A stretch of 64,000 bases of DNA, taken from contig PLXE01000054.1 of assembly GCA_003151335.1 (NCBI GenBank), positions 1 through 64,000 on the forward strand, given 5' to 3'. This document shows positions 1-64,000 of this stretch, one piece after another. The stretch is from Acidobacteriaceae bacterium (lineage in GTDB: Bacteria; Acidobacteriota; Terriglobia; Terriglobales; Acidobacteriaceae). The notes beneath the pieces were generated by a model, which was given only the letters and a program-made list of their open reading frames with translations, was not told the DNA's origin and did not search any database. A program made the translations under genes and the position numbers. Position 1 is the stretch's first letter. Every line of letters begins with the position of its first letter.

Positions 1-208
1 TTTAGCTCCCAACAGCTCCACACTATATACCCCACGAGGGAGTCGAGAGCACTATTTTTTCTTTGGCTGTGCCCAGGGCTCGGCACCAGGGTCCCGTCTG
101 CCCCAACGCGAGTCCCCAAACTGCTGACCACGGCCTTCCCATCAGCTTTTGTCAGACACCCCTCCCCCTTTTGGCTCTGGATCGGTTTCCTGGCTCCCGC
201 AGTCTCGG

Positions 209-1609
209 TTATCCCGCCGGAAGCGACAGCCCGGCGATCCGCCCGAGCATGCTGCCAAACAATCGTTTCGTCAGATGGCTCTCCGCCAACAGTAGCCAAT
301 AATAGCGGGCATGTTTTACCAGCCGTCCGCCCGTCTTCACCAGCCGTTGCTGCAGACTCGTCAACGACCAGTTCTCGATTCGCTTGGGCAACGCCAGCCG
401 CCGCCACAAATTGCCCAAGTTGTAAGCCAGCACACTCAGCCCCAGCCGTACCTGGTTTGAGCGGAAACGATGACAACTCAGCCGCGTCATCTTCACCGCT
501 TGCTTGCCTTCCTTGATCCACTGCTCCGCCGTCCCGCGCTTGTTATAGAAACGCACCACGCTCCGGCTGGGTGTCTCCAAGTTGGTCACGATGAATCCGA
601 CTCGGGGGAACAACTCCCCGAAGTGGAACTCCACCTTCGCCACCACACGCCGCGCCGTCTTCCAGCTGGCCGCTTGGTAGAGAAAGCCCTTGTACCAGAC
701 CACGGGTATGTGGCTCGGTCTTCCTACGGGCCGCGTCAGCAACTCCGCGATGTCGCACTCCAGACTTTCATTGGCGGGTATGCGGATGGCATACTTCACG
801 CCACGCTCCTCCAGGGCCTCGTAAATCTCCGGCTTGGCAAAGGCAGCATCGGCCCGAAACACTACCTCCTTGCCCAGCATTTGTTGCCGATTGACCTCGG
901 GCAAGAGCAGTTCTTCCCAGTCCTCAGCACTATGCACGTTGCCCGGCCGCAGCTTACCAGCGAGACAGTCGCCCTCCGCGTTGAACAGCAACAGCGGGTG
1001 GTAGCAGGTAGACTCGAAGTGCCCGTTGTATGAGCTTTGCTCCTGCTGCCCGTACACCGGAATCTCGGTCGAATCCATGTCCAGCACCACGCGCTGCGGC
1101 GAATCGACTGTTTCCGCCCGGGCAATCAGCTCGCGGTTGATCGCAGCCAGCCCAGCAAGATTCTCTTCTTGGGCCAATAGCTCCGTCTCGAACGACTGCA
1201 GCCGGGAGGTCAGCGCCGCTCCTCGCTCCCAGATTCTGTCCGAACCCATAAGCCGGAAGGTCGGATCTTGTGCCAGACGCTCGGCATCGTTCACGTCTTC
1301 GTAGCCTGCCAATCGGCTGTACACAGCCTGACGCAACAGATCGGCCATGGGCAATTGCGTGTTCTTCCCGCGTGAGTCGGTCAGGTGTTCCGCGATGAGT
1401 TCGCTCAACCCCAAGCGTTCATCCAACTCTCGCACGAGCAGCAGGCCACCATCCGACGTTACTCGCGATCCTTGGAAATCCACTTTCAAAGAGGGGTTGA
1501 AAGAGAGCTGAAAGGGCTGGTTTTGTTGTTCACCCACTGGGTGCAAGCCTCCGGAGTGTCGTTGCGCCGTCAAAGCCGCATGAATACTGGCGTTGGCGCG
1601 ATCATACAA
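209..1609 (-). CDS. IS1380-family transposase
   Basis: This is a DDE-type transposase of about 466 residues, the usual size for IS1380. Likely catalytic residues are the Asp in VLDMDSTEIPVYG, the Asp in FRADAAFAKPEIYEAL and the Glu in NKRGTAEQWIKEGK. The N-terminal SRVTSDGGLLLVRELDERL is typical of the family. The first codon used here is TTG; a GTG about 23 codons further in (before EQQNQPFQLSF) is an equally good start. The frame is intact, so the element may be active. I could not identify convincing terminal inverted repeats or a target duplication, so the IS ends are not called. The neighbouring zinc-finger gene stops about 50 bp upstream of this start. Confidence 0.88.
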   Translation of the reverse strand: MYDRANASIHAALTAQRHSGGLHPVGEQQNQPFQLSFNPSLKVDFQGSRVTSDGGLLLVRELDERLGLSELIAEHLTDSRGKNTQLPMADLLRQAVYSRLAGYEDVNDAERLAQDPTFRLMGSDRIWERGAALTSRLQSFETELLAQEENLAGLAAINRELIARAETVDSPQRVVLDMDSTEIPVYGQQEQSSYNGHFESTCYHPLLLFNAEGDCLAGKLRPGNVHSAEDWEELLLPEVNRQQMLGKEVVFRADAAFAKPEIYEALEERGVKYAIRIPANESLECDIAELLTRPVGRPSHIPVVWYKGFLYQAASWKTARRVVAKVEFHFGELFPRVGFIVTNLETPSRSVVRFYNKRGTAEQWIKEGKQAVKMTRLSCHRFRSNQVRLGLSVLAYNLGNLWRRLALPKRIENWSLTSLQQRLVKTGGRLVKHARYYWLLLAESHLTKRLFGSMLGRIAGLSLPAG

Positions 1610-1657
1610 CCACTTACACAGAGTTCAAAAAGGAAATGTGGGAATAGAGCCGCTCCG

Positions 1658-2245
1658 TTAGGAACCGGCTTGAATGCGTCGCAATAGCCAGGGCGGCCAT
1701 GCACGAGACTCTGCTCCTCCGGCCTCCAGTTGAAGCCGCTGGTACGTGCGCCAGTGCATTCCTGTGGGTTTGGCCGGGAAGGGTTCTAGCATATTCGCGG
1801 AGCCGCCCAGCTTCATCCGAATCGCTTGAGTGCGTCGCAAGGCTCGGTCGTGAGACTGTTCCCTTTGGCTCTTATAGACGAGTTGATGGCAGCGGCGACA
1901 TGCGTAGATTCCACCGCCGTACAGAATGGCAACGCGCCGACGACAGCCCCTGGCAGGACACAGAAACCATGTTCTCTCACCGCCGTAGTGACAAGGAGTG
2001 CGGACAAGTTCTACTGGGTACTCTTTCAGTTGCCACTCGTCTGAGCCCCACGGTTGGTGCCGGTAAGACAGGACGACGGAGTTCGATGTTGTACAGCCAT
2101 GAATTGATCCCGTTTCGACGCCATTGCAGCTCCAGCGAAGCGTGAACGATGCGCCCGGCCGGAGGTAGCCGTAACGACGCAAGGACCGCACGTCGATTCT
2201 CCGGTATTGATCCGTTGTGTCTTTCCCGTCGCGATACCGGCCCAT
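1658..2245 (-). CDS. Zinc-ribbon protein of mobile-element type, unknown function
   Basis: A protein of about 195 residues starting MGRYRDG. The frame is open upstream to 2260, but the Met at 2245 fits the family start best. It contains a zinc-ribbon-like pair of Cys motifs, CPARGC and CRRC, with the segment LYGGGIYACRRCHQLVY between and around them, then a basic helical region and GMHWRTYQRL near the C-terminus. Proteins of this shape recur in integrated elements and beside transposases; their role is not known to me. Its stop codon lies within about 50 bp of the transposase start, so the last residues may have been altered by the IS insertion. Confidence 0.65.
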   Translation of the reverse strand: MGRYRDGKDTTDQYRRIDVRSLRRYGYLRPGASFTLRWSCNGVETGSIHGCTTSNSVVLSYRHQPWGSDEWQLKEYPVELVRTPCHYGGERTWFLCPARGCRRRVAILYGGGIYACRRCHQLVYKSQREQSHDRALRRTQAIRMKLGGSANMLEPFPAKPTGMHWRTYQRLQLEAGGAESRAWPPWLLRRIQAGS

Positions 2246-2260
2246 CATTCCTCCTCTCAC

Positions 2261-2693
2261 GAACCGAAATCATTAGCCAAGTTGTATGTTTTTGTAATGA
2301 AATGTTCGGCTCTCAAAAAGATGTAAGCCACTCTGCATCAACCACTTAGAGACTACAGGTGAGTGACTTGATTTCTTTGATTTCCGCATGAAATTCAAAC
2401 TGCACAGACTGCGGGCTCTCTCGGTTTACAAACATTGATTAGGCCGAGAAATCGATTTGGCAGGTCGCTGACCCCATGGCCTGAGCAGGGCGAATCTCTC
2501 CGCCCCGCCCTTTGGTCTGCTTTGGGTTGAAACCCCGCCCGGCCAAGGCGGGAGCTGAAGAACTCTTCTGCGCTGATCGAGCCTCGGATTCCGACGTTTT
2601 CATGTATGGCAACCTTGATTGGTTGATTGCTTGATTGGGTGATTCCTGATTTCTGATTCTCTGATTCATGATTGGGGTCAAGGGGGACGGGGA
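2261..2693. other. Intergenic region with TGATT-rich low-complexity tract
   Basis: No convincing gene is seen. From about 2616 to 2676 the pentamer TGATT recurs roughly every 5-9 bases in varied spacing. A short minus-strand reading frame covering 2439-2681 translates this tract and is rejected as a gene because its composition simply follows the repeat. Confidence 0.5.
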
Positions 2694-3170
2694 TCAGGGG
2701 GATACAAGCTCCCGCAGTTCCGTGATGTGCGAATAGACTTCTTCGTTAATTTTGTCCTTGTCGTTGCTGTCCTTTCCGCAATCCTCGATACGTGCGCGAA
2801 AGAACTTCCCCAGGAATATCGCTGGGTCCATCCCTTCCCCTTTTCGGGGTGGACCGCCGTTCGTCAGCGTCCATGCCTTGTAATAATTTGAATGTCGCCC
2901 AACACGCGGGCTTTTGCGGTTGTTTCCCATGTTCATGAAATAACTGACTTCGCCAGGTTCGTCCGTGAGGGAGCATCCAAGCCGAATCGACCATCGGCTG
3001 TAACGCCGCACCCATTCCGGGCCGTGTATCTCGCAGACCTGAATCAGGCGTTCGCCTTGATCGTGGCGTTGGTACTCTTTGCCGTCCCAGACTGGAATCA
3101 GATTCTTCTTTCGTGCTCTCCTGTTCTCGGCCGCAGATATAGGTTTGGCCATCGTGTGTGCTGTCGCCAT
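2694..3170 (-). CDS. Hypothetical protein of the integrated element
   Basis: A soluble, charged protein of 158 residues with no signal peptide or membrane segment. The ATG is preceded by a strong GGGGAGA ribosome-binding site. The middle (residues about 45-110) is rich in aromatic residues and Gly (YSRWSIRLGCS, KAWTLTNGGPP), and the end has a conserved-looking FLGKFFRARIEDC block. I do not recognise the family with certainty. It lies between the zinc-ribbon gene and the excisionase-like gene, all on the minus strand, so it is probably element cargo or part of the replication or mobilisation module. No function is claimed. Confidence 0.55.
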   Translation of the reverse strand: MATAHTMAKPISAAENRRARKKNLIPVWDGKEYQRHDQGERLIQVCEIHGPEWVRRYSRWSIRLGCSLTDEPGEVSYFMNMGNNRKSPRVGRHSNYYKAWTLTNGGPPRKGEGMDPAIFLGKFFRARIEDCGKDSNDKDKINEEVYSHITELRELVSP

Positions 3171-3338
3171 TGATTCTCCCCGTCATGCCTTTCGTGGAAT
3201 TGCGCGTATGGTGGCCCAGAGGGGCCACCAGGATCGCGCTACGCGGGCCATGAGTGTCTCGACCGCCCCTGCCCCTCATCAGTTGCCTGGCAGACGCGCC
3301 TGGGCGCTGGCCCTCCTGTGTCAAGGTGTAGCCGGATG

Positions 3339-3617
3339 CTAGACCAGCGCGTTCCGCCGCATCCGTTCACGTCGGGAGCGCTCCGCTTCGGCGCGGCTGT
3401 CTTTCGTCTGGTTAGCCGGTCTGGGACGACATGGCGCGGGAGACTTACCCCCGTCTTCGATCACCCTCGCGAGTTCGCTCTCGCGGATCATCGTGCGACC
3501 GCCGACTTTGGTCCGCTGTAGCCGTCCCTGTGAGAGCCAGGCGTGAACTGTCCATTTCGAGATTCCACCGAGGCGGCGGGCTGCTTCTTGAACTGAGATC
3601 AATAAGTCCATCTCCAT
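3339..3617 (-). CDS. Excisionase-like helix-turn-helix DNA-binding protein
   Basis: A protein of about 92 residues. The start at 3617 is preceded by AAGGA with 6-base spacing; an upstream ATG at 3653 is in frame but less well placed. Residues about 4-50 form a MerR/excisionase-type helix-turn-helix (LISVQEAARRLGG, SKWTVHAWLSQGRLQ, then a wing with RTMIRESELARVI). The C-terminal third is Arg-rich and probably disordered. Proteins like this act as recombination directionality factors or repressors for tyrosine integrases. The gene is divergent from the zinc-finger/integrase pair across a 75-bp gap that must hold both promoters. Confidence 0.75.
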   Translation of the reverse strand: MEMDLLISVQEAARRLGGISKWTVHAWLSQGRLQRTKVGGRTMIRESELARVIEDGGKSPAPCRPRPANQTKDSRAEAERSRRERMRRNALV

Positions 3618-3692
3618 GTAGGTCCTTTCATCTCCCAAAAATTCTTCTTGCATACAAACAACAACAGTGAGATAGTATTTTGTGAAGGAGAC

Positions 3693-4391
3693 ATGAACAA
3701 GTCACAAACCATGTCACGAAAACCAATTAACATTCCCATAGAAGTGGAATACTTCATACTTCGGGACAGATTTCTCCCATCCGAATATTCCAGGGACTTA
3801 GAGCCGGTCGAGCATGAAGAAAGTGCGCGTCAAGGGGCCATGCGAATCTTGGCCGAAGCGCTGAATCGGGATATGCCACCGGTTCCCCGGCCGCTCAGAT
3901 CTAACTACACAATTGATCCCTGGGAGCTTCGCAAACAGTTTCTCTCGTGGAATCCCGAGGATTGGAAAAGATTCTCTGAGACCGTGGGAATCCTGGCACG
4001 CAGCGAGAAAGAGTTTGCGGAGTGGCAGGGACTGGTCAGTGAAGCTATGGTGACCCCCCCAAGCGATTGGCAGTCTCTCTCATCGAAGTTTGGTCAATGG
4101 AAGATTAACCAACTCTTTGAGCGCCCGCAGGTGAGTTTCCAGTGGGCGCCAATGCCCATCGGGAAGATCAGAACCGGCAATCCACTTCGAGCGATAATTG
4201 CGACGATCCAGTTGGATGTACTAAGCGGATCACAGTTTCGATACTGTGCCCGCAAGGACTGCAAAGCTCCTGTTTTTGAACTTGAGTCGCGCCACGAGCG
4301 AATTTATTGCAGCACTGATTGCGCTCACCTGGTTGCGGTACGGAACAGCAGAGCGAGAGCCCAGAAACCGAAAAGAAGGAAGAAACGGTGA
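3693..4391 (+). CDS. CGNR-like zinc-finger protein, unknown function
   Basis: A 232-residue soluble protein. The start at 3693 is set by a GAAGGAG site 2 bases upstream; a longer frame from 3648 lacks one. The C-terminus (about residues 180-225) holds a treble-clef-like zinc site with CARKDC and YCSTDC, followed by NSRARAQKPKRRKKR, a very basic tail suited to nucleic-acid binding. The N-terminal 170 residues have no motif I recognise. It lies 18 bp upstream of the integrase, probably in one transcript. Related C-terminal fingers occur in putative transcription regulators, so a regulatory role in the element is an inference only. Confidence 0.65.
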   Translation: MNKSQTMSRKPINIPIEVEYFILRDRFLPSEYSRDLEPVEHEESARQGAMRILAEALNRDMPPVPRPLRSNYTIDPWELRKQFLSWNPEDWKRFSETVGILARSEKEFAEWQGLVSEAMVTPPSDWQSLSSKFGQWKINQLFERPQVSFQWAPMPIGKIRTGNPLRAIIATIQLDVLSGSQFRYCARKDCKAPVFELESRHERIYCSTDCAHLVAVRNSRARAQKPKRRKKR

Positions 4392-4409
4392 TAGCGGACT
4401 GGAGGACTT

Positions 4410-5573
4410 ATGGCGATCTACAAACGCGGTTCAATCTACTGGTACAAGTTCACGTTCAACGGTGAGGCGATACGGGAATCCACCCGGCAGAAGAACCAGC
4501 ACACGGCCCGGCAGATGGAAGCCGCCCACCGTGCGTCACTGGCCAAAGGGGAAGTGGGCATCCGCGACAAAAAGGTGGTCCCCACTCTGTCCGCATTCAT
4601 GGAGAACAGCTTCATTCCTTACGTCAACGTGAAGCACGCCGCGAAGCCGGGTACGGTCGAGTACTACACCGACGGCAGAAAGATGCTGTGCGGCACAGAG
4701 CTGGGCTCGTTGCGGCTCGACGAGGTGAACGATCAGCACGCGCAGCGATTCGCATCGCAGAAATCGAAGCTCTCAGCGTCTCGCATCAATTGTGGGCTTC
4801 GGACTCTCCGCCGTGCCCTAAATCTTGCCTACCAGTGGGGGACTTTGGAGAGACCCGCCAAGGTGACACTCGCCAAGGGTGAACGGCAGAGAGATCGGGT
4901 GCTTACGGACGCGGAAATCACGACGTACCTCGCCGCGTGTCCTCAGCCGTGGAAAGACGCAGCTACGATCATTCGCGGTACGGGGATGCGGCCAGGTGAG
5001 GTTTTCACGCTTCGCTGGGAGCGGGTGTTACTCAGTGGTGACCGAGGACTCTTGCAGGTCTCTGAGGGCAAATCCAAGGCAGCAAGACGCATCCTGCCAC
5101 TCGTGCCCGAAGTGTACGCGGTTCTGGAAAGACGTAGAAACGAGCAGGGGACGCCGGAAGAGGGTTGGGTGTTTCCTTCCACGGCACGCGAGGGACACTT
5201 GAACGGCGATACAACGAAAGACCAGCACGCGATTGCGTTGAACAGGTCGAAAGTCGCACGCTTCGAGCCCTACATCCTTCGGCACACTGCCCTGACGCGG
5301 TTCGCTGAATCGGGATGCGACGTGTTTACTCTGGCGAGGATTGCCGGGCACAGCTCGATAACGATCACGCAGCGGTACGTGCATCCTCAGGCAGACGCAG
5401 TGGAGCGAGCCTTCACCGCGTTCGGGAATCTGGGCACAGCGGGAGAGCCCAAAAAGCTGGTAGTGGGCACAATTTTAGGCACAGGCGAAAATTGCAAATC
5501 GACCGATGCCTTGCAAATTGTTGGTGCGAAAGGGGGGACTCGAACCCCCACGGGTTTCCCCGCCAGATCCTAA
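4410..5573 (+). CDS. Site-specific tyrosine integrase
   Basis: A phage-type integrase of 387 residues. The N-terminal arm binds DNA ([14 protein letters not shown]), a core-binding domain spans about 55-150, and the catalytic domain begins at about 165. Visible catalytic residues are Arg194 in GTGMRPGEV, Lys in EGKSKAARR, Arg291 in YILRHT, His314 in AGHSS and Tyr323 in QRYVHP. The usual first His of the HxxR box is Tyr288. The last 16 residues ([16 protein letters not shown]) are read from the antisense strand of the tRNA-Leu gene, and the stop codon overlaps the anticodon position. Integration into this tRNA therefore supplied the protein's C-terminus, or left it readable. Confidence 0.93.
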
Positions 5574-5607
5574 GTCTGGTGCGTCTGCCAATTCCGCCAC
5601 TCTCGCA
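5522..5607 (-). tRNA. tRNA-Leu (anticodon UAG)
   Basis: On the minus strand the 86 bases fold as a class II tRNA. The acceptor stem pairs TGCGAGA with TTTCGCA, the D-loop has the usual AATTGGCAGAC, and the anticodon stem pairs CCAGA with TCTGG around the loop CTTAGGA. There is a short variable arm (GGG-GAAA-CCC), a T-arm GGGGGTTCGAGTCCCCC, and an encoded CCA at 5522-5524. The UAG anticodon reads leucine CUA. The 3' end faces the integrase, marking this gene as the attachment site of the element. Confidence 0.95.
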
Positions 5608-5902
5608 GGTTTCGCTAAACGATCAGCCTGAATTGAGCGGATCCAACTCCGGCCAACACAAGTCTAAAGCAGTTCTAGACCTGGTGTATAGGGTAGAGGA
5701 CCGCTTTAGCGCGGGGCGCCCCGGTGCCGCCAGAGGGTATCGCCTGAGAGGCTGCGCAGCGCCTCCCGAACTCCTGTAGAGCTGACTACGGTTGCCCAAC
5801 CGAACCTGGGATAGAGGAAGGAATGTGGGAAATTTCCTAGAACGATGTCGCAAACGAGTGCATAGGATAACGCCACAGCTCAACATTCTACAGGGTTTAC
5901 GG
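5608..5902. other. Intergenic region between tRNA-Leu and the PEP-CTERM gene
   Basis: No gene is supported here. It must contain the minus-strand promoter of tRNA-Leu, but no clear -35/-10 pair stands out. Codon structure is absent and short frames on both strands have no homology that I recognise. Confidence 0.4.
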
Positions 5903-5918
5903 TGGCACTTGAATTGCA
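5903..5918 (+). promoter_or_regulatory. Sigma-54 (RpoN) promoter
   Basis: TGGCAC, five bases, then TTGCA gives an exact -24/-12 sigma-54 element, with ten bases between the invariant GG and GC. The predicted transcript start is near 5930, about 64 bases before the PEP-CTERM gene's TTG start. RpoN-dependent expression of PEP-CTERM genes through the PrsK/PrsR two-component system is known in other bacteria. Confidence 0.75.
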
Positions 5919-5993
5919 GCTACACCAGTGGCTTCTTCTATTAGGCCGATCGATTTCGTCTGCAGTTTGAACAAGAAAAGGAGGGTTTACCCC

Positions 5994-6665
5994 TTGAAAA
6001 TTCGCATTCTCACTCTGTCTCTCACAATTCTGTGTCTTGCCTTGACCGCCTCCGCTGGCACAACGTTCTTCAACGACGGCGGGATTGATGGCAACGACAA
6101 TGCGTTCTTTGTCACCGGCCCCAACTACATAAATATTGGGCAGTCTTACCAGGACATTTCGAACGGGTTTGTTTCGGCAGCGTCCGGCACCCCCAACACC
6201 CTCGAGTGGGGTGAGTGGTCAGCCGGCGCGCCGACGAGTTTTAGCTATGAGATAGGCACCACGGCGTTCGGCACAGAACTCGGTTCCGGGACCGTTGCGC
6301 AAAATGCTGGTAACAGCACCTTCCTCTTTAACAACGCCTACGGTTACGGCGTTTACGACGTTAAGGTTGGTATTACCTCCTTAGCCATGACAGCCGGCAA
6401 CACGTACTGGCTCTCCATCAGCAATGCCACCGACGCCGCCAACGATGGTACGCAAGGGTGGGATCTAGCAGGACCCAACGGCGGTCCTGCGACTTGCAAC
6501 TTCCGGCAGAGCGGTACCAATTATGGCTATTGTGGTTATGGCGGGGAATCCTTCACGCTCACTGGCGGAACAGCACCAGGAACCCCTGAGCCCAGCAGCA
6601 TTCTGCTGTTCGGTTCTGGCATCCTCGGCTTGGCCGGCGTCCTGCGCCGCAAACTTAACCGGTAA
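5994..6665 (+). CDS. PEP-CTERM sorting-domain protein
   Basis: A secreted protein of about 223 residues. The start is the TTG at 5994, preceded by AAAAGGAGGG at 9-base spacing; it places a clean signal peptide (MKIRILTLSLTILCLALTASA) first. The mature part is Gly/Asn/Ser/Thr-rich and beta-like. The last 27 residues are a PEP-CTERM signal: GTPEPSSILLFGSG, a hydrophobic stretch, then RRKLNR, which exosortase recognises for surface or EPS-linked export. A sigma-54 promoter lies upstream and an intrinsic terminator follows, so it is a single-gene transcription unit. No exosortase gene is in this window. The extracellular role is unknown. Confidence 0.85.
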   Translation: MKIRILTLSLTILCLALTASAGTTFFNDGGIDGNDNAFFVTGPNYINIGQSYQDISNGFVSAASGTPNTLEWGEWSAGAPTSFSYEIGTTAFGTELGSGTVAQNAGNSTFLFNNAYGYGVYDVKVGITSLAMTAGNTYWLSISNATDAANDGTQGWDLAGPNGGPATCNFRQSGTNYGYCGYGGESFTLTGGTAPGTPEPSSILLFGSGILGLAGVLRRKLNR

Positions 6666-6694
6666 ATACAACCCTTCCCCATTTCAAGAAAACG

Positions 6695-6719
6695 GCCGGA
6701 GCTTCTGCTCTGGCTTTTT
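6695..6719 (+). terminator. Intrinsic terminator after the PEP-CTERM gene
   Basis: GCCGGAGC and GCTCTGGC form an 8-bp stem (one G-T pair) around the loop TTCT, followed directly by five T. It ends the PEP-CTERM transcript about 30 bases after the stop codon. Confidence 0.85.
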
Positions 6720-6805
6720 CTTGCAATCTGGAAAGAAATCAGGGAACGAGCGGTTTCCCTGTACGACCTGAAGTAAGCAGCCCGCGGCCAGCATCGGCGT
6801 TCCGC

Positions 6806-9406
6806 TTACCAGGTTGACGGCAAGGAATCGTCGAGTTCGGTGGTCAGCGCCCACTCGGTGGCCCGCTGCTGCTCGCGCGTGAGTTTCACCCCGCCGCAGG
6901 TCAGGTAAAAAGCGTCATGGGCGGTTGCGCCCTCGGTGTCAATCAGCGCCACCTCAATACTGCAGCTCTGCCGGGCGAGGATGGAACTGATGGTGTGCAG
7001 CAGTCCGGGACGGTCCTGGGTGACGACTTCCAGCAAGGTGCTGGCCGGAGAACATTCCTCGTCGAAGCGCAGGCGGGTTTCGACCTTGAGCCTCGCCGGC
7101 TTGGTGTCGGACTTGAGGCGCGATTCCAGCAGCCGCTCCAGGGGAGCTTCGCCGATCACGATTTCGACAATCGACTTCTTGAAGCGCTCGCATTCCGGGG
7201 GATTCAGCTCCAGGGTGTGAAAGCGGTCTTTGAAATAGAAGCTGTCGACGATGACTCCGGCGCGATTGGAGAAGGCGCTCGCCTTGGTGATGTCCATGCC
7301 CCATCCGTAGAGAATGCCGGCCAGGGTGGAAAACAGGCCGGGGCGGTCGAGGGTCACGATGGTGAGTTCGTGCTGCCCGGCAATGCGACGTATGGCGAGT
7401 TGTGCCGGTTGGCCGCGTAGTTGCTTCGCCATCTCGAAATGCAGCAGCACCTGCTCGGGCGAGTGCGACATGAGGTAGCGCTGGGGCAGGCCATCGAGAA
7501 ACTTCAACAGTTGCGACCGGCGCTTGGGCAGCAGCGCGGCGATGCGCTCCACTTGTGCGCTGCGCTCCTCGGCGTGAAATCGCTCGCTGTCGGCGCTGCG
7601 GGTAAAGTAGTTGGCCGTGCCGGTGTACAGGCGCCAAAGGTTTTCCGCCTTCCACGCAGTGAGCGCGTCAGGATTGACCGACTTGATGTCGGCGAGGGTC
7701 AGCAGCGTCAGCATCTTCAGCCGCTCGGGGGTGCCCACTTTGTGCGCCAGTTCGCGCGCCGTCTCGGGATCGTAAATGTCGCGGCGGCGCAACGTGGACG
7801 ACATCTCCAGGTGGGTCGCGATCAATAGGCCGACGGTCTGATCGTCTTCTTCCTCCAGACCCATGCGCTGCACCGCAGCCGCAGCGAGTTGCACGCTATT
7901 GTGAACATGGTCAGTGCCGTCCATGCCTTTGCCGGTATCGTGCAGCAGCAACGCCAGAAACAGCAGTTCTGGCTGCGCCAACTCGGCCAGCAGAATGGCA
8001 AAAGGCTGCAACCACTCGACGTCATTGGTCGCCAGCCGATGCAACATCTCAATCGCGAGAATGCTGTGTTCATCCACGGTGTAGCGATGGTAGAGGTCGC
8101 GCAGGACCAGCGAGTCAATCGCCTCGAATTCTGGAATGGCGAGCGTGAGCAGGCCCAGCGAATGCATGGCGCGCAGCGCATCCGCAGCGTAGGGCAGCAC
8201 GAGTAGTTCGCGCAGATGTTCCCACAGCCGCGAGTCCAGCGGCATGGTATCGGCCAAGCCGCGGCGTGCGTTGCCCAGCCGGCGCTCGGTCTCAACACTG
8301 AGCGCGACGCCGTGGCGGGCGACAAAAGTGAAGAGCCGCAAGATCACGAAGGGATCGCGAGCGCCGGCAGTTTGCTGGAGATAGACGCGTCCGTCCACCA
8401 GCGAAAATTCTTCATTCGAGGAGCGCGAGCGCCACTGCTGAAACGAGCGGTACAGCGAAGAACGTTTTCTGGGAAGCTGTTCCAGCATCTGCCGCGCGTG
8501 CCGATGGATGGTCTTGGCATGGCGAAAGTACAAGCGCATCCATTCGGCGGAGGAAACGCTGCCGGCCTGGGTCGCGATACCACGCTTGGCCAACTCATCC
8601 TGGGCCTCCCAAGAGATGACGTTCTCGTCGCGATTGCCGCGGTAATGCAGGTAGCAGCGGGTGGAGGTGAGGAAGTCCAGCGCATCGAGGACTGCATCGG
8701 TTTCCGAATTTGGCGGCGGGTTGAGCGTGTCCGGCCACTTGCGCTCGGACGCCAGCGCCAGGATCGTCTCCAGCCATCGCGATACATGCAGGTCGCGCAG
8801 TCCGCCGGGACCTTCTTTCAGGTTGGGCTCCAGATGAAAGATGGTGTCGCCGAAGCGCAAATGGCGGGTGCGAGTCACTTCCGCCAGGCGTTGCATGAGA
8901 ACGTCCGCCTCGCGCGCCACAAGTTGTGGCAGGCCCTTTTCATGGAGACGCTCAAACAGCTTGGCATCGCCGTTCAGAAAGCGGCAGTCGAGCAGCGAGA
9001 CGGTAAACTCGACATTGTCGTGGTCGAAGCGTGCGCACTCGTCGAGCGTGCGAGTCATGGGACTGACCCGCAGGCCGGTGTCCCACATCTCCTGGCACAT
9101 ACTGCGCACCGGGTCCTTCATGCGGCCGCGCAGAGCGTCGTTCTCAGCCAGGAACAATAGGTCGATGTCGGAATAGGGGAAGAGTGCGCTGCGGCCGAAG
9201 CCACCCAGTGCGGCCAGCGCGAAGCCGCTGCGGACGGTTGCCGGGACGTGCTGCTCCCAGAGTTGCAGCGCCAGCTTGTCCACAAACTGCGTGCGGTCAC
9301 GCAGCGAGGCGCGGCCCGAGCCGGTCGCTTCGAACTCCCGCCGCAGACGCTCGAACTCTTGCCGGTACAAGGCGCGAGGACCGTGTTCGAGCGCCTGGCT
9401 GGACAT
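6806..9406 (-). CDS. glnD: [Protein-PII] uridylyltransferase / uridylyl-removing enzyme
   Basis: A protein of 866 residues, normal for GlnD, the bifunctional sensor that adds UMP to PII when glutamine is low and removes it when glutamine is high. The N-terminal nucleotidyltransferase motif is GGFGRSALFPYSDIDLLFL (metal ligands Asp80 and Asp82). The central HD phosphohydrolase motif is LLLHDTGKGMDGTDH. Two C-terminal ACT domains each start with a DRPGL motif. The start at 9406 has GGGAGG upstream; the frame extends further but through the preceding spacer. It lies 43 bp downstream of the PII gene in the order amtB-glnK-glnD, so sensor, signal protein and transporter are probably co-expressed. 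Confidence 0.95.
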   Translation of the reverse strand: MSSQALEHGPRALYRQEFERLRREFEATGSGRASLRDRTQFVDKLALQLWEQHVPATVRSGFALAALGGFGRSALFPYSDIDLLFLAENDALRGRMKDPVRSMCQEMWDTGLRVSPMTRTLDECARFDHDNVEFTVSLLDCRFLNGDAKLFERLHEKGLPQLVAREADVLMQRLAEVTRTRHLRFGDTIFHLEPNLKEGPGGLRDLHVSRWLETILALASERKWPDTLNPPPNSETDAVLDALDFLTSTRCYLHYRGNRDENVISWEAQDELAKRGIATQAGSVSSAEWMRLYFRHAKTIHRHARQMLEQLPRKRSSLYRSFQQWRSRSSNEEFSLVDGRVYLQQTAGARDPFVILRLFTFVARHGVALSVETERRLGNARRGLADTMPLDSRLWEHLRELLVLPYAADALRAMHSLGLLTLAIPEFEAIDSLVLRDLYHRYTVDEHSILAIEMLHRLATNDVEWLQPFAILLAELAQPELLFLALLLHDTGKGMDGTDHVHNSVQLAAAAVQRMGLEEEDDQTVGLLIATHLEMSSTLRRRDIYDPETARELAHKVGTPERLKMLTLLTLADIKSVNPDALTAWKAENLWRLYTGTANYFTRSADSERFHAEERSAQVERIAALLPKRRSQLLKFLDGLPQRYLMSHSPEQVLLHFEMAKQLRGQPAQLAIRRIAGQHELTIVTLDRPGLFSTLAGILYGWGMDITKASAFSNRAGVIVDSFYFKDRFHTLELNPPECERFKKSIVEIVIGEAPLERLLESRLKSDTKPARLKVETRLRFDEECSPASTLLEVVTQDRPGLLHTISSILARQSCSIEVALIDTEGATAHDAFYLTCGGVKLTREQQRATEWALTTELDDSLPSTW

Positions 9407-9449
9407 GTTTCTTACCCGCCTCCCGGGAACATTCCCGCGCCCTTGTTGG

Positions 9450-9788
9450 TCACAGTGCAGCCTCGCCGCGCTCTTCGTTGCGTATGCGGATAGCTTCATC
9501 GACGCGCGACAGAAAAATCTTGCCGTCGCCGATCTTGCCGGTGCGCGCGGCATTGGTGACCGCCGCAATCGCCTTGTCCACCAGGCGGTCGGGCATGACG
9601 GTCTCAATCTTCACTTTGGGGAGAAGATCGACCGTGTACTCGCGGCCGCGATAAAACTCGGTATGTCCCTTCTGTCGTCCGTGACCGCGGACCTCGGTTA
9701 CGGTCATGCCCTCCACTCCGATTTCCAGCAGAGCGTCTTTGACGGCCTCGAACTTCGAAGGTTGAATCACTGCTTCCAGCTTGGTCAT
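9450..9788 (-). CDS. glnK: Nitrogen regulatory protein P-II
   Basis: A 112-residue PII protein. The T-loop is complete, with GRQKGHTEFYRG followed by Tyr51 in REYTVD, the residue uridylylated by GlnD. The B-loop region TGKIGDGKIF that binds ATP/ADP and 2-oxoglutarate is also intact. Placement between amtB (21-bp gap) and glnD suggests the GlnK type, which binds and closes AmtB under nitrogen excess; the sequence alone does not separate GlnK from GlnB, so the symbol follows context. Confidence 0.95.
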   Translation of the reverse strand: MTKLEAVIQPSKFEAVKDALLEIGVEGMTVTEVRGHGRQKGHTEFYRGREYTVDLLPKVKIETVMPDRLVDKAIAAVTNAARTGKIGDGKIFLSRVDEAIRIRNEERGEAAL

Positions 9789-9809
9789 AAGCGATCTCTA
9801 ACCGTCAGC

Positions 9810-11243
9810 CTACGGCAGAGAAACCTCCCAGTAATAGCCTTCTTCGCCGTGCTGGGTGACGTCGAGCCCCTGCTCCTCGTGTTCCGCGGAGACGCGCACG
9901 CCCAGAACGAAATCGACAACTCTAAGAATGATGTAAGTGCCCACGACAGCGAGCGCAATTGCCATGGCGATGCCGACCATTTGGTTCAACATCTGGTGAT
10001 AGTTGCCGTCGATCACGCCCACAGCCAGCGCACTTCCCTGCCCGTCCTTGAATATCGGGTTGACAAGTCTGGTGGCGAAGACCCCGGTCAACAGCGCGCC
10101 AATAGTTCCTCCGACGCCATGCACACCGAAGGCATCGAGCGAATCGTCATAACCGAGCCAAGCCTTCACTCTGGCAACCATCACGTAGCAGGAAACTCCG
10201 GCGATCAGCCCGATCAACAGGGCCGGCATCGGCCCAACGAATCCCGCTGCCGGGGTGATGGCGACCAATCCAGCAACACACCCGGAGATCGCTCCCAAGG
10301 CGCTGGGTTTGCCATTGCGAATCCACTCCGCTCCCGCCCATCCGATGGCGGCGGAGGCGGCCGCGAAGTGCGTCGCCACAAATGCGCTGGTGGCCAGGCT
10401 TCCGGCGCTGAGCGCGCTGCCCGCGTTGAAGCCGAACCAGCCCACCCACAGCAGACAGGCCCCGATGAAACTGAGCACTACGCTATGCGGCGGCATGGGC
10501 TCATTTGGATAACCAAGCCGGCGGCCGAGGTAGGTCGCACAAATAAGCGCCGAGACTCCCGAGGTGATGTGCACCACGGTGCCGCCCGCGAAATCGAGGG
10601 TGGGAAAGCGCCCGCCGAGGCTGGCGTTCAGCAGACCGCCCTTGCCCCAAACCATGTGGGCCATGGGCGCATACACGAAGAGTGACCACAGCACCATGAA
10701 CAGCACCATTGCGCTGAACTTCATCCGTTCGGCAAAGGCGCCGCTGATGAGCGCCGGAGTAATGATGGCGAACATCAACTGGTAGATCATGAAGGTCTGT
10801 TGCGGGATGGTGGCGGCGTAGTCGGCATCCGGTTGCGCGCCGACGCCGCGCAGAAAGGCGTGACTCAATCCACCGAGGAAGCTGCTGCCGGAGGCAAAGC
10901 ACAGGCTGTAGGCGACGATTCCCCACAGCACTGTGATGACCGCCATCATGGCGAAGCTCTGCATCATGGTGGCCAGCACATTTTTCTTGCGCACCAGGCC
11001 GCCGTAGAACAGCGCCAGGCCCGGGCCGGTCATCATCAGGACCAGGGCGGCGCTGACCAGCATCCACGCGTTATCCGCCGAGCCTTTGGCATCGGCGATC
11101 TGCTGCTGCAATTGCGCGATGCGGTCGCCCTGCGCCGCCCCTTCGTTTGCCCCCGGAGTCGCAGCCGGCGTCGATTGCGCCACCAGAGTGCCTGCCAACA
11201 AGATCAACAGTACGAACGGGAGCAACTTCTGAACCAACCGCAT
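9810..11243 (-). CDS. amtB: Ammonium transporter
   Basis: A 477-residue Amt/MEP/Rh channel. The start at 11243 follows AGGAG at 6-base spacing and gives a signal peptide (MRLVQKLLPFVLLILLAGTLVAQ), then a Gln-rich periplasmic stretch and about 11 membrane helices. Signature blocks include ALFYGGLVRKKN, FAERMKFSAM, the region DFAGGTVVHITSGVSAL with the pore His, and DDSLDAFGVHGVGG with the second pore His. It heads the amtB-glnK-glnD cluster. I looked for a sigma-54 site in the 265-bp upstream region and found none of good match. Confidence 0.95.
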   Translation of the reverse strand: MRLVQKLLPFVLLILLAGTLVAQSTPAATPGANEGAAQGDRIAQLQQQIADAKGSADNAWMLVSAALVLMMTGPGLALFYGGLVRKKNVLATMMQSFAMMAVITVLWGIVAYSLCFASGSSFLGGLSHAFLRGVGAQPDADYAATIPQQTFMIYQLMFAIITPALISGAFAERMKFSAMVLFMVLWSLFVYAPMAHMVWGKGGLLNASLGGRFPTLDFAGGTVVHITSGVSALICATYLGRRLGYPNEPMPPHSVVLSFIGACLLWVGWFGFNAGSALSAGSLATSAFVATHFAAASAAIGWAGAEWIRNGKPSALGAISGCVAGLVAITPAAGFVGPMPALLIGLIAGVSCYVMVARVKAWLGYDDSLDAFGVHGVGGTIGALLTGVFATRLVNPIFKDGQGSALAVGVIDGNYHQMLNQMVGIAMAIALAVVGTYIILRVVDFVLGVRVSAEHEEQGLDVTQHGEEGYYWEVSLP

Positions 11244-11508
11244 GTATAACTCCTGTTGCGAGTCTGACATCGACTAAATTGAAACCGACTGGTACGTCGG
11301 CTCGCGCGAAAACCATAGTTCAGGCCTTCGAGGGGTCAGAAAATAAAGAGAGTATGCCGGCGCGTGGCCGGTGGTTCCCTTCAATTTTGCTTATGTAAGT
11401 TTGATACGCGGTTTTGCGGTGGATGAGAAATTCAAACTATTTATGGAGGCTATCAGTTCCGTTTATCGCCGTGACATCCCGACGGCAATCGCGGTATCTT
11501 AGCTGAGC

Positions 11509-11832
11509 ATGTCACCACGCAAGCTTGTGCAGATCGCCGACCCTCCCGCCCTGCCTACCATCAAGGATTACTTCGGCATGATGGCCGAAGAGCAGGCAGA
11601 AGACATTCGCAGGTTGAAGCAAGCGGCTGCGGGGAAGAACTCTGGGCCGCCGGAGAAGCAATCCGCCGACAACGCGGTACCCGATCCCTGGCTCATGCAT
11701 CCCATCCGCCCCGCCAAGCGTGCGGCGGCAAAGCGCGGCGCAAAGGGCACTACAAGGTCGGCGGCCAACAAGGCTCCCAAGAAAGTGGCAAAAAAGGCCG
11801 CCAAGAAAGCGTCGAAGAAAGCGCGGCGGTAG
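11509..11832 (+). CDS. Small protein with histone H1-like Lys/Ala tail
   Basis: A protein of 107 residues without signal peptide. The N-terminal half is ordinary and acidic to neutral (KDYFGMMAEEQAEDIRRL). From about residue 68 it becomes a basic low-complexity tail, with repeated KKA/KKVA units ending in KKASKKARR. Such tails resemble bacterial histone H1-like DNA-binding tails. No recognised domain is present. A similar Lys/Ala-rich extension occurs on the VOC protein at 38218-38766. A nucleoid or nucleic-acid role is an inference from composition. Confidence 0.6.
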   Translation: MSPRKLVQIADPPALPTIKDYFGMMAEEQAEDIRRLKQAAAGKNSGPPEKQSADNAVPDPWLMHPIRPAKRAAAKRGAKGTTRSAANKAPKKVAKKAAKKASKKARR

Positions 11833-11859
11833 CACTCGCCCATTAAACCTTTTTCGTCT

Positions 11860-11917
11860 GTCATCCTGAGCGACGAGTCGGTCGCCATGGCGACCGGACG
11901 AGGAGTCGAAGGACCTC
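11860..11917 (+). repeat. Dispersed hairpin repeat, copy 1
   Basis: The ends GTCATCCTGAGCG and GAGTCGAAGGACCT flank a palindromic core containing GGTCGCCATGGCGACC. The same ends recur at 56181-56229, and in a shorter inverted form at 51211-51243. Confidence 0.75.
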
Positions 11918-12040
11918 TATACTGCCCACTCACTCCCACCTGGCACGTTTTGATGCAGATCCAGCGATGCCAGCGCCAGCTTTTCCAGCGACGCCTGCCA
12001 GCCGCTCCTGTCCTCCCGCCGATGGTAAGATTTCAACTTC

Positions 12041-13426
12041 ATGGTTACTTTCGTTGTGCTGCGCATCGTGGTGGTGGTGTTGCTGATCGCGGCAAACGCC
12101 TTCTTCGTGGCCGCTGAATTCGCGCTGGTGAACGTGCGCGAAACGCGGCTGCAACAAATGATCGCGGCGCACCGCCTGGGCGCGCGCACCGTCCACAAGC
12201 TGCATCAGAAGCTCGACCACGTCCTCAACACCGTGCAGTTCGGCGTCACCGTGGCCAGTCTGGCCTTGGGCTGGATCGGCGAGGCCTCCATGGCCCGCAT
12301 TCTGGAACCGCTGTTCCGTCCCTTGCCCCACTCCCGGCTCTACGCGCACGGTGTCTCCGTCGTGGTGGCCTTCATGTTGATCACCTATCTGGTGGTCATC
12401 CTCGGAGAGGTTGTTCCCAAGACGATTGCCTTGCAGCGCACTGAGCGGGTGGCGCTGGCGGTCGCCGGACCGATGGATTTTTTCATGACCATCACCGCGC
12501 CGTTTCTCGCCTTCATGACCGCTTCCACCCGGATCGCCTTGCGAGCGTTTGGCATGCACCAGGTGCGCGAAGGCGGTGTGCACTCGTCTGAGGAGTTGAA
12601 GCTGATGGTCTCCGCCAGCCGACGCTTGGGAATGCTGGCGCCCACGCAGGAGGAGTTGATCCATCGCGCGCTCGAGCTGGAAAACATTTCGGTGCGCGAA
12701 ATCATGGTTCCGCGCCGCGATATTTTCTCCTTGCCGGGCGACATTTCGCTGGAAGAAGCGTTGCAGCGCGTGGTGGACGAGCAACACTCACGCGTGCCGG
12801 TTTACGATGTGCAGCGCGGCCCCGAGCACATCATCGGGGTGCTGTACGCCAAGGACCTGATGCGCTGGTTGCGCTACCGGGTGGGCCGCACCGCTTCCGG
12901 CAGACCGGTCAGCCGGCCCAGCGGCCTCGCGGTGCACCACATCATGCGCGAGGTGCTGGTGGTGCCCGAGACCAAGCCGCTCCCCGATCTGCTGATCGAG
13001 TTCAAGGTTCGCAAGCGGCACCTGGCTGTGGTGGTGGATGAGTTCGGATCGACTGCCGGCCTGGTGACGGTGGAAGACGTGCTGGAGCAACTGGTGGGCG
13101 AAATCGAGGATGAGTTCGACATCACCGAGCCGCGGCTTGCGCCGGGCGCTGCCTCGATGACCCTGGAGGGCTCGGTCAACATTCGCGATCTGGAATCGCA
13201 ATATCACATTGCGCTGCCGCGCGACGAAGGTTTCGAAACGCTCGCCGGCTTCATGCTGGCGCACCTGCAGAAGATTCCCGAGGTGGGCGACAGCTTTGAA
13301 CACCAGGGCCGCCGCTACAGCGTCGCGGCCATGGACGGACTGCGCGTGGTCAGCGTAACCATCGACGGGACGCAACCGCAGTCCCCGGTGCAATCGTCAC
13401 CGGCAACGCCTCTGGCCCAAGGATGA
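12041..13426 (+). CDS. CNNM/CorC-family membrane protein with CBS pair
   Basis: A 461-residue protein of the HlyC/CorC (CNNM) family. Residues about 1-190 form the DUF21 transmembrane domain (NAFFVAAEFALVNVRETRL; VVILGEVVPKTIALQ). Residues about 220-350 form a CBS pair (REIMVPRRDIFSL; VVVDEFGSTAGLVTVEDVLE), and about 370-445 the CorC_HlyC domain. Members are linked to magnesium or other cation export or resistance, but the older 'hemolysin' label is unreliable. The stop codon overlaps the start of the permease gene (ATGA), suggesting translational coupling with a functionally unrelated gene. Confidence 0.9.
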   Translation: MVTFVVLRIVVVVLLIAANAFFVAAEFALVNVRETRLQQMIAAHRLGARTVHKLHQKLDHVLNTVQFGVTVASLALGWIGEASMARILEPLFRPLPHSRLYAHGVSVVVAFMLITYLVVILGEVVPKTIALQRTERVALAVAGPMDFFMTITAPFLAFMTASTRIALRAFGMHQVREGGVHSSEELKLMVSASRRLGMLAPTQEELIHRALELENISVREIMVPRRDIFSLPGDISLEEALQRVVDEQHSRVPVYDVQRGPEHIIGVLYAKDLMRWLRYRVGRTASGRPVSRPSGLAVHHIMREVLVVPETKPLPDLLIEFKVRKRHLAVVVDEFGSTAGLVTVEDVLEQLVGEIEDEFDITEPRLAPGAASMTLEGSVNIRDLESQYHIALPRDEGFETLAGFMLAHLQKIPEVGDSFEHQGRRYSVAAMDGLRVVSVTIDGTQPQSPVQSSPATPLAQG

Positions 13427-14343
13427 TGCCGCGCTACCTGCTCTCGCGATCGCTGTACATGCTGCCGGTCGTTTGGCTGGTAGTGTCGGTGGTCTTCCTG
13501 CTGATTCACTTGGTGCCGGGCGACCCCATCCCGCAGATGCTGGGCGAAGGAGCCGCCGCCACTGACATCGCGGCGGCGCGTCATGCCTACGGGCTGGATG
13601 CTCCGCTGGGGCAACAGTACGTGAACTACTGGCGCGGTCTGGTGCACGGCGACATGGGACGCTCGCTGCGCCTCAATCAGAATGTCGGCCACGTGATCGC
13701 GCAAGCCTATCCCGCTACCATGGAACTGACGCTGGCGGCATTGCTGGTCGCGCTCGCCCTGGCGATTCCCGCCGGGGTTCGATCGGCGCTGCGCCGCAAT
13801 CGTTGGGACGACCGCGCGCTCAGCTTCGTCTCGTTGCTGGGATTGTCATTCCCCAACTTCGCGCTGGGGCCGATCCTCATTTTGTTCTTCGCGATTGAAT
13901 TGGGCTGGCTGCCGGTTTCAGGCTCAGGCTCGCTGGCCCACCTGGTGCTTCCCGCGATCACCATGGGAGGAGCGCTGGCCGCCATCCTTACACGAATGAT
14001 TCGCACGTCGATGCTGGAAGAGCTGGGACAGGATTACATCCGCACTGCGCGCGCCAAAGGTTTGCCCGAGCGTACCGTGGTTTATCGCCACGCCCTGCGC
14101 AATGCGATGATTCCGATTCTCACCGTCGTCGGATTGCAATTTGGAGCGCTGCTCGCCGGCGCCATCGTGACCGAGACGATCTTCTCGTGGCCAGGCATTG
14201 GGCGGCTTACCATTACGGCCATCTCCAACCGCGACTATTACCTCGTACAAGGCTGCATCTTGATGATCGGGCTGACCTATGTGCTGGTGAACTTCCTCAC
14301 CGACCTGCTGTATTCGGCGTTCAACCCAAGGATTCGGCAGTAG
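13423..14343 (+). CDS. ABC transporter permease, dipeptide/oligopeptide type (DppB/OppB-like)
   Basis: A 306-residue inner-membrane permease with six predicted helices. It starts MMPRYLLSRSLYMLPVVWLVVS, has the N-terminal LVPGDPI block of DppB proteins, and carries the EAA loop (LGQDYIRTARAKGLPERTVVYRHALRNA) that contacts the ATPase. The C-terminal ETIFSWPGIGRL is typical. No partner permease (DppC), ATPase or binding protein is present here, so it is an orphan subunit that must pair with proteins encoded elsewhere. It overlaps the CorC-type gene by 4 bases. Substrate cannot be told from sequence. Confidence 0.88.
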   Translation: MMPRYLLSRSLYMLPVVWLVVSVVFLLIHLVPGDPIPQMLGEGAAATDIAAARHAYGLDAPLGQQYVNYWRGLVHGDMGRSLRLNQNVGHVIAQAYPATMELTLAALLVALALAIPAGVRSALRRNRWDDRALSFVSLLGLSFPNFALGPILILFFAIELGWLPVSGSGSLAHLVLPAITMGGALAAILTRMIRTSMLEELGQDYIRTARAKGLPERTVVYRHALRNAMIPILTVVGLQFGALLAGAIVTETIFSWPGIGRLTITAISNRDYYLVQGCILMIGLTYVLVNFLTDLLYSAFNPRIRQ

Positions 14344-14400
14344 CGGCGGTGGCGGAAACCGTGGCGCTTCTAAAGTGGTATGGCGCCGGTCATCTTCTGC

Positions 14401-14428
14401 TTGACAGACATTCCGCCTGTGCTATGCT
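14401..14428 (+). promoter_or_regulatory. Sigma-70 promoter of the methionine operon
   Basis: TTGACA at 14401-14406 and TATGCT at 14423-14428 are separated by 16 bp, a near-consensus housekeeping promoter. Transcription would start near 14435, giving a leader of about 210 nucleotides before the first operon gene. Confidence 0.75.
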
Positions 14429-14461
14429 CTTGTCACTGGTCCTTGTGACCAGACTTTTACT

Positions 14462-14539
14462 ATGCATTTGCTGATCAATTCCCGAATGTTTATGGCCATG
14501 TGCGCCCCAGGTGGCGCCGTGCCTGCGTCGGGAGTGTGA
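14462..14539 (+). CDS. Putative methionine-rich leader peptide
   Basis: A 25-codon reading frame in the leader: ATG at 14462, TGA at 14537. After the start Met it has Met at codons 9, 11 and 13 (segment SRMFMAMC), a cluster expected for a peptide that senses charged tRNA-Met, followed by Cys. The Met codons (14486-14500) end just before the strand that can form either a protector hairpin or an antiterminator. No good ribosome-binding site is visible upstream of the ATG, which is the main weakness. The product itself would have no function beyond ribosome positioning. Confidence 0.5.
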   Translation: MHLLINSRMFMAMCAPGGAVPASGV

Positions 14540-14583
14540 TCACGCACCTAACAATCTCCCTACACTGAGCGGCCGCCTGGGGC
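14502..14583 (+). promoter_or_regulatory. Alternative protector / antiterminator pairings of a candidate met attenuator
   Basis: Two exclusive pairings share one strand. A short hairpin pairs GCGCC (14502-14506) with GGCGC (14513-14517) around CCAGGT. A longer helix pairs 14504-14515 with 14572-14583 for 12 bp (one G-T pair). The second helix uses the same bases, 14572-14577, that form the 5' arm of the terminator. Internal hairpins (GTGTG-ATCA-CGCAC at 14534-14547) lie between. Together with the Met-rich frame this is the architecture of ribosome-mediated attenuation. Confidence 0.6.
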
Positions 14584-14607
14584 TTACACCGGCGGCGATT
14601 TTGTTTT
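14572..14607 (+). terminator. Intrinsic terminator within the met operon leader
   Basis: GCCGCC (14572-14577) pairs with GGCGGC (14591-14596) over a 13-base loop and is followed by GATTTTGTTTT. It stands 40 bases before the first structural gene, so it would stop transcription unless the antiterminator helix takes its 5' arm. Confidence 0.75.
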
Positions 14608-14646
14608 AGCCCATATTTCGCTCAGACCATCGAAGGGAGATTCACC

Positions 14647-15846
14647 GTGCCTCACGGCAATTACGACATACCTACTATTGCGATCCATGGCGGACTGGGA
14701 CCCGATCCGACCACCGGCGCCATTCTCCAGCCCATCTGCCAATCGACAACTTTCGTGCAACAAGCGGTCGGTGTGCACAAGGGATTTACCTATTCGCGCG
14801 TAGCTAACCCAACCGTGGACGCGCTGGAGCGCGCACTAGCTGCGCTCGAAGGAACACCTGCCACGGTCTGCTTTGCCACCGGCATGGCGGCAATCACCAC
14901 GCTGTTTCTGTCACTGCTCAAGTCCGGCGACCACGTAATCATTTCCGAAGTGGTTTATGGCGGCACGGTTCGTCTGTGCCAACAACTGCTAAGTGGGCTC
15001 GGCATCGAGCACACGCTGGTGGATGCATCGCGCGCGGATCTGGTCGAGCAGGCCATCACGCCGCAAACCAAGTTGATCTTCATCGAGACGCCGGGAAATC
15101 CGACGCTCAAGCTGTGCGACATTCCGGCTATTGCAGCCGTCGCTCGCCGGCACAGCGTGCGTCTCGCGGTGGACAACACTTTCCTGACGCCGGTGCTGCA
15201 ACCCGTGTTCCAGCTCGGCACCGACATCAGCGTGCTTTCCACCACCAAGTACATCGAGGGCCATAACGCGACCGTAGGCGGTTCGCTGGCGACGCACGAC
15301 GAACAACTGCTGGAACGCTTCCGCTTGATTCGCAAAACCACGGGCTGCATTCAGTCGCCGCAGGATGCCTGGCTCACGCTGCGCGGGATCAAGACTTTGC
15401 CGGTGCGGCTCAAGCTGCATTCCGAGAACGCTGGCACGGTGGCTCGATGGCTGGAATCGCATCCCGCGGTTGAGCGCGTGCATTATCCCGGGCTCGCCTC
15501 GTTTCCGCAGAGAGCGCTGGCGGAGCGTCAGCACCTGGCACACGGAGGCATGCTTGCCTTCGAGATCACAGCCGGCGCCGAGGCTGCCATCGAGCTGATG
15601 AACTCCGTGCGTCTCTGCTCGCTGGCTGAGAACCTGGGCGCAGTCGAGACATTGATTACCCATCCGGCCTCCATGACCCATGGCGATGTGCCGGTGGAGA
15701 CGCGTAAAGCGATTGGCATTACCGATGGGCTGATCCGGCTCTCAGTTGGCTTGGAATCGCCAGAAGACATCATTGCCGACCTGGAACAGGCGCTGGCAGT
15801 CGCAACCGAAAAAGCTGGGAGGGCATCATGCATCGTTACCCGATAA
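14647..15846 (+). CDS. Transsulfuration PLP enzyme (cystathionine gamma-synthase / O-acylhomoserine sulfhydrylase type)
   Basis: A 399-residue Cys/Met-metabolism PLP enzyme (fold type I). The start is GTG after AAGGGAGA. Lys201 in LSTTKYIEGHNATVGG binds PLP; other family blocks are YSRVANPTVDALE, CFATGMAAI and IFIETPGNPTLK. It should add a sulfur nucleophile (cysteine or sulfide) to an activated homoserine in methionine synthesis; which donor is used cannot be decided by eye. It is first in a three-gene operon and overlaps the next gene by 19 bases. The leader upstream carries a candidate Met attenuator. Confidence 0.85.
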   Translation: MPHGNYDIPTIAIHGGLGPDPTTGAILQPICQSTTFVQQAVGVHKGFTYSRVANPTVDALERALAALEGTPATVCFATGMAAITTLFLSLLKSGDHVIISEVVYGGTVRLCQQLLSGLGIEHTLVDASRADLVEQAITPQTKLIFIETPGNPTLKLCDIPAIAAVARRHSVRLAVDNTFLTPVLQPVFQLGTDISVLSTTKYIEGHNATVGGSLATHDEQLLERFRLIRKTTGCIQSPQDAWLTLRGIKTLPVRLKLHSENAGTVARWLESHPAVERVHYPGLASFPQRALAERQHLAHGGMLAFEITAGAEAAIELMNSVRLCSLAENLGAVETLITHPASMTHGDVPVETRKAIGITDGLIRLSVGLESPEDIIADLEQALAVATEKAGRASCIVTR

Positions 15847-17561
15847 CAGTTCTGAAGTTTGGCAGCTCGGTGCTGTGTTGCGAGGCCGATCTCTCCAAGG
15901 CCGTGCAGGAAATTTATCGCTGGACTCGCGACGGACACCGCGTTGTTGCGGTGGTTTCGGCGATTGGTTCGACTACCGATTCTCTGCTCGCGCGCGCCCA
16001 GACATACGGCCCCAATCTGAGTGATGAAGCCGTGGCAACCCTGGTCGCGACCGGCGAAGCTACTTCAGCGGCGCTGCTGGCCCTCGCGCTCGAACGCGCT
16101 GGATTACATTCGGTGGTTGTAGATGAAGTCCGGCTTGGCTTGCGAACCCGTGGTCCGGTGTTGAATGCAGAGCCTTGTGCCATCGACGTTCCACGGGTGT
16201 TGAGCGTTTTGGAAAATGCCTCGGTTGCCGTGGTGCCCGGGTTCGTCGGACGGCAGGAGGATGGAACTCTATCCCTCCTCGGCCGTGGCGGCTCCGATTT
16301 GACCGCCGTCTTCGTGGCCCATCACTTGGGGGCCGAACGCTGCCGGCTGGTCAAAGATGTGAACGGCATCTTCGAACACGATCCGGCCGACAAGGTCAAT
16401 GTCCCGCGCCGCTATAGCACGGTCGGCTGGGCGCAGGCGGTGCGCGTCGGCAACGGCGTGGTGCAGCCCAGGGCGATCGAGTTTGCCGAGCTGCATGGGC
16501 TCACCATTGAAGTGGCGACCCTGAACTCCGACTCGCCTACTCTGATCTGCGGCCTTCCCATATCGTTTGCCGACCAGTTCCCCTCGGCGACGCCGTTGCG
16601 CGTCGGACTGCTGGGGGCTGGCACCGTCGGACTGGGCGTCTATCGCACACTGGCGGCCCATCCGGAGACGTTCGACATCAGGCGCGTCGCCGTTCGCCGC
16701 TTGGAGCGCGAGGACGGCATTCCTCCGGTTTTGCTCACTCACGATCCCTGGGAGGTCGTCAGTTCGGACTGCGACGTGATCATCGAGTTGATCGGCGGCT
16801 TGTCGCCGGCGAAGGAATTGATTGAGGCGGCGCTGAAGTCGGGCAAGCACGTCATCACCGCGAACAAACTCGTCGTAAGCCGCCACGGCAAACAGCTTCG
16901 TCGCATTGCTGAGTTTGCCGGCGTGCAACTTTTGTATTCAGCGGCGGTCGGAGGTGGTGTGCCGATGCTGGAGCAGGTGGGGCGCATCGCTCAGACCAGC
17001 GGCATCCGAACGCTGCATGGCGTGGTGAATGGGACCACCAATTTCATCCTCGACCGGCTGGCGGAAGGCCTGAGCCGCGAAGACGCGCTGGGTGAAGCAC
17101 AGCGGCTGGGTTTCGCCGAGCAGGACCCTACCTCCGACCTCGACGGCAGCGATGCGGCGCACAAACTCGCGCTGCTGGCGCAGACCGCTTTCGGGGCGTG
17201 GCTGAATCCGGCAGACATCGAGCGCACCGGCATTGAGCACTTCGATAGCGAGGCCGTCCAAGATGCCGCGCGGTCGGGGCGCTCGGTTCGCCTGGTCGCG
17301 TCGTTGAGTCAGGATAAGTTCGGGTTGCGAGCTCGCATCGCTCCGCAACTGTTCGCGCGTACCCATGCCTTTGCGCAAACCATCAATGAAGAGAACTGTC
17401 TCGAAATCGAATCGCAGAGCGGCGACGTGGTGCAGGTGCGCGGCAAAGGCGCTGGACGATGGCCCACTGCGGTGTCGGTCATGGCCGATGTGTGCGACAT
17501 CTACCGCGCCCAACAAGTGGGTGTTGCCGATGAACTTTTGGTCACCGGGAGGGCTTCATGA
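15828..17561 (+). CDS. Fused aspartokinase-homoserine dehydrogenase lacking ACT domains
   Basis: A 577-residue fusion. Residues about 1-250 are an amino-acid-kinase domain (VLKFGSSVL; GRGGSDLTAVFVAHHLGAER; VKDVNGIFEHDP). From about 258 homoserine dehydrogenase follows: the nucleotide-binding loop GLLGAGTVGLG, then SGKHVITANKLVV, VGGGVPMLEQ and VVNGTTNFILDRL. ThrA/MetL proteins have about 810-820 residues because regulatory ACT domains lie between the two parts; here they are absent. It would supply homoserine for the flanking transsulfuration enzymes, and enzyme-level threonine feedback seems unlikely. The start overlaps the upstream gene and the end overlaps the next (ATGA), indicating tight coupling. 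Confidence 0.88.
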   Translation: MHRYPITVLKFGSSVLCCEADLSKAVQEIYRWTRDGHRVVAVVSAIGSTTDSLLARAQTYGPNLSDEAVATLVATGEATSAALLALALERAGLHSVVVDEVRLGLRTRGPVLNAEPCAIDVPRVLSVLENASVAVVPGFVGRQEDGTLSLLGRGGSDLTAVFVAHHLGAERCRLVKDVNGIFEHDPADKVNVPRRYSTVGWAQAVRVGNGVVQPRAIEFAELHGLTIEVATLNSDSPTLICGLPISFADQFPSATPLRVGLLGAGTVGLGVYRTLAAHPETFDIRRVAVRRLEREDGIPPVLLTHDPWEVVSSDCDVIIELIGGLSPAKELIEAALKSGKHVITANKLVVSRHGKQLRRIAEFAGVQLLYSAAVGGGVPMLEQVGRIAQTSGIRTLHGVVNGTTNFILDRLAEGLSREDALGEAQRLGFAEQDPTSDLDGSDAAHKLALLAQTAFGAWLNPADIERTGIEHFDSEAVQDAARSGRSVRLVASLSQDKFGLRARIAPQLFARTHAFAQTINEENCLEIESQSGDVVQVRGKGAGRWPTAVSVMADVCDIYRAQQVGVADELLVTGRAS

Positions 17562-18754
17562 AATTCGCCAGCCGACTGCTTACTTTCAACGCCTGTCCGG
17601 AAGATCCGTTCCGGCCAATCGCTACGCCGATCTACCAGACCGCAACTTTCGAACAGGAAGAGGCGGACACATTCGGTCGCTACGATTACTCGCGCAGCGG
17701 AAATCCAACCCGCACCGTGGTCGAAGACCTCCTGGCGCGATTGGAAAATGCCGAGCGCGCTTTCTGTTTCTCCAGTGGCTTGGCGGCGATCAGCGCGGTC
17801 GCGCGATTGCTCTCGGTGGGAGACGAGATTCTTGCCGGAGATGATTTGTACGGCGGGACCTACCGGCTGTTTTCCAGAATTCTGGACCGTACCGGCGTGA
17901 CCGTCCGTTATGCTGACGCGTGCGACATCGAGAAGTTTGCAGTGCAGATCACTCCCCAGACCCGACTGCTTTACATCGAGACGCCGACCAACCCGCTGCT
18001 GCGCATCGTGGACATCCGCAAGCTGGCCGACCTGGCGCATCATCACGGAGCGTTATTGTGCGTGGACAGCAGCGCGATGTCGCCGTACTTGCAGAATCCG
18101 CTCGATCTGGGGGCCGACATCGTCGTGCACTCAGCGACCAAGTATCTCTGCGGCCATAGCGACGTGACTGCGGGCGTAGTTGCAGTGAAGCGGCCCGAAC
18201 TGGCGGAGCAAATCTATTTTATTCAGAACGGGGAAGGTGCCGCACTCGGTCCGTTCGACTGTTACCTGTTGCTGCGAGGCGTGAAGACACTGAAGCTGCG
18301 GCTGGACTGCCAACAGGCGAATGCGCTCAAGGTGGCGAATTTCCTGAGCGCGCATCCTGCGGTGCAGCGCGTGCATTACCCTGGGCTGGTAAGCCATCCC
18401 GGTCACGATGTGCATGTGCGGCAGGCGCGCGGAGCCGGGGCGGTCATCAGCTTCGAGACCGGCTCGTTCGAAGTGTCGAAGCAAGTGGTGGAGGCGACGC
18501 AGTTGTTCCGCATCAGCGTGAGCTTCGGCAGCGTGAATTCCTCGATCAGCCTGCCGGGGTGCATGTCACACGCGAGCATTCCGGCGGAGATCCGTCAGGC
18601 GCGCTCGTTAGCGACGGACCTGGTCCGGCTGTCGGTGGGAATCGAAGATGTGGACGACCTTATTGCCGACTTGGAGCGGGCATGCGAACGTGCGGCGTGT
18701 GCAGTTGCCGCCGCGAACCGCGCCGCGGAGATCAGCGAGCAGCAAGTTGTGTAG
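17558..18754 (+). CDS. metC: Transsulfuration PLP enzyme (cystathionine beta-lyase type)
   Basis: A 398-residue Cys/Met-metabolism PLP enzyme. Lys195 in VHSATKYLCGHSDVTAG binds PLP; YDYSRSGNPTR, CFSSGLAAI and YIETPTNPLLRI are family blocks. HSDVTAG after the Lys resembles Bacillus/plant-type cystathionine beta-lyases, which cleave cystathionine to homocysteine, so with the first operon gene it could complete forward transsulfuration. A gamma-lyase activity cannot be excluded. The last 25 residues are Ala-rich. Its ATG overlaps the stop codon of the upstream fusion gene. Confidence 0.78.
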   Translation: MKFASRLLTFNACPEDPFRPIATPIYQTATFEQEEADTFGRYDYSRSGNPTRTVVEDLLARLENAERAFCFSSGLAAISAVARLLSVGDEILAGDDLYGGTYRLFSRILDRTGVTVRYADACDIEKFAVQITPQTRLLYIETPTNPLLRIVDIRKLADLAHHHGALLCVDSSAMSPYLQNPLDLGADIVVHSATKYLCGHSDVTAGVVAVKRPELAEQIYFIQNGEGAALGPFDCYLLLRGVKTLKLRLDCQQANALKVANFLSAHPAVQRVHYPGLVSHPGHDVHVRQARGAGAVISFETGSFEVSKQVVEATQLFRISVSFGSVNSSISLPGCMSHASIPAEIRQARSLATDLVRLSVGIEDVDDLIADLERACERAACAVAAANRAAEISEQQVV

Positions 18755-18855
18755 AGCAGCCTTCCCGCCGTTCAAGCGGTGGGCTGTCTTGTTCCGCGCC
18801 CGAGGCGCTGGCTTCAGCGTTGCGCCAGAGTCTTTCTACGTCACGCTTTACTCGC

Positions 18856-19464
18856 TCATTTCGTCGGTGCGGGAGCCGGCTGCTGCGCCGGCGCTCCGCC
18901 AAAATTCACTTTTGGAGCCTGCCGTGCTCCCTCCTCCGTCTTGAAGTAGGCATCGTTGCGGATGAACCCTGAAAGGCTTGCGACAATATTGTTCGGGAAC
19001 AAGCCGATATACGTGTTGTAGTCTTGCACGGTCTCGTTGTAACGGCGGCGTTCGATGGCTATGCGGTTCTCCGTGCCCGCCAACTCGTCCTGCAAGCGCA
19101 GAAAATTTTCATTGGATCGGAGTTGCGGATAATTCTCCACTACGACCAGGAGGCGGCTAAGAGCAGAATCGAGCTGGCCGTTGGCGGCGATCTTCTCCTG
19201 CGGCGTCTTGGCTCCCATCATGGCGGCGCGCGCCGCGGCAATGTCGCCGAACACCTTTTCCTCGTGGATCGCAAAGGCTTTCACCGTCTCAACCAGGTTG
19301 GGGATGAGGTCGGCCCGGCGCTGCAGAACCACATCCACCTGCGACCAGGCTGCATTCACGGTTTCGCGTTTGCGGACCATCTCGTTGCGATGGCCAACGA
19401 ATGTGCCGCCAACCCAGAGCAGCAGCAGCACAATCACGACCAGTACGATGATTCCTTTTTTCAT
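18856..19464 (-). CDS. LemA family protein
   Basis: A 202-residue membrane-anchored protein: one N-terminal helix (GIIVLVVIVLLLLWVGGTF), then the helical LemA domain with NAAWSQVDVVLQRRADLIPNLVETVK and the late block YNTYIGLFPNNIVASLSGF, and a Pro/Ala tail. The ATG follows GGAGAG. LemA proteins often pair with TPM-domain proteins; the partner is two genes upstream here, with a nucleotidyltransferase gene between. Biochemical function is unknown. Confidence 0.93.
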   Translation of the reverse strand: MKKGIIVLVVIVLLLLWVGGTFVGHRNEMVRKRETVNAAWSQVDVVLQRRADLIPNLVETVKAFAIHEEKVFGDIAAARAAMMGAKTPQEKIAANGQLDSALSRLLVVVENYPQLRSNENFLRLQDELAGTENRIAIERRRYNETVQDYNTYIGLFPNNIVASLSGFIRNDAYFKTEEGARQAPKVNFGGAPAQQPAPAPTK

Positions 19465-19505
19465 GCCAATCTCTCCCCGCCGATCGTTGTCAGATGGACA
19501 TCTTC

Positions 19506-20246
19506 CTAGGGCAATTTCTGTAACTGACGCTTGGGTACGCGCGTATCCAGTTCGTGATCGACCCGCTGAATTGCACTCATGTACGCATGGTACAGCTCGT
19601 GTAAGTTCTCCGAATGCGGACCTTGGTTGCGCAACGCCAGGATTGAACGCAACGGCTGCACTTCAAATCCAAAAACCTCCGCCGCAGTTTCCAGCAACTC
19701 CAGCTTCGCCTGAGGTGGATTCTGTCCCAACGCGATCAAGGCATGGCGGAACAGCGTCAGAACGCTGGTGATCGATTTTGCCAGCACCGCGCGGAGTTCG
19801 TCCTGGTTGTCAGGACTCAGCAGCAAGTGGTGGCGCAACCGCAGCAGCGTCGTCCGCAGTTCGTGTTCCACCTCGACGCGGTGCAGATTCATGGGCACAT
19901 CGATTGCGGTCACCACATCCTGGCCGAAAAGCGTCTTATGCGAGCGCTGAATATCCAGCATCTCTATCGCGAACACATCGGCGGACTCACGCAGCTCGTC
20001 GAGGGTCATGATCATCGGCGGCCGCAGCTTCTCTTCGCGACTCCACCAGTGCAGCACCGCCGAGATGGCTGCAAACGAACTCGGTTCCAAGTGCTGCAAC
20101 ACAACCAGCACGTTCACGTCGGAGAATTCTTCGTGGAAGTCCTCGCGGGCCGCGGAGCCATATAGAACGATGGACACCAGATTTTCGCCGCATGCCTGCT
20201 GCAATCGGGTAACAAGTTCCTGCAGTTTACTTTCCGGTCTCTTCAT
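19506..20246 (-). CDS. Nucleotidyltransferase-fold protein with atypical metal site
   Basis: A 246-residue soluble protein. Residues about 22-50 carry the minimal nucleotidyltransferase signature, SIVLYGSAAREDFHEEFSDVN, in which the usual SDxD ends in Asn (Asp-Val-Asn), so one metal ligand is changed. The rest is helical, with a HEPN-like or substrate-binding region (about 120-230: LRTTLLRLRHHLLLSPDNQDELRAVL has regular helical spacing). It lies 41 bp upstream of lemA and 25 bp downstream of the TPM gene, all in one direction. Substrate unknown; loss of the second Asp may mean no catalysis. Confidence 0.7.
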   Translation of the reverse strand: MKRPESKLQELVTRLQQACGENLVSIVLYGSAAREDFHEEFSDVNVLVVLQHLEPSSFAAISAVLHWWSREEKLRPPMIMTLDELRESADVFAIEMLDIQRSHKTLFGQDVVTAIDVPMNLHRVEVEHELRTTLLRLRHHLLLSPDNQDELRAVLAKSITSVLTLFRHALIALGQNPPQAKLELLETAAEVFGFEVQPLRSILALRNQGPHSENLHELYHAYMSAIQRVDHELDTRVPKRQLQKLP

Positions 20247-20271
20247 CGATTGTCACTCCCGGCGCAGTCGT

Positions 20272-21099
20272 TCACCAACTGCCGCCAGCGCCGCCGCCGC
20301 CGCTCATGCCGCCGCCAAAGCCGCCGAAGCCTCCAAATCCACCGCCACCACCCGAGTAACCTCCGGAACTGCCGCCAAACCCGCCGCCCCAGCTACCTCC
20401 ACGGCCGCCTAGAGCACTCCCCAACAGAAACCAGGGAAGAGCGGATCCTCCGCCTCTGCCCGATCGTGGACCGCGACCGCCTCGCGCCGAGCGCGAAATA
20501 GCGCGGACAACTACGAAGATGATCACGACGACCACGACCGGAATCCACCAGGACGCTCCCGAGGTAGGCGCGCTTGGCTGGGAGGCCGGTACGCCGTTCA
20601 ATTGCACTCCCTTGTCCGCTGCTATCAGTTGGGCCACACGTGTTGTACCCACCAGCACAGCAGCACCGTAATCTCCGCTGCGCAGATTGGGCACCATCTC
20701 CCGCCCAATGTCCCCTGCGCGAGCATCGTTGATCACCGGTTCTAACCCGTAGCCAATCTCGATCTTGTACTGCCGCTCCTTGGGCGCCAGCAAAAGCAAG
20801 ACGCCGCGGTTGTCTTTCTTCGATCCGACGCCGAGCTGCTTGTAGAGATCGGCCGTGTAGTCTTCCTTGCTGCGGCCCTCGAGGGAGTTTACAGTCACCA
20901 CCGCAATTTGCGCGCCCGTCTTTTGCTCGACCTCGGCGCACAGCGCCTCCAGCCTGGCTTTGGTCGTGGGATCAATGACGTTGGCGAGATCGGTAACGTA
21001 GCCCTGGGGACGAATATCGGCGATCTTCTCAGCCCATGCGAAGGAACACCAAGCCAACAGCAGCACAGCCAGCAGAGCGAATTTGACACGCGTTGCCAT
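20272..21099 (-). CDS. TPM domain protein (YgcG family)
   Basis: A 275-residue protein: signal peptide (FALLAVLLLAWCSFAWA), a TPM domain at about 30-160 (GYVTDLANVIDP; GAQIAVVTVNSLEGRS; DNRGVLLLLAPKERQYKIEIGYGLE), a membrane helix WWIPVVVVVIIFVVVRAI at about 190, and a Gly/Ser-rich tail with many GGFGG units. TPM proteins are partners of LemA and have been linked to membrane protein maintenance and photosystem II repair in other lineages. It is first in the TPM-nucleotidyltransferase-lemA cluster. Confidence 0.9.
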   Translation of the reverse strand: MATRVKFALLAVLLLAWCSFAWAEKIADIRPQGYVTDLANVIDPTTKARLEALCAEVEQKTGAQIAVVTVNSLEGRSKEDYTADLYKQLGVGSKKDNRGVLLLLAPKERQYKIEIGYGLEPVINDARAGDIGREMVPNLRSGDYGAAVLVGTTRVAQLIAADKGVQLNGVPASQPSAPTSGASWWIPVVVVVIIFVVVRAISRSARGGRGPRSGRGGGSALPWFLLGSALGGRGGSWGGGFGGSSGGYSGGGGGFGGFGGFGGGMSGGGGAGGSW

Positions 21100-21256
21100 C
21101 AGTTATCGCCGCCATTGCATCGGCGTAAGTACCGTAGAGAATGCAGGACGCAGTGTCAAGGAACGCATTGAAGCATCTGCGAATCGCAATTCCCCAGTTG
21201 CGTGAATCCCCCCGAACAGGATATTGTCTCCGCGCACACTTTGGAGGGGCGAAGCG

Positions 21257-21700
21257 ATGCGATTGAATTGGCGCGCCGTGTTTGCGGCAGGCATTGCCGA
21301 CTGGATACTCGGAGCGGTGTGGTTCACCTGCTTCCGAGCGCCGTGGCAGGCGGGCACACGCATACCGCCGGAGGAGTTGCAGGCCTACATGGCCCATCCC
21401 AACTTCTGGCCCTACATCATCTCGCTCATCTGCAGCATTTTGATCGCCTACGTCATCGCCCGGGTGCTCAGCGGCTGGCAAACCCACAATCTGGTAAGCG
21501 GAGTCGGCGTTGGTCTCCTGATAGGCTTGGCGGCCGCGTTTGCCATGATTACGGAAATGGTCTTTGAAATTCGCCCTGTCCAGTTCATCATGATCTCTGC
21601 CGCCTACCCGCTGCTGGGCTGCATTTTGATGGGAATCATCGTAGGCGTCTGGAAACCAAAAGCGCAGGCCGAACTGAGTTCGGCGCCGGCGTCACCATGA
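21257..21700 (+). CDS. DUF1761-like small membrane protein
   Basis: A 147-residue integral membrane protein with four predicted helices (NWRAVFAAGIADWILGAVWF; FWPYIISLICSILIAYVIA; VGVGLLIGLAAAFAMI; FIMISAAYPLLGCILMGIIVG). The ATG at 21257 follows GGAGGGGCG; the frame is open further upstream but without a site. The pattern matches the DUF1761 family of unknown function. It overlaps the cupin gene by 4 bases. Confidence 0.7.
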   Translation: MRLNWRAVFAAGIADWILGAVWFTCFRAPWQAGTRIPPEELQAYMAHPNFWPYIISLICSILIAYVIARVLSGWQTHNLVSGVGVGLLIGLAAAFAMITEMVFEIRPVQFIMISAAYPLLGCILMGIIVGVWKPKAQAELSSAPASP

Positions 21701-22059
21701 AGATCGAAGGAAAAATCGTTCCGGGTTACCTGAAGGCACTGAGCGGGCTGGAGCAACTGCCCGGCCCTAACGGCGAGCGCTCGGTGGAATTGTTTCGCCA
21801 CGGCACGCTTACGGTGAAGCTGTATGCGCCGCGCAGCGCCGATCATCAGCACCCCCACACTCGCGACGAGATTTACGTGATCGCCACCGGCACCGGACGC
21901 TTTGAACGGGAAGGAAAAGAAGTGAGCTTCGGTCCGGGCGATGTTCTGTTCGTCGCCGCTGGCGAGCAACATCACTTCATAGAATTTACCGACGATTTCG
22001 CGACGTGGGTATTTTTCTACGGCCCGGAGGGCGGCGAAGCGCTGCGCGAGAAAAGCTGA
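21697..22059 (+). CDS. Cupin-domain protein
   Basis: A 120-residue single-domain cupin. Motif 1 is SADHQHPHTRDEIYVIATGTGRF (several His and a Glu that can bind a metal) and motif 2 is GPGDVLFVAAGEQHHFIEF. Small cupins of this type can be metal-dependent enzymes or binding proteins; the sequence does not say which. Translation is probably coupled to the upstream membrane-protein gene through the ATGA overlap. Confidence 0.85.
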   Translation: MKIEGKIVPGYLKALSGLEQLPGPNGERSVELFRHGTLTVKLYAPRSADHQHPHTRDEIYVIATGTGRFEREGKEVSFGPGDVLFVAAGEQHHFIEFTDDFATWVFFYGPEGGEALREKS

Positions 22060-22080
22060 GCCACAACGGCTACGGGTCCA

Positions 22081-23388
22081 CTATTTCCCCGTATAACTCA
22101 CTCGCCAGATCGAGTTCGACGCATCGTCGGTTACCAGCAACGATCCATCGGGAGCCACCGTCACCCCGACCGGACGCCCCCAGACATGCCCATTGGGAAG
22201 CACGAAGCCGGTGAGAAAGTCCTCGTATTCGCCACTCGCTTTTCCGGTCTGATGCCGTGGGACGCGGATGACTTCGTATCCCGTGCGTACACTCTTGTTC
22301 CACGAGCCATGCTGCGCAGAGAAGATGTCGCCCTGGTATTCCGCGGGAAATTGCTTGCCCTCGTAGAACGTGATCTCGAGTGACGCATTGTGAGGCTGCA
22401 GCAAGACGTCGGGCACAATCGTTTTGTCCTTCAGTTCGGGATGCTTGCCCGGCAAGCGCGGGTCCGGGTTGCCGCCGATATAGTAATACGGCCACCCATA
22501 AAAGCCGCCAGCCTGCACGTGGGTAATGTAGTCGGGCACGAGATTGTCGCCTAGGGCGTCACGCTCATTCACCGAACACCACAGCTCGCCGGTTTTGGGA
22601 TCGATCGCCAGCCCACCGCCCGCGTTGCGGATGCCATAGGCATACACGCGCTGATTGGAACCATTGGGATCCATGACCAAAATGTCGGCGCGATTTTTCT
22701 CCGCGGGGTGCGTGTCGGGATCGTCCACATTAGCGTCAGAGCCGACAGCAACGAACATCTGCTTGCCGTCCGGCGAGAAAACGAGGTCGCGAGTCGAGTG
22801 TCCGCCGCTGGGCAGGTCGGCGATGTGCTCCGGCTTGCCCGTCGCCTTCAGGTCGTCGCTGTGGTAGGGGAAGCGCAGCACGGCGCCGGTGTCGCCAACA
22901 TAGACGTACTCCGGGTTCGGTCCCGGTGGATAAAAAGCGATGCCGTATGGCTGGTCGAGGCCCGTCGCGAAGGTCGCCGTCTGTCCTGGCTTTCCATCCG
23001 CGGTGATACCACGGAAAATCGTGATCTCACCCTTGTGGGGTTGGGCAAGAAAGATATCGCCATTGGGGGCGGTGATGATCTTGCGCGGTTCATTGAAGCC
23101 CGTGGCAAACAATTCGACCGTGAACCCCGCCGGCGCCTGCGGCCACGCATTCTTCGGGCGTTCCACAATCCGGGCCCAGTTCCACGCGGATTTGGTTGCG
23201 TAGGGCGCAGGCAGGTCCTTCGCGGTGATCTTGTGGATAGTGCCGGGTTTTTCGGAAAGGTAGTCGGTGAACGGCGTTTGCGACGGCGTCGCTGATTGCG
23301 CATGCTTGCCGCCTTGCGCGCATGCCGTGAAAGTTGAAATCAGAAGGACAAATAGCAGGGGTGCAGATAAATTCCAAGTTATCTTCAT
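22081..23388 (-). CDS. Exported sorbosone dehydrogenase-like six-bladed propeller
   Basis: A 435-residue protein with an N-terminal signal peptide (about 1-25, ending near Cys23; the lipobox FTAC is imperfect). The mature part is a glucose/sorbosone dehydrogenase beta-propeller, with repeats such as APNGDIFLAQPHKGEITIF, GIAFYPPG, DLVFSPDGKQMFVAVGS, VYAYGIRNAGGGLAIDP and VGVTVAPDGSLLVTDD. Such proteins use PQQ to oxidise sugars or aldehydes in the periplasm, but many members are uncharacterised, so the substrate is left open. It converges with the cupin gene. Confidence 0.85.
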   Translation of the reverse strand: MKITWNLSAPLLFVLLISTFTACAQGGKHAQSATPSQTPFTDYLSEKPGTIHKITAKDLPAPYATKSAWNWARIVERPKNAWPQAPAGFTVELFATGFNEPRKIITAPNGDIFLAQPHKGEITIFRGITADGKPGQTATFATGLDQPYGIAFYPPGPNPEYVYVGDTGAVLRFPYHSDDLKATGKPEHIADLPSGGHSTRDLVFSPDGKQMFVAVGSDANVDDPDTHPAEKNRADILVMDPNGSNQRVYAYGIRNAGGGLAIDPKTGELWCSVNERDALGDNLVPDYITHVQAGGFYGWPYYYIGGNPDPRLPGKHPELKDKTIVPDVLLQPHNASLEITFYEGKQFPAEYQGDIFSAQHGSWNKSVRTGYEVIRVPRHQTGKASGEYEDFLTGFVLPNGHVWGRPVGVTVAPDGSLLVTDDASNSIWRVSYTGK

Positions 23389-23604
23389 GAGTTATCGAGT
23401 CGCTCCGGCGTTGTCAACGCTGATCTGGGCGCGCCCCTACCCAAGTGGGCCGCCCACGCGCTCAATTGGATGAACCAGGCAGAGCTTCGTATACGAAAAA
23501 AAGGGACGGCTTTCCTGATACGCACGGCAGAGCGAACGCTCGGGCAAGCTGCGGCGTGCCGCGTAAAACTCGACTCGCCATGGCGACATAGGGGTTACGA
23601 GGCT

Positions 23605-23862
23605 ATGACGATCCAGCTTGAACTTAACCCAGAAATCATGGAGCGGCTTGCTGTAGAAGCCGAAGCGCAAGGCATACCGTTGGAGGCGTACGCGGAACGA
23701 CTGCTGCGGGAGGCAATTGCCAAGCACCCGGAGCCTCACGGGCAACTGTCTGTTGAAGAACTCCACGTTATGCTCAACGAGATCGCCGAAGGCTCGGATA
23801 AATTGCCAAACGTGCCAACCTTGGCATTCATTCGTGAAAGCTTTTACGAGGACCGTCGCTGA
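23605..23862 (+). CDS. Antitoxin-like small protein, partner not seen
   Basis: An 85-residue protein starting MTIQLELNPEIMERLAVEAEAQG; the frame is open upstream to 23470 but that part has no coding character. The start and the AYAERLLREAIA block resemble ribbon-helix-helix antitoxin N-termini, and the C-terminal PTLAFIRESFYEDRR resembles a toxin-binding tail. No PIN or RelE-type toxin follows: the next gene encodes an unrelated small membrane protein. It may be an orphan or solitary regulator. Confidence 0.5.
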   Translation: MTIQLELNPEIMERLAVEAEAQGIPLEAYAERLLREAIAKHPEPHGQLSVEELHVMLNEIAEGSDKLPNVPTLAFIRESFYEDRR

Positions 23863-23921
23863 AAAGGCCGGCACACCCAGTTGCGGAACTTCGGCAAGAG
23901 GTCTAGATTGTTGGGCAAGTA

Positions 23922-24167
23922 ATGGGGTGGCTTGTGTTCAGCCTCAGTTTCATTCTCATCATCGCCGGCCTGGCTTTCGGCGGCGCCACCACGCTCATCG
24001 GATTTGGCGGTCTGCTGGGCGCTTGGTTTCACCGCGCCTTGGGCACTCCCTTGCCTCTGCCGACCATTCACAATCCATTCGAGCGGCGCCTGTATATCTA
24101 TGTGGGAACCGGGGGATTCGTGGTGTGGGTCAGCGCCTTCTTGTACAGCCTGAAGATCGCGCCGTGA
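23922..24167 (+). CDS. Small two-helix membrane protein
   Basis: An 81-residue protein with a helix at about 2-35 (WLVFSLSFILIIAGLAFGG and continuing) and a second at about 58-78 (LYIYVGTGGFVVWVSAFLY), joined by a Pro-rich loop. No family recognised. It ends 28 bp from the convergent folP stop. Confidence 0.5.
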   Translation: MGWLVFSLSFILIIAGLAFGGATTLIGFGGLLGAWFHRALGTPLPLPTIHNPFERRLYIYVGTGGFVVWVSAFLYSLKIAP

Positions 24168-24194
24168 TTGGCGTCCTCTCGCGAGGACCGTCGC

Positions 24195-25115
24195 TCAAGC
24201 CTCTCCCTCGGCGGCAAGCACTTCATCGGCAACCGCGGCGGCTTCGACCGCTGGCTTCACGTCGTGGACCCGCACGATGTGGGCGCCGCGCAGGATGCTG
24301 GCCACCATGGCAGCCAGCGATCCATAAAGCCGTTCCGCGGGCGGCGCATCCTTGCCGGTCCGCTGGCCGACGGTGCGGCCCACAAACGATTTGCGCGAGG
24401 TCCCAGCCAGCAGCGGAAATCCGAAGCGGTGCAAGCGATCGAACTGCGCCAACAGGGGATAGTTCTCCTCGAAATTCTTGCCGAAGCCGAAGCCGGGATC
24501 GAGCACGATGCGCGGCCGCTGCACCCCACACTGCAGGGCAACCAGCAGGCGGTTGGCGAGGTCATGCTCCACCAATTCCGCGATCTTGGGCTCGCGCGGA
24601 AGATGGCGCCACTCTTCCGGCTGCCCGCGGGTGTGCATCAGCACCACGCCGCATTGCAGTTCGGCGCACGTCCGCGCCATCTCCGGGTCCCACTGAAAGG
24701 CGCTGACATCGTTGATGATCTCCGCGGCTGCGCCCACGGCCGCGCGGGCCACGCCTGATTTGTAGGTGTCCACCGAAATCACCGTTTCCGGCCGCGCTTG
24801 CAGGACGCCGCGCAGCACCGGCATCACCCGGCGCAGTTCTTCCTCCTCGCTGACCACCGGCTTTGACTGTGAGGTGGCGCTGGCCTCAACGCCGGCGAGG
24901 AGCGCTCCCGGCCGGGTGGACTCGCCACCCACATCCAGAATGTCGGCGCCCTCGTCCAGCATGTGCAGCGCGTGTTGCACCGCACGTTCCGGCTGCAGAA
25001 ACTCGCCTCCGTCGGAGAACGAATCCGGGGTAACGTTCACAACTCCCATGATGAGAGTTCGCCGTCCCAACTCCAGCGTGCGGGACCGTAGCTGCCAACG
25101 AAAGTGAGGGCGCAT
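24195..25115 (-). CDS. folP: Dihydropteroate synthase
   Basis: A protein of about 306 residues. It condenses 6-hydroxymethyl-dihydropterin diphosphate with p-aminobenzoate in folate synthesis. Signatures are IMGVVNVTPDSFSDGG, DILDVGGESTRPGA, ISVDTYKSGVARAA, IINDVSAF, LDPGFGFGKNFEENYPLL, AGTSRKSFVGRT and the C-terminal RVHDV. The start is placed at the ATG before RPHFRWQL; an upstream ATG at 25148 adds 11 residues and neither has a clear ribosome-binding site. It is divergent from the PBP4-type gene. Confidence 0.93.
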   Translation of the reverse strand: MRPHFRWQLRSRTLELGRRTLIMGVVNVTPDSFSDGGEFLQPERAVQHALHMLDEGADILDVGGESTRPGALLAGVEASATSQSKPVVSEEEELRRVMPVLRGVLQARPETVISVDTYKSGVARAAVGAAAEIINDVSAFQWDPEMARTCAELQCGVVLMHTRGQPEEWRHLPREPKIAELVEHDLANRLLVALQCGVQRPRIVLDPGFGFGKNFEENYPLLAQFDRLHRFGFPLLAGTSRKSFVGRTVGQRTGKDAPPAERLYGSLAAMVASILRGAHIVRVHDVKPAVEAAAVADEVLAAEGEA

Positions 25116-25211
25116 GAAACGATTGTAATGGCTGCCAAGGTGCGACATTCCGGCCGCAAAATGAAATATGGCACCCTTGCCTGCCAGTGCTAGAATTTAT
25201 GTAGTAGCCCC

Positions 25212-26792
25212 ATGTACCGGGTCCGCCATCTCGCCACCTTTATCCTGCTCTTCGCGCTGCTCTCGTCCGCTGTTGCCGCAACCAACAACAAGGCCGACAA
25301 GAAGCCGAGTGAGGAGAAGAAGCTGGCTGCCGAGATCGACAAGATCCTGAGCGGTCCCGAAGCGGCGCGCGGATTTTGGGGTATTTATGCGGTTTCGATG
25401 GACACCGGCAAGCCGCTCTATGCCCTCAACCAGGGCAAACTTTTTACCCCCGCATCCAACACCAAGCTGTTCACCACCGCGGCCGTCTTTGGGCTGATCG
25501 GCCCCGACTATCGCTTCAAGACGACGGTGGAAACCAAGGGCACGCTCGACAAGTACGGCCGGCTCAACTCCGATCTGGTGCTGGTAGGACGCGGCGATCC
25601 CAACCTCTCGGGACGGACCCTTCCCTACAACATGCACACGGAACGCAAGACGCCGCCGATTCAGGTGTTGCAAACTCTGGCCGATCAGCTTGTTCAACAA
25701 GGCTTGAAGTACATTGATGGCGACATCGTGGCCGACGATTCCTACTTCGTCTTCGAGCGCTATGGCGAGGGCTGGTCGCAGGATGATCTGGCGCGGGAAT
25801 GGGGCGCACCGGTTTCGGCGCTGACCATCAATGACAATGTCATCTTCGTGAACATCATGCCGGCGGACCGCCCCGGCGAACGCGCGTTCCTCACCGTCAC
25901 CCCTTTTCCCGAGTACTACAAAATCGATAACCGGGTGATGACCACGCCGCAAGGGACCGGACCGCGCACCGTATCCATCAATCGCGAGCCCGGCTCCAAC
26001 CAGCTCACCTTCTGGGGCAACATTCCGCAGGATGACCCCGGCTTCGGAGAAGCCCTGGCCATCGAGGATCCCGCCGATTTCGCGGCGCGGCTCTTCCGCG
26101 AACTGCTGGAGGAGCGGGGCGTCACCATTTACGGACGCGCGCGCACTCATCACACCGAACTTGCGTCCACGCAGACCTTCAGCGTCACTTCGATGGCTTC
26201 CGGCGGCGGCGACACGACGCGACCGCCCAATCCCTCGCCCCTGGTGCTGGCCAGCTATCAATCGCAGCCGCTCGCGCAAGACCTGCGGGTCATCAACAAG
26301 GTGAGCCAGAACCTGCACGCCGAACTGATGCTGCGCTTGCTGGGCAAGGAGAAGGGCACGTCGGGCTCGATCCAGGGCGGCCTGGAAGTTCTGCGCGGCT
26401 TCCTGATTCGCGCCGGGATCAAGCCGGAACAGTTCGTCTTTCTCGACGGCTCGGGACTGTCGCGCGAGAACCTGGTCACTCCCGACGCGGTGGTTGCCAT
26501 CCTGCTCTACTGCCACAAGCAACCCTGGGGTCAGCTCTATGAAGATACGCTGCCTATCGCCGGAGTGGACGGATCGCTGGCGGAACGTTTTCGCAGCACG
26601 CCGGTGCTGGGTCTGGTGCATGGCAAAACCGGATCGCTGGCACACGTGTACGCGCTGGCGGGCTACGCCACTACCCAGGGCGGCGAACACATCGCGTTCT
26701 CCATCATGACCAACAACGACACCATGCCCTCTAAGAAAGCGCTCGACACCATTGACCAGATCGTGGAGAAAATGGTCGAAGACAAAAAGTAG
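25212..26792 (+). CDS. dacB: D-alanyl-D-alanine carboxypeptidase/endopeptidase (PBP4 family)
   Basis: A 526-residue periplasmic class C penicillin-binding protein. The signal peptide is about 1-22 (TFILLFALLSSAVA). The active-site triad is complete: Ser82 and Lys85 in TPASNTKLF, the SxN-type motif SGLSREN near 416, and HGKTGSL near 473. The large insert between the first two motifs is typical of PBP4 and includes SDLVLVGRGDPNLSGR. It trims or cleaves peptidoglycan peptide cross-links. Confidence 0.92.
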   Translation: MYRVRHLATFILLFALLSSAVAATNNKADKKPSEEKKLAAEIDKILSGPEAARGFWGIYAVSMDTGKPLYALNQGKLFTPASNTKLFTTAAVFGLIGPDYRFKTTVETKGTLDKYGRLNSDLVLVGRGDPNLSGRTLPYNMHTERKTPPIQVLQTLADQLVQQGLKYIDGDIVADDSYFVFERYGEGWSQDDLAREWGAPVSALTINDNVIFVNIMPADRPGERAFLTVTPFPEYYKIDNRVMTTPQGTGPRTVSINREPGSNQLTFWGNIPQDDPGFGEALAIEDPADFAARLFRELLEERGVTIYGRARTHHTELASTQTFSVTSMASGGGDTTRPPNPSPLVLASYQSQPLAQDLRVINKVSQNLHAELMLRLLGKEKGTSGSIQGGLEVLRGFLIRAGIKPEQFVFLDGSGLSRENLVTPDAVVAILLYCHKQPWGQLYEDTLPIAGVDGSLAERFRSTPVLGLVHGKTGSLAHVYALAGYATTQGGEHIAFSIMTNNDTMPSKKALDTIDQIVEKMVEDKK

Positions 26793-26906
26793 CTGCCTGC
26801 CTGAAGTATTAGATGTTTCTACTTGTCATGTAACCGCCACGGACAATCGTGTACAACAGTATCTTGCAGTTATCTCGACCTACTAACAGAAGGAGCACGC
26901 ACCGCC

Positions 26907-27368
26907 ATGATTGAACGTCTCAAAGAGAGCTTTGGGGGAGTACTGGGCTTCAAAGTCGCCGGCAAACTGACGGCCGAAGACATCAAGGCATTTGAGCCGC
27001 AGCTCGAAATCGTGATTGCCCAGCGCAAACACAAGCCCATCGGCATTCTCGCCGATCTTTCGCAGATGCACGGCGCCGACTGGGGAGCGCGCTGGGAGGA
27101 GATGCGGTTTCTGCAGAAGCACACCGACCACATCGCGCGCATGGCAGTGGTGGGCGCCGACAAGTGGGAAGAGATTGTGGCGATCGTCACTGCGGGCGCA
27201 GCGATTCTTGAGGCCGAGACGCACTATTTCGACAGCTCCGAAATCCTGCACGCCTGGGAGTGGGTCCGCACGGCGAAGCACGCCGAGGACGTTCCCGTCC
27301 GCCAGATCTCGCCTGGGACAGGCATCTGGAAGGACTACCATCCAGAGTGGATGGACATCGGCACGTAG
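26907..27368 (+). CDS. SpoIIAA-like (STAS-fold) protein
   Basis: A 153-residue protein. The ATG at 26907 follows AGAAGGAG; the frame extends to 26823 without support. The pattern (MIERLKESFGGVLGFKVAGKLTAEDIKAFEPQLE, shown here only as the start of the domain, then PIGILADLSQMHG and DHIARMAVVGADKWEE) matches the SpoIIAA-like family. Its function outside sporulation is unknown; it lacks an obvious phosphorylated Ser motif of true anti-anti-sigma factors. Confidence 0.75.
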   Translation: MIERLKESFGGVLGFKVAGKLTAEDIKAFEPQLEIVIAQRKHKPIGILADLSQMHGADWGARWEEMRFLQKHTDHIARMAVVGADKWEEIVAIVTAGAAILEAETHYFDSSEILHAWEWVRTAKHAEDVPVRQISPGTGIWKDYHPEWMDIGT

Positions 27369-27499
27369 CCCCTTCAACCTCACAAGACAAAGGCCCCAGC
27401 CGCGCTTATCATTGAGGTTGGCCTGCGCTTCCGCCGCATCCCGCCGAAGCGCACGGCATCTATTAAACTGCACTGATAAACACCTGAGAGGACGCACTT

Positions 27500-29125
27500 A
27501 TGGCTACCACAACGACTCCCGCCCGGGAAGGAACTCGCATTTCCGCCACCATCAACAACGCCCAGATCCCCGCCATCTTCAAGAACGAACCCTCGGTTGA
27601 TTTCGCCAATCCGGAGAACGCGCGCCGCATGAAGGCGGCCATCGAGAAAGTCCGCAACGAGCTGGGCCGCGAGTACGACCTGGTCATCGGCGGCCGCCAC
27701 CTGAAGACCGCCGAGAAGACGCAGTCGCTCAATCCCGCCAAGCCGTCGGAGATTGTCGGCATTCATCAGGCGGCGGGCGCGAGCGAGGTTGGGCCCGCGA
27801 TGAAGGCTGCGCTAAAGGCGTTCGAGACCTGGAAATTTTCCTCCATCGAGGAACGCACCAACCTGCTGTTCCGGGTGAGCGTACTGCTGCGCGAGCGCAA
27901 GTTCGAGCTGATGGCGTGGATGATCTTTGAGGTCGGCAAGAACTGGGCCGAGGCCGATGGCGACATCGCCGAGCTGATCGACTTCTGCGATTTCTACGCC
28001 CTGGAAGCGCTGCGCCTCTCCAAGGCCGGGCCGCCGGTGCAGTTGCCGGGCGAGCGCGACCACCTGCGCTACATTCCGCTGGGCGTGGGCGTGGTAATTC
28101 CGCCGTGGAATTTTCCTGGCGCCATCATGGGCGGCATGACCCTGGCCTCCGTCGTGTGTGGCAACACGGTCATCCTGAAGCCCTCCAGCGATTCGCCCAC
28201 CATCGCGGCGAAATTCTTCGAGATCCTGGAAGAAGCCGGCCTGCCCGACGGCGTGGTCAACTTCTGCCCCGGCCACGGCAACAGCTTCGGCAATGCCATC
28301 GTCGAGCATCCCCAGACGCGCTACATCGCCTTCACCGGATCGAAGGAAGTTGGGCTGCACATCAACCAGCGGGCCGCGGTGCAGCAACCCGGCCAGATCT
28401 GGATCAAGCGCACCATCCTGGAGATGGGCGGCAAGGACTCCATCGTGGTGGACACCGACGCCGATCTCGATGCCGCGGTCGAAGGCGTGGCCGTCTCGTC
28501 GTTTGGATTCAGCGGGCAGAAGTGCTCGGCGTGCTCGCGCGCCATCGTCGATGAGCGCGTGTACGACAAATTTTTGCAACGCCTGAAGGAGCGCGTGGAG
28601 AAGATCACGGTTGGCGACCCCACGCAGAACCCGGGGATGGGCCCGGTGGTCAACGAGAAATCGATGAAGTCGATTCTGGGCTATATCGAGAAGGGCATCG
28701 CGGAAGGCGGAAGGCTGATTACCGGCGGCGCGCGCGCCACCGAAGCCGGCGATGGCTACTTCATCCAGCCCACCGTGATTGCCGATGTCGGTCCCATGGC
28801 GACCATTTCGCAGCAGGAAATCTTCGGCCCGGTGCTGGCGGTGATCAAATCGCGCGGCTTCGAACACGGCCTCGAAATCGCCAACAACACCGAGTTCGGC
28901 CTGACCGGCGCGGTCTATACCACCTCGGAGGATAAGATCGAGGCGGCCAAAGAGCAGTTCCACGTCGGCAACCTGTACATCAATCGCAAGTGCACGGGAG
29001 CGATGGTGGGCGCGCATCCCTTCGGCGGCTTCAACATGTCGGGCACCGACTCCAAGGCCGGCGGCCCGGACTACCTGTTGCTGTTCACCCAGGCGAAGTC
29101 CATTGGGGAGAAGATCGCAAGATAG
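27500..29125 (+). CDS. L-glutamate gamma-semialdehyde (P5C) dehydrogenase
   Basis: A 541-residue aldehyde dehydrogenase of the stand-alone P5C dehydrogenase group (RocA/PruA type). It oxidises glutamate semialdehyde to glutamate in proline and arginine breakdown. Motifs: VVIPPWNFPGAIMGGM (NAD-site Asn), ILKPSSDSP, FTGSKEVG, LEMGGKD (general base Glu) and FSGQKCSACSRAI (catalytic Cys). The N-terminal 40 residues before the core are typical for the group. No proline dehydrogenase gene is nearby. The stop codon overlaps a 14-bp tandem repeat. Confidence 0.9.
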   Translation: MATTTTPAREGTRISATINNAQIPAIFKNEPSVDFANPENARRMKAAIEKVRNELGREYDLVIGGRHLKTAEKTQSLNPAKPSEIVGIHQAAGASEVGPAMKAALKAFETWKFSSIEERTNLLFRVSVLLRERKFELMAWMIFEVGKNWAEADGDIAELIDFCDFYALEALRLSKAGPPVQLPGERDHLRYIPLGVGVVIPPWNFPGAIMGGMTLASVVCGNTVILKPSSDSPTIAAKFFEILEEAGLPDGVVNFCPGHGNSFGNAIVEHPQTRYIAFTGSKEVGLHINQRAAVQQPGQIWIKRTILEMGGKDSIVVDTDADLDAAVEGVAVSSFGFSGQKCSACSRAIVDERVYDKFLQRLKERVEKITVGDPTQNPGMGPVVNEKSMKSILGYIEKGIAEGGRLITGGARATEAGDGYFIQPTVIADVGPMATISQQEIFGPVLAVIKSRGFEHGLEIANNTEFGLTGAVYTTSEDKIEAAKEQFHVGNLYINRKCTGAMVGAHPFGGFNMSGTDSKAGGPDYLLLFTQAKSIGEKIAR

Positions 29126-29151
29126 GGGATAGTGGTTAGGGGATAGTGGTT
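29124..29151. repeat. Two tandem 14-bp copies
   Basis: AGGGGATAGTGGTT occurs twice head to tail (29124-29137 and 29138-29151), beginning within the last codon of the upstream gene and followed by a partial third start AGTGG. Confidence 0.85.
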
Positions 29152-29203
29152 AGTGGCCGGGGAGAAATCTCCGGCCCGTTTTGTTCTGGCCGGTGCGCCG
29201 ATC

Positions 29204-30145
29204 TCATTCTGTCCGGAAGCCGATGGCGGCCATCATGCGTCCGGTTTTGCCGAACGCGGCGCGGTGCGAGTAGAAGCGCGCCGTGTCGCACGCGGTGCAT
29301 CCATCGACGACGCTAATGTGTTCCGCGGGCACCCCGGCGTCTTCGAGCTGTCGACGGTTGGCCTCGACCAGATCAAGATGCAGTTCGGGACCAAGCTCGC
29401 TGTGACCGGGGGCCCCCGCGGTCAGAAACAACATGGGATAGCGAACGTGAATGGCGTCAGCGTCGAAGACCTCTTCGAAGAGGTCGCCGCTGTAGGAGAA
29501 TTGCGAGTCGAACTCGGCGCGCACTTCGGGGCCAACCTGATAGCAGCAACGCCGGATGGACGGCCCGATAGCGGCGCGCAGATCACGCGGCGCGCTGCCA
29601 AACTGCCGGCGCATTTCGCCCACGCCCTTCTCCACGATGCGGGCGGCAGTGCCGCGCCACCCCGCGTGGAATGCGCCAATCACGCGGCGCTTCACGTCAG
29701 CTATTAACACGGGAACGCAATCGGCGGTCTTGATGGCCAGCAGCAAGCCGGGCGTGTCGGTGATGATGCCGTCCCCCGCCAGCGGCCCGCGAGGCAGCGC
29801 GCTCACGCGATGGACCACCGCCGAGTGCATCTGCTTCATTTGCACCAGCGGCCAGGCGCCACCAGAGTTCTCGCTCGCCGCGCCCAGCGCTTCCAGAAAC
29901 AACGCGCGGTTACGCGCGACATTCTCTTTGCTGTCCGCCGGGGTGAGGCCGAGGTTCAAGCTCCGTCCGCCGTAGCAAGTCGAAACCCCGCCCTGTCGAG
30001 TACTGAATCCATGCACCAGCCACGGCAGGGCCGCGAGGCTTGGCGCGCGCAGAATCTCCAGGGCGTTTCCGGTCGCGACCGCGGGTTGGTCCGGCTGAGA
30101 TTTCCGGCGTGTGGAATGGGGGTTGGAATTCGGGCGCGCGGACAC
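29204..30145 (-). CDS. pgeF: Peptidoglycan editing factor (YfiH/DUF152)
   Basis: A 313-residue protein (GTG start; a shorter start is possible because the first 30 residues are low in conservation). The metal-site residues of the PgeF/laccase-domain family are present: His in QMKQMHSAVVH, Cys in AIKTADCVPVLIAD and His in GAFHAGWRGT. C-terminal blocks are AIGPSIRRCCYQVGPEV and CTACDTARFYSHRA. E. coli PgeF removes peptidoglycan precursors carrying L-Ser in place of L-Ala; other members were described as nucleoside phosphorylases. It is divergent from thiE. Confidence 0.9.
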   Translation of the reverse strand: MSARPNSNPHSTRRKSQPDQPAVATGNALEILRAPSLAALPWLVHGFSTRQGGVSTCYGGRSLNLGLTPADSKENVARNRALFLEALGAASENSGGAWPLVQMKQMHSAVVHRVSALPRGPLAGDGIITDTPGLLLAIKTADCVPVLIADVKRRVIGAFHAGWRGTAARIVEKGVGEMRRQFGSAPRDLRAAIGPSIRRCCYQVGPEVRAEFDSQFSYSGDLFEEVFDADAIHVRYPMLFLTAGAPGHSELGPELHLDLVEANRRQLEDAGVPAEHISVVDGCTACDTARFYSHRAAFGKTGRMMAAIGFRTE

Positions 30146-30216
30146 GGCCCTATTCTAATGGAATAGCGCGGCTGGAACTCTGCCTCTCCCTTTGGCGGAA
30201 TACAATCGGTGCGGCG

Positions 30217-30864
30217 ATGCTGCTCTACTACATCACGGACCGCAAGAGCCTGGCAGGAACGGACGCGCAGCAGCGCAGCCGATTGCTGGCCAGGATTGGC
30301 GAGGCGGCGCACGCCGGGGTTGACTACATTCAGCTTCGCGAAAAAGATCTGGCGGCGCGCGATCTGGAACGGCTGGCGCGCGAGGCGGTGCGAATGGTTC
30401 GAGCGTATTCCGCGACGGCAAAGCTGCTGATCAACGGGCGCGCCGACGTTGCGCTCGCCTCCGGGGCCGACGGCGTGCATCTTCCCACAGGCGAGCTCGC
30501 TGCCTCAGAGGTTCGCGCGCTGTGGATGCGAGCCAGCGAGCGAGCGCCGGTGATTGCGGTCTCGACTCACACCATCGAAGAGGTGCATGCCGCCGCGACC
30601 CATGGAGCAAACTTCGCAGTGCTGGCGCCGATTTTCGAGAAGGCGCACACTGACGTACGGCCGGTCGGCATTGACGCGCTGCGCGCCGCCTGTGCATCAA
30701 CGCTCCCCGCAGAATTTGCGGTATTGGCCCTGGGAGGAGTCACTCTCGCGAACGTCGAAGCGTGCCTCGCTGCGGGCGCGGCCGGAGTCGCGGGGATTCG
30801 CTTGTTTCAGAACGGCGATATCGTCGAGACGGTCCGCCGCCTGCGCGCGCTGAAACACATCTAA
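30217..30864 (+). CDS. thiE: Thiamine phosphate synthase
   Basis: A 215-residue TIM-barrel protein. The start at 30217 (MLLYYITDRKSL) matches family N-termini; the frame is open further upstream across the divergent gene. Blocks: ITDRKSL, DYIQLREKDL, LLINGRADVALASGADGVHLP, VSTHTIEEVHAA, FAVLAPIFE and VLALGGVTLANVEACLAAGAAGVAGIR. It joins the thiazole and pyrimidine halves of thiamine. TenI, a close relative lacking this activity, is less likely because the substrate-binding LREKD motif is kept. Confidence 0.88.
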   Translation: MLLYYITDRKSLAGTDAQQRSRLLARIGEAAHAGVDYIQLREKDLAARDLERLAREAVRMVRAYSATAKLLINGRADVALASGADGVHLPTGELAASEVRALWMRASERAPVIAVSTHTIEEVHAAATHGANFAVLAPIFEKAHTDVRPVGIDALRAACASTLPAEFAVLALGGVTLANVEACLAAGAAGVAGIRLFQNGDIVETVRRLRALKHI

Positions 30865-30895
30865 TTAGGCTTGCACAATAGAGTGACGAAACCTT

Positions 30896-30987
30896 GGAAT
30901 TGTCATCACGAGCGAAGCCGGGGTCCCCAGCGAGGGCCGCTTTTGCCCTCGACCCCGAAAAACCCGGGCGCCCGTAATGACAATTCC
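30896..30987. repeat. 92-bp MITE-like palindromic element
   Basis: The ends are inverted copies: GGAATTGTCATCACGAGCG at the left and the complement of GGAATTGTCATTACGGGCG at the right (17 of 19 identical). Inside, GGGGTC/GACCCC and GAGGGC/GCCCTC extend the hairpin around CGCTTTT. It lies just downstream of thiE. Confidence 0.75.
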
Positions 30988-31064
30988 GCAATTCTTGCCG
31001 ACTTCCGGTGCCGTTGCAATTCTCACTAAGTGCGATCGCCGAGGTTCAACGTTGTCGAGTCCCG

Positions 31065-31442
31065 TCACGCGAGCGCGATGACGTCGATCTCCACCAGCAC
31101 ATCCTTGGGCAGACGAGCGACCTCGACCGTGGAGCGCGCGGGCGGCGCTCCTGTGAAGTGGCGGCCATAGACGTCGTTCATGGCGGCGAAGTCAGACATG
31201 TTCTTGAGGAAGACGGTGGTCTTCACGACCTGTGGCAGCGAGCTGCCCGCGGCTTTGAGGATGCCTGCCAGATTTTGCAGCACGCGCTCCGTCTGCGCCG
31301 CCACGTCGCCAGAAATGAGCTGTTGGGTCGCGGGATCGAGCGCGATCTGTCCGGAGAGAAATACCAGGCCGTTGGCCTTGATGGCCTGAGAGTACGGCCC
31401 GATGGCCTTGGGCCCGTCGTTGGTGGCGATCACTTCGCGCAT
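31065..31442 (-). CDS. ridA: RidA family enamine/imine deaminase
   Basis: A 125-residue protein with the full RidA pattern: GPKAIGPYSQAIKANGLVFLSGQI, TERVLQNLAGIL, VVKTTVFLKNM and PARSTVEVARLPKDVLVEID with the substrate-binding Arg. It hydrolyses reactive 2-aminoacrylate-type intermediates released by PLP enzymes. It stands alone between the palindromic element and ppk1. Confidence 0.92.
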   Translation of the reverse strand: MREVIATNDGPKAIGPYSQAIKANGLVFLSGQIALDPATQQLISGDVAAQTERVLQNLAGILKAAGSSLPQVVKTTVFLKNMSDFAAMNDVYGRHFTGAPPARSTVEVARLPKDVLVEIDVIALA

Positions 31443-31562
31443 GGCGTCCTCCCGACTTGTCTAGGAATCAGTGCGTCTCGATTTTCGCACAGGCTGGGCG
31501 AGCGCGGCAGCCCAGTTCACGGGAGTTCAGCGGCATCCAACCACCTCATGCCAGTTCCGGCT

Positions 31563-33803
31563 CTACTTTGATGCAGTCGCAGTGACGGTCGGCTTGGTTC
31601 GCGAAGCCTGAGTCAACTTCTGCCGCTTGATGGCTCGCTCAATGAGTGCCTCCTGGCTATTTAACGCACCCTTCTTCTGGAAATCGGGATCGCGCACGTA
31701 CTTGCCATCGGAGTTCATATGCCGGGCCTTGGCCTTGTCCTTGAGGTAGGTGCCGAGAATCTCGTCGCGAAGCACGCGAATCAGGTCCTTGTCCTGAACG
31801 GGGAAATCCGCTTCCACCCTGCGATTCAGATTGCGAGGCATCAGGTCGGCGCTGCCCAGGTACACCTCTTCGCGTCCGCCATTGCGGAAATAGAACACCC
31901 GGCTGTGCTCCAGAAAACGTCCCACAATGCTGGTGACGCGAATGTGGTCGCTAATTCCGGGAATTCCCGGCCGCAAGCAACAAATGCCCCGCACCAGCAA
32001 GTCCACCCGTACCCCGGCCTGCGAAGCCTGGTACAGCAACTCGATCATCTTCCTGTCCACCAGGGCATTCATCTTCATGATCAGGTGGCCGCCGCGGCCG
32101 CTCCGTTGGTGCTCAATTTCCCGCTCGATCATGGCTTGCATACGCTGGCGCAGCGTCATCGGCGCAACCAGCAGCTTGCGATACGCGGTTTTCGCCGAAT
32201 AGCCGGTAAGAAAGTTGAACAGGTCGGTGCAGTCGGCGCCGATGGCCGGATCGCAGGTCAGCATGCCGATGTCGGTGTAAAGCTGCGCGGTGATGCTGTT
32301 GTAATTGCCGGTGGACAGATGGGCGTAGCGCCGGATGGCGTCGCCCTCTTTGCGTATGATCAGCGCGGCCTTGCAGTGCACTTTTAGTCCCAGCAAACCG
32401 TACACCACGTGAACGCCATATTCTTCCAGCTTGCGTGCCCACCCGATATTACTTTCCTCGTCGAAACGCGCCTTCAATTCCAGCAGGACCGCCACCTGCT
32501 TGCCGTTCTCCACGGCTTCCAGCAAGGCGTCGACGACCGGGGCGTTGCGTCCAATGCGGTAGAGCGTGATCTTGATCGCCAGCACGTTGGGATCGCGCGC
32601 TGCTTTCTGTAGAAGACCAAGGATGGGCTGAAACGAATCGAAGGGATGGTGGAACAAGATGTCTCCACGCCGGATGGTGGCGAAGATATCTTCCTCTTCC
32701 GCCTCCTTGGCCAAGGGGGCAGGCAAAGCGGGAGCAAAGGGAGGAAACTTCAAGTCGGGACGGTTTAGAAGGCAAAGATGGCGCACCCGAACCAGCGCCA
32801 GCGGACCGCTCAGCTTGTAAATGTCGTCGCGCTCCAACTCCAGGTTCTCGACCAGGATGTCGAGGACGGTTGCCGGCATTGCCTCATTGATTTCCACGCG
32901 CACCACATCGGCGAAGCGGCGCTGCCACACGCCTTCTTCCACCGACTCCAGCAGGTCGCCTGCCTCCAGGTTTTGAATCTCGCTGTCGGCGTCGCGGGTG
33001 ATGTGAAAAGGATGGGCCTCAAGAATCTCCATGCCGGGGAAAAGGGTCCCCAGGTTGGCGGTGACCAGCTGTTCCAGCCAGACGAAGCACTGTTCCTTCT
33101 GGGCCGTTTTCGCCCGGCCCTTGGCTTTGGGCGCAGCGCTCAGCGGTACCAACTGCGGCAGCGTATCGGGAATCTTGACGCGCGCGAAATGCTGCTCCCC
33201 TTCACCCGCTCGCAAAAGCACCGCCAGGTTCAAACTGAGGTTGGAGATGTGCGGGAAGGGGCGGCCGGGGTCGAAGGCCAAAGGGGTCAGGGTAGGGAAG
33301 ACGGCTTCCTGAAAGTAAGAGTCCGCGACCGCGCGCTGCTCGTTGGTGAGATCGGTGTAGCTGAGGATGCGAATTCCCGAACTCTCAAGAGCGGGCACCA
33401 GCTCCTTGCTCCAGCACTCATGGGCGCCGCGATACAAGCGGATCACCGAGGCGCGGATGGCACGCAATTGCTCGGCTGCGCTCATTCCGTCGGGACCGGA
33501 GTCCACTACGCCTTTTTCGATCTGCCGCTTCAGGCCGGCCACCCGCACCATAAAAAATTCGTCCACATTGGAGCCCACGAACGACAGAAACATCAGGCGT
33601 TCCAGTAGCGGGTTGCTGCCATCCTGCGCCTCTTCCAAAACTCGTCTCTGGAACTCCAGCAGGCTCAGTTCGCGATTGATGAACAATTCGGGATCGTCGA
33701 GTTGCCGGGGAGATGGCGCGAGAACATGCACGAGGGAACGAGGCGTTGCGCGGGCAGTGGTTCGTCTTGCCTTGGATGGCGCGGCCTTCGCGGGTGTGCT
33801 CAT
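31563..33803 (-). CDS. ppk1: Polyphosphate kinase 1
   Basis: A 746-residue Ppk1, slightly longer than usual because of about 35 extra basic N-terminal residues. N domain: FINRELSLLEFQRRVLEEAQD. Head domain includes VGSNVDEFFMVRVAGLKRQ. Core: FHHPFDSFQPILGLLQKAARD, KITLYRIG, and the autophosphorylated His within YAHLSTGNYNS. C-terminal: EHSRVFYFRNGG and LGSADLMPRNLNRRVE. It makes polyphosphate from ATP reversibly. The C-terminus has a Lys/Thr-rich tail. Confidence 0.95.
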   Translation of the reverse strand: MSTPAKAAPSKARRTTARATPRSLVHVLAPSPRQLDDPELFINRELSLLEFQRRVLEEAQDGSNPLLERLMFLSFVGSNVDEFFMVRVAGLKRQIEKGVVDSGPDGMSAAEQLRAIRASVIRLYRGAHECWSKELVPALESSGIRILSYTDLTNEQRAVADSYFQEAVFPTLTPLAFDPGRPFPHISNLSLNLAVLLRAGEGEQHFARVKIPDTLPQLVPLSAAPKAKGRAKTAQKEQCFVWLEQLVTANLGTLFPGMEILEAHPFHITRDADSEIQNLEAGDLLESVEEGVWQRRFADVVRVEINEAMPATVLDILVENLELERDDIYKLSGPLALVRVRHLCLLNRPDLKFPPFAPALPAPLAKEAEEEDIFATIRRGDILFHHPFDSFQPILGLLQKAARDPNVLAIKITLYRIGRNAPVVDALLEAVENGKQVAVLLELKARFDEESNIGWARKLEEYGVHVVYGLLGLKVHCKAALIIRKEGDAIRRYAHLSTGNYNSITAQLYTDIGMLTCDPAIGADCTDLFNFLTGYSAKTAYRKLLVAPMTLRQRMQAMIEREIEHQRSGRGGHLIMKMNALVDRKMIELLYQASQAGVRVDLLVRGICCLRPGIPGISDHIRVTSIVGRFLEHSRVFYFRNGGREEVYLGSADLMPRNLNRRVEADFPVQDKDLIRVLRDEILGTYLKDKAKARHMNSDGKYVRDPDFQKKGALNSQEALIERAIKRQKLTQASRTKPTVTATASK

Positions 33804-33990
33804 AAAGGGTCGGGTTTACAGGTAGACCCTAATTGTAACGGGACGGCCTCCAGTTGAACACAAATTGGCGCGCCAGACGCAGGATTCGCCAGCTATTAAT
33901 CGGATATTCACAGCGGGGGGAGGCCGCCAAGCGCATTGCTCACAGGCTGTCTTCCAGCAACGGTTCCGGGATTGGTATGTCCACTCATAC

Positions 33991-34183
33991 GTAGTGCGGG
34001 CCTGAAGAGGGTGTGTGAGAACGGTGCCGTCCCTGAAGGGACTCCCCAATTTTTCCCACTTTACCCAGGGCTTACGCCCTGGGCTAGTATTATTTCGCCC
34101 CTGCGGGGCTCAGATTTTGCGCAATCACTCTACCGGAACAACTCAAAACGAGTTCTCACACACCCTCTGAAGGCCCGCACTAC
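33991..34183. mobile_element. 193-bp MITE-like element with 32-bp inverted ends
   Basis: The left end starts GTAGTGCGGGCCTGAAGAGG and continues to 34022; the right end (34152-34183) is its inverted copy with 30 of 32 bases identical. The interior has no gene and carries three further hairpins: GTCCCTGAAGGGAC, the perfect CCCAGGGC-TTAC-GCCCTGGG, and GCCCC-TGC-GGGGC. No clear target duplication is visible. It fills most of the spacer between ppk1 and the TPR gene. Confidence 0.8.
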
Positions 34184-34271
34184 CCGAACTACAGCCGCCC
34201 GGGAACCGTTCTAGAGCACGCCGAGGAGATGAGTGCCAATTGCCAGCGCGGCAAACGAAATGCCGTTCCAC

Positions 34272-36959
34272 CTAAGGCCTTAGCCACTGGCCTACGCTTC
34301 CGCTGGGGCTGGAAGATACACCTACGCCGGCGCCAGACTGCAGCTTGTCGAGAAGCAGGTCCATGTTGGGCTTGGCGGTGATCCCGGGAGTTGCGGCCTC
34401 GAGCTTGACCGGTCCCAGACCGAAGCTGATTCTGGTAAGCACCGGCGCCAGGAAGATGAGCACAAGAGGAACCAGGCAGATCCAACCTAATTTATAGTTG
34501 TCGCCGGTATTGAGCCATCGCAGCCAATGAGTTGCGTCCTTGCTAATGACGGGCAACGCCGCCACGAACAGAATGAGGAATATCAGCAAGCCACCGAAGA
34601 CCCGGCGCCACCGTGGCGCGGCATCGCCGAACCAATAACCCATCAAGTCGCCGGGGTCGGGCGCGGCCTTGGGTATTTCTTCCAGATACTCTTTGGCTTG
34701 CTGCGATCCGGCGTCCGCCGCCCGCTGCCAGGCCTGCTTGGCGGCAGTGCTTTGCTTCAGACGGTAGAGCGCAATGCCCAGATTCAGATCGAGGTCAGGG
34801 TGGGGGACAATCCGTTGTTCCGCTTCCCGTAGGAAATCGGCAGCCTCGCGGTCGCGCTTCTGCGCAATGAAGATGGACGAAACCCCCAAAGCAAGATCGT
34901 TGGATTTCTTCCGGCTAAGGTCTAGCCGCCAGCCCTCCTGGAAGGTGCGAAGAGCGGTCGGGAGCCGGTCGAGCGAGTTGTAGGCCTTGCCCAAGTTGAC
35001 CCAGATGCGGGAATCGGCCCGCGAAATATCGTCGGGCGCCTGGCTGAATGCCTCCCGCAATACGTCGATGGCCTTTTCGTTACGATCGAGACCGTGCAAG
35101 GCAATGCCTTGCCCGAGCAGGGCCTCGAACCGATCGTGGTCTTTGCTCACCACGGCCAGAACCTGTTGGTAAACATCCTGCGCCTGGCGATAGTCCTCCA
35201 GGTTCAGCAGGGTTTTTCCTTTGCTCAAGCGGATGTCAATGCTGTCGGGCTCCAAGCTTTGGGCGCGGTTGATCGCCCGAAGTGCGGCTTCAAACTTCTC
35301 TTTGTCGGCCAGCAACCCTGCCAGTAGCCACCAGCCGGCGCCTGGCCTGGGCGTACCGACCACCGGGGTCTCGACCGTGGCCTGGGTCAGCAAATCCTCA
35401 GCTTCCTCCCGGCGGTCGAGCTTGATAAGAGCGCTGGCCCGGCCCACTGCGGCCGACAGCCGGAGAGTCGCCCCGGCGGGTTGTTGGGCCAGATCGCTGG
35501 CGGTCACGAAGGCTTGCAGCGACTCCTCCGGGCGCTCGACGGCCGCCAACAGAGCGCCCAGAACAATCCAGTAGGAAAGTGCCGATAACAATGGGGTCGT
35601 GGGCAGAGGCGGCGCAATGCGCTCCATCATCTGCAAGGCTTCGGGAGCCTTGCCCTGGCCCTGTAGCGCCAAGGCCTTGGCCAGAAGCATGTCGTCGGTG
35701 TCCGGCAAATCCTTCAGCACCTCCCAGGCTTCGTCGTACCGTTGCAGGGCCACGAGAGAGGTCCCGAGCGCATAGGTGGCGGTGGGATCGGCAGCAGCGA
35801 GGGCAGGATTCAGGCGGCGCGCTTTTTCCAGGGCCTCAACCGCGGCCGGGTAGTTCAATAGACCCGACTGGGCCAGACCAACGCCGGTCCAAGCCATGGC
35901 ATCGTCTCCGCAATTTGCGGCGGAAGCGGCAGCCCGCAGCAACTCCGCACGGCCATTACCCAAATCACCGGCCGAGTTAAAGATGAAACCGCGCAGCGCC
36001 AGAACCATGGGATGATTCGCAATTTCCGGCGGCGGAGGCTCCAGAGCTTCCTGGAATCGGCGCGCGTAGAAATAAGCGTTGGCTTTCTGCACCCAGAAGG
36101 AGACCTCGGTCCGCAATTCGGGACGGGCCTTTTCCGCCTCCTCAAGTGGGGCAGCGGCCTCGTCGTAGCGCCGAAGCAGGATGAGCAAATTCGCCTTGCT
36201 GATCAGCAGGTTGGATTCAAATGCAGGCGGCAACCCCGCCGGGCGGGTCTTCTGAAAATCACCGAGCGCGGCTTCCAAGGCCTCCAAGGACTTTTTGTTT
36301 TGCTGCAAGCGGTTCAACAGGTTGGCTTTTTGGAAGGCAGCAAGAATCCGGATGGTGGTCGTGGCTTTGTCCGGCAGAGCCTCCGCGAGTGAGCGGTCAA
36401 ACGCTTGCAAAGCGTCGTCAGACTCACCCAGTGCGTCCAGCGCGCGTCCCGTCTGCAGCCAGCAGTTGCTGGCCGCCAATCCTGGCTGGACCAGGGTGGC
36501 GGCGGTGGTCAGCGCGTCCAAGGCCAGCTTAGGCTTGCCCACCCCCAGAAGAGCGATTCCCTTTTGCAGGAACAAGATTCCGCGCCCGGCGGGGTCCTGG
36601 GCAAACGGCCCGGGGGTTTGCTCGGCGAGGGTGATGGCATCGAGTGCCTTTTGAGGCTCCAACATGCCGTTCAGGGATATCGCCTGGCGCAGATAGAAAC
36701 CCGGGCCCTTGAGTTCCGCCGGAAAATCGAGCTGCGCTTTTTCGAAGGCGTCCACCGCCTCCTGGTGTTGGCCCAGGTTTTGGAGCGCGCATCCGCGAAG
36801 GAAATACGCCCCCGCCATCTGAGCAGGATCGGGGTGCAAGTCCTCGAAGGAAGCAAGCAGAGCCAGCACCTGCTGGGGGTCAGTTTCGAGCAGATTGGAT
36901 GCACGGTCGAGCAGAGACTTGGGATCGTGCTCTTGCGTCGCAGCGGGTGCCGGTTCCAT
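34272..36959 (-). CDS. Large TPR-repeat protein with C-terminal membrane helices
   Basis: A protein of about 895 residues. The ATG at 36959 follows GGGAGG. From residue 15 to about 740 it is an array of tetratricopeptide repeats (for example YFLRGCALQNLGQHQEAVDAFEKA and VNLGKAYNSLDRLPTALRTFQEG). Near 775-860 two membrane helices follow (RVFGGLLIFLILFVAALPVI and LGWICLVPLVLIFLAPVL), then a short Gly/Ser tail. Without a signal peptide, the TPR array is probably cytoplasmic and tail-anchored. It is a scaffold of unknown partners. Confidence 0.8.
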   Translation of the reverse strand: MEPAPAATQEHDPKSLLDRASNLLETDPQQVLALLASFEDLHPDPAQMAGAYFLRGCALQNLGQHQEAVDAFEKAQLDFPAELKGPGFYLRQAISLNGMLEPQKALDAITLAEQTPGPFAQDPAGRGILFLQKGIALLGVGKPKLALDALTTAATLVQPGLAASNCWLQTGRALDALGESDDALQAFDRSLAEALPDKATTTIRILAAFQKANLLNRLQQNKKSLEALEAALGDFQKTRPAGLPPAFESNLLISKANLLILLRRYDEAAAPLEEAEKARPELRTEVSFWVQKANAYFYARRFQEALEPPPPEIANHPMVLALRGFIFNSAGDLGNGRAELLRAAASAANCGDDAMAWTGVGLAQSGLLNYPAAVEALEKARRLNPALAAADPTATYALGTSLVALQRYDEAWEVLKDLPDTDDMLLAKALALQGQGKAPEALQMMERIAPPLPTTPLLSALSYWIVLGALLAAVERPEESLQAFVTASDLAQQPAGATLRLSAAVGRASALIKLDRREEAEDLLTQATVETPVVGTPRPGAGWWLLAGLLADKEKFEAALRAINRAQSLEPDSIDIRLSKGKTLLNLEDYRQAQDVYQQVLAVVSKDHDRFEALLGQGIALHGLDRNEKAIDVLREAFSQAPDDISRADSRIWVNLGKAYNSLDRLPTALRTFQEGWRLDLSRKKSNDLALGVSSIFIAQKRDREAADFLREAEQRIVPHPDLDLNLGIALYRLKQSTAAKQAWQRAADAGSQQAKEYLEEIPKAAPDPGDLMGYWFGDAAPRWRRVFGGLLIFLILFVAALPVISKDATHWLRWLNTGDNYKLGWICLVPLVLIFLAPVLTRISFGLGPVKLEAATPGITAKPNMDLLLDKLQSGAGVGVSSSPSGSVGQWLRP

Positions 36960-37248
36960 GGCGCGCCTCCCGGTTCGCCATTGTAACGCGGTTCGGCGAC
37001 GCTGGCAGGAGTATTGCGTCCCCGCGTGGTCCGGTCTCAAAAACCACTTCAGGGCGAATGCCAGCGATCACAAACCAAACATTTGCGAAGCCGCCTCCGC
37101 TGCTGCGCCATCAAGCCAGGGCGGGCTCTTTCACGACGCCGCTTACGGCCCTCTCCCCAGTTCGACCGAGGGACTGGGCTGAAAACCGCATCCAGAGCTT
37201 GCCGCAAGTCCGCGATCAAGTCCTCTGCGTCTTCAATACCGACGGAGT
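36960..37248. other. Spacer with possible remnant of the truncated aminotransferase
   Basis: No intact gene. In the frame directly upstream of 37249 a stop lies at 37180-37182 and the sequence has no aminotransferase character. In another frame, around 37207-37245, the words VRDQVLCVFNTD resemble the early helix of class V aminotransferases, which would fit a deletion joining two distant parts of the gene. This is tentative. Confidence 0.3.
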
Positions 37249-38121
37249 ATGGTCCGCGACCACGGCGCAGAGGCGACCTTCATCCCTTTCAACCACGCCG
37301 GGTTCGTGGACCCGGACGATATCGCCAAGGCCATACGGCCTAACACGAAGCTTGTGGTCGTCAACCACGGATCGAACGTGATCGGTACGGTACAGCCAAT
37401 CAAGGAGATTGGGGCGGTCTGCCGCGAGCGCGGCGTCAGGTTCGTCGTGGATACCGCTCAGACCGCCGGCATCGTTCCGATCAACATGCGGGAGATGAAC
37501 ATCGATGTGGTTGCCTTCACCGGCCACAAAGCGCTCATGGGGAGCATGGGCATCGGCGGCCTTTGTGTTCGCAAGCACGTAGGCGTCAAACAAGTGCGCA
37601 GCGGCGGCACCGGCGTTCGGTCTATCCATCCGTTCCATCTCGACGAGTATCCCTGGAGACTTGAGTACGGCACGCCAAACATGGTCGGCGTGGCCTCGTT
37701 GTGGGCCGGACAGGACTGGTTGGACGAGAACGGCATCGCGAATGTCCATGCGCGCGAGATGCAGCTGGCAGAGAGACTCGTGAATGGTTTCAGGCAAATC
37801 GGAGGCGTCCAACTGTACTGCTGCGACAACCTTGCAAACCACCTCCCGACCATCCTTATGAACCTGAGGGGCATCGATCCGGGGGACATCGGTGTCATGC
37901 TCGATGTGGACCACAACATCGCCACCCGCACCAGTCTGCATTGCGCACCTTTGGTGCATGCGCAACTTGGAACGGTCGCGCGAGATGGTGGCGTGCGATT
38001 CTCGATCGGCGCTTTCAATACGGAGCAGGAAGTGGATGCGGCCATTGCGGGGATTGCCGACATCGCCCAGTGGGCGCACAGGCGGGCCACAAAGTCGCAC
38101 AGTGCCTTGGCACAGGCCTAA
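37249..38121 (+). pseudogene. N-terminally truncated class V aminotransferase (cysteine desulfurase-like)
   Basis: An open frame of 290 residues, about 90-100 short of the family length of 380-390. It begins in the middle of the large domain (DHGAEATFIPFNHAGFVDPDD) and keeps the PLP Asp (FVVDTAQTAG), the PLP Lys (VVAFTGHKALMGS) and the C-terminal domain with RTSLHCAPLVH. The missing part would hold the N-terminal arm and the first PLP-phosphate loop, so activity is unlikely. The ATG at 37249 has no ribosome-binding site. The remainder is undamaged, so the loss is probably recent. Confidence 0.7.
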
Positions 38122-38217
38122 ACGTATCCTCACATCTGGTGTATAGGCGACGGGTGGAGCACGCCTTGGCATCGCCGGCAATTAGAAGCACCGGCCCACA
38201 ACTACGCGCATCAGAGT

Positions 38218-38766
38218 TCAAGTCCGGGCAGCTTTCTTGGCGGCCTGCATCACGGTCTTTTGCATGCGGTTTTCACCGGCCCAATACAGGCTGATTTCGT
38301 GGCCATCGGGGTCATTGAGATAGGCGTGCCGCCAGCCCCAAGGCATCATGCGCGGCAGCTGCGTGATGTAAAAGCCCTTTTGCTGAAGCTTCCGGCAAAA
38401 GCCATCGAGATCGCCGACTTCGAAGTACAAGCGCACCCCGTCGCTCGCCAGGGGAACGCCCGGTCCCGCCTGGTGCAGGGCGATAGTGCCATCGCCGCCC
38501 GGCGCGCGCAGGCGCGCATATACCGACGTGCCCTCATAGCGGAAGTCTTCGATGAGCTTGAATCCCATCAGATCGCGGTAGAACCCCAAGCTGCGCTCCA
38601 CGTCTTTGGCATAGATCATGGCGTGATTAAAGGTGAGCTTTTGGCTGGTCTCCGGGGTAGCGATCGCCTTCTTTCGTCGCGGCTGGGCTTGCTTCGTAGG
38701 CGCTTTTTTCGCCCGTGAAGCCGGGGCTTTTTTCTTAGAGACCTTTTTTGTTGTTGGCTTCTTCAT
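38218..38766 (-). CDS. VOC-fold (glyoxalase/dioxygenase superfamily) protein with Lys-rich N-terminus
   Basis: A 182-residue protein. Residues 1-38 are a basic low-complexity stretch (KKPTTKKVSKKKAPASRAKK and on) like a histone tail. Residues about 44-165 form a VOC domain: FNHAMIYAKDVERSLGFYRDLMGF, YFEVGDLDGFCRKLQQKGF, and HAYLNDPDGHEISLYW with the metal-type His/Glu. Its activity is unknown. The next gene on the same strand ends upstream within about 15 bp, but relation to it is unclear. Confidence 0.82.
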   Translation of the reverse strand: MKKPTTKKVSKKKAPASRAKKAPTKQAQPRRKKAIATPETSQKLTFNHAMIYAKDVERSLGFYRDLMGFKLIEDFRYEGTSVYARLRAPGGDGTIALHQAGPGVPLASDGVRLYFEVGDLDGFCRKLQQKGFYITQLPRMMPWGWRHAYLNDPDGHEISLYWAGENRMQKTVMQAAKKAART

Positions 38767-38781
38767 GTGCCGACATTCGGA

Positions 38782-39582
38782 CTACGGTATGGGTTGCGGT
38801 TTTTGCGACATCAGCTCTTCGAAGCGTTTGTCGGTGCGCAAGGTGGCGAACTCGGAGTCGGTGTATACCTTCTGGATGTCCTTATAGCCTTCTTCCATGG
38901 CTTTGCGCAGATACTCGAGCGAGTGATCGAGGTCGCCCGCTTGAGCGTACACTTTGGCGACCATGAACGAGAACGCGGCGCGGTCCTCAGGTGAACTGGA
39001 TTGCGCCATTATCCCAGTCCGCGAAACGCGAAAAAAAATATCGGGATCGAGTGCGTAAGCCGCCCGATACTGCTGCGCGGCTAGTCCGTACTCGTGCTTG
39101 CCGAAATACGAAGTTCCCATGTTGTAGTGGAATAAGGCATCCTTGGGTCGCAACGCCAAGGCTTTCTTGTAGTACTTGATGGCCTTGTTGTAATTCTTAT
39201 TCAACTGCTCCATGAAGCCCCGGTTGTTGTAGCCTTCTGGGGCGTTCCGGTCGGCTTTGATAGCGCGATCGAAGCACTTGGTCGCCTCGGGAAATTTTTT
39301 CAGGAGCAAGTACGCCATACCTTCCTTGTTCCACAGAAGCGCCGTGGGATGTTTTGCAATTGCCGCTGAGTAGAAGTCGAGGGAATCGAGATAGCGTTTT
39401 TGCGCTCGCAGCGCGTCGCCCTGCTCTTCCAAATCCTTGGCGGAAGCGCTGGGATTGGGAACCGGCGACGGCGCGTTCGCCTGCTGTCCGTCGCTGGCCA
39501 ACACCGACAGCGGGAAGGCAAGCAGGAAGATCACCAACAACTTTAGCGGCAGCAGCGTCCGTGGCGATCGGAGACGGGCCAT
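38782..39582 (-). CDS. Secreted TPR-repeat protein
   Basis: A 266-residue protein with a signal peptide (LLPLKLLVIFLLAFPLSVLA) and about four TPR units in residues 50-220 (DALRAQKRYLDSLDFYSAAI; GYNNRGFMEQLNKNYNKAIKYY; LFHYNMGTSYFGKHEYGLAAQQY). It is probably periplasmic and may act as an assembly or docking protein. It lies between the VOC gene and the class A PBP gene on the same strand. Confidence 0.8.
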   Translation of the reverse strand: MARLRSPRTLLPLKLLVIFLLAFPLSVLASDGQQANAPSPVPNPSASAKDLEEQGDALRAQKRYLDSLDFYSAAIAKHPTALLWNKEGMAYLLLKKFPEATKCFDRAIKADRNAPEGYNNRGFMEQLNKNYNKAIKYYKKALALRPKDALFHYNMGTSYFGKHEYGLAAQQYRAAYALDPDIFFRVSRTGIMAQSSSPEDRAAFSFMVAKVYAQAGDLDHSLEYLRKAMEEGYKDIQKVYTDSEFATLRTDKRFEELMSQKPQPIP

Positions 39583-39621
39583 GGCCGGACCTCCAGAGTC
39601 CAGTGTTGTCCCATATTAGAC

Positions 39622-42372
39622 CTATTTTGGGCCGGGATTGTTCCCTTTCTCTGAACTATCCATCCCGCTATTTTGCTGCTGAGCTGCGTTGTCGGCCCGG
39701 CCGAAGAGGCGGCCAAAAAAGCCCCGCTTCTTTATTGGTGGCGGCGGCTGGCTCGAAGCGGGCTGACTGACAGCCCCTCGGACTGGGGTGCCGCTCGGTG
39801 CGGGCTGGACTGCGCCATTGGTTGTTGGTGGTGGAAGCGCAACCGCGGGCTGTCCCAGGCCGAAGATCTTGGTGAAAAAACCCCGGTGATCGCCGGCGGC
39901 CTGGTCACAGGTTTCCTTCGGTTCGGTGCCCGCAATGAAGGCGACCGTGTAGGTTTGCGGACAGGAGGCGGTGGCCAGACGGTTGGTCACTTTGTCCAGC
40001 GTCACCTCCACCACGCCGGAAGGAGCGGTGAAGTTTTTCATGTCGGCATACTGTGGCAACTTGGCCGCCCGCTTCATGAACTCGGCCCAGATGGGCGCAG
40101 CCGTGGCGCCGCCGGCAAGCTTTAGATCGGTGTAGTCGTCATTTCCGACCCAGACTATGCACAGCAGGTTGCTGGTGTATCCCGCAAACCAGGCGTCATG
40201 CGAGGTCCCCGTTTTGCCCGCTGCCGGCGCTTGGAACCCTCGGGCGCGCACCGGATAGCCAGTGCCGTTGTTGATCACGGCCTCCATCATGGTGGTCATA
40301 ACGTAGGAGACGCGAGGGTCGAGCACTTCTTTGCTATCGGCCTTATAGTCGTCGAGAATGTTCCCGCGCACATCCCGCACCGACTTCACCATGAGCGGAG
40401 TGAGGTGGGTGCCGTGGTTACCAAAGACGGTGTAGGCGCCGGCCATCTCCAGCGGAGTCGCATCGTAAGCGCCGAGAGCGATCGCCGGAGTCGCCCGTAC
40501 ACTCTGAATTCCGGCCGCCTTGGCCAGCGCAGCCACCTTATCGAAGCCTACCTCCTGGCCAATCCTGACCGTCGCATTGTTTAACGAGAGCGCCAGGGCA
40601 TAGCGAGCGGTCACCTCTCCGTTGAAGGTGTCGTGATAGTTGCGGGGCTCGTAAACCTGGTCTCCGTTGACGATGCTGACTTGGGAATCGTCAACCAGCG
40701 TGGCCGGGGTGAAAACTCCTAGGTCGCCACCGCTCGGGGCGCTGTCACCATTCGAATCGGCCCCGCCGGTGGCGACCAGCGTCTGTCCGGTCACAGCGGT
40801 GTTGATCGCCGCGGCGTACACGAAGGGCTTAAAAATCGATCCCGTGGGACGCTTGGCGATGGCGTGGTCTAACTGGCTCATGCCATAGTTCCTGCCCCCG
40901 ACCAGCGCGAGCACTTCGCCGGTGTGCGGATCGATGGCCACCAGCGCCACTTGCGGCATCGGTCCGGTCTCGACCCTGGTTTCCGTTTTGGCATCCTTGC
41001 CTGAGCCTACTTTGATCTTGTGGGTCCGCCGTTTTTCCACCTGCTCGTCCACCAACTTCATGCCCGCGTCCACCGCTTCGGCGGCGGCGCGCTGCAGGTC
41101 CGGGTCGAGGGTGGTGTACACGCGATAGGCCTGATCGTTCAACTCGACTTCGCTGAACTGGTTCGAGAGTTGGTCTTTCACCAGGTCAATGAAGTAGGGA
41201 GCATCGCTGGCTTCCACGTTGAACGCCGCGATTTTCAGCGGAGTTGCCTTGGCGCGGTCAGCCTGCTCGCGAGTGATGGCGCCGGTTTCAACCATGGAGT
41301 CGAGCACCAGGTTGCGGCGCTCCAAGGCGCGCTTCGGATTCTTGTACGGCGACAAATAGTTCGGGCGCTGGATCATCCCGGCCAGCAGCGCAGCCTCGGG
41401 CAGAGTGAGGTTCTTGATGTCCTTGTTGAAATAAGCGTGCGAAGCCTGGGCAAAGCCGTTGATGGTGAAGGAGCCGCGCTGTCCCATGTACACCTCGTTG
41501 GCGTACATCTCAAAGATGCGCTGCTTGGAAAACTTGTGTTCCAGCTCGACGGCGATCAACATTTCCACCAGCTTGCGCTTGACCGTCTTCTCCGGTGAGA
41601 GGAAGAAGCCGCGTGAGAGCTGCATGGTCACAGTGGAACCGCCCTGCCCGTGACGGCCTTCGCGGACGTCGATGGCGGCCGCCTCCATCAGGCGAAAATA
41701 GTTGACCCCACTATGTTGGAAGAAGCGGCGATCTTCAATGGCGAGCACCGCGTCCACCAGCGGTTGAGGAATTTCCTCAAACTTGATGATCTCGCGCTTG
41801 GAGCGTTCCTGTCCCTCAAACAAAGCCGTCACCAGTTGCGGTTCCAGCTCGTAGGCATCCAGGTTGCGGCTGCCTTTTCCAGTCTCGTCAATGGCGGCGA
41901 CTTTGCCATTTTCGAACCGGATCACGGCGCCTTCTTCGGCGTGGAAGGATTCTGGCCCGGGAACCACCTGAATGCCATACGGGGTGAAGGCATAATGGCC
42001 AATCGGCGAATCGCTGTTTCCACGCCCCTCAGCGTATCCCGCGCGGCGCAGCTCGGCGGCAACCTCTGCCGCGCCAAGCTTCTCGCCTACGGTGACGGTT
42101 TGCGGGCGAGCGTAGATCCTGGCGGCGTTGCTGAAGATCGGTCCAGCCATGCGGCGGTCCACGATCGCCCCGTACTTGGCGTAAATGAAGCTGAACACCG
42201 CCAGAAAGACGAAGGCGGCGATGAGAAAGCCCGCGAAGAACAGCTTCACCAGCGGATCGGCGATCGAGAAGTGTTGTGCGCGAACCGGCCTGCCCCGCCC
42301 GCTGCGGGAATTCCTTCCGGACGCGGGCCGGGCCGAAGCCCTGCCATCAGGTAATTTGATCTTGATTGCCAC
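39622..42372 (-). CDS. Bifunctional class A penicillin-binding protein (PBP1b-like)
   Basis: A 916-residue protein with a GTG start and no clear ribosome-binding site. It has a basic cytoplasmic N-terminus, one membrane helix (LVKLFFAGFLIAAFVFLAVF), and a UB2H-like segment (AARIYARPQTVTVGEKLGAAEV). The glycosyltransferase domain has AIEDRRFFQHSGVNYFR with the catalytic Glu, GGSTVTMQLSRGFFLS, and KRKLVEMLIAVELEHKFSK. The transpeptidase domain has the Ser in PTGSIFKPFVYA, SLNNATVRIG and KTGTSHDAWFAGY. The Pro-rich tail is low complexity. It polymerises and cross-links peptidoglycan. Confidence 0.92.
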   Translation of the reverse strand: MAIKIKLPDGRASARPASGRNSRSGRGRPVRAQHFSIADPLVKLFFAGFLIAAFVFLAVFSFIYAKYGAIVDRRMAGPIFSNAARIYARPQTVTVGEKLGAAEVAAELRRAGYAEGRGNSDSPIGHYAFTPYGIQVVPGPESFHAEEGAVIRFENGKVAAIDETGKGSRNLDAYELEPQLVTALFEGQERSKREIIKFEEIPQPLVDAVLAIEDRRFFQHSGVNYFRLMEAAAIDVREGRHGQGGSTVTMQLSRGFFLSPEKTVKRKLVEMLIAVELEHKFSKQRIFEMYANEVYMGQRGSFTINGFAQASHAYFNKDIKNLTLPEAALLAGMIQRPNYLSPYKNPKRALERRNLVLDSMVETGAITREQADRAKATPLKIAAFNVEASDAPYFIDLVKDQLSNQFSEVELNDQAYRVYTTLDPDLQRAAAEAVDAGMKLVDEQVEKRRTHKIKVGSGKDAKTETRVETGPMPQVALVAIDPHTGEVLALVGGRNYGMSQLDHAIAKRPTGSIFKPFVYAAAINTAVTGQTLVATGGADSNGDSAPSGGDLGVFTPATLVDDSQVSIVNGDQVYEPRNYHDTFNGEVTARYALALSLNNATVRIGQEVGFDKVAALAKAAGIQSVRATPAIALGAYDATPLEMAGAYTVFGNHGTHLTPLMVKSVRDVRGNILDDYKADSKEVLDPRVSYVMTTMMEAVINNGTGYPVRARGFQAPAAGKTGTSHDAWFAGYTSNLLCIVWVGNDDYTDLKLAGGATAAPIWAEFMKRAAKLPQYADMKNFTAPSGVVEVTLDKVTNRLATASCPQTYTVAFIAGTEPKETCDQAAGDHRGFFTKIFGLGQPAVALPPPTTNGAVQPAPSGTPVRGAVSQPASSQPPPPIKKRGFFGRLFGRADNAAQQQNSGMDSSEKGNNPGPK

Positions 42373-43128
42373 GGTTATGAATACGCAGAGAAGCCGCTCT
42401 TTCTAAGACGGCAATGCGGCGCTTTCCGTTATCTCCGGATGCTGGTTTCCTAAGGAAATCCTCGAAACTTTTGGCATCCGAGGGCGCGATCCATCCCTCG
42501 GGCGCAGTAAAACCGGCGCCCGAATCGACGAGGTTTAAGGACGGCTCCAGAGCAGTCCTTATTGTAAAGCAGGGAAGGCAGGCCGTGTGAGCAGGGTGGA
42601 CGGCTGGTTACAGGGGTGGCTTGTACCGGCGGTTTTCTCAGGTGAGGCCTTTTGCTCCCAACGCACCTGCCGTGCGGTTTGTCTCCGCGAGGGAACGGCC
42701 CCCGGCGGAATGGAGTGACGTTTCCAGGCACTCGCACTTCATCCCGGATTCAATTATTAAAATTCTGTCAAAAAGAGCTTGACATCTTGACGAACTGGGA
42801 ACACTATGATCCCACTCTTGGCCGAGACCTTCCTCTAGTCGGCCCCATTTACGTACGACACCTCGTAACCCCTTTCGAGGCGTGGGTGAGCAAGCATTTA
42901 GTTGTTTAGGAATTCAGGCAGGGAACTTCTGCATGGTATCCGCTGATTGTTTTGCGGAGCGGCAAGAGTAAAGAAGCCTTTCCCCTGGGCCCTACTAAAG
43001 TCAGCGCCGCTCTCGTCGTCCTTGGCTCTCCGCGGCGCCATGTCGCCACTCTTCTCTTTGTGAGCCAGGGCTCGAATTCGTTTACTCCGAAAATATTGAA
43101 TCCGGGCGACCGCCCGCAAGGAGCCTCT
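42373..43128. other. 756-bp intergenic region
   Basis: No gene is supported; a small plus-strand frame at 42652-42909 has no recognisable features. Hairpin-forming segments occur (GGGCGC...GCGCCC near 42500; AAGGAC...GTCCTT near 42540). TTGACA at 42779 and TATGAT at 42805 lie 20 bp apart, a weak promoter candidate for the secreted-protein gene at 43129. The divergent promoter of the PBP gene must also lie here. Confidence 0.4.
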
Positions 43129-45498
43129 ATGCGCCGCTTCAGCGCCATCGTTGCTATTGTCCTCGCCACCTTTTTGTCCGTCTCCATCTGCTCAGCCCAA
43201 CAAGCAGCAACCACATCTGTTCCCAACCCCGTTCGCGACAGCGGAACCTTGAAGGACGCGCCGGGAAGCTGGACTCAGGCCCAGGTCAATACGAGTATCG
43301 TGAACGCGGTCGCCTGGATCGACGCCCCCCCCCAGCGGAACTCGAACGGCAGCTTCGGGGCAACCTTTCCAATAGCCGAAACCGCAACGGCTTTGATCGC
43401 GTACAGCGTGCTCGCCCAGGGAGATTTCAACAACCTGGCAGCCTACCCAGGCTACCAGCACCATGTCAGGGACGCCATCAATTACTTGCTTCCTTTGCAG
43501 AACACAGCCAACGGCTGGTGGGGCGACTTCGGCTACCATACGTACGGGACGGGTCTCGTGCTCGCCGGGCTGAGCTCCTTCCAGTCCGTGCCTGGTGTGA
43601 CTCCTGGTGCTGTGCCGACCGCGATCGCTAAGGGCCGCACCTTCCTCATCAATGAGTTTCAAGGCCCGGTCCACGACGGCTGTCACCTCCCCCAGCCCCC
43701 CGACCCAAGCGCGTACTACTGCGGAGGCTGGAACTACGACGAGGGTATAGGCCGCTCGGACGAGTCCAACACCGGCTATGCAATGTTCGGGCTCCAGCTT
43801 ACGGGTGGGGTTCCCGTGCCTCTCCTCGCTGACAATATCAACTGGCTGCACCACATCCAGGAGATCAACACGAATCCCTTTGCGACGCGCAACGACGGCG
43901 GCGGGGACTACCAGCCCGGCATCAATTCCGGCGATTTCTCGTCGAGCGCCAACGACACCGGGTCAATGATCTTCGGTCTCGGCTACGACAACGTGCCGAT
44001 CAGCGATCCCCACGTAGTTGCGGGACTCTTCTTGGGCCAAGACGTTCTTGACGTTTACGAGTTGGAGCAGCCAACCGACAACATGGTCTACCACGGGGGG
44101 CTGCTCCGAGGCGGCCCCTGCATGATCGGCAGCCTCGGCTGCCAGTGGTTCTTCGCTGGTAGTGAGGGCGGCTTCCATTACTCGCTGTTCGCCCTCGCCA
44201 AGGGCCTGGGCGCGTACATCCCCCCGGTCCTGAGCGACCAGCACAACTGGTACGCCAAGCTGGTTGATCTGCTCTTGACCCAGCAAAATACCAACGGCTC
44301 CTGGCCGCAGGATGGCCGCGACGACGCTACCCCCCTGTTTGCCACCGCCCTCTCGGTCGGCTCGCTCGGGCTGGTTGGGGTCCCCGGCGACATTGAGATT
44401 TGTAAGGCATCCGATCCGAATCACCCGGTCACGGGGTCGTTCACGTTCACGGCGACGACGCCCGGCTTCAACAGCGGTCCAATCGTGGTTCCCGTTGGAC
44501 AGTGCTCAGGATCTATCCAAGTGCCTTCTGGCGCGGTTACCGTTGCCGAAACACCGAAACTCGGCGTCGCGGTCTCAAATGTCACCGCTTTCGCATATGA
44601 CGAACTGGGGTTCTATCATGATGAATTGAATTCATGGATTCAGCCGGACCTGCACGCTATCGTTAATGTTATGGCCGGCGATGTGGATGAAGAAACCCTT
44701 GTGACCTTTACGAACTATGCAGCACCTCCGGGTCTGTTGAAGCTCTGCAAGATTGCGGGTGACCCATCTACACTCGGTCAGGTATTCACGTTTACGGTAA
44801 CCGGCGGGGGCCAAAGACATGTTTACATGGTGACAGCGGGTCCGCCCGAGCAGGGCGGCAACTGCGTGTTGGCTGGCAACTTCCCGGTTAACACGCCGGT
44901 GATGATCGCGGAAACGCCTAAACCTCCCTTTTTCCCGTCGATGATTACGGTAAATGAGGGTCAGCTTATGCCGTGCACGCCCTCTTCCGTTTACTGCACG
45001 ATCGTTACCGTCATTCCAGGCATCACCCAAGTGACCTTTACCAACACGTCCACTGTCCTCTGTGACGGCCAGAATCTTCTCACCAATGGCAGCTTCGAGA
45101 CCGGCGATTTCACGGGCTGGACTCAAGGCGGCAATACTGGGGACACCAGCGTAGTCTCTGGTCCCTATTACCGATACAGCGGTGCTCAGGCCGGCGCCTT
45201 TTACGCGGTGTTGGGCCCCGTAGGCAGCCCTGGAAGCCTTAGGCAGAGAATTTCGACAATTCCGGGTCAGCCCTACCACGTCTGTTTCTGGCTGAATGCA
45301 GTTGGGGACAATCCCAGCTTCTTTAACGGATACTGGGATACCCCTCAATTCGTCAGCCTGACCAACCCCCTTACACGAGGGTGGACGCGGTATGTGTACG
45401 GCCCCTTTACCGGAACGGGCAACGACACCCTCATGTTTACTTTCCGTGACGATCCAGGCTGGATCGCGCTGGACAACGTTTCGGTAGTGTACCCGTAG
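43129..45498 (+). CDS. Large modular secreted protein: alpha/alpha toroid, two beta domains, C-terminal carbohydrate-binding-like domain
   Basis: A 789-residue protein. The ATG at 43129 follows CAAGGAG and gives a signal peptide (FSAIVAIVLATFLSVSICSA); the frame is open upstream to 42952. Residues about 40-420 contain prenyltransferase/cyclase-type helical repeats (FPIAETATALIAYSVLAQG; DAINYLLPLQNTANGWWGDF; LLLTQQNTNGSWPQDGRDDA). Two related beta domains follow, starting DIEICKASDPNHP and LLKLCKIAGDPST, each ending in a VTFTN motif. The end (from NLLTNGSFETGDFTGWTQGG to ALDNVSVVYP) resembles a CBM4/9 or DUF642-type sugar-binding domain. No catalytic residues of terpene cyclases are seen. Role unknown, probably surface or exoprotein. 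Confidence 0.75.
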   Translation: MRRFSAIVAIVLATFLSVSICSAQQAATTSVPNPVRDSGTLKDAPGSWTQAQVNTSIVNAVAWIDAPPQRNSNGSFGATFPIAETATALIAYSVLAQGDFNNLAAYPGYQHHVRDAINYLLPLQNTANGWWGDFGYHTYGTGLVLAGLSSFQSVPGVTPGAVPTAIAKGRTFLINEFQGPVHDGCHLPQPPDPSAYYCGGWNYDEGIGRSDESNTGYAMFGLQLTGGVPVPLLADNINWLHHIQEINTNPFATRNDGGGDYQPGINSGDFSSSANDTGSMIFGLGYDNVPISDPHVVAGLFLGQDVLDVYELEQPTDNMVYHGGLLRGGPCMIGSLGCQWFFAGSEGGFHYSLFALAKGLGAYIPPVLSDQHNWYAKLVDLLLTQQNTNGSWPQDGRDDATPLFATALSVGSLGLVGVPGDIEICKASDPNHPVTGSFTFTATTPGFNSGPIVVPVGQCSGSIQVPSGAVTVAETPKLGVAVSNVTAFAYDELGFYHDELNSWIQPDLHAIVNVMAGDVDEETLVTFTNYAAPPGLLKLCKIAGDPSTLGQVFTFTVTGGGQRHVYMVTAGPPEQGGNCVLAGNFPVNTPVMIAETPKPPFFPSMITVNEGQLMPCTPSSVYCTIVTVIPGITQVTFTNTSTVLCDGQNLLTNGSFETGDFTGWTQGGNTGDTSVVSGPYYRYSGAQAGAFYAVLGPVGSPGSLRQRISTIPGQPYHVCFWLNAVGDNPSFFNGYWDTPQFVSLTNPLTRGWTRYVYGPFTGTGNDTLMFTFRDDPGWIALDNVSVVYP

Positions 45499-45573
45499 TT
45501 ATTCGGACGGGTGAGTGGCCCGGCCCGGGTGCCCGTCCGAGTTTCCTAACGGAAAGAAACTTGCGCGTGCCCT

Positions 45574-45612
45574 CACCCAAGCTTCCTTGGCTTGGGTGGG
45601 GGTTTCCTTTGC
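45574..45612 (+). terminator. Probable terminator after the secreted-protein gene
   Basis: CACCCAAGC and GCTTGGGTG form a perfect 9-bp stem around TTCCTTG, followed by GGGGTTTCCTTT. A second hairpin, CGGACGGG...CCCGTCCG (45504-45539), lies closer to the stop codon but lacks a T tract. Confidence 0.5.
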
Positions 45613-45761
45613 CGGGTACGTTGGTCAGTGGGAGTAGATACACGCGAAACCCTAATCTCGGGTAGCCCGTTCTAGCCTTCTTTTGGCTAGGCGGGTCACC
45701 GAGGGTGCGCTCGATAAGACCGAAGGCATCTCTGGATACGGCGGGTTGGCGCGTAGCATCT

Positions 45762-47318
45762 CTACCGCAGCACTTCTGCCAGCTTGCCGCTGGCGATCAG
45801 TTCCGCTACTTTCGCGAAGTCCTGAGTCAAGATTCGATCTTCCCTGATGGTGGGAGACACCGACCGAATGGCTGCGTGGGCCGCCTGGCCGCGCTTGCCG
45901 GTCAGCAGGGGTGCGCGGAAGTCGAGCGCCTGGGCGACAGCCAGGGCTTCGATGGCGAGTACGTTGCGGGTGTTGGTGATCACTCGCAGCAGCTTGTTGG
46001 CCGCGATCATGCCCATGGAGACGTAGTCTTCCTGATTGCCCGACGTGGTGATGGAATCGACCGACGCGGGATGCGCCAGGACTTTGTTTTCGCTGACCAG
46101 AGCGGCCGCTGTGACCTGCGCCATCATGAAGCCCGAGTTCAAGCCGGCGCCGGGCGCCAGGAACGCAGGCAGCCCTTCGTTCAGCGCTGGATTCACCAGC
46201 CGCTCGATGCGCCGCTCGGAGATGCCAGCCAACCCGCTGAGCGCGATGGCCAGAAAATCGAGCGCGAAGGCCAGCGGTTCGCCGTGAAAGTTGCCGCCCG
46301 ACAGGATGTCGCCGGGGACCGTCGCGCCCACTCCGCGTTTCGGCGCGCCCACTTTCCTTTCCTCGGGAAAGACCAGCGGGTTATCCACCGCCGAATTCAT
46401 TTCGATCTCAAAGACCTGGCGGCAATGGACGAGCGTATCGCGGACCGCGCCATGGACCTGCGGGATGCAGCGCAGCGAATAGGCATCCTGCACCTTCTGG
46501 CACTCGCGGTGCGACTCGCGAATCAGGCTGCCTTCCAACATGCGGCGCAGGTTCTCCGCGACCAGTGACTGTCCGGCGTGCGGACGCGCCTGGTGGATGC
46601 GCCTGTCAAACGCGGCGTCGGTGCCTTTTAGCGCGTCCACGGTGAGGGCCCCCAGCACATCCGCGGTGTCGGCAAGTATATTTGCCTGCAGGGTGGCCAA
46701 TAGTCCGACTGCCAGCATGCCCTGCGTGCCATTGATGAGGGAGATCGCCTCTTTGGCTTGCAGCACCAGGGGCTCAATGTCGGCTTGCTTCAACGCCTCG
46801 GCAGCCGCCATGCGCTGGCCGCGGAAGGTTGCTTCGCCCTCGGCGATCAGCACCAGCGCGAGATGCGCCAGCGGAGCCAAATCGCCGCTGGCCCCCACGC
46901 TGCCCTGCGACGGAATCACGGGATGCACGCCCCGGTTCAGCATCTCGCAAAGCGTGTCAATCACCGCCGGCCGCACCCCCGAGAAACCCTTGGCGAGCGA
47001 GTTGGCGCGCAGCAGGACCATGGCCCGCGCAACGTCTTCGGCCAGCGGTTCGCCGACGCCTGCGGCGTGCGAGCGCAAAAGCTTGATTTGCAGCTTGCGA
47101 ATATCGTCTGCCGAGATGCGAAGATCGGCGAGTTTGCCGACGCCGGTGTTCACCGCATACGCGACACCGTCATTCTCCAGCAGCTCTTCGACCACCGCGC
47201 GCGCCCGCTCGACGGCGATCCGCGCCTCGGGTTGCAGCAGCACCGGGCGCCGTTCCTGGACCACCTGGCGAACCTCGTCGAGGCCCAGATTATTGCCGTC
47301 GATGTGGAGTGCTTGCAT
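45762..47318 (-). CDS. hutH: Histidine ammonia-lyase
   Basis: A 518-residue member of the aromatic amino-acid lyase family. Ala143-Ser144-Gly145 in GSVGASGDLAPLAHLALVL forms the MIO cofactor. Other blocks: AVNTGVGKLAD, INGTQGML, DAYSLRCIPQVHGA, EMNSAVDNPLVF, GNFHGEPLAFALDF and TSGNQEDYVSMG. It deaminates histidine to urocanate; the SGNQEDYVS and VNTGVG patterns fit HutH better than Phe/Tyr lyases. No other hut genes are in the window. Confidence 0.92.
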   Translation of the reverse strand: MQALHIDGNNLGLDEVRQVVQERRPVLLQPEARIAVERARAVVEELLENDGVAYAVNTGVGKLADLRISADDIRKLQIKLLRSHAAGVGEPLAEDVARAMVLLRANSLAKGFSGVRPAVIDTLCEMLNRGVHPVIPSQGSVGASGDLAPLAHLALVLIAEGEATFRGQRMAAAEALKQADIEPLVLQAKEAISLINGTQGMLAVGLLATLQANILADTADVLGALTVDALKGTDAAFDRRIHQARPHAGQSLVAENLRRMLEGSLIRESHRECQKVQDAYSLRCIPQVHGAVRDTLVHCRQVFEIEMNSAVDNPLVFPEERKVGAPKRGVGATVPGDILSGGNFHGEPLAFALDFLAIALSGLAGISERRIERLVNPALNEGLPAFLAPGAGLNSGFMMAQVTAAALVSENKVLAHPASVDSITTSGNQEDYVSMGMIAANKLLRVITNTRNVLAIEALAVAQALDFRAPLLTGKRGQAAHAAIRSVSPTIREDRILTQDFAKVAELIASGKLAEVLR

Positions 47319-47435
47319 CGAAATATTGCCGGTTTCGACTGCCTAAGCGGGGTAACAATGTAGTCGTAAGTTTCGCAGCCAGTTGTCCGAAACCTGGCTC
47401 CACAGTTTTGGCGGGCGCCCCACTCGCCGCTGGCC

Positions 47436-47843
47436 TCAGCTTTTTCCCGACGCCTTCAAGAACGACGCTAGGTACTTTTGCGGCAGGGGGATTCGTCTGA
47501 ATTCAGAATCCACCACCAGGTGCACGGTCTCGCCCTCGGCCAGCAGGATGCCATCTAGGTCGCGCACTACCTCGTAGCCGAAATGCAACAAGGAATCGCG
47601 CACGTTGACCAGGCGCGTCCGGATGGTGACCATGTCATCGTAGCGGGCGGGGACCTTGTAGCGGCAGCGCACGTCCACGACGGCGATGTGGGTGCCGTCC
47701 CGCTTTTCCATTTCGCTATAGGTGAAGCCCAGTTGGCGCAGCATCTCCACCCGGCCTACCTCAAACCAGATGACGAAGTTGGAGTGATAGACCACACCCA
47801 TCTGGTCGGTCTCCGCATAGCGCACCCGCAACTTGGTCTCGTA
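47436..47843 (-). CDS. YbgC-type acyl-CoA thioesterase (hotdog fold)
   Basis: About 135 residues from the GTG at 47843; an upstream GTG at 47906 adds 21 residues. The signature RVRYAETDQMGVVYHSNFVIWFEVGRVEMLRQ contains the catalytic Asp and is followed by YSEMEKRDGTHIAVVDVRCRY. Members hydrolyse short-chain acyl-CoAs or act with Tol-Pal; no tol genes are nearby. Confidence 0.88.
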   Translation of the reverse strand, partial: YETKLRVRYAETDQMGVVYHSNFVIWFEVGRVEMLRQLGFTYSEMEKRDGTHIAVVDVRCRYKVPARYDDMVTIRTRLVNVRDSLLHFGYEVVRDLDGILLAEGETVHLVVDSEFRRIPLPQKYLASFLKASGKS

Positions 47844-47972
47844 CACTTGAGCTTCCGAGCGGGTACGTCGCGACTGGCCATCTTCAGCTTTCAACCTGGT
47901 ACCCACTCGGCTGGAGACACAACCCCTGAAAGAAACCGCAGAGACGACCGCACCTGGCTTGCACCGTTAGCC

Positions 47973-49085
47973 TTATTTTTTCTCCGGCGCTGGAGGGGTG
48001 CTGGAAGCAGGTCCGTTGCTGACCATCTGTCCTCTTTCCACCTCCCCTAGAGGCACAGGCTTGCCGTCCGCGATATAGTCAACGAATTGCGCCGGCAACG
48101 ACTCGGTGGTTGGGAACCCCGCCGAATTCTGCAATTGGTAATGCACTCTGGGAGCGACCGAAGCGCCCGAGTTGCCGCATTCTCCCACAGGATCGCCCTG
48201 TTTGACCATATCGTCATGCTTCAACTTGACGCTGTTTTGCTTGAGGTTGGTCAGCAGGGAATATTCGTTGTTGCTGTGCGCGATCAGGATCATGTTTCCA
48301 TTCGGAGCGTCTGGACTGGGCTTGCCGGGAGCATTGTCCCCGATGTCATTTACCACTCGAACCACTCTACCGTCGGCCGGCGCCAACACTGGCTGGCCAA
48401 AGCAGTAGAACTGCTCGTTTCGGGTTGCGTCGCCCTCAAAAGGATTCCCGTTCTTCAGCAGAACAAAATCGATGGCAAACTGCCGGTCGTCGGTCATCTG
48501 ATAGGCGTTGTTAAAGACGCCGTGTCCGCCTTGGTACACCAGCCACTCGCCGGAGAAGGGCAGCTTCAACCTGGCGGTGTCCTTGTAGCCGGCATTATGG
48601 CCTTCGGGGGGTGAAGACAGCGGTCGGACCGTGAAACCATCGGTGTCGCCATTCTCGTTGACCATGACCACAGTCGCCACCTGGACCTTGGCGTTGGCGA
48701 ATTCCGACAGCCGCGAGTAAACCGTAACTCGCTTCAGCAAGTAGGGAGCGGTATTCTCTGCCACCACCTTGGTCTCCGGGCCCAGTTTTGTTTTCAACTG
48801 CGCGAGCATGGCTACAAATTTCTTCCCGTTCTCGGCACTCTTTCGGTTGTCCGCCGGATACGTAGCCCAAATCGCGCTCCCCTGGCCAGCTTTGAACATT
48901 TCAAAAAGGTTCCTGGCACGCTCCTCGGCCGCTTGGCTCATTACCGGATAACGGGCATAACTACTGGACGCCTTTGCCGCAGCGGGCGCCGCCTGCCATT
49001 TCGCTGCCGGTGACGAAGATTGGGCGTAGATCATAGTGGAAAACAGCATTACCGCTACGATGGAATGCGGACGAAATGTCATCAT
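47973..49085 (-). CDS. M23-peptidase-like exported protein with altered zinc ligands
   Basis: A 370-residue protein. The ATG at 49085 follows GGGAGAG and gives a signal peptide (VAVMLFSTMIYAQ). The C-terminal half (about 180-320) is an M23/LytM-like domain (PVLAPADGRVVRVVNDIGD; LIAHSNNEYSLLTNLKQNSVKL; GDPVGECGNSGAS). Asp206 in FAIDFV is kept, but the His expected just before it is Gln196 (NNAYQM) and the HxH pair reads Arg313-Val-His315 (PRVHYQ). At least two zinc ligands are thus lost. The N-terminal domain (about 50-150) resembles a DUF3887-like fold. It may bind rather than cut the cell wall. Confidence 0.78.
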   Translation of the reverse strand: MMTFRPHSIVAVMLFSTMIYAQSSSPAAKWQAAPAAAKASSSYARYPVMSQAAEERARNLFEMFKAGQGSAIWATYPADNRKSAENGKKFVAMLAQLKTKLGPETKVVAENTAPYLLKRVTVYSRLSEFANAKVQVATVVMVNENGDTDGFTVRPLSSPPEGHNAGYKDTARLKLPFSGEWLVYQGGHGVFNNAYQMTDDRQFAIDFVLLKNGNPFEGDATRNEQFYCFGQPVLAPADGRVVRVVNDIGDNAPGKPSPDAPNGNMILIAHSNNEYSLLTNLKQNSVKLKHDDMVKQGDPVGECGNSGASVAPRVHYQLQNSAGFPTTESLPAQFVDYIADGKPVPLGEVERGQMVSNGPASSTPPAPEKK

Positions 49086-49291
49086 GACTCTCCCTGGTGA
49101 AACTCTGACAGTGATAATGCTTGAAACGACGCTTCGTGACAATAGAGACGTGGGCTGTTCCGCTTACGCTGGATTGCCAACTTAAAGCACCGCCAATTCT
49201 ATCGCAAGTGGTCTTTGCCTCTGCACAACCCCACTCGTTTGCCCCGGGACCTATGGTCCAACCTGGATGAGTTCGCCAGGACCTGCACCGG

Positions 49292-50089
49292 CTATTTCCC
49301 TGTCCAGCGCGGATTGCGCTTCTCCAGAAACGAGCTTACACCCTCCCGGAAATCGGCCGTCCTGCGGATGCGCGCGTTCTCCTCCACGGCGACCGCGATC
49401 TCCCGGTCGAGACTCTCCGACGCGTAGCGCGTGAGTAGGCGCTTGGTTGCCAACAGCGAGGCAGGACTGTTGCTCAGCAGGCTGGCCGCCAGATCGCGGG
49501 CGCGTCCCAGAAGTTTCTCGGGCGCAACCACCTCGTTGACCAGCCCCATGCGGAAGGCTTCTTCGGCCCCAATGATTCGACCGGTGAGCAGCAGATCGCG
49601 CGCATGTTTCTCGCTGACCTGGCGCAGTAAGAAGGCCGAAACAATCGCCGGCACGAAGCCAATCCGGACCTCGGTATAGCCGAACTTGGCTTGGGAAGAG
49701 GCCAGGGTGAAATCGCAGAGGGTGGCCAATCCGCAGCCGCCGGCGACCGCGGCGCCGTTCACGGCGGCGATGGTGACCTTGGGGAACTCGTACAAGGTGC
49801 GAAACAGGCGCGCCATGGTGGCGGAGTCGGTCAAGTTTTCTTCTTCGCTGCGGCCGGTGATGGAGCGCAAATTGTCCAGGTCCATGCCCGAGCAGAACGC
49901 CTTGCCCGCACCCGTCAGCATGACGATTTGCGCAGCCGATTGCTCGATCTCCTCCAGGGCGCGCAGTAACTCGCCGATGAGTTCGTAACTGATGGCGTTG
50001 CGCTTATCCGGCCGGTTCAGGGTGACGGTCGCAACCTGTCCATCGTAGGCGAGAGTCAGAGTTACGTATGAGTGAGGTTGCTTTGGCAT
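49292..50089 (-). CDS. Enoyl-CoA hydratase family protein (methylglutaconyl-CoA hydratase-like)
   Basis: A 265-residue crotonase-fold enzyme. CoA/oxyanion segments: LTGAGKAFCSGMDLDNL and AAVNGAAVAGGCGLATLCDF; catalytic-Glu region FGYTEVRIGFVPAIVSAFLL with Glu in the expected place. It precedes the HMG-CoA lyase and carboxyltransferase genes in the minus-strand order carboxyltransferase, lyase, hydratase, which matches the liu leucine-degradation cluster; the specific substrate 3-methylglutaconyl-CoA is inferred from this context. Confidence 0.85.
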   Translation of the reverse strand: MPKQPHSYVTLTLAYDGQVATVTLNRPDKRNAISYELIGELLRALEEIEQSAAQIVMLTGAGKAFCSGMDLDNLRSITGRSEEENLTDSATMARLFRTLYEFPKVTIAAVNGAAVAGGCGLATLCDFTLASSQAKFGYTEVRIGFVPAIVSAFLLRQVSEKHARDLLLTGRIIGAEEAFRMGLVNEVVAPEKLLGRARDLAASLLSNSPASLLATKRLLTRYASESLDREIAVAVEENARIRRTADFREGVSSFLEKRNPRWTGK

Positions 50090-50150
50090 GAGTAAGATCG
50101 TACGTGATGGCTGGCCGCCCGTTCCTTTCCACGCTGCATTATGCGTAGTT

Positions 50151-50184
50151 CAACTGGCAACTGGCAACTGACCACTGACAACTG
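50151..50184. repeat. AACTGGC spacer repeat, copy 1
   Basis: Short tandem units CAACTGG/CAACTGAC (five near-copies) fill the gap after the HMG-CoA lyase gene. The same units occur on the other side of that gene at 51264-51297. Confidence 0.75.
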
Positions 50185-50189
50185 TTCTT

Positions 50190-51062
50190 TTACATCTTGG
50201 GCCCGCTGAACCTGCCAGCGATCTCCGCCGCCAGGCGGAACGGTTCCGTAATCGGCTTCTTCAGCGGCAAGTCGGCGCCTCGGCTCTTCAACGCGTCCAG
50301 CAATTTCTCGGTTGGGATGTTGCCCACCAGCACATCCTGCGCAAAGGGACAGCCGCCCATGCCGCCGATGGCGGAGTCGAATCGCCGGCAACCGGCATCA
50401 TAAGCCGCCAGAACTTTTGCCGCCGCATCGTCCGGTCGGCTGTGCAGATGCACGCCGATCTCGACGCCTCCGAATTTCTCCAGCACCGGCCCCAGCAAGT
50501 CGGCGATCTGCTGCGGCGTCGCCAATCCTACCGTATCGGCTAGCGAGATGGCCTGCAAATCCATATCGGCAAGCAGGCTGGTCCCTTCAATCAACTCGTC
50601 GGCATTCCACAGGTCGCCGTACGGATTGCCGAACGCCATCGAGATGTAGGCTATCGTGTCGAGTTCACTGTCGTCAGCCTTCGTCTTAATCTTCTCCAGA
50701 ATGTCGAGATTCTCTTCCAGCGTCTGGTTCTGGTTGTTCTTCAGGAAGGTTGGCGAAAGTGAATAAGGGAAGCCCAGGGTCCGCACCGCATTGGTGGCGA
50801 TGGCCCGCTCGGCCCCGCGCTCGTTCACCACAATGGCGATGATCTCGACGTCATCCGGCGGATCAAGCTCGCTCATCACCGTTTCCGAGTCGGCCATCTG
50901 TGGAATGGCTTTCGGCGAGACAAATGACACTGCATCAATGTGCTTGAATCCTGCAGCAATCAAGGCTTTCAGGTACTCGACCTTGACCGGGGTGGGGATC
51001 TGCCCAGGCAGCCCTTGCCACGCATCACGCGGGCATTCGATGAGTTTGAGAACGTCAGCCAT
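50190..51062 (-). CDS. Hydroxymethylglutaryl-CoA lyase
   Basis: About 290 residues; the ATG at 51062 (MADVLKL) is used and another lies two codons upstream. TIM-barrel HMGL-like enzyme: ECPRDAWQG (catalytic Arg-Asp), HIDAVSFVSPKAIPQM, GVHLHSRPDDA with metal His residues, and GGMGGCPFAQDVLVGNIPTE with the catalytic Cys. It splits HMG-CoA to acetoacetate and acetyl-CoA, the last step of leucine degradation. Flanking spacers are filled with short tandem repeats. Confidence 0.9.
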   Translation of the reverse strand: MADVLKLIECPRDAWQGLPGQIPTPVKVEYLKALIAAGFKHIDAVSFVSPKAIPQMADSETVMSELDPPDDVEIIAIVVNERGAERAIATNAVRTLGFPYSLSPTFLKNNQNQTLEENLDILEKIKTKADDSELDTIAYISMAFGNPYGDLWNADELIEGTSLLADMDLQAISLADTVGLATPQQIADLLGPVLEKFGGVEIGVHLHSRPDDAAAKVLAAYDAGCRRFDSAIGGMGGCPFAQDVLVGNIPTEKLLDALKSRGADLPLKKPITEPFRLAAEIAGRFSGPKM

Positions 51063-51068
51063 TAGCAT

Positions 51069-51299
51069 TTAGCTGTCAGCTATCAGCCCTCAGCTATCCG
51101 CGGGAAACGAAACCTCGAGAGCCAGAAAATCGTTTACGACCCCGCGGCTCGACCCAAGTGGCCGGTTCTTAGCTGAAAGCTGACGGCTGATAGCTGATGG
51201 CTGACAGCCGACCGCAGATCTCTCGACTCCGCTCGGGATGACAACTCCAGGCTGACAACTAAACCACTGGTAACTGGCAACTGACTACTGGCAACTGCC
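51069..51299. repeat. Spacer filled with short tandem repeat families
   Basis: The spacer holds AGCTGTCAGCTATCAG-type units (51070-51098 and, as AGCTGA/GGCTGA units, 51169-51209), a reduced copy of the dispersed GAGTCGA repeat (51211-51243, minus) and AACTGGC units (51264-51297). No gene or clear promoter is visible. Confidence 0.75.
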
Positions 51300-52997
51300 C
51301 TACGTTTGCAGCACCCCTACGCTGAACTTCGGCACCTCGGGATTCAGCGATGCCGCCTCCAACGCAGTGATGATCGCCTCCCGGGTTTCCGCCGGATCGA
51401 TGATCTTGTCAATCCACAGCCGCGCCGCGCCGTAGCGCGGATCGGTTTGCTCGTCGTAGGTCGCCTTAACTTCGTCGAACAGCTTCTTCTTGCCTTCTTC
51501 GCTGAGCTTCTTGCCACCGCGCTCCAATTGCTTGATCTTGATCTCCACCAACGTTCCCGCCGCCGAAGCCCCCGCCATCACTGCATAGCGCGCCGTCGGC
51601 CACGCGAACAGAAAGCGTGGATCGTAAGCTTTGCCGCACATGGCGTAATGCCCGGCCCCAAACGAGCCGCCGACAATGACCGCGATCTTTGGCACCACCG
51701 AGTTCGACACCGCATTCACCATCTTGGCTCCGGCCTTGATGATGCCGCTCCACTCGGCGTCGCGTCCCACCATGAAGCCATTCACATCGTGCAGGAAGAG
51801 CAGAGGCACCAGGTTCTGGTTGCAATCCATGATGAAGCGCGCCGCCTTCTCCGCCGACTCGGTGTAGATGACGCCGCCAAACTCGGTGCGCTTGTTGCCG
51901 GAGTGGTCCACCTGCTGCACGTGCGTCTTCTGATTGGCGACAATCCCCACAGCGAAGCCACCAATGCGCGCATAGCCGCACAAGACCGTCTCGCCGTACT
52001 CCGCTTTGTACTCGCCAAACTGGCTGCCGTCCACGATGCGCGCGATGATCTCCTTCATGTCGTACTGACGTGCGGGATCGCCATCGAAGATGCCGTAAAT
52101 CTCTTCCGGGGCGAACCGTGGCTCTTCCGGCTGCTTGCGATCGAAGACGCCCAACTGACGGTTACCTATCTTGTCCACCAGCAGGCGAATGCGCGCCAGG
52201 CATGACTCATCGTCAGGCTCGCGGAAGTCCACGATGCCGCTAATTTGCGAGTGCATCTTGGCGCCGCCAAGCTCCTCGGCTGAATATTTCGCGCCGATGG
52301 CGGCCTGCACCAGCGCCGGTCCGGCGAGAAACAGGCCGCTGCCTTCGGTCATCAGGATGTGATCGCACATCAGCGGCAGGTACGCGCCGCCCGCCACGCA
52401 CATGCCCATGATGGCGGCGATCTGCGGAATGCCCATCGCCGACATCACCGCATTGTTGCGGAAGACGCGGCCAAAATCGTCCGTATCGGGGAAGACGTCT
52501 TCCTGCAAGGGCAGGAATACTCCGGCGGAATCCACCAGGTAAATCGTGGGAATGCGATTATCAATGGCGATGTTCTGGGCGCGAATCACCTTCTTGGCCG
52601 TGATGGGAAAGAACGCCCCAGCCTTTACCGTGGCGTCATTCACAATGAGCATGACCAGCCGCCCTTGCACCCGCGCCAAGCCGGTCACCACACCGGCGCA
52701 GGGCGCGCCGCCCCACTCCTGGTACATTCCCCAGGCTGCGAAGCCGCCAAGCTCGAACAACTCGGTGCCGGGATCGATCAGCAGCGCAATGCGCTCGCGC
52801 GCGGTCAGGCGTCTTTTCTTGTGTTGGGATTCGATCGCCTTATCTCCACCACCCTGGGCGATGATCTGTTCTTCATTGCGAACGTTGGCGACCATCTCGG
52901 CCATGGCGTTCAGGTTGCGTTCGAAGCGTGACGAGTTACTCTTCACTTTGGTTTCGAACGCGGAGGGCGATCCGGAATGATGGCTATGGTCGGTCAT
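51300..52997 (-). CDS. Acyl-CoA carboxylase carboxyltransferase subunit (methylcrotonyl-CoA type)
   Basis: A 565-residue biotin-dependent carboxyltransferase. Blocks: RLTARERIALLIDPGTELFE, FPITAKKVIRAQNIA, IYLVDSAGVFLPLQ, AAIMGMCVAGGAYLPLMCD, ILMTEGSGLFLAGPALVQAA, FLHDVNGFMVG and VGGSFGAGHYAMCG. LQEDVFPD and AYDPRFLFAWPTAR are typical of methylcrotonyl-CoA carboxylase beta. It needs a biotin carboxylase alpha subunit, which is not encoded here. With the lyase and hydratase genes downstream it points to leucine degradation. Confidence 0.88.
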   Translation of the reverse strand: MTDHSHHSGSPSAFETKVKSNSSRFERNLNAMAEMVANVRNEEQIIAQGGGDKAIESQHKKRRLTARERIALLIDPGTELFELGGFAAWGMYQEWGGAPCAGVVTGLARVQGRLVMLIVNDATVKAGAFFPITAKKVIRAQNIAIDNRIPTIYLVDSAGVFLPLQEDVFPDTDDFGRVFRNNAVMSAMGIPQIAAIMGMCVAGGAYLPLMCDHILMTEGSGLFLAGPALVQAAIGAKYSAEELGGAKMHSQISGIVDFREPDDESCLARIRLLVDKIGNRQLGVFDRKQPEEPRFAPEEIYGIFDGDPARQYDMKEIIARIVDGSQFGEYKAEYGETVLCGYARIGGFAVGIVANQKTHVQQVDHSGNKRTEFGGVIYTESAEKAARFIMDCNQNLVPLLFLHDVNGFMVGRDAEWSGIIKAGAKMVNAVSNSVVPKIAVIVGGSFGAGHYAMCGKAYDPRFLFAWPTARYAVMAGASAAGTLVEIKIKQLERGGKKLSEEGKKKLFDEVKATYDEQTDPRYGAARLWIDKIIDPAETREAIITALEAASLNPEVPKFSVGVLQT

Positions 52998-53065
52998 GAT
53001 GAGTGAGGGGCAAACTATCTACGATAAAGCAGGGAGCGGCGGCACGCAATGCAGGCCGACACAGA

Positions 53066-53674
53066 CTACAGCCCCACCGCAAACGCCACGATGGTTCTGC
53101 CCCGCCGGCCGGTGCTTCGTTCCAATTCGTCGAGCAACGCCGGCTCTATTCCTTCGGGATCGACTGTCATCTCGCAGGCGGCGATCTCTTCTTCGCTGGC
53201 GCCGTGATAACACAGCTCGCAGACACCCAAACCACCTTCGGATTGCACGGGCGGTCCGAAGACGCGGCAGGTGAGCGGCCGCGCAGCGTACAGGTCGCAC
53301 CTCCCAGTCTGGGGATCGAGGACCGGGCAAGGCTCGTCATTGGCGAATTCTTCGAACAGCGCCTCGGCTGTCTCGCCCTCATCCAGAATGCCGGTCTTCC
53401 GATCTCCAGGGAAGTCCTGTGAGAACCGGGAAATCGACGCGCGGGCGCGTTCGCGGACTTGCGCGGCGCGGGCCGGGTCGGTCACTTCCAATTCGGCGAG
53501 CCCTCGCTGCAACCGAAGCGCGTCGAGCTGATTGATGGTAAAAGCTCCCATGCAGCACTGCGTGCATCCCAGCTTGCAGACCAACCACTCGCCACTGCGG
53601 CGGGCCGTATCGGCAAGGGCCGAATCGATAATCTGCACCAGCTTCTGATCGCCAGGTGGCAAGCGGGAGCCCAT
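53066..53674 (-). CDS. YkgJ-family cysteine cluster protein
   Basis: A 202-residue soluble protein with Cys residues arranged as a Zn/Fe-binding cluster: CKLGCTQCCMGAF near residue 33, then CPVLDPQTGRCDLYAARPLTCRVFG near 115, and CELC near 150. This matches the YkgJ (CxxCxxCC) family of unknown function. It lies 69 bp upstream of the carboxyltransferase start on the same strand. Confidence 0.88.
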   Translation of the reverse strand: MGSRLPPGDQKLVQIIDSALADTARRSGEWLVCKLGCTQCCMGAFTINQLDALRLQRGLAELEVTDPARAAQVRERARASISRFSQDFPGDRKTGILDEGETAEALFEEFANDEPCPVLDPQTGRCDLYAARPLTCRVFGPPVQSEGGLGVCELCYHGASEEEIAACEMTVDPEGIEPALLDELERSTGRRGRTIVAFAVGL

Positions 53675-53724
53675 TGCTAAAGCATAGCGCAGGCGGCGGA
53701 CCTGCTACCGCATAATCCATTCCG

Positions 53725-54318
53725 CTACCGCGCTAGCTCCAGCGCCACTGCGAGCGGGTCCTCCACAATCGCGTCCACCAGTCCGCCCTGTAACGCTTGG
53801 GGCGCGTGCAGCTTTTCCGCTGCCAGGAACATCTGCAGCGCGCGGGCTTTGCCGACGATTCGAGGCAGACGCTGCGTCCCTGCCCACCCGGTGATCAGGC
53901 CGAGCGCGGCGCCGCGATGTCCAAACATCGCATGAGCACTGGCGATGCGGCGATCGCAAGCCAGCGCGAGATCCAGTCCTCCGCCCATGCAGTAGCCCTG
54001 AACGACGGCGATGGTGGGAGCCGGGAAGCTGGCGATTGCAGTCATCAAGCGCTGACCCATCTGCGCGAAACGGAACGCTTCCGCGCCGGTCAACGCGGCA
54101 ATCTCGTTGAGGTCGGCCCCGGCCGAGAAAAACCTGGCATTGCCGGCGATCACCAGGCGCGCGGGCGGATACAGCGCAAGGTCCTCGACAGCAGCGGTGA
54201 GGGCCTGCACTCGGGCGCGCGTCAGGCGGTTCGTGCCATCCTCCGAGACGAGGCGCAGAACGACGGCGTTGCCACGCGGCTCGCGAGAGTACAGGGTTGC
54301 TTGGGAAGTGGGATGCAC
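53725..54318 (-). CDS. Short enoyl-CoA hydratase/isomerase family protein
   Basis: A 197-residue crotonase-fold protein with GTG start. CoA site: IAGNARFFSAGADLNEIAAL and VVQGYCMGGGLDLALACD; then FGHRGAALGLITGWAGTQRLP. It stops after about 197 residues, where typical members have 250-270, so the C-terminal helical lid and trimer contacts are missing. It may be a naturally short form or a decaying gene; the frame is otherwise intact. Confidence 0.75.
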   Translation of the reverse strand: MHPTSQATLYSREPRGNAVVLRLVSEDGTNRLTRARVQALTAAVEDLALYPPARLVIAGNARFFSAGADLNEIAALTGAEAFRFAQMGQRLMTAIASFPAPTIAVVQGYCMGGGLDLALACDRRIASAHAMFGHRGAALGLITGWAGTQRLPRIVGKARALQMFLAAEKLHAPQALQGGLVDAIVEDPLAVALELAR

Positions 54319-54454
54319 CGATAGCTAGGGTAGCAAACGGCCCGGCATCTGAGCGGTACTGTCGCTGGCGGCTGCTCGCGCAGGCTGCCATGCTGCGGCG
54401 AATTAGCCGAAAAAGCGTTAAGATGTCGCTCACAAGGCAAGAGGAGGACGGCTA

Positions 54455-55654
54455 ATGGCGCACCATGAGAGGCTAACGACTTTCTCCCGCAGATCGTTTC
54501 TGCAGGTTTCTACCGCCGCATCTGCAGCACTGGCGTTGCGCGTCGTGACTGAGCCCATGCTGGCGTACGCGCAGGAGTTGCCGTACGCGCCCGTCGGCGG
54601 GGTCCGGATCAACGCCAACGAAAATCCACTTGGCCCTTGTGCAGCCGCGCGCAGCGCGATCGCGGCGATCATGCCGGAAGCTGGCCGTTATCGCTTCCGC
54701 TTGACCGAGGAATTCGTCGGCCTCTTCGCGGAAAGCGTCGGCGTGAAAGCGGACCATGTCAGGATTTTTGCCGGCTCGACCGAGCCGCTGCACTATACCG
54801 TGATGGCTTTCACCTCGCCCCGGGCGAGTTACGTGACCGCCGACCCCGGATACGAAGCTGGCATGTATGCCGCGAAAAGTTCCGGCGCGCGGGTGGTCAA
54901 GGTGCCGCTCACCAAGACTCATGCGCACGATGTGAGGGCCATGATTGCCGCCGCGCCCAACGCGGGCGTGTTCTATATCTGCTCGCCGAACAATCCAACC
55001 GGAACGCTGACCAGCCATTCCGACATCGAGTACCTGCTGCAGAACAAGCCCAAAGCTTCAATCGTGCTGGTGGACGAGGCCTACATTCACTTTTGCGATG
55101 CGCCTTCGACCATCGACCTGGTGGCGTCCGGCCATGACTTAATCGTGTTGCGCACTTTTTCGAAGCTCTACGGAATGGCGGGCTTGCGCTGCGGATTGGC
55201 CATCGGCCGGCCCGACCTCATGCAGAGGCTCGAGGATTACGGCGGAGGTAATCCCATGCCCGTGACCGCCGTCGCCGCGGCGTCGGCGAGCCTGAAGGAC
55301 ACGCAACTGGTAGCCGAGCGCAAGCGCATCAACGCAGAAATCCGCGAGGAAACTTTCCAATGGCTCGATCGCAACGGATATTCCTACATTCCTTCGGTAT
55401 CCAACTGCTTCATGCTCGATACCAAGCGGCCGGCGAAAGAGGTAATCGCCGCTATGGCCCAGCAGAACGTCTTCATTGGCCGTATCTGGCCGCTGATGCC
55501 AACCTACACCCGCATCACGGTTGGAACTCGCGAGGAGATGAACCAGTTCCAAGTGGCGCTGCAGAAGGTGATGAAGGGAAGTGTGGTGGGCGGGCTGCGG
55601 CGAAAGGATGAGCCACCGCTGCGGCACATCGATGGGTTTATTTTGCCGGGGTGA
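54455..55654 (+). CDS. Tat-exported PLP-dependent aminotransferase (HisC-like)
   Basis: A 399-residue class I/II aminotransferase. The ATG follows AGGAGGACGG. The N-terminus is a twin-arginine signal: SRRSFLQVSTAASAALALRVV, ending near AYA. The mature enzyme has INANENPLGP, DPGYEAGMYAA, YICSPNNPTGTL, LVDEAYIHF and the PLP Lys in RTFSKLYGMAGLRCG, all typical of histidinol-phosphate aminotransferases. Export of a PLP enzyme folded with cofactor fits the Tat route. Its periplasmic substrate is unknown; a role in histidine synthesis seems unlikely. Confidence 0.82.
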   Translation: MAHHERLTTFSRRSFLQVSTAASAALALRVVTEPMLAYAQELPYAPVGGVRINANENPLGPCAAARSAIAAIMPEAGRYRFRLTEEFVGLFAESVGVKADHVRIFAGSTEPLHYTVMAFTSPRASYVTADPGYEAGMYAAKSSGARVVKVPLTKTHAHDVRAMIAAAPNAGVFYICSPNNPTGTLTSHSDIEYLLQNKPKASIVLVDEAYIHFCDAPSTIDLVASGHDLIVLRTFSKLYGMAGLRCGLAIGRPDLMQRLEDYGGGNPMPVTAVAAASASLKDTQLVAERKRINAEIREETFQWLDRNGYSYIPSVSNCFMLDTKRPAKEVIAAMAQQNVFIGRIWPLMPTYTRITVGTREEMNQFQVALQKVMKGSVVGGLRRKDEPPLRHIDGFILPG

Positions 55655-55727
55655 GTATGTCCAGTAGAGCGGAAGTGGTCATAGGCGATGACCGCGGCGG
55701 GAGAGCTCTCTGTGTCTCTGTGGTGAA

Positions 55728-56150
55728 CTAAGTGGTCGCCGGAACGCCGCGCGACTTCACGTTGGCGCGGATGAACTCAATGATGGAATCCATCGGAGTG
55801 CCCGGTTGGAAGATGGCAGCCACCCCAGCCTTCTTCAGCGTCTCGATATCCTGATCGGGAATGATGCCGCCCACCAGCACCAGCACGTCGTCCATCTGGT
55901 TCTGCTTCAGCAGGTCCATCACCCGGGGCACGATGGCGTTGTGCGCGCCGGAGAGGATGCTGAGGCCAATGACGTCCACGTCTTCCTGCAGCGACGCGTT
56001 GACGATCATCTCCGGGGTCTGGCGGAGCCCGGTGTAGATCACTTCCATGCCGGCATCGCGCAAGGCGCGGGCAATCACTTTGGCGCCGCGGTCGTGGCCA
56101 TCGAGGCCGGGCTTGGCAACCAATACACGGATTTTGCGGTCAGGGGACAT
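55728..56150 (-). CDS. B12-binding small subunit of an acyl-CoA mutase
   Basis: A 140-residue cobalamin-binding domain: [22 protein letters not shown] contains the DxHxxG His that ligates cobalt, followed by [16 protein letters not shown] and [19 protein letters not shown]. Alone it is the small subunit of a two-gene mutase such as isobutyryl-CoA mutase. The large subunit is encoded at 56878-58683 on the same strand, about 730 bp upstream, with a small opposite-strand gene in between. Confidence 0.9.
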
Positions 56151-56180
56151 GTGGCGCTCTTCGCCTTTCGCTACTCGCCG

Positions 56181-56229
56181 GTCATCCCGAGCGAGCCCGC
56201 CGTGGCGGGCGAGTCGAAGGACCTGCGGT
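56181..56229 (+). repeat. Dispersed hairpin repeat, copy 2
   Basis: GTCATCCCGAGCGA, the hairpin GCCCGCC-GT-GGCGGGC, then GAGTCGAAGGACCTGCGG. The end sequences match the copy at 11860-11917, while the central hairpin differs in sequence but keeps pairing. Confidence 0.75.
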
Positions 56230-56380
56230 TGGTTCGAGTTCCTCCGCTCACAACTGAACTAAGAATCATAAACCCCGGGCTGCGCTTTGGTAAGTGGGGT
56301 GCGTTACCGGTAAGGTAGGCCCGACGAGTATTCCTCCCCATGCACCCCTTAATGCCCACGGCCAGTTACTTGTCACCCGA

Positions 56381-56420
56381 CTATCCACTCGGATAGGCCT
56401 CTATCTTTTCGGATAGGGTT
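56381..56420 (+). repeat. Tandem 20-bp hairpin units
   Basis: Two adjacent 20-base units: CTATCC-ACTC-GGATAG and CTATCT-TTTC-GGATAG (the last pair of the second stem is T-G). They lie about 165 bp upstream of the small His-rich protein gene. Confidence 0.65.
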
Positions 56421-56584
56421 CTGCCCCGCCGATTTCTTCTCCGCCAATCGTTTGGATTGAGCTGCAATGGTTCGACTTACGTCCCTTCAACCACTTAGCG
56501 CGCACGAGAGAGCTCGTTGAACGCACGCCGCGAATGGAACCCAACTTGCTACCTACAAAGGCACGCCCTTCGAGGAGAAAAATC

Positions 56585-56836
56585 GTGAAACTGTTCAGGC
56601 TACTAGCTCTCATGCTCGCAATAGGGACTTTCCCCACGTTCTCCATATTGGCTCAGGCTCAACAAGAGGTTGACCCCGATCACTTCGAGCAAGCGCAAAC
56701 CGCGCACGCAAATGGGCACGGCTCGAAGGCGCAAAGCGCTCGCAAGGCTGCAAACGTTGGCCATCGCGGCCATGCGCGGCTGGCCAGCAAGCACTCCGGC
56801 AGGGCTAACCATCATCGGGCCCACGTGTCTGCGTAG
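56585..56836 (+). CDS. Small secreted His-rich protein
   Basis: An 83-residue protein with GTG start after GAGGAGA. It has a signal peptide (LFRLLALMLAIGTFPTFSILAQA) and a basic mature part with eleven or so His residues (NGHGSKAQSARKAANVGHRGHARLASK is read in the middle; end NHHRAHVSA). No family recognised. Metal or polyanion binding is conceivable from composition only. It lies opposite to and between the two mutase genes. Confidence 0.5.
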   Translation: MKLFRLLALMLAIGTFPTFSILAQAQQEVDPDHFEQAQTAHANGHGSKAQSARKAANVGHRGHARLASKHSGRANHHRAHVSA

Positions 56837-56877
56837 AGGTGCGAACGCGGTCTAGCTGAGGGCTGACAGCTTGTTTC

Positions 56878-58683
56878 TCATGCGAACGCGGTTTCGGTGT
56901 AGGTCCCGTAAACGTCGCGCAGGGCCTCGCAAATCTCGCCCACCGTCGCGTACGCCTTCACGGCCTCCACGATGAAAGGCATGGTGTTGGCCGGTGAGAC
57001 CTGGCCGTTCTTGCCGGCCTTCGGTTCCTGCGCTGCGGCTTTCCGCAAGGCATCGAGGCAGCAGCGAACTTGGTCGTTGGAGCGGCGCGCCCGCAACGCC
57101 TTCAGTTTCTTGCTTTGCGCCTGGGCGACTTCTTCGCCGATGTAGAGGATGTTGGGCGCCGGTTCTTCGACGACAAAATCGTTGGCGCCGACCGTGATTT
57201 TCTCTCGCGCTTCGGTGGCGCGCTGGAATTGGTAGCTGGCCTCTGCGATTTCTTTCTGCGGGTAGCCCTTCTCGATGGCCGCGACCATGCCGCCCATGGC
57301 ATCCAGCTTCTCGAAATAATCGAACGCTCCCTTCTCCATGTCGAGCGTGAGGCGTTCCAGGAAGTAGGAGCCACCCAGGGGATCGACGGTCTGCGCGACC
57401 CCCGATTCGTACGCGATGATCTGTTGCGTGCGCAGGGCGATGCGCACCGCCTCTTCCGTCGGTAGCGCCAGCGCTTCGTCGTAGGAGTCGGTGTGCAGCG
57501 ACTGGGTCCCGCCCAGCACCGCGGCCAGCGCCTGAATGGCGACGCGCGCGATGTTGTTCATCGGCTGCTGCGCGGTCAGCGAGACGCCTGCGGTTTGCGA
57601 GTGGAATCGCATCAGCCAGGTGCGCTGGTGCTTGGCTTCGAAGCGGTCTTTCATCAGGCGATACCAGATCTTACGGGCGGCGCGATACTTCGCAAGTTCC
57701 TCGAAGAAATCATTGTGCGCGTTGAAGAAAAAGCTGAGCCGCGGGCCAAACTCATCTACGTCGAGGCCACGACGGCGCGCCCATTCGACGTACTCCACGC
57801 CGTCGTAGATGGTGAAGGCCAACTCCTGCAACGCGGTCGAACCGGCTTCGCGAATGTGATAGCCGCTGATCGAAATCGTGTTGTAGCGCGGCGTGAACTT
57901 GGAACCGAACTCGAAGGTGTCAATCACCAGCCGCATCGAAGGCGCTGGCGGATAGATGTATTCCTTCTGCGCGATGTATTCCTTCAGGATGTCGTTCTGA
58001 ATGGTGCCGGAAATTTTCTTCCAGTCGGCGCCCTGCTTCTCCGCAACCACGAGATACATGGCCCACAAGATCGACGCCGGCGAATTGATGGTCATCGAGA
58101 CCGTCGTCTTCTCCAGATCAATCCCGCCGAACAGGATCTCCATGTCCTCCAGCGAATCGATGGCCACGCCGCACTTGCCGACTTCGCCTTCGCTGAAGGG
58201 ATGATCGCTGTCATAGCCCATCAGCGTGGGCAAATCGAATGCGACGGAAAGGCCGCCGCCGCCGTGGGCCAGTAGATACTTGTAGCGCTCATTGGTCTCC
58301 TCCGGCGAAGCAAAGCCGGAGAACTGGCGCATGGTCCACATCCTGCCGCGGTATCCGGAAGCATGAATGCCGCGCGTGAAGGGCGGCTGGCCGGGATAAT
58401 TCAGGTAGTCTTCGTACTTCCAGTCGGCAGGAAGATCGGCGGGCGTGTAGAGCCGCCGGATCGGCAGGCCAGAGATGGTGGTGTAGCGCGCATGACCGTG
58501 CTCGTCAACGTTGACGCCCGTGGGCGCGCCAATCGGCTTCTCCGGTCCCTTTTCCAGACTCGGAGCGAGCGTTTTCTCGGCCCATTGCTTCTCCGACTCG
58601 GAAGGATGGCGGCCATTCTCGAAGAGATCGGTGACCGGCGATTCGGCCAGAACTTTTCCGTCAGGCTTGCGGCTATCAGACAT
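56878..58683 (-). CDS. Large subunit of B12-dependent acyl-CoA mutase, isobutyryl-CoA mutase-like
   Basis: A 601-residue catalytic barrel without its own B12 domain. Shared mutase blocks: [45 protein letters not shown] (His276) and [15 protein letters not shown]. At the two positions that define substrate, methylmalonyl-CoA mutase has Tyr89 and Arg207; here they are Phe121 (WTMRQF) and Gln239 (KEYIAQ), the pair known from isobutyryl-CoA mutase. The protein also has the [12 protein letters not shown] stretch of that group. It should isomerise isobutyryl- and butyryl-CoA rather than methylmalonyl-CoA, with the 140-residue B12 subunit as partner. Confidence 0.85.
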
Positions 58684-58800
58684 GAGCTACCCCATTGGAA
58701 GACGAACCCTACATGCTAGTGGATGCCTCGACCCGGAGCAAGAAGTGACGGCGAGGCGAGATTGTCGCCCCCACCTGAAATCGTCATTGCGAAAGCATTG

Positions 58801-59682
58801 TCAATGTTCAAGCTCCTGCTTACGCTCGTTCAGCATCGCGGCCAGCTCAGAAGCAGAAATGGCTTCGCCTATCATTGTCTGAGTTTTCTGATAGAACTCA
58901 TCGAGTATCATTGCCGTCATTTGCGGAATACTGAGATTGAGTTTGGCCTGCGAGCCATCTTGCCTAGTAATGGTCATACCGTAGCCCCACCCACCAGTTG
59001 CTTGGGACATTTGATCAAGCATTTGTTTGATGTATTCGGGGTAAAAGTGCATCGTGAGTACGACTATTCCGATCACGGAGTTCTCTTGTGCCAACAAAAG
59101 CGGGCCGCCGGAGTTACCGTGGTTGAATGCTGCATTGACGACAACATGTTTGACCGGCCTGCCATGTGATCCGTCTGTTCTGTATCCGGCTACATGGCCG
59201 ACGCTCAGGAGGGGTGTCGCCCCGGTATAGGCAAAAGGATAACCCCAGGTGGATACCTCACTGCCAGGCCGGGGGTCACTTTGAGTCGACAGCGTAAAAC
59301 CCTGTCCCAATGCAACTGCAGGAACCAATATCGCCAAGTCCCTTCCGTCATCTTGTACTATTTTTTTGAACGCAACCTTCTGACTATCAGGAGCCAAAGC
59401 AAATAAATTACTCTTGTTGCATTTTTCGACGACGTGGGCGTTCGTTACGACGAATCCCTGATGTAGCAAGAACCCAGTTCCATAAACAAAGCTTCCGGGC
59501 GGATCGGTGAGCGGGCATACGATCATATAGACGTTCTTGATCGCTTCCCTCTGTTTCGGCCCTGCGGCATCCAAAAGCAATCCAGTCTGGACGGATGTTG
59601 GTATCGAAGTGGGCGTCTGTTGCCCCATAGAGTGGCACGTCAGGAGTGCCAAAGTCACCAGCACGGAGCTGTATCTGAACAT
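58801..59682 (-). CDS. Exported trypsin-like serine protease
   Basis: A 293-residue protein with a signal peptide (VLVTLALLTCHSMG). The trypsin-like fold has His in GFVVTNAHVVEKC, Asp in DDGRDLAILVPA and Ser in AFNHGNSGGPLLL. No PDZ domain follows; instead the C-terminal 80 residues are helical and end in Glu/Lys-rich sequence (LAAMLNERKQELEH). It is probably periplasmic; substrate unknown. Confidence 0.87.
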   Translation of the reverse strand: MFRYSSVLVTLALLTCHSMGQQTPTSIPTSVQTGLLLDAAGPKQREAIKNVYMIVCPLTDPPGSFVYGTGFLLHQGFVVTNAHVVEKCNKSNLFALAPDSQKVAFKKIVQDDGRDLAILVPAVALGQGFTLSTQSDPRPGSEVSTWGYPFAYTGATPLLSVGHVAGYRTDGSHGRPVKHVVVNAAFNHGNSGGPLLLAQENSVIGIVVLTMHFYPEYIKQMLDQMSQATGGWGYGMTITRQDGSQAKLNLSIPQMTAMILDEFYQKTQTMIGEAISASELAAMLNERKQELEH

Positions 59683-59928
59683 GAATGCATCCCCTCACTA
59701 AAGGAACGCTCAAGCAAGCAAACATTGCACAGGAAATCTTCTGCGGCAGCACACCCCAGTTTACCGCCTGGAGAGTCCGCCGGTTGCGTACAATTTGCGC
59801 AAACTTAGCCGCCCTTTCCCAGCACGGTTCTCTTTTGCATAGTCACCTTCACGATAGAGTGTTCACATCTTCGTGCGTCGCTATTGTCTCTGTTTTCTCG
59901 GAATCCAGTTTCCTCCCAGCATCTTCGT

Positions 59929-59959
59929 CCCGCCGAGCGAAACTACAGCGCTCGGCGGG
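59929..59959 (-). terminator. Strong hairpin just downstream of the TolC-type gene
   Basis: CCCGCCGAGCG and CGCTCGGCGGG form a perfect 11-bp stem, starting 9 bp past the stop codon of the gene on the minus strand. No T tract follows, so it may protect the mRNA end or act as a Rho-linked terminator. Confidence 0.55.
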
Positions 59960-59968
59960 TGGACCCGA

Positions 59969-62149
59969 TTAATGTTGAAGCGGCGGCTGCGACGGCGGTG
60001 CCTGGTCCGGGGTTTGCGGTGGTGTGTCCGGCTGAGGCGCGGGCGTCACTCCGGGAACCGGGATGGGTGTCAAGTTAGGTTGCGTCAGGTCGTTGGTATT
60101 CGCTGGCACGGTGCCGGGTACCTTCGGCTGGTGTTTCACTTGGGCGGCTTCCGCGTCTGACATGTCAATGCCGAGCTTGGCTAAAGTCTCGGCGGTAGAT
60201 AAATCGAGTTGCACCTTCGACTTCTCGTAATTGGTGGCCGCCGCCAGGACATTCGACTCCGCCTGAGTCAAGTTGGAGGACGATTGCAACACCAGCGTGC
60301 TGGTGGAAGCGCCCATGCGCAGTTTTTTCTGCTCGGCATCCAGGCTCTGGGCGGCGTAGTCGCGGGCCGCCAGTGCCGCTTGCAGTCCCACGTAGTTCTG
60401 TTGCATGGCGAATTGCGCCTGCCGCACTTGCAGCCGGATGGTGTTTTCGGTTTGCTGCAAACTCATCTGCGCCTGGCGATATTCCAATAATGAGCGCACC
60501 TGGTCGGCCTGAATCTGGCGGTTACGCAGCGGAATGTTGATATTGATTCCGACTCCTTTGTCCGGCGCACTGCTGTTGAACAGATTGCCGAACGCGTCGC
60601 TGTAACCGGTTGTCGGGAACGATCCTGGCGGCGGGCAACCCCGACTGGTATTCGTACACAAAGGGTTCTGCGGTCCAGCCAGAGCGGAAGCGCCATAGAA
60701 AGCGTACAAGTCGACCGTCGGCAATAACTGGTTGCGAATCGACTTGCGTGAGATTTCGTTGTTGGTGAGGGTGAGGCGCGCGGTGGTGATCTCGGGACGT
60801 TGCTTCAAGGCTTCGTCGATCAGGTCCTCCACCGGCCGCACCTCGTACTGTTCGGATGTACTCAGGGTGTCCGTGGGAATTACGGGCGCAACGGCGAGCA
60901 TAGGGTCGGCCATGTTGCGGGTGATCGCGTTCTTCATGAGCAGTTGTTGCAACTGCAGATTCACTTGCGCGGTAATCAGGTTTTGCTTGGCCGTGGCCAC
61001 GGCACTCTGCGACTGGACCACAGTCAGCGGAGCCAGCGTCCCGGCGGCCACTTGCTTCTGATTGTCGGAAAGCGTCTTGTTGGTGAGATCGAGGGCACGC
61101 TGCTGTACGGTCACGTTGGAGTACGCATTCACCAGGTCCCAGTAGATGTTCTCGATCTGCGATACCGTCTGGATGATCTGCTGACGAAAGGTGACATCTT
61201 CGATCTCACGGTTGTTTCTGGCAATGCGGATCCATCGCAGGTTGGGATCGTAGCCGAATCCCGAGAGCAGGTGCTGGCGCACTTCAAAGCGGAAGTTCGG
61301 GGTCAGGGTAGGATTCAAAGTATTGAAAAGGGAATTCGACGCTGCGCGGTTGTTATTGAAACCCACCGTCATCAAGGTCCCGGTAGAAAATCCCTGGCTG
61401 TAGAGGAAGTTGGCCGTTGTCGTGTTTTGGGTCAGAACATTGGTGCCGGTGAAGATGGTATTGGCCTCTGGCGTGGTGGCGTGCTCAATCGATACCGTTC
61501 CCGAAAGTACGGGATCATAGTTGTCAAGCGGGGGGCCTTCGCCCTGCGTGGACGCGACAATGCCCCCCACTCCCGCACCGGCCCCGCCAACTCCGATGGT
61601 CGTGCCACCTGCGCCGCCGCCCGTGGTTCCCGTGGTGGAGGTGCCAGTGCCACCAGCCGACGTCGTACCGGTGGCTCCGCCGGGGGTGCCCTGGACCAAG
61701 CCGGTATTCACGCCGAGCGCAAACGCTCCCGAACTCGTCCGCAGAATGTCGGTATCGGCAATGGACAGGTTGTAGCGCTGAATGCCGATGTCAAGGTTGT
61801 TTTCCAGCGCCATCGCGACCGCATCGTTCAGCGACAAGTACATGCTGCCGTCTTTCATCAACTGGTCGATGCGGGCGGAGTTGGTCACGTTCAGTGGAGC
61901 AACATCGCGCGCCGTATAAACCACGAACGGATTGGGAAATTGCCGCTTGCCCCGGGTGTAGTCCTGATCGGAATAAACACGAGCATTGTGCTGTGGCGCC
62001 GGCGCCTGAGGCAGCGGGGTCAGCGGCGGGTTGTTGGGCGCGGTTTGCGGCGATGCGTTCTGGGCAAAACTCGCAGTGGCAAGTATCCCCAGCAGAAATG
62101 CAGATACCAGGATTGAGCTGACCGGCCTGACGGACTTAGAACCAGACAT
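59969..62149 (-). CDS. TolC-family outer membrane efflux protein
   Basis: A protein of about 726 residues; the ATG at 62149 follows GGGAGA, and gives a signal peptide (SSILVSAFLLGILATASFAQ). Two TolC-type helical repeats: LSLNDAVAMALENNLDIGIQRYNLSIAD early and RPEITTARLTLTNNEISRKSI later, with NQLLPTVDLYAFYG and the coiled QLDLSTAETLAKLGID. Longer than typical (450-500) because of a Gly/Thr-rich insert (about residues 145-205) and a Pro-rich tail. No inner-membrane pump genes are next to it. Confidence 0.85.
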   Translation of the reverse strand: MSGSKSVRPVSSILVSAFLLGILATASFAQNASPQTAPNNPPLTPLPQAPAPQHNARVYSDQDYTRGKRQFPNPFVVYTARDVAPLNVTNSARIDQLMKDGSMYLSLNDAVAMALENNLDIGIQRYNLSIADTDILRTSSGAFALGVNTGLVQGTPGGATGTTSAGGTGTSTTGTTGGGAGGTTIGVGGAGAGVGGIVASTQGEGPPLDNYDPVLSGTVSIEHATTPEANTIFTGTNVLTQNTTTANFLYSQGFSTGTLMTVGFNNNRAASNSLFNTLNPTLTPNFRFEVRQHLLSGFGYDPNLRWIRIARNNREIEDVTFRQQIIQTVSQIENIYWDLVNAYSNVTVQQRALDLTNKTLSDNQKQVAAGTLAPLTVVQSQSAVATAKQNLITAQVNLQLQQLLMKNAITRNMADPMLAVAPVIPTDTLSTSEQYEVRPVEDLIDEALKQRPEITTARLTLTNNEISRKSIRNQLLPTVDLYAFYGASALAGPQNPLCTNTSRGCPPPGSFPTTGYSDAFGNLFNSSAPDKGVGININIPLRNRQIQADQVRSLLEYRQAQMSLQQTENTIRLQVRQAQFAMQQNYVGLQAALAARDYAAQSLDAEQKKLRMGASTSTLVLQSSSNLTQAESNVLAAATNYEKSKVQLDLSTAETLAKLGIDMSDAEAAQVKHQPKVPGTVPANTNDLTQPNLTPIPVPGVTPAPQPDTPPQTPDQAPPSQPPLQH

Positions 62150-62394
62150 TCTTTCGTCTCCCAAAAAAATGCGTTAGAGTACTTTGGGTTTCGCGTCTTT
62201 CACCTGCTTCCTGTCGCCTTATCTCTGATGCGGCAGAATTCGCAAGGAAGCGATCTCAGATGACGCCGCAGAGGCGGGGAAACCGTTACCAACCTCGTAA
62301 GCAGCAGGAAATGTCATAGTATAGCTGACACACTGCCGCCGCTTGCGGAAGGTATGTGCACAAGATTGAAATTCAGACTGAAAGGAACGCCTCG

Positions 62395-63111
62395 ATGAAA
62401 CGCCTTTTTGCGAGTTTCGCGATTCTGGTTTTGTGGGCCCTTCCTGGTTTTGCGCAGCAACCGGCCGCTGCTCCGCCGCAGCCGTCCACCCATCACGCCG
62501 TCAAGACTCTGCCACCGCCCTCCGCCGATGCCATCTGGGCTGACCTCATGGAAGGCAATAAGCGGTTCATGGCCGGCAAGCCCAAGGCCCGCCAGTTGGT
62601 CAGTCTGCGCGCAAGCCTCGCCAGCAGCCAGCATCCCAATGTAATCGTGTTGGCGTGCTCCGACAGTCGCGTGGCGCCGGAGTTAGTGTTTGACAAGAGC
62701 CTCGGCGAACTGTTCGTAGTGCGCTCAGCCGGAAATATCGCTGACGCCATCGGGGTGGGCAGCATCGAGTATGCGGTGGAACATCTGGGCAGCAGCGTGC
62801 TCGTTGTGATGGGCCACACCAAGTGCGGGGCCGTGACCGCCGCGTGCTCGGGCGAAAAAATGCCATCCGCGAGCCTGCAAACCATCGTGGACAAGATCGA
62901 TCCTGCGGTTGCTATCGCCGCCAAATCCGCCAAAGGCAATGAGCTGATCGAAGACGCGATCGTGCAAAACGTCCATCGCAGCGCCCAGGACGTGCTCGCC
63001 AGCAGCGAGATCCTGCAGCATTTTGTGGCAGACGGGAAACTCAAAGTGATTGAGGCGGAGTATCAGTTGGATAGCGGAGCCGTGGTCCGGCTGGACAAGG
63101 CGCAGCATTGA
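62395..63111 (+). CDS. Exported beta-class carbonic anhydrase
   Basis: A 238-residue protein. The ATG at 62395 follows AAAGGAAC and gives a signal peptide (FASFAILVLWALPGFAQ). Zinc ligands Cys88 (LACSDSRV, with the Asp-Arg pair), His141 and Cys144 (GHTKCGAV) are in place, as are SAGNIAD and EYAVEHLG. It hydrates CO2 in the periplasm, where it may help pH balance or bicarbonate supply. It stands alone between the divergent TolC-type gene and truA. Confidence 0.92.
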   Translation: MKRLFASFAILVLWALPGFAQQPAAAPPQPSTHHAVKTLPPPSADAIWADLMEGNKRFMAGKPKARQLVSLRASLASSQHPNVIVLACSDSRVAPELVFDKSLGELFVVRSAGNIADAIGVGSIEYAVEHLGSSVLVVMGHTKCGAVTAACSGEKMPSASLQTIVDKIDPAVAIAAKSAKGNELIEDAIVQNVHRSAQDVLASSEILQHFVADGKLKVIEAEYQLDSGAVVRLDKAQH

Positions 63112-63255
63112 TTTCAGTGCGAATTGTGGCGCTGACTCCCTCGGGGAAGAGTGGCTTTATGGCAGTGAAGTCCGAGATTGCGGCGTCGCTCGCAGCTTTA
63201 CACTGCTTAAGAGAACGCCGCACGCCGGACACCCGGTCTGCTTGCCCCGAATGAT

Positions 63256-64000
63256 GTGAGTCGCAATCTCAAAATCACGCTGGCCTATGACGGATCGGAG
63301 TTTCACGGATGGCAAATCCAACCGGGACTGCGAACTGTGCAGGGCACACTGGCGGAGTGCCTTCAACGGCTGACCAGCGAAGAGGTACTACCGCAAGGCT
63401 CGGGGCGCACCGATGCGGGTGTCCATGCGCTGGCCCAGGTCGCGTCGGTGAGGCTTGAGAGTCCGATTCCAGAGCGAAACCTGGTCATCGCGCTGAACGA
63501 TGTGCTTCCCCCTTCGGTGCGGGTAAATGGCGTGGAGGTGGTCGGGGACGACTTCCACGCGCGGCATTCCGCCAAGGCGAAAACCTACCGCTATCGCATT
63601 TATCGCAAGGATATTTGCCCGCCATTCCTGGCCAGATACGTTTTTCATGACCCCTATCCCATGAACGAAGAGGCGCTCATTCGCGCGTCGGAGCATGTTG
63701 TCGGCAAACACGACTTCACTTCGTTTGCGGCTTCCGACCCGGAGCGTAGCGCACGCATGGCGGAGGGCAGGGAAGCAGAAGCTTCCCATTCTGGAATCAC
63801 GACGAATGTGCGCACCATTCACTTTTCGCAGTGGATGAGAACGGACGAGGAGCTGGTTTACACTGTGCGCGGAGATGGTTTCTTGCACCACATGGTGCGA
63901 AACCTCGTCGGTACTTTTTTGCAGGTCGGAAAAGGTGCATTGCAGATCGAGCATGTGCCGGAGATTCTCGACGCCCGCAATCGCAGCGCGGCCGGCCCTA
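63256..64000 (+). CDS. truA: tRNA pseudouridine synthase A, cut by the window end
   Basis: The frame starts with GTG at 63256 and runs off the right edge after 248 codons with no stop. It begins SRNLKITLAYDGSEFHGWQ, has the catalytic Asp in GSGRTDAGVHALAQVA, and continues with ALNDVLPPSVRV, AKTYRYRIY, DFTSFAASDPE and GDGFLHHMVRNLVGT. TruA makes pseudouridine at positions 38-40 of many tRNAs. The C-terminal few residues are missing because of the window edge. Confidence 0.93.
   Translation, partial: MSRNLKITLAYDGSEFHGWQIQPGLRTVQGTLAECLQRLTSEEVLPQGSGRTDAGVHALAQVASVRLESPIPERNLVIALNDVLPPSVRVNGVEVVGDDFHARHSAKAKTYRYRIYRKDICPPFLARYVFHDPYPMNEEALIRASEHVVGKHDFTSFAASDPERSARMAEGREAEASHSGITTNVRTIHFSQWMRTDEELVYTVRGDGFLHHMVRNLVGTFLQVGKGALQIEHVPEILDARNRSAAGP

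Follow-up and report, generated by a model that had tools for sequence, protein, structure and literature searches.

A predicted twin-arginine-exported transaminase of the PRK09105 subfamily in an Acidobacteriaceae genome, and the amino acid oxidase-RidA pair found beside its relatives

Results

An intact aminotransferase gene with a twin-arginine signal

The window analyzed here is a 64-kb stretch of DNA from an Acidobacteriaceae bacterium (GCA_003151335.1, contig PLXE01000054.1, positions 1-64,000, forward strand). On this strand, an open reading frame at positions 54455-55654 yields an uninterrupted translation of 399 amino acids, assigned to a predicted exported transaminase of the PRK09105 subfamily on the basis of its sequence, Pfam and NCBIfam matches, alignment and predicted structure. 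A ribosome-binding site, AGGAGG, can be read on the same strand at 54442-54447, 7 nt 5' of the ATG. The gene stands alone, divergent from a gene of the enoyl-CoA hydratase family (53725-54318, reverse strand, Pfam ECH_1) and convergent with one encoding a B12-binding domain (55728-56150, reverse strand, Pfam B12-binding), and the wider stretch carries HMGL-like, carboxyltransferase-like and mutase-like genes. Both neighbors were treated as context lying outside the system; a functional link with these acyl-CoA genes was rejected because they are encoded on the opposite strand and their order is not conserved past near relatives.

The N-terminus of the translation, MAHHERLTTFSRRSFLQVSTAASAALALRVVTEPMLAYAQ, presents a basic start, the twin-arginine motif SRRSFLQ (residues 11-17; 54485-54505, forward strand), a short and modest hydrophobic stretch, and the residues AYA followed by Q at positions 37-40. 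A Tat signal peptide was accordingly predicted for residues 1-39 (54455-54571, forward strand), with putative cleavage after AYA. The Pfam TAT_signal model matches residues 10-28 with 18.1 bits, under its curated cut-off of 22.7. The arginine pair is found at the same position in essentially all complete homologs from public genomes, which range from 93% to about 35% identity and come from Acidobacteriota and Caulobacter, and it is near-invariant in a 23-row alignment of relatives. The features by which Tat substrates are recognized in sequence (RR motif, hydrophobic stretch, AxA site and conservation among homologs) are hence all present, and the genome bearing the transaminase encodes TatC (238.6 bits). 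Among the 50 predicted genes of the window, a Tat-like motif near the start was otherwise seen only as a single unrelated chance match.

The sequence-only reading had proposed an aminotransferase with a Tat signal, to be abandoned if the true start lay after the signal segment. The first part is borne out, at the level of sequence, by the motif and AYA site, the conserved RR and the presence of TatC, and the signal appears to lie inside the true reading frame. Because RR is kept in essentially every complete homolog, a start 3' of the signal is very unlikely, and the third codon position accounts for most of the changes in residues 1-44 with respect to three same-genus relatives (9 of 15, 5 of 9 and 9 of 13), which argues that this segment is translated. 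A cytoplasmic aminotransferase with a merely signal-like N-terminus, translated from Met35 (54557), is the start chosen by a simple codon-usage gene call, but it was rejected as highly improbable given the ribosome-binding site at the first ATG, the third-position bias and the conservation of RR across several lineages. Judged from its sequence, the open reading frame is thus confirmed as a genuine, intact fold-type-I aminotransferase gene with a twin-arginine export signal, and its product is predicted to be exported by the Tat pathway.

Family assignment and active site

The enzyme domain is complete (Pfam Aminotran_1_2, class I/II aminotransferase, E = 2.4e-38). The highest-scoring NCBIfam model is NF006580/PRK09105, which the protein matches at 527.5 bits (cut-off 444). 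The alignment begins at residue 9 and runs through the signal, so that the subfamily profile itself extends into the Tat signal; the cut-off is exceeded over the full length, and nothing excludes the protein from this subfamily. The second model, PtaA (NF051461), scores 442.7 bits, under its equivalog cut-off of 500, and the third, HisC (TIGR01141), scores 227.5-227.7 bits, under its equivalog cut-off of 276.55. Lys237, Asp207, Tyr210, Asn179, Arg245 and Arg353 are invariant in the 23-row alignment, as expected for a fold-type-I PLP site, and we take them to bind PLP and a carboxylate as in HisC-type enzymes, with Lys237 (codon at 55163-55165, forward strand) as the presumed Schiff-base lysine. 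An AlphaFold model built with 23 relatives has a confident core (mean pLDDT 81.4, pTM 0.82), and its best PDB match is 3ly1, a putative HisC from Erwinia, followed by other HisC-type enzymes. The same entry ranked first in a sequence search of the PDB, with 4r2n, a putative phenylalanine aminotransferase, in second place.

The description of the protein as a complete HisC-like PLP enzyme therefore stands as far as the domain and the PLP residues are concerned, but does not extend to HisC itself. Fold and PLP residues are common to both, whereas HisC lacks a signal, and the Gly342-Arg343 pair of the exported family is aligned differently in the genome's own HisC. This separate true HisC, encoded elsewhere in the genome, reaches 297.5 bits with TIGR01141, and the housekeeping identity was rejected on that ground and on the score of the window protein.

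Relationship to PtaA and distribution of the family

Exported aminotransferases as such are established in the literature. In Pseudomonas fluorescens, Tat exports PtaA along with its PLP, and in the periplasm the enzyme acts as a transaminase, converting the glutamate of pyoverdine into alpha-ketoglutarate; it occurs also in species without pyoverdine, for which reason its authors expected other roles (PMC6206403). PA2531 of P. aeruginosa, an aminotransferase with a Tat signal, appears in a table of Tat substrates (PMC6085387). A literature search on Tat and HisC in Acidobacteria returned nothing specific.

The window transaminase shares with PtaA the Tat signal, the fold, the active site and the wider family, at about 45% identity to the PtaA loci, and PtaA is its second-best NCBIfam match. 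An orthologous enzyme tailoring the glutamate of a pyoverdine-type siderophore is nevertheless very unlikely, and was rejected: the score lies under the PtaA cut-off, the four PtaA loci (L117-L120) form a strongly supported clade of their own, apart from that of the window protein, and no NRPS condensation domain was found in the window's genome, which is estimated to be 100% complete and, lacking such a domain, would not make pyoverdine. The protein is related to PtaA, but is not a PtaA ortholog.

Across Acidobacteriota, the PRK09105 cut-off is passed in 19 of 297 genomes. Within the taxonomic family of the window, 99 of 250 genomes hold a copy at E ≤ 1e-120, and the distribution is patchy, since three of the nine genomes of the window's genus have none. 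In a Caulobacter-centered panel of 399 Pseudomonadota genomes, strong PtaA-like matches were obtained in 12, five of which pass the PtaA cut-off. The rarity originally ascribed to periplasmic aminotransferases is consequently only partly right, given these counts in the family, a named subfamily (PRK09105) and the published PtaA and PA2531. Only supported local groupings of the tree were used, because it was midpoint-rooted and because a long branch drew the row of locus L110 toward the HisC outgroup, a placement taken as an artefact and left unused. The L110 transaminase (6622-7758) is 42% identical to that of the window, yet its neighborhood resembles that of L109, whose transaminase is 63% identical; this odd divergence is possibly due to a sequencing or frame problem.

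Several other related copies were observed. A deeper group of HisC-like aminotransferases with Tat signals, scoring about 250-330 bits, is found phylum-wide in Acidobacteriota and forms its own clade (L022-L037, L053-L063), and tandem pairs of such distant-clade enzymes occur in several genomes (e.g. G332:C20, G099:C25, G156:C353). On a Burkholderia multivorans replicon (L116, about 6001-6960), a relative with 42% identity seems to be without a clear Tat signal, so that some lineages may have given up export or may never have acquired it.

An oxidase and a RidA-family protein beside related transaminases

The sequence-only reading had advised inspecting the neighborhood in other Acidobacteriota. 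The window's own neighbors are kept in near relatives only, but a different arrangement recurs in other lineages, in which the transaminase has as neighbors a flavin amine oxidase and a protein of the RidA family, and a TonB-dependent receptor often comes next. The closest solved relative of the oxidase is an L-amino acid oxidase (LAAO), 2jae. The oxidase of L109 starts with the Tat-like MGLTRRQFLM, and for most of the other copies the alignment to this protein begins at residue 1. Where the N-terminus of a RidA copy was called in full, it opens with a hydrophobic segment resembling a signal peptide. Such signal-bearing RidA-like proteins usually accompany the transaminase-adjacent oxidase, in eight genera other than that of the window. 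The pair was seen beside the transaminase at L109 (5887-7960) and L110 (4550-6584), and also at L079, L080, L083, L039 and L040. It is likely to be a periplasmic unit for amino acid oxidation in Acidobacteriaceae.

In the 250-genome panel, the transaminase is present in 99 genomes, the oxidase in 54 and both in 38, an enriched co-occurrence (Fisher P = 2.4e-7, uncorrected for relatedness). Seventeen of the 38 genomes with both, drawn from eight genera, have the two genes no more than 1 kb apart, against about 0.03 expected under random placement, again uncorrected for kinship; part of this linkage is surely inherited. There are at least two arrangements, convergent or on the same strand with the oxidase upstream, and the LAAO-linked copies of the transaminase are spread over at least two parts of the tree. 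Of the 99 transaminase-bearing genomes, 61 have no copy of the oxidase, and no close homolog of it was found in the window's genome. TonB-dependent receptors lie near 15 loci. These receptors are very numerous in Acidobacteriota, and were set aside as a weak clue when taken alone.

A comparable pairing is known from Gluconacetobacter. The published account describes a lao-cccA-ridA cluster encoding an LAAO with a Tat signal, a cytochrome c and a RidA proposed to hydrolyze imines, and reports that the LAAO-RidA cluster is needed to form indole-3-acetic acid from tryptophan (PMC5053998). The oxidase and RidA of the G. diazotrophicus cluster are of the same type as those beside the window gene's relatives. 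In the passages of that account considered here, no transaminase is described in the cluster, and the oxidase is missing from the window's genome.

Discussion

Considered together, the family assignment and the neighborhoods of relatives suggest that the window protein is a PRK09105/PtaA-like periplasmic transaminase working in a setting of periplasmic amino acid turnover, a reading to which we assign a probability of roughly 0.7. The export, activity, direction and substrate that we infer for it would be as follows. The enzyme would fold and bind PLP in the cytoplasm and be exported by Tat already folded; in the periplasm, it would exchange amino groups between alpha-keto acids and alpha-amino acids, the latter either free or terminal in a peptide or small molecule, with its tightly held PLP being regenerated in each full transamination cycle. 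In several related genera, the Tat-signal LAAO and signal-bearing RidA would supply keto acids in the compartment where the adjacent transaminase would work, and this enzyme could use them as amino acceptors or give amino groups back to them. It is this presumed production of keto acids by neighboring genes that makes amino acid turnover the most likely setting; in the window's genome, which lacks the oxidase, the keto acid would have to be supplied otherwise. Candidate substrates are aromatic amino acids, residues within peptides, and muropeptides.

A broader version of this proposal, which we advance tentatively and hold to be somewhat improbable as a whole, is that exported transaminase, Tat LAAO and signal-bearing RidA, often with a TonB-dependent receptor, constitute an acidobacterial module for general, pyoverdine-independent periplasmic amino acid deamination and amino-group exchange, of which the window's clade would keep the transaminase only.

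Modification of the cell wall or of peptides, as first suggested from the sequence, fits the neighborhoods of relatives less well; these point rather to periplasmic amino acid oxidation and deamination. Transamination of the N-terminal residues of small peptides or muropeptides would find a precedent in PtaA, which acts on a peptide-bound glutamate (PMC6206403), and would suit the M19 (membrane) dipeptidase gene lying directly downstream of the transaminase at L042 (2848-4023), as also at L043, and the DHDPS-family gene that adjoins the transaminases of L047-L052. No recurrent peptidoglycan or peptidase gene lies next to the window's own branch, however, and this role appears unlikely. The DHDPS-family gene is located directly downstream on the same strand, at about 120 bp, in five genomes of one genus (L047, L048, L049, L051, L052).

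Slightly less probable still is a periplasmic aromatic aminotransferase that would yield aromatic keto acids such as indole-3-pyruvate. The inclusion among HisC-type enzymes of the putative phenylalanine aminotransferase 4r2n, the second PDB match, is consistent with such a role, as is the requirement for LAAO and RidA in Gluconacetobacter indole-3-acetic acid formation (PMC5053998), but the absence of the oxidase from the window's genome argues against it.

The window protein is of a kind already known: it belongs to a family that already has a name, here represented in an acidobacterium, and a periplasmic relative of it has been published. The linkage of oxidase and RidA to its relatives is the less expected part, and the one worth following. 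Pyoverdine tailoring is the sole established job found in the literature for an exported transaminase, and a widespread acidobacterial branch lying recurrently by an exported oxidase and RidA would be a place to seek a second function, together with the missing amino donor or acceptor.
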